IMG/VR virus record: IMGVR_UViG_3300049846_001980
Coordinates: 1-21,031 of that record
Origin: a virus
Reading direction: 5' to 3' (one strand)
Length of the DNA stretch: 21,031 nt
The position numbers were made by a program, and so were the translations under genes. Below, in pieces: positions 1-21,031 of the stretch (position 1 is its first letter; each line of letters starts with the position of its first letter). The notes under the pieces are model-generated. The model was not told the DNA's origin. It did no database searches and was given only the letters and a program-made list of their open reading frames with translations.

Positions 1-586
1 ACAAATACCATTGCCCGGTTGAAGGCGAGCCAAGGTTGTCGGCGTTGACCCCCGTTAGACCGCCAGAGCCTTGGCAGTACCAGGCGAAACGATCGGCGGA
101 AGAGTCATAGATAAGGGCGAATTCACGATCGGCGGAGTTAGAGCCAAACTTGCAGATGATGCCTTGGGTGGCGGCCTTGCTGTTGAGGTAGACCCAAGTT
201 TGAATCGTAAAGTCGCGGTCACCGGCGGAAAGCTCGGCGTTGTCGCTGTGCGCCAGATAGTTGGCGGCATCCGCTGCGTAGGAAGCCGCGCCGTTGAGGA
301 TACCTGTGGCCCCGCCGACCACGCCGACTTCGGAGAGAGGATTGCTGCCATGCGAGTCGGCTCGCGTGCCCGATGTCTCATCGAGCTTCCAGTAGCTCGT
401 GAGATTGGTTAAAAGCGCGTTGCTTGCCGGAGGAGCTAGAAGTTTGCCACGGCGGACGCGGCCAGAAAAGGGAGGATCTTCAACGAGAGAGGCGGTGCGA
501 CGAGGCGGTAGACCTGCCGAAACGATTGCCGGCAGAGGCTGAAGAAGAATCGGCGTCAGCTTGCTCCGACGTCCTCGCCGCGCCAT
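1..586 (-). CDS. LamG/concanavalin A-like tail protein, C-terminus cut by window edge
   Basis: The minus-strand frame from ATG at 586 stays open to the left edge, giving 195 residues without a stop. After a basic, Pro-rich start (MARRGRRSKLTPILLQ) comes the hallmark of laminin-G/concanavalin A-like jelly-roll domains: LTSYWKLDETSGTRADSHG at about residues 63-81, then ANYLAHSDNAELSAGDRDFT and TWVYLNSK. Family members bind carbohydrates or mediate adhesion; phage versions sit in tail fibres or on capsid surfaces. The start is supported by AAAGGTGA just upstream, which overlaps the TAA of the preceding gene. Being last of six consecutive beta-rich tail genes, it probably helps in receptor recognition. 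The C-terminal part, and any further domain, lies outside the window. Confidence 0.8.
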   Translation of the reverse strand, partial: MARRGRRSKLTPILLQPLPAIVSAGLPPRRTASLVEDPPFSGRVRRGKLLAPPASNALLTNLTSYWKLDETSGTRADSHGSNPLSEVGVVGGATGILNGAASYAADAANYLAHSDNAELSAGDRDFTIQTWVYLNSKAATQGIICKFGSNSADREFALIYDSSADRFAWYCQGSGGLTGVNADNLGSPSTGQWYL

Positions 587-595
587 GATTCACCT

Positions 596-1114
596 TTAGA
601 CTTCGAGCTTGACCCAGCAATAACAGTTAACGGCGGATCCTGCTGTCACACGGATGCGACCGAACTTACCAGCCTGGATGATCGGCTCCTGCCCTAGTGA
701 AAAGGCTACGCGAAAAGGGCTTGCCGTATTCGTGATAAACTGCGGGCCATCCAGGTTTCTCACAGCAGTGATGGTTCCTTCGGCGGTCGCCGTGTAACCC
801 GTCGATGTAGTGCCGACCGCGATGAGAGCCGTTGTCGGATCACCTCCCATCAAGGCATCGCCGTTGAGTTTGGTAATATCGGCGGCGGCGGTCGCCGTCA
901 CCGTTGCGGCAACATCTGTCTCGATCAACTCCACCTTGATGGGCGTTGCGGGGGTGAAGGCGTCAAAGGAGATGCCCCACTCGATAATCTTGGCGACGAC
1001 GGTTGCTCCGGGCTTGATCTGGAGCATCGTCTTGATGGCCGCACCAGTGGTGACTGCCGCGAATGCCGCCGTCGTCTGCATCGGACCGTTGCCAATCAGA
1101 TACTGCTGAGCCAT
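596..1114 (-). CDS. Beta-rich structural protein, paralogue of the gene at 1914-2360
   Basis: This 172-aa protein is rich in Ala, Thr, Val and Ile and has no signal peptide or membrane segment. I do not recognise a named family. Its residues 17-60 (TTAAFAAVTTGAAIKTMLQI onward) align with the start of the 148-aa protein at 1914-2360: both have (V/I)TTGxA(I/V)KTxxQI, then a polar loop, then I(E/S)xxISF and PI(K/R)V(E/R)(L/I)(I/L). They are therefore paralogues and probably share a beta-sandwich fold. TAGGAG lies six bases before the ATG and itself overlaps the TAG of the upstream gene. Position among tail-fibre-type genes suggests a tail-tip, fibre or virion decoration role. The function is inferred only from context. 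Confidence 0.7.
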   Translation of the reverse strand: MAQQYLIGNGPMQTTAAFAAVTTGAAIKTMLQIKPGATVVAKIIEWGISFDAFTPATPIKVELIETDVAATVTATAAADITKLNGDALMGGDPTTALIAVGTTSTGYTATAEGTITAVRNLDGPQFITNTASPFRVAFSLGQEPIIQAGKFGRIRVTAGSAVNCYCWVKLEV

Positions 1115-1123
1115 GGCTCGCTC

Positions 1124-1807
1124 CTAGTAGAAGGACGCGTTGCTTCGCGCACGCGCGAATGTCAGAATCTCTTGCACTGCGGGCGCAATCGTGAACGTGT
1201 TCGAGAACTCCAGCCAGGGGTTGAAGGCGCTTGTGTCTGTCTCGTTCTCGCCGAGATCGGTGCCCGAGTTTGCGCCGATCGACATGGTTCCTGTCACGGT
1301 TGTTCCGCCCGTCGCGTCTACTTGTCCGCCGATTTCCAGGACAAGGTAATCGCCCGCCACGGTCGTGTAGTTGACCGCCAGCGTGTCGCCATCAGCCAAG
1401 CGCTTGTTGGTCAGCGAGGTCGGCCACTCGGTTGTATTCGGTCCCACATGGCCAAGTGCCAGAAGGGTTGCTTGCAGTGTCGTCCCGTTGTAGACCTTAA
1501 TACAAATGGGCGCGCGGTTGATGTTGTCATTAGCGGCAGACTCCTGGCAACGAACTTGGCACTTGACGGTATCCGTCGTGGCGAAGCTCGTGCCGATCGT
1601 CAATGGCTCGGAGTGAAATTGCGCGGCTAAGGCAGTCTGGTTTGCTGTGGGGTTTGATGATGACCAGCATTGCACCGTGGACATGGTCGAGCCATCCTTG
1701 GTCGGATACATGCGCCGCCGAACGGCATCGAGTGTGCGCGACCAGGCCGCAAAGCCTGGTTGTAGCTCTGGCACCTGAGAGGAACTGAAGTAGAAGCGTG
1801 TGGCCAT
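1124..1807 (-). CDS. Tail-region beta-rich protein starting MATRFYF
   Basis: This is 227 residues from ATG at 1807. The frame stays open to 1876, but the start MATRFYFSSSQVPELQPGF resembles the N-terminus of a recurring phage structural family of unknown function, whereas the 23 residues before it look like translated intergenic DNA. The middle contains VKCQVRCQESAAND, LQATLLALGHVG and DYLVLEIGGQVD with alternating hydrophobic residues, typical of a jelly-roll or beta-sandwich. No catalytic motif is visible. The Shine-Dalgarno is weak, and the gene is preceded by a 106-nt gap holding a long imperfect hairpin, so its initiation may differ from that of its neighbours. Likely a virion tail-tip or fibre component; this is inference from position and composition. 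Confidence 0.65.
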   Translation of the reverse strand: MATRFYFSSSQVPELQPGFAAWSRTLDAVRRRMYPTKDGSTMSTVQCWSSSNPTANQTALAAQFHSEPLTIGTSFATTDTVKCQVRCQESAANDNINRAPICIKVYNGTTLQATLLALGHVGPNTTEWPTSLTNKRLADGDTLAVNYTTVAGDYLVLEIGGQVDATGGTTVTGTMSIGANSGTDLGENETDTSAFNPWLEFSNTFTIAPAVQEILTFARARSNASFY

Positions 1808-1819
1808 AGGTGTTAATGC

Positions 1820-1899
1820 GGCAAGGTGAGGAGCGATGGTTCCTCTCCCAAGGAGTCTGACTCGAGGCAGACACACGCCCCATCGCCCCTCGCCTTGCC
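1820..1899 (-). repeat. Long imperfect inverted repeat in the 1808-1913 gap
   Basis: Plus-strand positions 1820-1839 and 1880-1899 are reverse complements at 18 of 20 positions, and in RNA one of the two mismatches becomes a G-U pair. The 40-nt loop holds a smaller stem (GTCTG/CAGAC on the minus strand). It fills most of the gap between the TAA of the 148-aa gene and the ATG at 1807, ending 12 bases before that ATG. No U-run follows on the minus strand, so it is not a canonical intrinsic terminator. It may be a processing, stability or translation-control element. Confidence 0.6.
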
Positions 1900-1913
1900 A
1901 CCTGGGGCTTTAG

Positions 1914-2360
1914 TTACTCTTCGCCAGCGACGCGAACATTGGCCGAGACGCTTGCCACGGCAAGCACCTCGATGCCGATGCGATCACCACCACCGATGTA
2001 GATTTCGCGACCGGTTGGCGCTTGCCAAGTGTATCCCTGCTGCGGATGCACGTACTCCGCCATAAGGACATCGGACGCGGTAGGTTCCGCTGTCGCCGTG
2101 TGCTGCGCCGTCGTCTGGATGGTTTCCGACCAATCGTCAGGATCTTTGACCAGCGTCAAGGCGGTCATGGTGCCTGCAGTGGTCTGACGGAGAATGCGAA
2201 CGCGAATAGGCTCCGCTGTGTTCGAGACACCGTTAAAGCTGATACTGATTTCGTCGAGACGAACTTTGTGATTCGTCGCCGCGACAATTTGCATCAATGT
2301 CTTGACTGCGGTCCCCGTTGTGATTGCGGTTTGCACCGCTCGAAATCGATTGCCCGCCAT
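1914..2360 (-). CDS. Beta-rich structural protein, paralogue of the gene at 596-1114
   Basis: This 148-aa protein starts at ATG 2360 with AAGGAG nine bases upstream. It begins MAGNRFRAVQTAITTGTAVK and shares with the 172-aa protein at 596-1114 the pattern TTGxA(I/V)KTxxQI followed by ISISFNG and PIRVRIL. The C-terminal half has GYTWQAPTGREIYIGGGDRI, whose aromatic/Gly pattern suits a beta-strand edge. There is no signal, membrane segment or catalytic motif. Two paralogues separated by one unrelated gene in a tail module suggest stacked or interchangeable tail-tip or decoration subunits. No specific function can be assigned. Confidence 0.7.
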   Translation of the reverse strand: MAGNRFRAVQTAITTGTAVKTLMQIVAATNHKVRLDEISISFNGVSNTAEPIRVRILRQTTAGTMTALTLVKDPDDWSETIQTTAQHTATAEPTASDVLMAEYVHPQQGYTWQAPTGREIYIGGGDRIGIEVLAVASVSANVRVAGEE

Positions 2361-2387
2361 TGGTGAGACTCCTTGTTAGGATTAAAA

Positions 2388-3164
2388 CTACGTTCCACCC
2401 GGATCTTCCACAAACGTTCCTGTCGAATTCGCAACACTTCGCTTGCTGGTGCCAAACTTCACGCCACTAAATGATCGAAGCGTAATAGTCTGCCCTGTTC
2501 CACCTGCGCCCCAGTCGGAGGTAAGTGTGCAGGCTTGCTCCTGCGTCCAATCAATACTAACCGATGCGCCAGCGAGAAAGATAGCGAGAGAAGCTGTAGC
2601 GCTGGTCGCGAAGAACATCATCCCTTCCACCTCGATCGTCCCTGACGCACCTATCGCTGTGATTGTACCACGAACTTCGCCTCTCCATCCAAGATTGCTT
2701 CCCGTCACTAAGCTCGAAAAGTCTTGCGTATCCAGTGCTGTGGTTGAGCCGATCTTGAACTTGCTTCGGTAACTAGGGACTACTGTTCCGCCGTACGTGC
2801 CCGATACCTGCCACTTGATGTAGTCGCCCACGGCAACCGAGTTCGCGGGAATCACCACGGTAGAGGCAAACGCCGTCTCGCTGGTCGAGGTCAGTGTATT
2901 GCCTGCGGGTATTGTTGTATTCGCGCCCAACAAGTAGGCGAGCGATCCATCGGTATCCACGAGCATGACGGCTTCGTGGACACCGTGTTGATATAGTCCC
3001 TCGACGAAGTTCAATCCCTTGACGGCTCCGGGGGCATAGCGCTTGGTTCTGATGATGCGACGACGACATTGCGGCCACACGGGGAGCGAGGGCGCACGCT
3101 CAAGCGCCGCGAGGCTTGCCCCTCGTCTGCCGTTGCCGCGTCGTAGATCGCCTGTTTCGCTCAT
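2388..3164 (-). CDS. Tail-module structural protein with basic N-terminus
   Basis: This is 258 residues from ATG at 3164. A longer frame reaches 3215, but 3164 shares one base with the TAA of the upstream gene (TAATG), the coupling seen across this operon. Residues 1-45 are Arg-rich (LRRGNGRRG, CRRRIIRTKR); the rest is Thr/Ser/Gly-rich and beta-like, with NSVAVGDYIKWQVSGTYG near the middle and SIDWTQEQACTLTSDWGAG near the C-terminus. This looks like a capping or jelly-roll domain joined to a basic anchor. No enzyme motif is present. The neighbours are tail-fibre-type genes, so it is probably a tail-tip or fibre subunit; the family is not recognised. Confidence 0.7.
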   Translation of the reverse strand: MSETGDLRRGNGRRGASLAALERAPSLPVWPQCRRRIIRTKRYAPGAVKGLNFVEGLYQHGVHEAVMLVDTDGSLAYLLGANTTIPAGNTLTSTSETAFASTVVIPANSVAVGDYIKWQVSGTYGGTVVPSYRSKFKIGSTTALDTQDFSSLVTGSNLGWRGEVRGTITAIGASGTIEVEGMMFFATSATASLAIFLAGASVSIDWTQEQACTLTSDWGAGGTGQTITLRSFSGVKFGTSKRSVANSTGTFVEDPGGT

Positions 3165-4603
3165 TAGCCTAGCTGTGCTGTAGTGCCGACGACTCCCGTT
3201 GTGCCAATCACCCAACCAGCTTTACAGATTGGTCTTCCAGGAACTGTGCCATCAAACCCAACGAAACTGCCGAACGAGTCACTCAAATTCGCGAATATCC
3301 TGTATGGAAGAAACGAGTTCAGATAGGTAAAGCCTAACTTCAGTGAAGCTGTACTTGTTTTGTTCAGGTTGATGAACGCATCGGGAGTGCTTGTTGTGCC
3401 ACCGCCTAATCTCACGTCGAGTTGTACATTGGTGGCGTTGCCCGTGCCCTGTTCACCCAAAATACTGAAATCATAGTAGGTGTTAACACCTGCAAGAAAC
3501 CTCTGAAAACTGATCTCTCCAAAGTCGTTGCCGACTCCCGATCTTTGAATCTTGGCCGAGAACTTTGGAGATTCATTCGCAGCGTTGATATTCGCTATCG
3601 CTTGCCGATAGATCCATCTTCCGGTGGTGACATCATTATTGTTCCCCATGTAGAAATAAGGGGCGGAATCGCCGCCCACCCAAACGAGGCCGTGAAAATA
3701 CTTATCGCCCCCAAAGGATTGAACTGTGGTATTCACAGTTCCGCTCACCGTAGGTGTCGCGTTGTGCAAGCCAAGAACCACAGTAGATCCGCCCGAATCG
3801 GCTAAATACAATCCGGAGCGATCCAACTCTGGAGCATAATAGGCAGGATAAATCTCTGTTATGCCTGTCTTGTCGAGCAATCCGGGAGGGTCAGCCCAGA
3901 CACTGATGCTTTCCGCAACCCTGATCCCTGATATTCCTCCTCCCGCCCCCTGTCGATCGCTGCACCATACCTGCGTACCATCCAATGCGTCCGATTCGTA
4001 AATGGCCTGATAGCGTTTGCCATTTTCTAGCGTTTCTCCATTGGGCGCTTTCAGGGACATCGTAAATCCATAGACCCACGCCCCACTACCACTGGAAGCC
4101 TTTTGATCCCAGAAAGCCAACTTAGCGGGCCAGTTGCCGTTGCTATTCGTAGATGAACTTGTCACCTCGGCCATTTGTACAGAGGTTGTTGGATCGGTGA
4201 TGTAATACTCGCCTGATTCGTGCAGATAAGCCAAATACGTTTCGCCAAAGAGCAGATCACGCGCTCCGCCAACCGCGCGCAAGGGCATATTATCCTTGGT
4301 TCCCTCATGGCCATTGTCTGCGTCCACCCACACGGTGCCGTCAGCAGAACGGATGACCTCAAACCAAGCGTACTTATTGTTCGCAGGATCGGACGTACTG
4401 CCGGATAGCACTTGCGCGCGCAAGGACACCGCTCCCCAACGATGCTGAATCAATCCAACACGGGAAGCGAAGGTATTAGACCCGTGCAAATCAATCACAC
4501 TAGAAAGTGAATAGGCCGATTCCGCCTTTTCATCGACGCGCCTTTGCTCCTCTGCGTCTATGATTTCACCAGGTCGATATTCAGGACTGCCCCAAACGTT
4601 CAT
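3164..4603 (-). CDS. Putative tail fibre / receptor-binding protein
   Basis: This 479-aa protein starts at ATG 4603 in an ATGA overlap with the preceding gene. A short charged N-terminal helix (EIIDAEEQRRVDEKAESAYS, residues 13-32) could form the oligomerisation or attachment part. A beta-rich segment follows (WGAVSLRAQVLSG, NKYAWFEVIRSADGTVWVD), then about 250 residues rich in Gly, Asn, Ser and Thr (GGSTVVLGLHNA, YFYMGNNNDVTTGRWIYR). The last 60 residues (TASLKLGFTYLNSF onward) may be a C-terminal tip. Length, composition and position downstream of the tape measure fit a trimeric tail fibre or baseplate-attached adhesin. No hydrolase signature was recognised, so host-surface binding rather than cleavage is the more cautious reading. 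Confidence 0.65.
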   Translation of the reverse strand: MNVWGSPEYRPGEIIDAEEQRRVDEKAESAYSLSSVIDLHGSNTFASRVGLIQHRWGAVSLRAQVLSGSTSDPANNKYAWFEVIRSADGTVWVDADNGHEGTKDNMPLRAVGGARDLLFGETYLAYLHESGEYYITDPTTSVQMAEVTSSSTNSNGNWPAKLAFWDQKASSGSGAWVYGFTMSLKAPNGETLENGKRYQAIYESDALDGTQVWCSDRQGAGGGISGIRVAESISVWADPPGLLDKTGITEIYPAYYAPELDRSGLYLADSGGSTVVLGLHNATPTVSGTVNTTVQSFGGDKYFHGLVWVGGDSAPYFYMGNNNDVTTGRWIYRQAIANINAANESPKFSAKIQRSGVGNDFGEISFQRFLAGVNTYYDFSILGEQGTGNATNVQLDVRLGGGTTSTPDAFINLNKTSTASLKLGFTYLNSFLPYRIFANLSDSFGSFVGFDGTVPGRPICKAGWVIGTTGVVGTTAQLG

Positions 4604-5616
4604 GGCCCGCCCTCAGAACGGAAAAGGTAGGCGAAGTCTGCAAACTTGTGCGTCGGATCGCCGGTCGACAATCCTGACATTGTAATCGCGCGGTAGTCTA
4701 AAATATCCGATCCGGATGCTCTGGGTGTTACGCGCAATTGGTAATTCCAACCCTTCTCTTCCCCAGCGTTGTTGATCCGCGCGACATATTGGAAACGATA
4801 CTTGATATTCGCAGTGCGCCGGCCTGTTGGTGAAGTGACAGGCATGATCTCTGGTGGCTCCATTAAAAGAGTGCCTTTAGGCCACAACCCGGAGTCAAAC
4901 GAAAACATATTGAGCTTGCCCATGCAATTGCGGATCGCCGTCCAGGGGATGTTGTTACGGGGGATCATGTGCCAAATATATTCCAGCGTCATCCCTGGCT
5001 CGACCTTGCCAACGCCCTCAAAGAGGGCGGGGCCGGGTGTCTGCGGAGACACAGTGTAACCCTTATCGCCGTCCTCTAGAACCCAACGGGGCAAAGCGCG
5101 AGGCAAAGATACCACATGTCCTAATGGCCGTGGGATTCGAGTGACATATCTCGCCAAGGTTGCTTCGTCATGCCCCCCGGCGAGAGGATTGGCTTGTCCC
5201 GATTCCGGGACAAAGATCATCTTGTAATCAAAATCTTCCAATACCTCATACGTCAAGTCAACGTAAGTCACGCGCAACAAGGCCATATCGAAGAACGGAC
5301 CTGCATTCAAAAATTGAAGTCCTGGCGTTGGCGATTTACCCTCTAGGCGTTGAATAGCTTTGGCGTATAGCCAGGGCCTTTGGCCGTCCGGGGTCAAGAA
5401 AAGATCGTAATGGTGTGGCGTTAATCGGTAGATGCGCCCGAAAAGAGAGTACACATCGCCGAGCATATCGCGAACAAAGTAAGGCAGCAATTGCCAGTTC
5501 CGAAATTGAATAGGGCGCTCAATTCGCGATGCATCGTCGGCGAACTGAAACATCGGCCCGCCACCGCCCTGGAATGGTGTGTCATCCCAGAATTCCCAGC
5601 CACGCCAAATAGCCAT
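4600..5616 (-). CDS. Putative distal tail / baseplate protein
   Basis: This is 338 residues, starting at ATG 5616 directly after the TAA of the tape measure gene. It opens with an aromatic/Gly segment (MAIWRGWEFWDDTPFQGGGG) and has a central charged and aromatic region (RLTPHHYDLFLTPDGQRPWL) and a beta-rich C-terminal part with KYRFQYVARINNAGEEKGW. There is no membrane segment or signal. Immediately after the tape measure, siphoviruses usually encode distal tail and tail-associated proteins, so a tail-tip hub role is likely by position. I do not recognise the family with certainty. A large region of 170-230 (LGHVVSLPRALPRWVLEDGD onward) has no motif known to me. Confidence 0.6.
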   Translation of the reverse strand: MAIWRGWEFWDDTPFQGGGGPMFQFADDASRIERPIQFRNWQLLPYFVRDMLGDVYSLFGRIYRLTPHHYDLFLTPDGQRPWLYAKAIQRLEGKSPTPGLQFLNAGPFFDMALLRVTYVDLTYEVLEDFDYKMIFVPESGQANPLAGGHDEATLARYVTRIPRPLGHVVSLPRALPRWVLEDGDKGYTVSPQTPGPALFEGVGKVEPGMTLEYIWHMIPRNNIPWTAIRNCMGKLNMFSFDSGLWPKGTLLMEPPEIMPVTSPTGRRTANIKYRFQYVARINNAGEEKGWNYQLRVTPRASGSDILDYRAITMSGLSTGDPTHKFADFAYLFRSEGGP

Positions 5617-7104
5617 TTAATATCTCCATGGTCGTGCAGCTGGCGTTTTCGCTGTCTCTGCGATCTCTTTCAATAGTTGATTTGACTTCTCCAGATGCTC
5701 CAATTGTTTCTTCAAAATCTCGTCGCGAAGCTCAGAGCTTTTCAGCGCTGACGCAGTGAATCGGCGATTGTAAGAAACGAAATCGGATACCACGGGTTCT
5801 GGTCCGCGATAGTCGCGCATGATGTCTTTTTTTTTCTCTTCATCGGTTTTGAGCGCCTCTTTTGCCCCCGCGATCTCCGTCTCGTAGAACTCTCTTTTCT
5901 TGGCATCCATCGGCTTGCCCGTTTTCTTGGCATGCTCCTCGTTCATTTTTAGTTGCTCTTCCAACCCCTTGAGGTACGACTTTTTGACCGCTTCTTCGCC
6001 GTACTTTTCTTTCAGCTGCGCCGGCGTTAGCCACTCTCCCATTTCCTTGCGTGTGCGGATATTCCGTCCGAGTCCCGCACCAAGGGCTAGCGCCGAAAGC
6101 ACAATGCCAGTGATCGTTGCGGCCGTCGCTGCTGCACCTCCTGCTGCACCGGCTGCACCGGCTGCGCCTGCACCGGCACCTGTCGCCACTCCCTTAGCTG
6201 CCGCGCCTGCGCCTGTTGCCACGCCCTTCGCTGCCGAAGCGCCCGCGACGCCCCAAAGTGCAATGGCGGCTGCATCCGCCGCAATTGTCATTGAACCCAT
6301 CGATGCCGTCGCTGCGTTTACAGCAATCGTTTCAGCACCTTTTGCCACAGTTGCAGTCGCAATTGACCCCCGGAAGAGGCTTACGAACCCCGTCGCGACC
6401 GTGTAAACTCCAGTCCCAGTCTTGATGGCCAGCGCAAGCGCACCAATGCCAATCGCGGTTGCACCTACAGCTGTAATGACATCGTTCCACGCGGGGCTAA
6501 GTCGCTCCAAAAACTTGACCGTCTTCTGCGCTGCTGCTGATAGCGCCTCCATAATAGGAATAAAGCGTTGACCGATTTCGGCTGCCAACAATTCCATCGA
6601 CGCGCGGAAGGTCGGGAAAGCGGAGAATGGGTCAGCGCTTGCAACGGCACCAGTGACACCAATCCCGGCTGCGAGACTGACCGCCGCACTCCAGCCTGCC
6701 TGCGCCCGTCCATCCTTAGCTGCCGGCTCTTTCTTCTCTTGCTCTAAACTCTCTCGATCCGCCTTGCCTTGCATAGTATCTGCGCTTCGCTGAAGAGCAG
6801 TCGCGGCGCGCATGAGTAGTTCGGCAGCACGTTCAGGCGATCGAGAGAGTGGTGGAACGTTTCCCGACTGCACAGGGGGTGCGCCCGCATAGGCCACGAA
6901 TGGCTCTGCCTTGGCACTTGCCTCGCCAAGTTTATCTCGAAGCGAGTCTCGCAGAGATCGCAGCTTTTCTAGAAACCAATCCGTTGCTTGATTTGCGTCG
7001 CGCAATGCATCTGCCGCACGCGATTGTGCGATTCGCGATAGCTGCTCCTCGACATCCGCAAGTCGCTCAGAAAGAACACCAATCTCGTTCGCACTCAAAT
7101 CCAC
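5617..7104 (-). CDS. Tail tape measure protein (short)
   Basis: This 495-aa protein starts with GTG at 7104, abutting the TAA of the second tail chaperone ORF. Residues 1-65 are heptad-like helix (VLSERLADVEEQLSRIAQSR). Further helix lies at 90-125, and Ala/Gly-rich hydrophobic stretches follow at 138-157, 205-228, 273-292 and 327-346. A charged helical C-terminal region (LKEKYGEEAVKKSYLKGLEE) completes it. Position after the chaperone pair, plus coiled coil and hydrophobic segments, is diagnostic of a tape measure, which sets tail length and leaves through the tube on infection. With the usual rule of about 0.15 nm per residue, the tail would be roughly 70-75 nm. Odd points are a tandem repeat at residues 291-312 and an A9 run in the message. 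Confidence 0.7.
   Translation of the reverse strand: MDLSANEIGVLSERLADVEEQLSRIAQSRAADALRDANQATDWFLEKLRSLRDSLRDKLGEASAKAEPFVAYAGAPPVQSGNVPPLSRSPERAAELLMRAATALQRSADTMQGKADRESLEQEKKEPAAKDGRAQAGWSAAVSLAAGIGVTGAVASADPFSAFPTFRASMELLAAEIGQRFIPIMEALSAAAQKTVKFLERLSPAWNDVITAVGATAIGIGALALAIKTGTGVYTVATGFVSLFRGSIATATVAKGAETIAVNAATASMGSMTIAADAAAIALWGVAGASAAKGVATGAGAAAKGVATGAGAGAAGAAGAAGGAAATAATITGIVLSALALGAGLGRNIRTRKEMGEWLTPAQLKEKYGEEAVKKSYLKGLEEQLKMNEEHAKKTGKPMDAKKREFYETEIAGAKEALKTDEEKKKDIMRDYRGPEPVVSDFVSYNRRFTASALKSSELRDEILKKQLEHLEKSNQLLKEIAETAKTPAARPWRY
5827..5835 (-). other. A9 homopolymer in the tape measure message
   Basis: The minus strand reads GAG AAA AAA AAA GAC here, nine A in frame, encoding Lys-Lys-Lys at codons 424-426. 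Runs of nine A are known sites of polymerase slippage. Loss of one A would lead into a frame that ends at 5742, and gain of one A gives a shorter different end. Whether slippage happens cannot be told from the DNA. Confidence 0.5.
6169..6234 (-). repeat. 33-bp tandem repeat inside the tape measure gene
   Basis: Two adjacent 33-bp units encode the same eleven residues, AAKGVATGAGA, at residues 291-301 and 302-312. The DNA units differ mainly at third codon positions while the protein repeat is exact. It leads into an Ala/Gly-only stretch up to about residue 330. Such repeats are a simple way to change tape measure and therefore tail length. Confidence 0.8.
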
Positions 7105-7383
7105 TTAATTCCGCCTCCACGACGCCTCGATTCTTGCCTTGAGTACAACCCACTCGCGGATTCTCTCGCTCATCAAATGCCGGGGGAACTTTTGCTTGTA
7201 CAGTTTGCGACGAATGACGTCTTGCACTGGCTCTTCTTCCTTGACCTCCTGGTAGGCGTTAACATCTAGCGCCCCCTTCTCGTCTCGAGGATGCATTAGG
7301 ACCATGCGAACATAGGATCGCGTCAGATTTTTGATCTGATCGCGACGGTAGCCACGCTCCTCTAGCATGGCGAAGACGGTCAC
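7105..7383 (-). CDS. Tail assembly chaperone, downstream (T-like) part reached by -1 frameshift
   Basis: The downstream ORF encodes 92 residues if initiated at GTG 7383, but its frame is open far upstream. The -1 frameshift element at 7391-7434 would join it to the upstream chaperone, as in the lambda G/GT pair. Predicted fusion: residues 1-142 of the upstream protein, then PTEALADDGSPGLKL and this part, 249 aa in all. The sequence is helical and basic (RRDQIKNLTRSYVRMVLMH, DVIRRKLYKQKFPRHL). The fused chaperone normally binds the tape measure and recruits tail tube subunits. An independent start at GTG 7383 or ATG 7368 cannot be excluded. Its stop abuts the GTG start of the tape measure gene. 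Confidence 0.7.
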   Translation of the reverse strand: MTVFAMLEERGYRRDQIKNLTRSYVRMVLMHPRDEKGALDVNAYQEVKEEEPVQDVIRRKLYKQKFPRHLMSERIREWVVLKARIEASWRRN

Positions 7384-7388
7384 AAGTT

Positions 7389-7853
7389 TCAGCCCTGGGG
7401 AGCCGTCATCCGCCAGGGCTTCGGTCGGTTTGGGTCTTGATCCGCCTGCGCCTGCGCATCTTGGAAGGCTTTTAGTTTTTGCGGGTCATCCCAGATACGC
7501 TCTACAAAATCTTCCGCGTCGATCAAATGAGTTGGCGTGCCTTTCATGATTTGAATAGCGGCTAGTTTCTTTTGCCATTTCGTGGCTGCTAGGGCTCGCC
7601 AACAGTGCCACTCCCCCCACTCATAGAGCGCCGTGGCGCAGTCCCGCCGCCATCCATCCAGAAGGGCCGTGTATTCCGCCAATCCGACAGCGCCTTGTTC
7701 GCCCGAGTGCCGAGTAATAGCGCGCATGGCTTCATCTTCGACTGCTCGTGAAAACAAAGCCTCGATCTCAAAATCGCGCGGCGCAATGCGAACTGTCCTT
7801 TCGCCGAGCGTGAATTCCACGGGCAAACTGAGAAGAGCGGCAGATGACGACAT
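7389..7853 (-). CDS. Tail assembly chaperone, upstream (G-like) part
   Basis: This 154-aa protein starts at ATG 7853 with AAGGAG four bases upstream, overlapping the gap after the probable tail tube gene. It starts with a beta-hairpin-like segment (LPVEFTLGERTVRIAPRDFE, residues 11-30), then helices (ALFSRAVEDEAMRAITRHS; WRRDCATALYEWGEWHCWRA). The pattern of a short beta N-terminus, a helical body and position between tail tube and tape measure is typical of lambda gpG-like chaperones. A slippery heptamer covers codons 140-142, 12 codons before the stop. Both the 154-aa product and a 249-aa frameshift product are expected. These proteins act during assembly and are absent from the virion in the known systems. 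Confidence 0.75.
   Translation of the reverse strand: MSSSAALLSLPVEFTLGERTVRIAPRDFEIEALFSRAVEDEAMRAITRHSGEQGAVGLAEYTALLDGWRRDCATALYEWGEWHCWRALAATKWQKKLAAIQIMKGTPTHLIDAEDFVERIWDDPQKLKAFQDAQAQADQDPNRPKPWRMTAPQG
7391..7434 (-). promoter_or_regulatory. Programmed -1 ribosomal frameshift element
   Basis: In the zero frame of the upstream chaperone the message reads GAC CCA AAC, that is the X XXY YYZ heptamer CCCAAAC (7434-7428). A 7-nt spacer (7427-7421) follows, then a perfect 8-bp stem AGCCCTGG/CCAGGGCT (7420-7413 with 7398-7391) around a 14-nt loop. Moving back one base puts the ribosome into the frame of the downstream chaperone ORF, which is open there. Heptamer class, phase, spacing and stem all match established frameshift signals in tail chaperone genes. 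Confidence 0.85.
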
Positions 7854-7861
7854 AGCACTCC

Positions 7862-8287
7862 TTACGTGAGATTGTAATTCCCATCCGAAACGCCTTCAAA
7901 GCTGACGGGTTGCTCTTGGCCAACCGTTCCTTCGAGGGTTACGGCTGTAATTAGAAGACTGTCAATGCTGTGTATTCGCGCACCGGATCTACCACCAGGG
8001 TAGACTTTGACATTCGAGAGGTAATTTGCCTCACGCAGAGACAAAGGTGGCGCGAAATAGTTGACATCATCGTCATAGGTTGCGACACCAACGGAAACAG
8101 TCGCACGCCTGAGATTGCGGAGTGATCCAGCAAATCCGGGGGCGAGCGCTCCTCCGGGTTTACCGGGCTTGCCCTCGGAGTTTGAGCAATCGAGAAGAGG
8201 CGACTCTGCTTTAATCTGATAGCGCTTTGCTACAAAAGCGACGCCATTGACGTCGATCTGGAATTCCCATCCTGCACGTTGCGGCAT
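7862..8287 (-). CDS. Probable major tail tube protein
   Basis: This 141-aa protein starts at ATG 8287 with AAAGGAG six bases upstream. It is beta-rich: WEFQIDVNGVAFVAKRYQIK at the start, a loop rich in Gly/Pro/Lys (GKPGKPGGALAPG, residues 40-52), then LRRATVSVGVATYDDDVNYF, SNVKVYPGG and a final ITAVTLEGTVGQEQPVSFEG ending with SDGNYNL. This arrangement, with a valine-rich strand and a closing (E/G)xSxGxYN-type end, resembles compact phage tail tube subunits that stack into hexameric rings. Position immediately before the chaperone pair is the usual place for the tail tube gene. The family assignment rests on this resemblance and order, not on a search. Confidence 0.6.
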   Translation of the reverse strand: MPQRAGWEFQIDVNGVAFVAKRYQIKAESPLLDCSNSEGKPGKPGGALAPGFAGSLRNLRRATVSVGVATYDDDVNYFAPPLSLREANYLSNVKVYPGGRSGARIHSIDSLLITAVTLEGTVGQEQPVSFEGVSDGNYNLT

Positions 8288-8298
8288 GATTGACTCCT

Positions 8299-8874
8299 TT
8301 AGGTTGTGCCACCGATGACGACCACTTCGACCGAAGCGGCGTTCGTTGCATCATTGTTAGTGATCAAGATGTTTTTGTTGGTTCCGCTCACGGTATATCC
8401 CGTTGCGCCATTCGTTCCCCAGGCGTCGAACTCGCCCAATTTAACAATCTTGGTTGGAGTCGTGCCGCCCAGGTTCATAACAAAAGGATTGGACCCGGCG
8501 GCACCAATCGTCACTTGCGAAGCGCTGCCGCCATAAGTGGGATCTTGAGCCAAAGAGACGTTGCGAAAGAAAAGGAACTTGACTCGTGCGAACGATTGCG
8601 CTGTCCGTCCAACGCAGTCCGTGAAGGACGTTAAATCAATCGTTGTGGTCCCGGACGCCGTAATGGGAAAGATCGCCGATAGGCATTGATCCGCGCCGTT
8701 TGCCGCCGTGTTAGCGACGGCCACACCAGCCGATGTGTTCATTAAGCTGATAACTGGCTGCGAAACGGTTGAACCACCGTCAATATTCTTGTAGTCCGTA
8801 GATCCGCGCGACAAAAGCGCCTGGATAATCCGTGACGGTGTGAAGGTCATATTTAGAGTTGTCAAAGCCGCCAT
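8299..8874 (-). CDS. Tail-region structural protein, unassigned
   Basis: This is 191 residues from ATG at 8874. The frame extends to 9096, but that extension overlaps most of the preceding gene; ATG 8874 sits four bases after the preceding TGA with AGGTGA close upstream. It is Thr/Asn/Gly-rich and beta-like: FARVKFLFFRNVSLAQDPTY, SQVTIGAAGSNPFVMNLGG, and near the end GYTVSGTNKNILITNNDATN followed by VEVVVIGG. The pattern of strands ending in an exposed valine run suits a virion shell or tube subunit. It could be a second tail tube-like or decoration protein. It lies between the putative tail terminator and tail tube genes; its exact role is unknown. Confidence 0.7.
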   Translation of the reverse strand: MAALTTLNMTFTPSRIIQALLSRGSTDYKNIDGGSTVSQPVISLMNTSAGVAVANTAANGADQCLSAIFPITASGTTTIDLTSFTDCVGRTAQSFARVKFLFFRNVSLAQDPTYGGSASQVTIGAAGSNPFVMNLGGTTPTKIVKLGEFDAWGTNGATGYTVSGTNKNILITNNDATNAASVEVVVIGGTT

Positions 8875-8878
8875 GGAA

Positions 8879-9343
8879 TCACCTAAAGGGTTTCGGTTGA
8901 CTATCAATAAACACGAACAATTGCCAAGAGTAATCCACTTCCGGGGCAGCGGGTCCATCCCCAAAGCTAATGCTCGGAGATGCCGTGTACGACACATTCC
9001 AGATGCCGTTGCTTGACGTTCGCATGCTTTTGGGCGGTATAAGCAATTGCCGAATGGCTTCGCGAGCATCAAGGCGAAACCGGAGAGTTTTCTCATCCCA
9101 TCGAGCGTCGGTAAACAATCCTATATACACGGGATAGCCAATCCATTGACTCTCTGATGTTCGGCCCTCTAATGTCTCATCCAGTTCGGCGCGCGGGCTG
9201 ATAACACACTGAGGATAAGAGTCTTGCAAGGGCACGAGCGCTGGCCGTTTGCGTATCGCGAACTTGACATTGCACTCCTGAAAGAGCGGCACTTCGCACA
9301 GCGCTAACTTCACTTGATTCAGTACATCCCAATACGTACTCAC
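8879..9343 (-). CDS. Putative tail terminator / minor tail protein
   Basis: This 154-aa protein starts with GTG at 9343, sharing GTGA with the stop of the preceding gene. It has an N-terminal helix (YWDVLNQVKLALCEVPLFQE), a strand set with YPQCVISPRAELDETLEG and IGYPVYIGLFTDARWDEKT, a helix (FRLDAREAIRQLLIPPKS) and final strands (IWNVSYTASPSISFG, YSWQLFVFID). This helix, strands, helix, strands plan matches tail terminator proteins of the lambda gpU type that cap the tube and join it to the head. Gene order between head-tail connector and tail genes agrees. There is no recognisable catalytic motif. Confidence 0.55.
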   Translation of the reverse strand: MSTYWDVLNQVKLALCEVPLFQECNVKFAIRKRPALVPLQDSYPQCVISPRAELDETLEGRTSESQWIGYPVYIGLFTDARWDEKTLRFRLDAREAIRQLLIPPKSMRTSSNGIWNVSYTASPSISFGDGPAAPEVDYSWQLFVFIDSQPKPFR

Positions 9344-9792
9344 CAGTCAATGTACTCCCCTTGCCCCGGCGCTCCGTTGGGTGGAGGCCAATTGAAGATG
9401 CCCGCCTCAATGGATGGCCCCGCCGTTGTCACAAGCCCGGCCTCATTCTCTGTGGGCTTCTCCCACTTTCCTGCGACGCTGATCAGCACGTGGTTAAGCT
9501 CTTTGCGCCGATCGAGATACTTCATGGTTTCCGGATCATACCCTCCATAGACGCCTAGCTGAGCAAGAGCATAGAAGCAGCCCAGGTCGCGCTGGAACTC
9601 CGCACCACGGTCCCACAGGTCAATCCTCTCCTTGAGGAACCCTCTCCTCATCAGATGATCCACGATGTCCCAGTACGCCTTATTGTTGGACGGCTTCACG
9701 GCACGGATATGCTCCGGGCTGAGATTGGAGGGGTCAATCTTCAACTCAGTGGCGAGGGCATCCATCAGTTCCGCGTCCGTGATAAACGGCAT
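9340..9792 (-). CDS. Putative head-tail connector / head completion protein
   Basis: This 150-aa protein starts at ATG 9792 with AGAGGA four to five bases upstream. The N-terminal half is helical (ITDAELMDALATELKIDPS; KAYWDIVDHLMRRGFLKERI; EFQRDLGCFYALAQLGVYGG), and the C-terminal 50 residues are extended and Pro/Gly-rich. Its size, helical bundle and position directly after the major capsid protein resemble Mu gp36-like or HK97 gp6-like adaptors that dock under the portal. I see no sequence motif decisive for one family, so the name rests on position and secondary-structure impression. Confidence 0.55.
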   Translation of the reverse strand: MPFITDAELMDALATELKIDPSNLSPEHIRAVKPSNNKAYWDIVDHLMRRGFLKERIDLWDRGAEFQRDLGCFYALAQLGVYGGYDPETMKYLDRRKELNHVLISVAGKWEKPTENEAGLVTTAGPSIEAGIFNWPPPNGAPGQGEYIDW

Positions 9793-9801
9793 ACCGTCCT
9801 C

Positions 9802-10770
9802 TTAGATGTATGGCGAGACAGTCCAATCCGCCCAACCACGGAATGGGTTCGAGTTAGCGCCGGTAATGGTGGTGCCACCAATCGGCGTGAACTCCAGGTT
9901 GAGCGCCTGCCGCAGTAGCGCCGCTAGTCCAACCGATCCCACCAGCATGAGATTGGCGGACGAGAACACGGTGAAAGCGTGTGGATACTGTCCATCGTCC
10001 GTGGCGAGCGACTTCGGCAGAACAAAGCCACGAAACGCCGTTTCGATGTTCTGGAAAATCGTATGCATTTCTGTGAGATTCGGCGTATCGGTGATGTCCA
10101 CCTCGACCGCGTTCCAAGGGTAGCCATAGAACGCCTCTCCTCTCATGGTGCAGAAATACTTGACCAGTCTTTCTTCCATCGACTTGAAGTCGCCGGCATT
10201 CGATTGGAAGTCCGGCCCTTCGCGATGCTGCCACCCCATGGGCTTGAGCGTACTGCCGAAATAGAGTGCAAACAGCTTGTAGGTCAAGGTGTCGTTGGAG
10301 GCGGCATTGAAGGTGAGCAGGTTGTCAACGGTCCCTAGGTTGTGGGTGTCACCAATGAAAGGGCTATCATCGTAACACAAATCCACCTTTGCCGTCCCTA
10401 GCTTTTGCGAGATGCGGATGGACTGGTACACCTTGGCGAGTTCTGCCAGTTCACGCGCCTTGATTTTATACCCGCCCGTCTGATCATCCAGGATATGGTC
10501 AAGAGGCACCTGGAAGGCATTCGAGAAGGTTTCGTTCTTGACGCTGTAGAGCTTTGCGGCGATTTGCGCGTAGTAACGATGCCCCGTGAACACGCTCATG
10601 CCTGGCGGCGGTCCCATAAAGGGATGGTGTTCAATGGTGGTCGTCGAGGGAACGACCGTCGTGAACTTCTCGAATTGGATGGGGGTTGAGGCAGCTTCAT
10701 AGGCCTGGAGGAACTCCAGTTTGAGCGCCGTCGTGAAGAGGCTTACGGCTTGATCAACACTTGCGGCCAT
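9802..10770 (-). CDS. Major capsid protein, Mu gpT-like
   Basis: This 322-aa protein starts at ATG 10770; GGTGA seven bases upstream serves as Shine-Dalgarno. Residues 20-130 follow the Mu gpT major head subunit pattern: QAYEAASTPIQFEKFTTVVP, then PFMGPPPGMSVFTGHRYYAQ, AAKLYSVKNETFSNAFQVP and DHILDDQTGGY. The stretch TAKVDLCYDDSPFIGDTHN corresponds to the family's LCYDGxxFF(D)xDHP region. The C-terminal part (EVDITDTPNL, PHAFTVFSSANLMLVGSVG) would hold the HK97-fold A domain. The protein would form the icosahedral shell after scaffold removal. It lies downstream of the protease/scaffold and decoration genes, as expected. No delta domain is visible, in agreement with a separate scaffold. Confidence 0.85.
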   Translation of the reverse strand: MAASVDQAVSLFTTALKLEFLQAYEAASTPIQFEKFTTVVPSTTTIEHHPFMGPPPGMSVFTGHRYYAQIAAKLYSVKNETFSNAFQVPLDHILDDQTGGYKIKARELAELAKVYQSIRISQKLGTAKVDLCYDDSPFIGDTHNLGTVDNLLTFNAASNDTLTYKLFALYFGSTLKPMGWQHREGPDFQSNAGDFKSMEERLVKYFCTMRGEAFYGYPWNAVEVDITDTPNLTEMHTIFQNIETAFRGFVLPKSLATDDGQYPHAFTVFSSANLMLVGSVGLAALLRQALNLEFTPIGGTTITGANSNPFRGWADWTVSPYI

Positions 10771-10885
10771 CTCATGGTCACCGTTGCACCTCCCTAAGAT
10801 GCCTTCCCCGTTGTTGCACGCGCCGGATCGATCGGGAAATCGATGTTTCGCTAGCTAGGCTAGGCGCGTGTGGTTCCTTTATGAA
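10771..10885 (-). repeat. 115-nt gap upstream of the capsid gene, with inverted repeats
   Basis: This is the gap between the putative decoration gene and the capsid gene. Plus positions 10817-10824 (CACGCGCC) and 10863-10870 (GGCGCGTG) form a perfect 8-bp stem. Between them are the self-complementary blocks GATCGATC (10826-10833) and CTAGCTAG (10851-10858), so a branched structure can form. No U-run follows on the minus strand. The capsid gene's ribosome-binding region lies after the structure. It could stabilise or process the capsid message; no convincing promoter was seen. Confidence 0.5.
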
Positions 10886-11341
10886 TTAGGCGTTTTGTCC
10901 AACAGGCAAAATCTCAAGCTCCACCTCGGTTGCGGAGATGATGGCATTGATTCGCCCGGCAGCAATATCATTGGTCGTGGTTGCCGCAAGAGCAACCGTT
11001 TGGTTGTCCACGATCGTTGCGAGCTTGCCGACATCGGCCTGAACAATGGTCGCGGTCTTCATGCGGAAATAGCGAGGGCGACGGACCCACAAGGAGTAGT
11101 CGCCATTGGACCCGCCAGAGGGCACAACCAGCTTGCCGAAAGGAAGTTCCTTGGAGTCTACGACGCCGGCGAACAGTGTCGAAGCAGTGTCGCCAGCATT
11201 GATGATAAACCCCGACGAATTGAAGCTCACCATCTGCCCAACGTAATATGTCGCAGCAGTCGAAGCAAGTGGGCGCTTCGTGAGATTCGACCCGTCAAAG
11301 GGGGTAAAGTGCGTTTGACCCTGAGTAGTCAGATCTGCCAC
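10886..11341 (-). CDS. Putative head decoration protein
   Basis: This 151-aa protein starts with GTG at 11341; a near-perfect AAGGAGG lies five bases upstream and overlaps the TAA of the scaffold gene, predicting strong translation. It is small and beta-rich: FTPFDGSNLTKRPLASTAAT at the start, then YYVGQMVSFNSSGFIINAGD, TLFAGVVDSKELPFGKLVVP and SLWVRRPRYFRMKTATIVQA. Capsid cement proteins of the lambda gpD and DUF2190 type have this composition and are encoded between the scaffold and the major capsid gene, as here. It would bind the outer face of the expanded capsid. The family assignment is tentative. Confidence 0.6.
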   Translation of the reverse strand: MADLTTQGQTHFTPFDGSNLTKRPLASTAATYYVGQMVSFNSSGFIINAGDTASTLFAGVVDSKELPFGKLVVPSGGSNGDYSLWVRRPRYFRMKTATIVQADVGKLATIVDNQTVALAATTTNDIAAGRINAIISATEVELEILPVGQNA

Positions 11342-11351
11342 AAGAGCCTCC

Positions 11352-12326
11352 TTAGTTGTTCAAATAGTCATCAATCGTAGTGGTGGGCACAAGTTTCTTC
11401 TGGGCCGCAAATCCCTTCACGAGGCTGTCGCACGAGACACCGAGCTTCTTGTACTGCTCTGAGTACAACTCGTAATGCCCCTTGATCTTGACCTCGTCCT
11501 GATCCTCTGTTTGGTGAACTCCTGCCTTGCTAGCGCGAAAACGTTCGGAGAACTTTGCCGCAGGCCGCGACTCGATCTCGCGCATTTGCAGGTCCAGTTC
11601 CGTGAACTCGATGTTCTTTCCGTTCTCAGAGAATTTCGCAACGACTCGTTTGGCATCGGCGCGATAGAGGCGGTCGCGTAGATTGCCGGGATTGGCCTCG
11701 TCAATCTCAGCGGGGAGGATCTTTCCAGCCTTCAGATTAGCGTCAATGAAGGCGTCAACGCTCGAGCGCTTATTCTGCGTATGCGCCTCCTCTGCGAACT
11801 TCTTGAGAGTAGCCAGCTCGCTCTTGGCATCTTTGCGGATAATCGATACCACGCGGTTCGCAAGAGCGCCCATATCGGCTTCAGTCATCTTGTCGCACTC
11901 CTTCCCCCAGTATTTTTCGTAGTGCTTCTTGGCGTGTTCGTAATACTTCCTTGCCTTCTCCTTGTACTTCTCTTTCTCTTCATCGTCCTTGGGTTCCGGC
12001 CAGTCCTCGTACTCTTCCTCGCCGGACTGCTCCTCCTTATCCATTTCCTCATCGTCGGCCATCATCTCGTCGTCGCGGTCTTCATCTTGGCCCATGTCGC
12101 CCTCGGTGTCATTGGAAGATTGTTCTTCATCTACAGGAGGCGTTTCGTCATCTCCTTGCTCCTTTTCGTCAATGGACTCTTCGCGCGAAGAGTCTTCGGC
12201 TTGCTCCTTGAGAGAGTCCACTACCCGCAGTATCTCCATAAGTGCCTGATCGGGCACAACGTCCGTGAGCGATGAGACATCCATTCCCATCGACGCTAAC
12301 GTTTTCAGTATTTCTTCGCGGTTCAT
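11352..12326 (-). CDS. Possible nested scaffold product from an internal start
   Basis: Met177 of the protease/scaffold (ATG at 12326, MNREEILKTLASMG) is preceded by CTGAGG with eight bases between GAGG and ATG, a good ribosome-binding site inside the gene. Initiation here would make 324 residues holding the acidic and helical scaffold region without the protease. Mu gene Z and lambda Nu3 are established examples of this design. This is predicted from the signal and the domain boundary only. Confidence 0.5.
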   Translation of the reverse strand: MNREEILKTLASMGMDVSSLTDVVPDQALMEILRVVDSLKEQAEDSSREESIDEKEQGDDETPPVDEEQSSNDTEGDMGQDEDRDDEMMADDEEMDKEEQSGEEEYEDWPEPKDDEEKEKYKEKARKYYEHAKKHYEKYWGKECDKMTEADMGALANRVVSIIRKDAKSELATLKKFAEEAHTQNKRSSVDAFIDANLKAGKILPAEIDEANPGNLRDRLYRADAKRVVAKFSENGKNIEFTELDLQMREIESRPAAKFSERFRASKAGVHQTEDQDEVKIKGHYELYSEQYKKLGVSCDSLVKGFAAQKKLVPTTTIDDYLNN

Positions 12327-12854
12327 AGACTCGACCTCAGAGAACACCGAGTATGCGCCCTCCGGCATTCTAACTATATTACATAGGCGAATGTTAGTAC
12401 GATAGCAATATGCATTTTCGGAATGCGATTCGGGAATAGGAATATCGTCCAGAGTCTTCAGCTGTGGTATATCCCCTCCAAGGAAGGCAATGCGGCGGAG
12501 GGTTTTCCCCTTGCCTTGGACGCCATCAGGGGGATCATCATATACCTCGGCAGACACCTTGCGATAGACTCGCCCACGCAGAAGACGCATCACGCTGGAC
12601 GGCACATCGGCAAAGTCAGCATACAGGATCTTGCCCTTGCGATAGACGCGATCCGTCCAGGCGGCAGCGGGTAGACCAGTTCCCTTGAGCATGACCTGCT
12701 CTTCATCGTGGCCAAGAACAGCAGGCACCTTGAGGCGCTTACGGTTGAGATCAAAATTCTCTGCCATGTTATCGAGATCGCGTCGTGTGTAGACCTTGCC
12801 ACGATGCGAGCCGCAAGCAAAGATTGGAACCGCGTTGAGACGTGATTCGCTCAT
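11352..12854 (-). CDS. Head maturation protease fused to scaffold, Mu gpI-like
   Basis: This is 500 residues from ATG at 12854, in an ATGA overlap with the preceding gene; an in-frame extension to 12911 lies within that gene and is unlikely. Residues 1-140 match Mu gpI-like prohead proteases: AVPIFACGSHRGKVYTRRDL, VLGHDEEQ with candidate catalytic His49, TGLPAAAW, ILYADFADVP and YRKVSAEVYDD with candidate Ser101. Residues 215-295 are extremely acidic (DDEMMADDEEMDKEEQSGEE), and 296-450 are charged helix, the expected scaffold core. The C-terminus (VPTTTIDDYL) would contact the capsid protein. The protein should direct prohead assembly, then cleave itself and other head proteins. A nested start at 12326 may yield scaffold alone. 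Confidence 0.85.
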   Translation of the reverse strand: MSESRLNAVPIFACGSHRGKVYTRRDLDNMAENFDLNRKRLKVPAVLGHDEEQVMLKGTGLPAAAWTDRVYRKGKILYADFADVPSSVMRLLRGRVYRKVSAEVYDDPPDGVQGKGKTLRRIAFLGGDIPQLKTLDDIPIPESHSENAYCYRTNIRLCNIVRMPEGAYSVFSEVESMNREEILKTLASMGMDVSSLTDVVPDQALMEILRVVDSLKEQAEDSSREESIDEKEQGDDETPPVDEEQSSNDTEGDMGQDEDRDDEMMADDEEMDKEEQSGEEEYEDWPEPKDDEEKEKYKEKARKYYEHAKKHYEKYWGKECDKMTEADMGALANRVVSIIRKDAKSELATLKKFAEEAHTQNKRSSVDAFIDANLKAGKILPAEIDEANPGNLRDRLYRADAKRVVAKFSENGKNIEFTELDLQMREIESRPAAKFSERFRASKAGVHQTEDQDEVKIKGHYELYSEQYKKLGVSCDSLVKGFAAQKKLVPTTTIDDYLNN

Positions 12855-13594
12855 GATCCACCCTTCACATGCACATAGCCCAGCTTGCGGTCGCCTTCTG
12901 TGATAGCCCAATCATGGAGTTCCTTCTCCGTGCCGCGACCGCCCTCGATTCCCGTCGCGCCAAGAATACCATGCTTACGCAGATGGTAGATGGCCTTGTG
13001 CAGACGTTCCTTGTCGAAGCCTGTTGATTTACCGAGATGATGAATGGGAACGATATTGTTCGCCCGGCCAGGGTGCGCGTTGACGTGTTCGAGGACCGTT
13101 TCATGATCCGCCTTTGTCCATTTGCCCTCTTCGTCGCGAGGCTGCTCGGCGTAGTCGTCATGCTGATCGGGCCAGTCATGGGTTAGATCGTCGATGAACT
13201 CTTTTCCCAATCGTTTGAGATGTTCTTCAGGGTGTTCATCGTACTCATCGGTTGAGGCCCCGTCTTCTTCGTTGCCATCCTCTTCGTCTTCATCTTCGCC
13301 TACAAGGGTGGCAACCTCATCCTCGGTCCCCGGCCCAAGGGCCTCTTGCAATGCCTCCGCAACATTGCTTGCGTCATGCTGTGGGGTGAACTTGCGCAGC
13401 GCAATCTTTACTTCGGTTGCTAGTCTAATCGTGTCTGTCGTCTCGCCTTTCGTGGTCAGTTCCTTGAGGCCGACATATTCACCAGGCAATGACTTCGCCC
13501 ATTCACCGAATGCGCCCCAAGCGGCAGGCGATGCCAGCGAAAAAACACCATCGTCGCCATCAGATGCGCCATGAAATCGAATGGAGTAACTCAT
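12851..13594 (-). CDS. Head-module protein with acidic linker and RDEEGKW motif
   Basis: This 247-aa protein overlaps both neighbours by ATGA. Residues 1-95 look like a small alpha/beta domain (MSYSIRFHGASDGDDGVFSL, WGAFGEWAKSLPGEYVGLKE). Residues 91-145 form a very acidic linker (GEDEDEEDGNEEDG). At 150-160 EQPRDEEGKWT matches the phage RDExGRF-type linker motif that also occurs in the portal upstream. Residues 161-215 have the helix pattern of a winged helix (HETVLEHVNAHPGR, DKERLHKAIYHLRKHGILGA), followed by a basic end. No MuF-type head morphogenesis gene is present, and this gene occupies its usual place between portal and protease. It may be a packaged internal head protein; the function is unknown. 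Confidence 0.65.
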   Translation of the reverse strand: MSYSIRFHGASDGDDGVFSLASPAAWGAFGEWAKSLPGEYVGLKELTTKGETTDTIRLATEVKIALRKFTPQHDASNVAEALQEALGPGTEDEVATLVGEDEDEEDGNEEDGASTDEYDEHPEEHLKRLGKEFIDDLTHDWPDQHDDYAEQPRDEEGKWTKADHETVLEHVNAHPGRANNIVPIHHLGKSTGFDKERLHKAIYHLRKHGILGATGIEGGRGTEKELHDWAITEGDRKLGYVHVKGGS

Positions 13595-16197
13595 TTTGCT
13601 GCCTCCAGCTTTGCCGCTATCTTAGCCGCACGCTTTTTAGCCTTGAGCGCGCGATCCTTTCTCAGTCTCGCTTCATGCTCCTTTGCGGCACGATTACGCA
13701 GCGCCGCAATCTCCTCGGGATCAGAAGGTAACGCGCCTCTAGCTCGCTCCGGCAATTTATGATCGGGCATCTCCAGGAGTCGCTTTAACTCTTCGGGAGA
13801 TTCAACCTTGTGCATGTTCGCAAACGTGTACTTCCCCGCTCCCCGCTTGTAGTAGATCCTGTGACCGGAGTAGCGATCGGCAAAGTCACCATTAGAAAAG
13901 ACGTCGCGTTCGTCGATCGCGATTGTGTGGTAGGTGTCGCCTCCACGCGAAGCCATAAAGTCCACTTTGCGCAGAAGAGCATCGTCATGCATAGTCACGC
14001 CATTCTTCTTTCCCTTGAGGATGCTCTTTACCTCAATCTGGTGACTACCTCCAGCTTTGCCCTTCTTTGGTGCCTCAACATCACGGGGGGCATACTTGCC
14101 GTCCTCAAGAGATTTTGTTTCGCCACCAACGTGCGAGGCTATTTCGTTCTCGATCTTGGCAGCATGGACATGCTCTTGCTTGGCCACTCGGCCCTTATGC
14201 GCTACACCCTCCATTGGTTTGTCCACTTCCCTTTTTGAAGTGGTGGCTTCACCGTCTGTCTCATCTGAGCCTTTCTTCACAAACTGCCCTCCCTTGCTCG
14301 ATCCCGCAGGCGCATGAGGATGCTTAGAGGGGTCGAATCCCTCATCATGCGTTTGCACAGAGGACAGTTTCTTGTGTAGCCATGCGGCAGCGATCACAGG
14401 GGCGGCGGTGATCACACTGCTGCCCGGAACAGGAAGAGGCAGACCGGCGATACCGGCCCCCATGATCGCTATGGCCCATTTGCGACCGTACTTCGCCTCA
14501 AGCGCATGATACTTGCCGATCGCGTAATGCTTGGCCTTGCTCGCAATATGCTTAGGAAGATGCGCTGCAAGCGCCAGCCAAGAAGAATGGTGCTGAGACT
14601 CTCGGTCTGGGGCTTTCCCTCCGCCCTGCCCTTTCTTGGCGAACCGGCCTTTGTTCCTTTCAACCTTACTCTCGTCCCATGGTCGATCGTCGTACATTTT
14701 CGCCTTGCGCGTGAACAAGCTCACCTGGTCGGACGGTGGCGCTTCAAAGTCATCGCCATCGAAAACCGTTGCATCATCGGCAAACGGCAGTTCCGATCCA
14801 TTGGCACCCGGTTCGCCGGGAGGAGGTTTCTGCCCGCCTTCGTTGAACAGACGGTCGTCATCATCTTCAGGAGGCTTGCGGTTATAGCGCTCGTAAATGT
14901 CTTGCTTCGACAACTCCACGCCCATCGACCACATCCTGTTATCGATCTCAAGTTCTCGCGCTTGCTCATTGATGTCTACAGCGGATAGCTTCGCTCTGGG
15001 GTAGCGATCAACAACGTAGTTGATGTCCACGATGTCCTTGATCAATCCCGTCTCTCGATCGTTGAGAAGGGATTGCATGTTGCGTGCGAGGTGCCACTTA
15101 AGCTGGTCAGACGTTGAGCGATGAACCTGGCTGTTGCCCCGCCCATCGGTTGTCTCGCCCTCCAGCTGCTGAAGAATGGCACCTTGCAATCCGAGGAAAA
15201 TCTCGTGCTGGAAGTCCTTGCACGCGCTAGCGAAAACCTCGTCACCACCTCCGGCGATCTCCAGAGCCTGCACCTGGACGCGATCAGGGATAGCCAGCCA
15301 CATGCTGGACCGTAGCTGCGCTAGCGCCCTTTCCAGAGACGGGCGGTCTGAGGCGTCCTTGAACGTGCCCACAGCAACAGGGTATGTCCGCGACTCCAGA
15401 AACTTAGCTCGCAGTTTCCGCACCGTATCGAGCATCCACCAAGACGAGTAGACGCCGCGAAAATCAGACATGCCGCCAGGGAACCCCCACAGCGGGAGAT
15501 GCTGGTAGATAACGAATTCCGAGGGCGGGAAGATTGTGCCAGGGTTATAACGCAGGCCCATAAGCCCAACGATGTTGCGAAACTCATCAAGCTGGAGAAC
15601 AATGTCGTTGCCCGTGTCCTTCGGCTTTAGTGCGCGCAAAGCATACTTGCCAGCGAAATCGCCCCTCTCTTCCAGTGCCCACACCTTTTCATTGACGGAA
15701 TAGCCATCGATCAGTGCGCCAGAGAGAATGTTCCACAGTGCGCCGTCGATGCCGCCTTGCAAGCAATCTTCGAGATTGTAGCGTACAAACTCAGCGATAC
15801 GTTGATCACGGGGGTTCTTGCGGTCTGCTGGGATAACCTCTAGGTCGAGGGCGCAGACCGCAAGAACCTTGCCGAGAAATGCAGCTTTGACGTGAGGGCT
15901 ATCGAGCATTCGACGATAGGCGACGCGCATTTCCGCCGTCTCGCCCATCGTTTGATGCGAGTCGAAGTAAGGCAAAAAGAGTGGCAGTATAACCGATGGT
16001 GGCCCGGAGCGCACCGATTCGCTGCGCAAATCGACATCAGCCACGGTCCCCTTGGAGAGTCTTGGGGTGATCCATCCGCCCATCTTCTCCTTGAGCCAAG
16101 CCAATACACCTTTGGATCGACCAGGAGGTTGTTGCCCTGGGCGGGGCGTAAACCACGGTGCGATACGGTCAGCTTGTCCATTGAAGGTAGTTACCAT
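13591..16197 (-). CDS. Portal protein (DUF935, Mu gp29-like) with about 400-aa C-terminal extension
   Basis: This 868-aa protein starts at ATG 16197, overlapping the terminase stop. Residues 80-450 carry the DUF935 portal core: MGETAEMRVAYRRMLDSPHV, NILSGALIDGYSVNEKVWAL, PPSEFVIYQHLPLWGFPGG, WWMLDTVRKLRAKFLESRTY and LSKQDIYERYNRKPPE. Ordinary relatives end near 500 residues. Here follow PWDESKVERNKGRFAKKG (506-523), a hydrophobic segment WAIAIMGAGIAGLPLPVPG (574-592) with more at 594-607, FDPSKHPHAPAGSSKGGQF (621-639), then a domain at about 678-797 with Asp706 and IEVK (721-724), like PD-(D/E)xK nucleases. A basic helical tail (REARLRKDRALKAKKRAAK type) ends it. The core docks terminase and tail; the extension may be a virion-carried effector, which is inference. 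Confidence 0.85.
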   Translation of the reverse strand: MVTTFNGQADRIAPWFTPRPGQQPPGRSKGVLAWLKEKMGGWITPRLSKGTVADVDLRSESVRSGPPSVILPLFLPYFDSHQTMGETAEMRVAYRRMLDSPHVKAAFLGKVLAVCALDLEVIPADRKNPRDQRIAEFVRYNLEDCLQGGIDGALWNILSGALIDGYSVNEKVWALEERGDFAGKYALRALKPKDTGNDIVLQLDEFRNIVGLMGLRYNPGTIFPPSEFVIYQHLPLWGFPGGMSDFRGVYSSWWMLDTVRKLRAKFLESRTYPVAVGTFKDASDRPSLERALAQLRSSMWLAIPDRVQVQALEIAGGGDEVFASACKDFQHEIFLGLQGAILQQLEGETTDGRGNSQVHRSTSDQLKWHLARNMQSLLNDRETGLIKDIVDINYVVDRYPRAKLSAVDINEQARELEIDNRMWSMGVELSKQDIYERYNRKPPEDDDDRLFNEGGQKPPPGEPGANGSELPFADDATVFDGDDFEAPPSDQVSLFTRKAKMYDDRPWDESKVERNKGRFAKKGQGGGKAPDRESQHHSSWLALAAHLPKHIASKAKHYAIGKYHALEAKYGRKWAIAIMGAGIAGLPLPVPGSSVITAAPVIAAAWLHKKLSSVQTHDEGFDPSKHPHAPAGSSKGGQFVKKGSDETDGEATTSKREVDKPMEGVAHKGRVAKQEHVHAAKIENEIASHVGGETKSLEDGKYAPRDVEAPKKGKAGGSHQIEVKSILKGKKNGVTMHDDALLRKVDFMASRGGDTYHTIAIDERDVFSNGDFADRYSGHRIYYKRGAGKYTFANMHKVESPEELKRLLEMPDHKLPERARGALPSDPEEIAALRNRAAKEHEARLRKDRALKAKKRAAKIAAKLEAAK

Positions 16198-17624
16198 TCA
16201 ATATGCTCCGGCGGAGTACGCGAGCTACCATACCAGGGCTGATCGTCCGTCACGGAAAAGACTCCAGGAGGTGCTTTGTCAATTTCGCTTCGGTTGTCGA
16301 TAGTAGGCACGCTCCAATCGTCTCGTTCCGTTGCAGGCCGGAAGAGCCATGAGACAATATACCTCTCCGCATCCATGATATGGTAGGTTTCTTTCGCCTC
16401 GATCTTTTCCGTGGGGTTACCAGACTCGTCTATCTCCCGCGAATAGCTATTCTTCTCATCAAGGTATTCGGCCAGGTCGTCAAAGACAATGAGTTGATGC
16501 TGTGCATGCGCCGCGAAGACGCGACCGATGCCTACCTCTACTTCCGATACCGTTGGTTCCTGGACGGACAGCCCAGCCAGGGAGAACTCGTCCCGCCATT
16601 GATCCTCTGACCCTGCGCCTCCTACGGTATGCGGACGCATAGGTTCATTAGCCAGGAGCGCTTCAACATGCGCTTTGGCGCTTCGTGATCCCTCGTGGTA
16701 GGTTCGATACACATAGTAGCGTCCTGTGGCCTGACGGTGCGCGTCCTGCTCTTGAGCAAGGAACACGCCGGCGGTATTCACGCCGCCGAAGTCAAGGCCT
16801 AGATACCGTGGCCAATGCTTAGGTAAAGCAAATCGCGGAACAACGTGATGCTGCTCGTCAAAGGACGAGTAGATCAGACCAGCCGGGCGCGAAAACACAC
16901 CCCGGTAGAACATATCGAACTTCCACCGTGGCAAAGTGCGTTGCGCCCGTTCATACTCATCACGAGGAAAAGCAGGATTAGCGAGAGAGTCGAAGTTGAT
17001 GACGTCAATCTCAGGATGTTTCTTGCCAGCCTTCACCCACTCATCAAACAGGCACGTCTTGAGCCATCCGAGGTCGTAGGGGGTGGTGGTAATCAGGACG
17101 CGGCCTTTATGAATCGCAAGGCGTCTCTGGATGGCTTCCCACGAACCGAGTCGGAACTTCTTCTGACCGGCTTCATCGAGCCATGCGGCCTTCGCTGTGG
17201 CGGACTCCAGAGATTCAGGATCTTGTGCATGAGCAAAAAAAATCTTGGTCGGTTCGCTTTGCGGTTTGCCAAAGATTTGCTTCTCGCCCGATGGGGATAA
17301 AAGGAAGAACTTCTGTTGAGCGTGATAGATCCCAAACGATTGAAGAGTCTGGAAGTAGTTCAGAAACTCCGGGAGTACCTTTTTCGAGAGCAACGGATAG
17401 GTGGGCGAAATTACCAAGTAGTCCCCCGGGCCACGCATCTCAATCTCACGTCTGAGCCAGACAGGGCCAATCGTAGTCTTGCCAGATTGTGTGCCGGCAA
17501 GAACGAGGATACATCGCTTGGTCGAGTGCGCCGCCTTCCATTGTCCCGGATGCGGCTTGATGCGCAATCTCGGCTTGCCCTTCTGATCTACAATCTCCTC
17601 AAGGAACGGCATCATCCACTCCAT
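16191..17624 (-). CDS. terL: Terminase large subunit
   Basis: This is 477 residues. The ATPase half shows Walker A AGTQSGKTT (43-51), Walker B AAWLDEAGQ with Asp150 and Glu151, and coupling motif VLITTTPYD (177-184). The nuclease half has the first RNase H-like acidic residue in YLGLDFGGVNTAG (Asp278) and a late acidic residue in HIMDAERYIVSWLF (Asp418). The protein packages DNA through the portal and cuts the concatemer. Its length is normal for the family and both active sites look intact. It overlaps the small subunit by 26 bases, so an internal Met at residue 4 or 5 could be used; it overlaps the portal start by seven bases. Packaging type (cos or headful) cannot be decided here. Confidence 0.92.
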   Translation of the reverse strand: MEWMMPFLEEIVDQKGKPRLRIKPHPGQWKAAHSTKRCILVLAGTQSGKTTIGPVWLRREIEMRGPGDYLVISPTYPLLSKKVLPEFLNYFQTLQSFGIYHAQQKFFLLSPSGEKQIFGKPQSEPTKIFFAHAQDPESLESATAKAAWLDEAGQKKFRLGSWEAIQRRLAIHKGRVLITTTPYDLGWLKTCLFDEWVKAGKKHPEIDVINFDSLANPAFPRDEYERAQRTLPRWKFDMFYRGVFSRPAGLIYSSFDEQHHVVPRFALPKHWPRYLGLDFGGVNTAGVFLAQEQDAHRQATGRYYVYRTYHEGSRSAKAHVEALLANEPMRPHTVGGAGSEDQWRDEFSLAGLSVQEPTVSEVEVGIGRVFAAHAQHQLIVFDDLAEYLDEKNSYSREIDESGNPTEKIEAKETYHIMDAERYIVSWLFRPATERDDWSVPTIDNRSEIDKAPPGVFSVTDDQPWYGSSRTPPEHIEW

Positions 17625-17973
17625 CAGGTTTTACTATTTCCACCGTCTCGAACTGTTGCTTCTTGACCGTGGCAGAGATGTCCACGGCCCGCTTGTCTTT
17701 CCATTTCTCCGGGCAACGATTGTAGAGAAACACTTGTTGCGCTGTTGTATTGCCTTCGATGGCTGATTTGAACAGGGCATTCTCGACTTGCGCACAGCAA
17801 GACCGTTGCGCCTCTTTGACGCGCTCGTCAAACGTCTTGTTCTTTTTCCGCAACGACCAGACCGTCTGTCTTCTCACGCCAACAACAGCAGCAGCATTAG
17901 AGAACGTGCATCCTTGGCGGAGCTTTTCCAGATACTCCTCTTGCTTTTCCGGGGTCAATTTTGTTGCAGTCAT
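17599..17973 (-). CDS. terS: Terminase small subunit
   Basis: This 124-aa protein starts at ATG 17973 in an ATGA overlap with the KTSC gene. Residues 18-43 form a helix-turn-helix (LRQGCTFSNAAAVVGVRRQT) for recognising the packaging site. A helical oligomerisation region follows (ENALFKSAIEGNTTAQQVFL), with NRCPEKWKDK (85-94), the (R/N)xPxxWxxK pattern typical of this family. The C-terminus (QFETVEIVKPDGVDDAVP) probably contacts the large subunit. Position directly before terL confirms the role. Length is on the short side but normal. Confidence 0.85.
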   Translation of the reverse strand: MTATKLTPEKQEEYLEKLRQGCTFSNAAAVVGVRRQTVWSLRKKNKTFDERVKEAQRSCCAQVENALFKSAIEGNTTAQQVFLYNRCPEKWKDKRAVDISATVKKQQFETVEIVKPDGVDDAVP

Positions 17974-18290
17974 ACCGATACCGTATCATAGTCCGCATCA
18001 TAAAGAAAGGCATGCACAAACTTGCCCTTGCTGCGCGCGGCCAAGAAAGACGCATAGAAAGTGAGTGGTACAGGTCGCGCGTATGCGACTGTCACCGTGA
18101 CGGACCCACCTTTGTCTTTGTACCGCACGTATAGTGTGCCGAGTGATTCACTTCCTACTAATCGCGATGAGCGAGGAACCCAAGCGACCGAATGGACCCA
18201 AGAAGAGCGAACAGGCTTCCACGGGATCGCTTGGGGCGCATGCGATTTGTTGCCAGTCGGTCTACCGAAAAGCCGTTGAAGAATGCCCAT
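17970..18290 (-). CDS. KTSC-domain protein
   Basis: This is 106 residues from ATG at 18290; GTG at 18293 is also possible, but GAGGG six bases before the ATG favours it. From residue 29 the sequence follows the KTSC domain: SSWVHSVAWVPRSSRL, TLYVRYKDKGGSVTVTVAYA, then VPLTFYASFLAARSKGKFVH. In this family a small beta-barrel-like unit ends with a helix bearing A(R/K)SxGxF. The domain is common in phages and in bacterial polyvalent or toxin-linked proteins, but its function is not established. An insertion (VPRSSRLVGSESLG) between the first two strands is longer than I expect. It overlaps terS by ATGA, so it belongs to the packaging operon. Confidence 0.75.
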   Translation of the reverse strand: MGILQRLFGRPTGNKSHAPQAIPWKPVRSSWVHSVAWVPRSSRLVGSESLGTLYVRYKDKGGSVTVTVAYARPVPLTFYASFLAARSKGKFVHAFLYDADYDTVSV

Positions 18291-18453
18291 CACGCACCCT
18301 CTCCTGTGTAGTGTAATTAGACGGCGGTATCGGCAATCACACCTTCAATTATGGATAGAAGGGTCACCGAAGCAATCGTCGTCGCCACGCGACAGGACCA
18401 GGAGTAATTGCCGCCTTCAGCGCTTGGTATTGTTCAGTCATGATATTCTGATT
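18291..18453 (-). other. 163-nt gap before the packaging genes, with a possible decayed small ORF
   Basis: The gap separates the zinc-ribbon gene from the KTSC gene. An ATG at 18441 opens 25 codons ending at 18364 (MTEQYQALKAAITPGPVAWR...), without a good Shine-Dalgarno. Removing one base after ITPGP would continue as SRGDDDCFGDPSIHN to a stop, which reads more like phage protein, so a frameshifted small gene is possible. A weak sigma70-like pair, TTGCTT (18375-18370) and CATAAT (18353-18348) with a 16-base spacer, is also present. Neither is convincing alone. Confidence 0.3.
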
Positions 18454-18693
18454 TTATCCCTCACGATCCGATAGACTCTCACAATCCATCGTCAGCTTCA
18501 AGGTTAATAGACACCCACACGCGCAGACATGTGGTCGACCTCCAACCACGAGATGATGTCGCTTATCGCACTTGGGGCAGCTGGCCGAGTATCTTGTGGG
18601 TTCGTCCAATAGCGTCACATTGCTACAGTGAACGCAAACAACCGCACCATACCACCTCTGGTCAGGTGGCACAGCTATTTCGACCTCACTCAT
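18454..18693 (-). CDS. Small Cys-rich zinc-ribbon protein
   Basis: Starting at ATG 18693 this is 79 residues with eight cysteines. CVHC at 20-23 and CPKC at 39-42 are 15 residues apart, a zinc-ribbon arrangement; CACGC at 57-61 and Cys71 may bind further metal. Function is unknown; such small ribbons often bind nucleic acid or other proteins. The start lies in a 32-nt initiation cassette that recurs at 20619-20650. An in-frame ATG at 18777 with AAGGAG seven bases upstream would add 28 basic residues (SKPKKRKGRS), but that stretch overlaps a 46-aa ORF in another frame. Both forms may exist; I favour the shorter because the cassette is shared. Confidence 0.7.
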   Translation of the reverse strand: MSEVEIAVPPDQRWYGAVVCVHCSNVTLLDEPTRYSASCPKCDKRHHLVVGGRPHVCACGCLLTLKLTMDCESLSDREG

Positions 18694-18716
18694 AGAACGG
18701 CCCTTCCTCTTCTTGG
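18685..18716 (-). repeat. Translation-initiation cassette, copy A
   Basis: This is the near-identical partner of 20619-20650. It carries the EEEGPFYE tail of the 46-aa ORF and the start of the zinc-ribbon gene (MSE...). A more diverged relative, sharing CACTCATAG and CGGCCCT on the plus strand, lies at 20109-20134. Confidence 0.75.
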
Positions 18717-18826
18717 GTTTGCTCGCGATCGTAGTCGCATGGCCAGTCACCAATTCGCCTAATCGTGGGCTTTCCATTATCTATCTCCTTCGAGTCAGAA
18801 TCGCTAATGACTGATAGGTGAGTCAT
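18686..18826 (-). CDS. Small 46-aa protein with EEEGPFYE tail
   Basis: The frame from ATG 18826 to TGA 18686 encodes 46 residues: MTHLSVISDSDSKEID, then KPTIRRIGDWPCDYDREQ and a tail QEEEGPFYE. The tail is nearly the same as that of the 39-aa membrane protein at 20620-20739 (QEEEGSFYE), which argues that this frame is or was translated. The tail codons also contain the ribosome-binding site of the zinc-ribbon gene, whose ATG overlaps the stop. The start is three bases after the preceding stop and has only a weak GGGGA. No known domain is visible. Confidence 0.5.
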   Translation of the reverse strand: MTHLSVISDSDSKEIDNGKPTIRRIGDWPCDYDREQTQEEEGPFYE

Positions 18827-18828
18827 CA

Positions 18829-19044
18829 CTATCCCCGAGAAAGTCGCGAGAGTAACGCCTTGCCACGCTCATGAGGACATGGGCTTTTATGAAGCCGATG
18901 CGATTGGCAATAACCGTGGTGATCGTACTGGCAAGGCGAATCGTCGAGCAGCCCATCGAGGAGTTCGGCCAACTCCTCGATGAGTTCAAGCAACTCGTCC
19001 TTTGCGTCATCTGGTTCCAAAAAATCCCAATTGCGATCACTCAT
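18829..19044 (-). CDS. Small acidic protein with Cys/His-rich C-terminal half
   Basis: This is 71 residues from ATG 19044, preceded by GAGAGGTG at good spacing; an in-frame TTG at 19071 is less likely. The N-terminal half is an acidic amphipathic helix (DAKDELLELIEELAELLDGL), suited to protein contacts. The second half, DSPCQYDHHGYCQSHRLH followed by KSPCPHERGK, has three Cys and several His and could bind one zinc ion. I recall similar small proteins of unknown function in other phages but know no assigned role. It lies between the DUF1653-RusA gene and the 46-aa ORF, so it belongs to the early or middle small-gene cluster. Confidence 0.65.
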   Translation of the reverse strand: MSDRNWDFLEPDDAKDELLELIEELAELLDGLLDDSPCQYDHHGYCQSHRLHKSPCPHERGKALLSRLSRG

Positions 19045-19071
19045 CTCAACACCTCTCGAATCGATCGCCAA

Positions 19072-19674
19072 TTATTCGGGCGCTATGTCCTCAATTGTGG
19101 CCACTGTTCCCCACCACCCCCCTTGTTTGGCACGCGTGAATGTCACTTCGCCGAGAACGCACCAACGGTCACTGTCGTCCCTAAGAACATGCGTGGCGAC
19201 GAGGGCGTCCAAGAGGGATTTCCAATAGGCGTCAGGATCACACTTTCTCTGCCCCGGCTTGAGGACGATACGCAAGCTCACCCTTCGCCGGTGGTGAAAG
19301 TGCGCATACTTACAGGTTGGGCCAACGGCGAGAGAGACGATTTCCCGATCGAGCTTCTTGAGTTTGTGAGCGGCACTCCAATGACGCCCCACAAATTGGT
19401 TGAGACGCGCTGGGTGCCAATTCTTGATGCGAAGCTGAAAAGTCTCGTTAAGATGTTCAAACCTCGACATGGCGAGATCGCCGACTTGAACATTTTCCAG
19501 GAAGTTCGCCTTGGCCCGAATCCACAGTTTGCCGCTATCGTTCTCGTAAACAACAAACTCAGCCAATGTCTCGGAGTCTTGGGCGACACCGTGAACCGTA
19601 TAGAGGTCCCCTTTATAGTGCCGGTAGCGCCCCGGTTGAATATCGCATATCATGTGGTCGTCGATTCTTCTCAT
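19072..19674 (-). CDS. DUF1653 domain fused to RusA-like Holliday junction resolvase
   Basis: This 200-aa protein starts at ATG 19674 in an ATGA overlap. Residues 14-62 match DUF1653: PGRYRHYKGDLYTVHGVAQD, SETLAEFVVYEN and LWIRAKANFLENV. From residue 78 the sequence follows RusA-type endonucleases: LRIKNWHPARLNQFVGRHWS, RVSLRIVLKPGQRKCDPDAY, then WKSLLDALVATHVLRDDSDR. The family's acidic metal-binding residues are represented by Asp146, Asp148, Asp156 and Asp166/167. RusA enzymes cut Holliday junctions; in phages they resolve replication or recombination intermediates before packaging. A separate start at Met69 is possible but lacks a Shine-Dalgarno. The combination with DUF1653, normally a stand-alone small protein, is unusual. 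Confidence 0.8.
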   Translation of the reverse strand: MRRIDDHMICDIQPGRYRHYKGDLYTVHGVAQDSETLAEFVVYENDSGKLWIRAKANFLENVQVGDLAMSRFEHLNETFQLRIKNWHPARLNQFVGRHWSAAHKLKKLDREIVSLAVGPTCKYAHFHHRRRVSLRIVLKPGQRKCDPDAYWKSLLDALVATHVLRDDSDRWCVLGEVTFTRAKQGGWWGTVATIEDIAPE

Positions 19675-20078
19675 GTTGACTTTCTCTTGCGTGGAGGACG
19701 GCGACGGTCGAGGTGCCCTCCGCTTCTCCGCTTCTCAGCTTCCACACCCGCTCTGTAGCCTTGCTGCCAGTACTCCTGGCACGCTGTTTCCTTGAGGAGC
19801 ATGCCGACGTGGTTTTCCAGCCAATGCAATTGCCGTAAAAGAGAGTGGTGATGCCCGCGCAGGGTCGGCCCGTCATCGCCCACATATCGCCGGATGATGT
19901 CCAGCGCATCATCGGGGACGGGCGGTTCATCCAGGCCACGCAAGAGTTCCTCGCGATGGTATTTCTCGAGGGCATCGGCCAGCTGGACGGCAAGCCATCT
20001 ACGGCTAGTATCGCCTGGAGGAAAGCTCATGGCATCAACAAGGTAGTCCACTATCTCTCTTGCTCGCTCTTCGGTCAT
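19671..20078 (-). CDS. Small helical protein of unknown function
   Basis: This 135-aa protein starts at ATG 20078 with GGAGG seven bases upstream, and its start overlaps the stop of the 48-aa membrane protein. It is mostly helical and charged: ERAREIVDYLVDAMSFPPG, RRWLAVQLADALEKYHREEL, then LRGHHHSLLRQLHWLENHVG and CQEYWQQGYRAGVEAEKRRS, ending with the very basic DRRRPPRKRKST. The basic tail could bind nucleic acid. No known domain is recognised. It is coupled to the DUF1653-RusA gene and so may act in the same DNA-processing step, but that is only suggested by position. Confidence 0.65.
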   Translation of the reverse strand: MTEERAREIVDYLVDAMSFPPGDTSRRWLAVQLADALEKYHREELLRGLDEPPVPDDALDIIRRYVGDDGPTLRGHHHSLLRQLHWLENHVGMLLKETACQEYWQQGYRAGVEAEKRRSGGHLDRRRPPRKRKST

Positions 20079-20221
20079 GCTTCAGCCTCCACAATTCGCC
20101 TGCCAATCCACTCATAGTGCGGCCCTCCTTCGCGTGGCCCATCACTGCCGCCCCAAATGAGGATGGCCAAGGCCAGCGCTACCACCGCAGCGACAACTAC
20201 CCATTTGGCGAATGTGTCCAT
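20075..20221 (-). CDS. Small single-helix membrane protein (48 aa)
   Basis: ATG 20221 to TGA 20075 encodes 48 residues. MDTFAKWVVVAAVVALALAI is followed by LIWGG, one membrane helix at about 7-24, then a short polar tail with REGGPHYEWIGRR. The helix resembles that of the 39-aa protein at 20620-20739 (VVA.VVAL.LAI..W) and the tail keeps the (E)xG(P/S)xYE motif. The start shares one base with the preceding TGA, and the stop overlaps the ATG of the 135-aa gene. Its small size and single helix do not by themselves make it a holin. Confidence 0.65.
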   Translation of the reverse strand: MDTFAKWVVVAAVVALALAILIWGGSDGPREGGPHYEWIGRRIVEAEA

Positions 20222-20415
20222 CAGTATCCCTTCTTGCCCACATTCTTGCCCGGCTCACGACCTCCCTTCATGACGACCTTCTCGGAGTGAACGCCTCCTC
20301 GAATGTTGACTAGCTCACGCCAGCATGTCCACACATCATCTGCTTCGCACACGCACTCCCAAGGCGACCAGATGATGCCGTCCGTGGAGGACCGGAGATA
20401 GCCTTTGTAGATCAT
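20221..20415 (-). CDS. Small protein of unknown function (64 aa)
   Basis: ATG 20415 lies in an ATGA overlap with the coiled-coil gene. The 64 residues include IYKGYLRSSTDGIIWSPWEC, CEADDVWTCWREL and the basic end VVMKGGREPGKN. Three Cys and four Trp in a short polypeptide indicate a compact fold, perhaps metal-binding, but no family is recognised. It is translationally coupled on both sides. Confidence 0.6.
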   Translation of the reverse strand: MIYKGYLRSSTDGIIWSPWECVCEADDVWTCWRELVNIRGGVHSEKVVMKGGREPGKNVGKKGY

Positions 20416-20627
20416 GCGTCACTCTCCATTTCGAGCAACGCCTTTCGCAGTTCATCGCGCTCCGAAGTGATCTCGGCAAGACGAGCTTCTGCGTCAATCG
20501 CACGCTTCAGTATCTCGATGCGCTCCTGTGCGAGGCGAATTTCATGCGCGCGGAAACATGCCTCCGATGAAAGGGATTCCTCAGCTTCGGCGAGCTTAGC
20601 TTGCAGATCCAGATTTTTCTCACTCAT
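20412..20627 (-). CDS. Small coiled-coil protein (71 aa)
   Basis: This starts at ATG 20627 in the second copy of the initiation cassette; longer in-frame starts (20658 or 20729) overlap the membrane-protein gene. Almost the whole protein is helix with heptad-like Leu/Ala spacing: LDLQAKLAEAEESLSSEACF, RLAQERIEILKRAIDAEARL, ITSERDELRKALLEMESDA. It should form a dimeric coiled coil. No enzyme motif is present; an adaptor or regulator role is possible, but nothing in the sequence shows which. Confidence 0.6.
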   Translation of the reverse strand: MSEKNLDLQAKLAEAEESLSSEACFRAHEIRLAQERIEILKRAIDAEARLAEITSERDELRKALLEMESDA

Positions 20628-20650
20628 AGAACGATCCTTCCTCTTCTTGG
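20619..20650 (-). repeat. Translation-initiation cassette, copy B
   Basis: These 32 bases match 18685-18716 at 30 positions. On the minus strand they encode the end of one small gene (QEEEGSFYE) and carry the purine-rich ribosome-binding site AAGAGGAAGG and the ATG of the next gene (MSE...). Confidence 0.75.
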
Positions 20651-20739
20651 TTTTCTTCATGCTCTTGTCCTCGCGACCAAATGATCGCGAGGACAAGAGC
20701 GACGACAAAGGCGACAACAAAAATGTCAAGATAGGTCAT
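20620..20739 (-). CDS. Small single-helix membrane protein (39 aa)
   Basis: ATG 20739 overlaps the methyltransferase stop (ATGA), and TGA 20620 overlaps the start of the coiled-coil gene. The product is one membrane helix, MTYLDIFVVAFVVALVLAII, then WSRGQEHEENQEEEGSFYE, an acidic tail. It resembles the 48-aa membrane protein at 20075-20221. The codons for ALVLAIIWSRGQE contain a perfect 16-bp inverted repeat, so the message can fold within the gene. Confidence 0.6.
   Translation of the reverse strand: MTYLDIFVVAFVVALVLAIIWSRGQEHEENQEEEGSFYE
20661..20700 (-). repeat. Perfect 16-bp inverted repeat inside the 39-aa gene
   Basis: Plus positions 20661-20676 (GCTCTTGTCCTCGCGA) and 20685-20700 (TCGCGAGGACAAGAGC) are exact reverse complements separated by eight bases (CCAAATGA). 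On the minus strand the hairpin ends just before ATGAAGAAAACC and the initiation cassette of the coiled-coil gene. There is no U-run for an intrinsic terminator. It is far stronger than expected by chance in a coding sequence of this length. Confidence 0.75.
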
Positions 20740-21031
20740 GACAGAATCGACTCCGCAAATAGAGGCGATTGTTCGAGTGCCTCCTTCTCCAGCGCATCCT
20801 TGACGTTGAGGACTGCCTGCGCATAGTAACTCGGCTTCAGTTCGATGCCGATAGCGCTCCTCCCATGCAGCACTGAGCCGTAGACCTCGCTGCCGACCCC
20901 CATACAGGGTGTCAAGACCGTCTCGCCGGCATTGCTCCACATAGTCACAGCACGCTCAATCACGTCAAGCTGCAAAGGATGCACATGCTTCTCGTCTTTC
21001 TCTTCGCGAGCTTCGCGATGGGGTAGGACAC
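20736..21031 (-). CDS. DNA methyltransferase (N4/N6 type), N-terminus beyond window
   Basis: The frame is open from the right edge to TGA at 20736, about 97 residues. KHVHPLQLDVIERAVTMWSN is the segment before the SAM-binding motif in DNA N4-cytosine/N6-adenine methylases, and ETVLTPCMGVGSEVYG corresponds to motif I (usually DPFxGSGT). GRSAIGIELKPSYYAQAV contains the following acidic strand. The catalytic (D/N/S)PP(Y/W) motif is not in this part and would lie upstream. Motif I has TPCMG where Asp-Pro-Phe is usual. Phage methylases of this type modify their own DNA against host restriction. The stop overlaps the start of the 39-aa membrane protein. Confidence 0.8.
   Translation of the reverse strand, partial: VLPHREAREEKDEKHVHPLQLDVIERAVTMWSNAGETVLTPCMGVGSEVYGSVLHGRSAIGIELKPSYYAQAVLNVKDALEKEALEQSPLFAESILS

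Follow-up and report, generated by a model that had tools for sequence, protein, structure and literature searches.

Two small ORFs that follow one another in different reading frames, directly upstream of the gene for a phage tape measure protein, raise the question of whether they are expressed as two independent genes or are joined by ribosomal frameshifting, as are G and T of phage lambda. We have addressed this question for such a pair in the 21,031-base virus record IMGVR_UViG_3300049846_001980. The whole of this stretch will be referred to as the window, and the genes considered here are all encoded on its minus strand. The original prediction held that a −1 frameshift signal fuses the two ORFs, and this reading is supported by the heptamer, its phase, the hairpin that follows it, the open −1 frame, the adjacency of the tape measure gene and the comparison with a distant relative, each of which is presented below. 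Judged from these features of the sequence, a programmed −1 ribosomal frameshift of the lambda G/GT type is very probably the correct explanation.

The ORF pair and its neighbors

The features of the locus are collected in Table 1. The ATG of the upstream ORF is preceded by the Shine-Dalgarno sequence AAGGAG (−8.7 kcal/mol), and the downstream member of the pair, the T part, appears in a listing of ORFs as a protein of 92 aa that begins with the GTG at 7383. The gene directly downstream of the pair matches PHROG 167, tail length tape measure protein (E 3.8e-8). Pairs of the G/GT type are expected to lie between the genes for the major tail protein and the tape measure protein. The product of the gene directly upstream has no family match and is a tail-protein candidate by its place only; it is 36% identical to the product of L001:2484-2987 (L001 is record IMGVR_UViG_3300037465_000244, and L004-L008 are the same contig) and belongs to a tail module that is common to both.

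Table 1. Features of the predicted frameshift locus in the window
Feature	Position	Strand	Description
Putative tail protein gene	7862..8287	−	141 aa, directly upstream of the pair
Upstream ORF, gpG-like putative tail assembly chaperone	7389..7853	−	154 aa, ATG start
Slippery heptamer CCCAAAC	7428..7434	−	phase C_CCA_AAC within ORF 7853-7389, 14 codons ahead of its TGA
Spacer CGACCGA	7421..7427	−	7 nt
Predicted stimulatory hairpin	7391..7420	−	AGCCCTGG/CCAGGGCT plus inner GGA/TCC pairs
TGA stop, unshifted frame	7389..7391	−	14 codons past the heptamer
T part, −1 frame	7105..7434	−	open for 109 codons counted from the heptamer; its stop ends at 7105
Predicted GT-like fusion	7105..7853	−	249 aa = 142 + 107 after the −1 shift
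Tape measure protein gene	5617..7104	−	495 aa, directly downstream of the pair

A search of the G and T parts with hmmscan against Pfam, PHROGs and NCBIfam returned no match, and a sequence search of the PDB with the G part gave nothing usable. The AlphaFold models are of low confidence (pLDDT 43 and 60), and fold searches with these models against predicted viral structures (BFVD) gave no significant match. The designation of the pair as tail assembly chaperones, which formed part of the original prediction, is therefore upheld by the place of the ORFs before the tape measure gene and not by a match of family or structure; we regard the upstream ORF and the T part as putative chaperones on the basis of position and architecture.

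A slippery heptamer and an open −1 frame

As had been predicted, the heptamer that precedes the TGA of the upstream ORF is in phase, it is followed by a 7-nt spacer and the −1 frame is open into the 92-aa ORF; our computation likewise returned a fusion of the predicted length. The −1 frame is free of stops from 17 codons before the heptamer through the stop that ends at 7105, and at the junction the fusion would join the residues ...ADQDPN to PTEALADD.... The motif alone is not rare, with four occurrences of CCCAAAC in the window versus 2.3 expected. When any letters are allowed, the genes of the window contain 11 in-phase heptamers of the form X_XXY_YYZ, and the −1 frame extends for 2 to 71 codons from the other ten, compared with 109 for this one. 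What is unusual about CCCAAAC at 7434-7428 is its phase together with its place, and not the motif itself. An in-phase CCCGGGG at 17430 (minus strand), within the terminase ORF, has a −1 frame of 71 codons, and slippage there is unlikely because both triplets are made of G and C.

We also considered a dnaX-like Shine-Dalgarno stimulator upstream of the heptamer. The values obtained were −5.8 and −6.5 kcal/mol. Background positions do as well in 30% and 22% of cases, respectively, and a stimulator of this kind is therefore not supported.

A predicted downstream hairpin

The arms of the predicted stem, AGCCCTGG at 7420-7413 and CCAGGGCT at 7398-7391, are separated by 14 nt. The perfect 8-bp stem of the original prediction is present, but its simple 14-nt loop is not, because three additional GGA/TCC pairs form inside; the resulting fold has 8 + 3 bp interrupted by one bulged nucleotide, closes on a loop of 7 nt and has a stability of −19.7 kcal/mol. 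It had also been stated that the entire signal lies before the upstream stop. This is true of the heptamer and spacer but not of the whole stem, which touches the stop because its 3′ arm ends on the T of the TGA, base 7391.

None of 1000 dinucleotide shuffles contained an 8-bp Watson-Crick stem at equal spacing, and throughout the record such a stem is found at 18 of 6992 positions. The 40-nt fold that starts 5 nt past the heptamer has a z value of −3.6, and equally stable folds are found in 3 of 1000 shuffles and at 14 of 4199 positions of the record. Stimulatory structures are commonly, though not universally, spaced 5-9 nt from the slippery site, and the predicted hairpin, at 7 nt, fits this range. 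No Rfam family was matched within 7000-7900 at E <= 5.

The proposed hairpin is dominant when at most 57 nt are folded and again when at least 80 nt are folded; a competing hairpin wins when only 60-65 nt are folded, and the two are balanced at 75 nt. These modelled folds may be taken to suggest a two-state RNA. With about 60-65 nt downstream free, the alternative hairpin, which buries GTG 7383, would displace the stimulatory one, so that frameshifting and independent initiation of T would be mutually exclusive and the G:GT ratio would be tuned. We consider such a switch very unlikely.

A distant relative with the same signal

The viral_contigs set was scanned with the G part, the T part, the tail protein, the tape measure protein, p338 and the capsid protein as queries. 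These scans yielded one relative of the tail module, L001, and one of the capsid, L003; scans of bacterial and archaeal genomes yielded no relative, and among phage records there was no match to the G part, the T part or p338. The upstream ORF is 43% identical to L001:3001-3450 and the −1 frame is 42% identical to L001:3408-3704, and the tape measure protein, the upstream tail protein and the downstream p338 are likewise related. Terminase and portal queries had no match in the L001 record, and the shared part that we see is therefore the tail module.

Elsewhere in the window, 9802-10770 (minus strand) encodes a Mu-like major head subunit (PF10124) and 13591-16197 (minus strand), an ORF of 868 aa, encodes a Mu-type portal (PF06074). 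The presence of Mu-like head genes together with a tail module shared with L001 raises the possibility, based on sequence comparison, of an exchange of head and tail modules. Among phage records the portal ORF finds only distant portals of Bacillus, Staphylococcus, Rossellomorea and Thermus phages. Similar motifs, KHPHAPAGSSKGGQFVKKG and QPRDEEGKWTK, are present in the C-terminal part of the portal ORF and in the adjacent ORF of 247 aa (12851-13594, minus strand).

Comparison with homologous phages had been suggested as a check on the original prediction, and L001 retains the heptamer, its phase, a similarly spaced stem and the open −1 frame at 42-43% protein identity. CCCAAAC is found at 3408-3414 of L001 in the identical phase and at the aligned codons (DPNR in frame 0, PKP in frame −1), and the −1 frame continues past GTG 3465 and ends at 3704, so that the fusion would comprise 234 aa. 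A hairpin of 12 pairs (−28.9 kcal/mol) is predicted to start 5-6 nt past the heptamer; it is similar in placement to that of the window and unrelated in sequence. As L001 is the sole relative found, the conservation of the signal rests on two sequences.

This comparison bears on whether the heptamer and the hairpin might both have arisen by chance, with the −1 frame open by luck. The number of CCCAAAC copies in the window, as noted above, is compatible with this idea, and the 17 stop-free codons that lead from the heptamer to the GTG are unremarkable. However, the two phages have the heptamer at the same codon. L001 has a composition of 69% G+C and CCA makes up 5.8% of its proline codons, and when the sequences were recoded synonymously with the codon use of each phage, joint occurrence of the heptamer at the site was seen in 0.5% of trials, which corresponds to a probability of about 0.005. 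Nor does chance readily provide the stems, since one as long as that of L001 appeared in 1 of 1000 shuffles and, as described above, that of the window in none. A fortuitous signal is thus extremely improbable. The same comparison argues against a single continuous gene that has been split by an error of sequencing or assembly. Indels are possible in metagenomic contigs, but two contigs that are only 42-43% identical would have to be split at the same place and with the same frame order, and to carry a canonical heptamer where the two frames join, and to this explanation we can give almost no credence.

The start of the T part

A more serious alternative is that the two ORFs are separate genes, the T product being initiated at GTG 7383, 17 codons past the heptamer, by reinitiation or from its own ribosome-binding site, with the heptamer incidental. 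The GTG and the residues VT that follow it are common to both phages, and protein conservation between the window and L001 is weak over the 17-19 codons that separate the heptamer from the GTG and rises from the GTG onward. In L001, moreover, GTG 3465 is preceded at a distance of 8 nt by a strong Shine-Dalgarno sequence, TAAGGAGG (−11.9 kcal/mol). But in the window the Shine-Dalgarno sequence of GTG 7383 is nearly absent (−3.1 kcal/mol, the weakest among 16 starts scored), and the T part of the window is therefore poorly placed for independent initiation. Separate genes also leave unexplained why an in-phase heptamer is kept although L001 seldom uses one of its codons, why hairpins follow it and why in both phages the −1 frame extends without a stop to a point before the heptamer. 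We judge it quite unlikely that the pair is expressed in this manner only. A separate start for T could coexist with frameshifting in L001, where the strength of the ribosome-binding site makes independent initiation possible. At L001:3448-3465, TAAGGAGG overlaps the stop of the upstream ORF, an arrangement that has no counterpart in the window.

Comparison with known systems

Frameshifting by −1 between two small genes that precede the tape measure gene is reported to be a widely conserved feature of long-tailed phages (PMC5009743), and the same conservation in tailed phages is attributed to Xu et al. (2004) in the account given in PMC2628397. The present locus resembles lambda gpG/gpGT in that two small ORFs precede the tape measure gene, an X_XXY_YYZ heptamer lies near the end of the first and a −1 shift would produce the fusion. 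It differs in that the lambda heptamer is G_GGA_AAG and not C_CCA_AAC, in its prominent downstream hairpin and in that its proteins do not match a curated chaperone family. The haloarchaeal viruses HCTV-1 and HCTV-2, as cited in PMC5009743, use G_GGA_AAC and A_AAA_AAC, respectively, for g-t expression; they share with the window an AAC (Asn) second slippery codon but differ from it in the first triplet, which is CCC here, and in their archaeal hosts. C_CCA_AAG is reported to be highly shift-prone in E. coli (PMC5009743). Because these three heptamers have already been reported, C_CCA_AAC represents a small variation. A text search of the open literature for CCCAAAC in connection with phage frameshifting found no relevant paper. 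The E + E′ genes of P2 and Smp131 (PMC3931495) also combine a −1 frameshift in tail genes with a GUG close to the beginning of the second ORF, which in P2 is without a ribosome-binding site (PMC3931495). In contrast to the window, these phages slip on a homopolymer of T (T6G or T7G) and have contractile tails.

The capsid relative L003 (IMGVR_UViG_3300044999_000021) has a major capsid protein related to that of the window and a tail module that bears no recognisable relation to it. It contains its own, unrelated chaperone-like pair at L003:11294-12070, the upstream start of which is approximate. Overlapping in-phase heptamers, G_GGA_AAA (11642) and A_AAA_AAC (11645), end the upstream ORF directly ahead of its TAG stop and lead into an open −1 frame. 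In having slippery heptamers in phase at this place, followed by an open −1 frame, this pair is like that of the window.

A model for expression of the pair

From the arrangement of these elements we infer the following. Most ribosomes would read to the TGA and produce the gpG-like chaperone of 154 aa. A minority would be paused by the hairpin 7 nt downstream while tRNA-Pro occupies CCA and tRNA-Asn occupies AAC, and the tRNAs would slip back by one base and re-pair with CCC and AAA. Continuing in the −1 frame, the slipped ribosomes would extend the chain by 107 residues to give the fusion. In lambda the tape measure protein is bound by the short form as well as by the fusion, whose T part brings in tail tube subunits (PMC5009743). 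By analogy, both forms here would cover the tape measure protein, the fusion would recruit tail tube subunits through its T part and neither form would stay in the virion.

For the field at large, this locus adds one more example of a feature that is widespread and well described. Here the predicted tail frameshift occurs in protein families that curated libraries do not recognise, and automatic annotation would give two genes and miss the fusion. Where searches by homology give no answer, the frameshift signal itself therefore helps to identify such genes.
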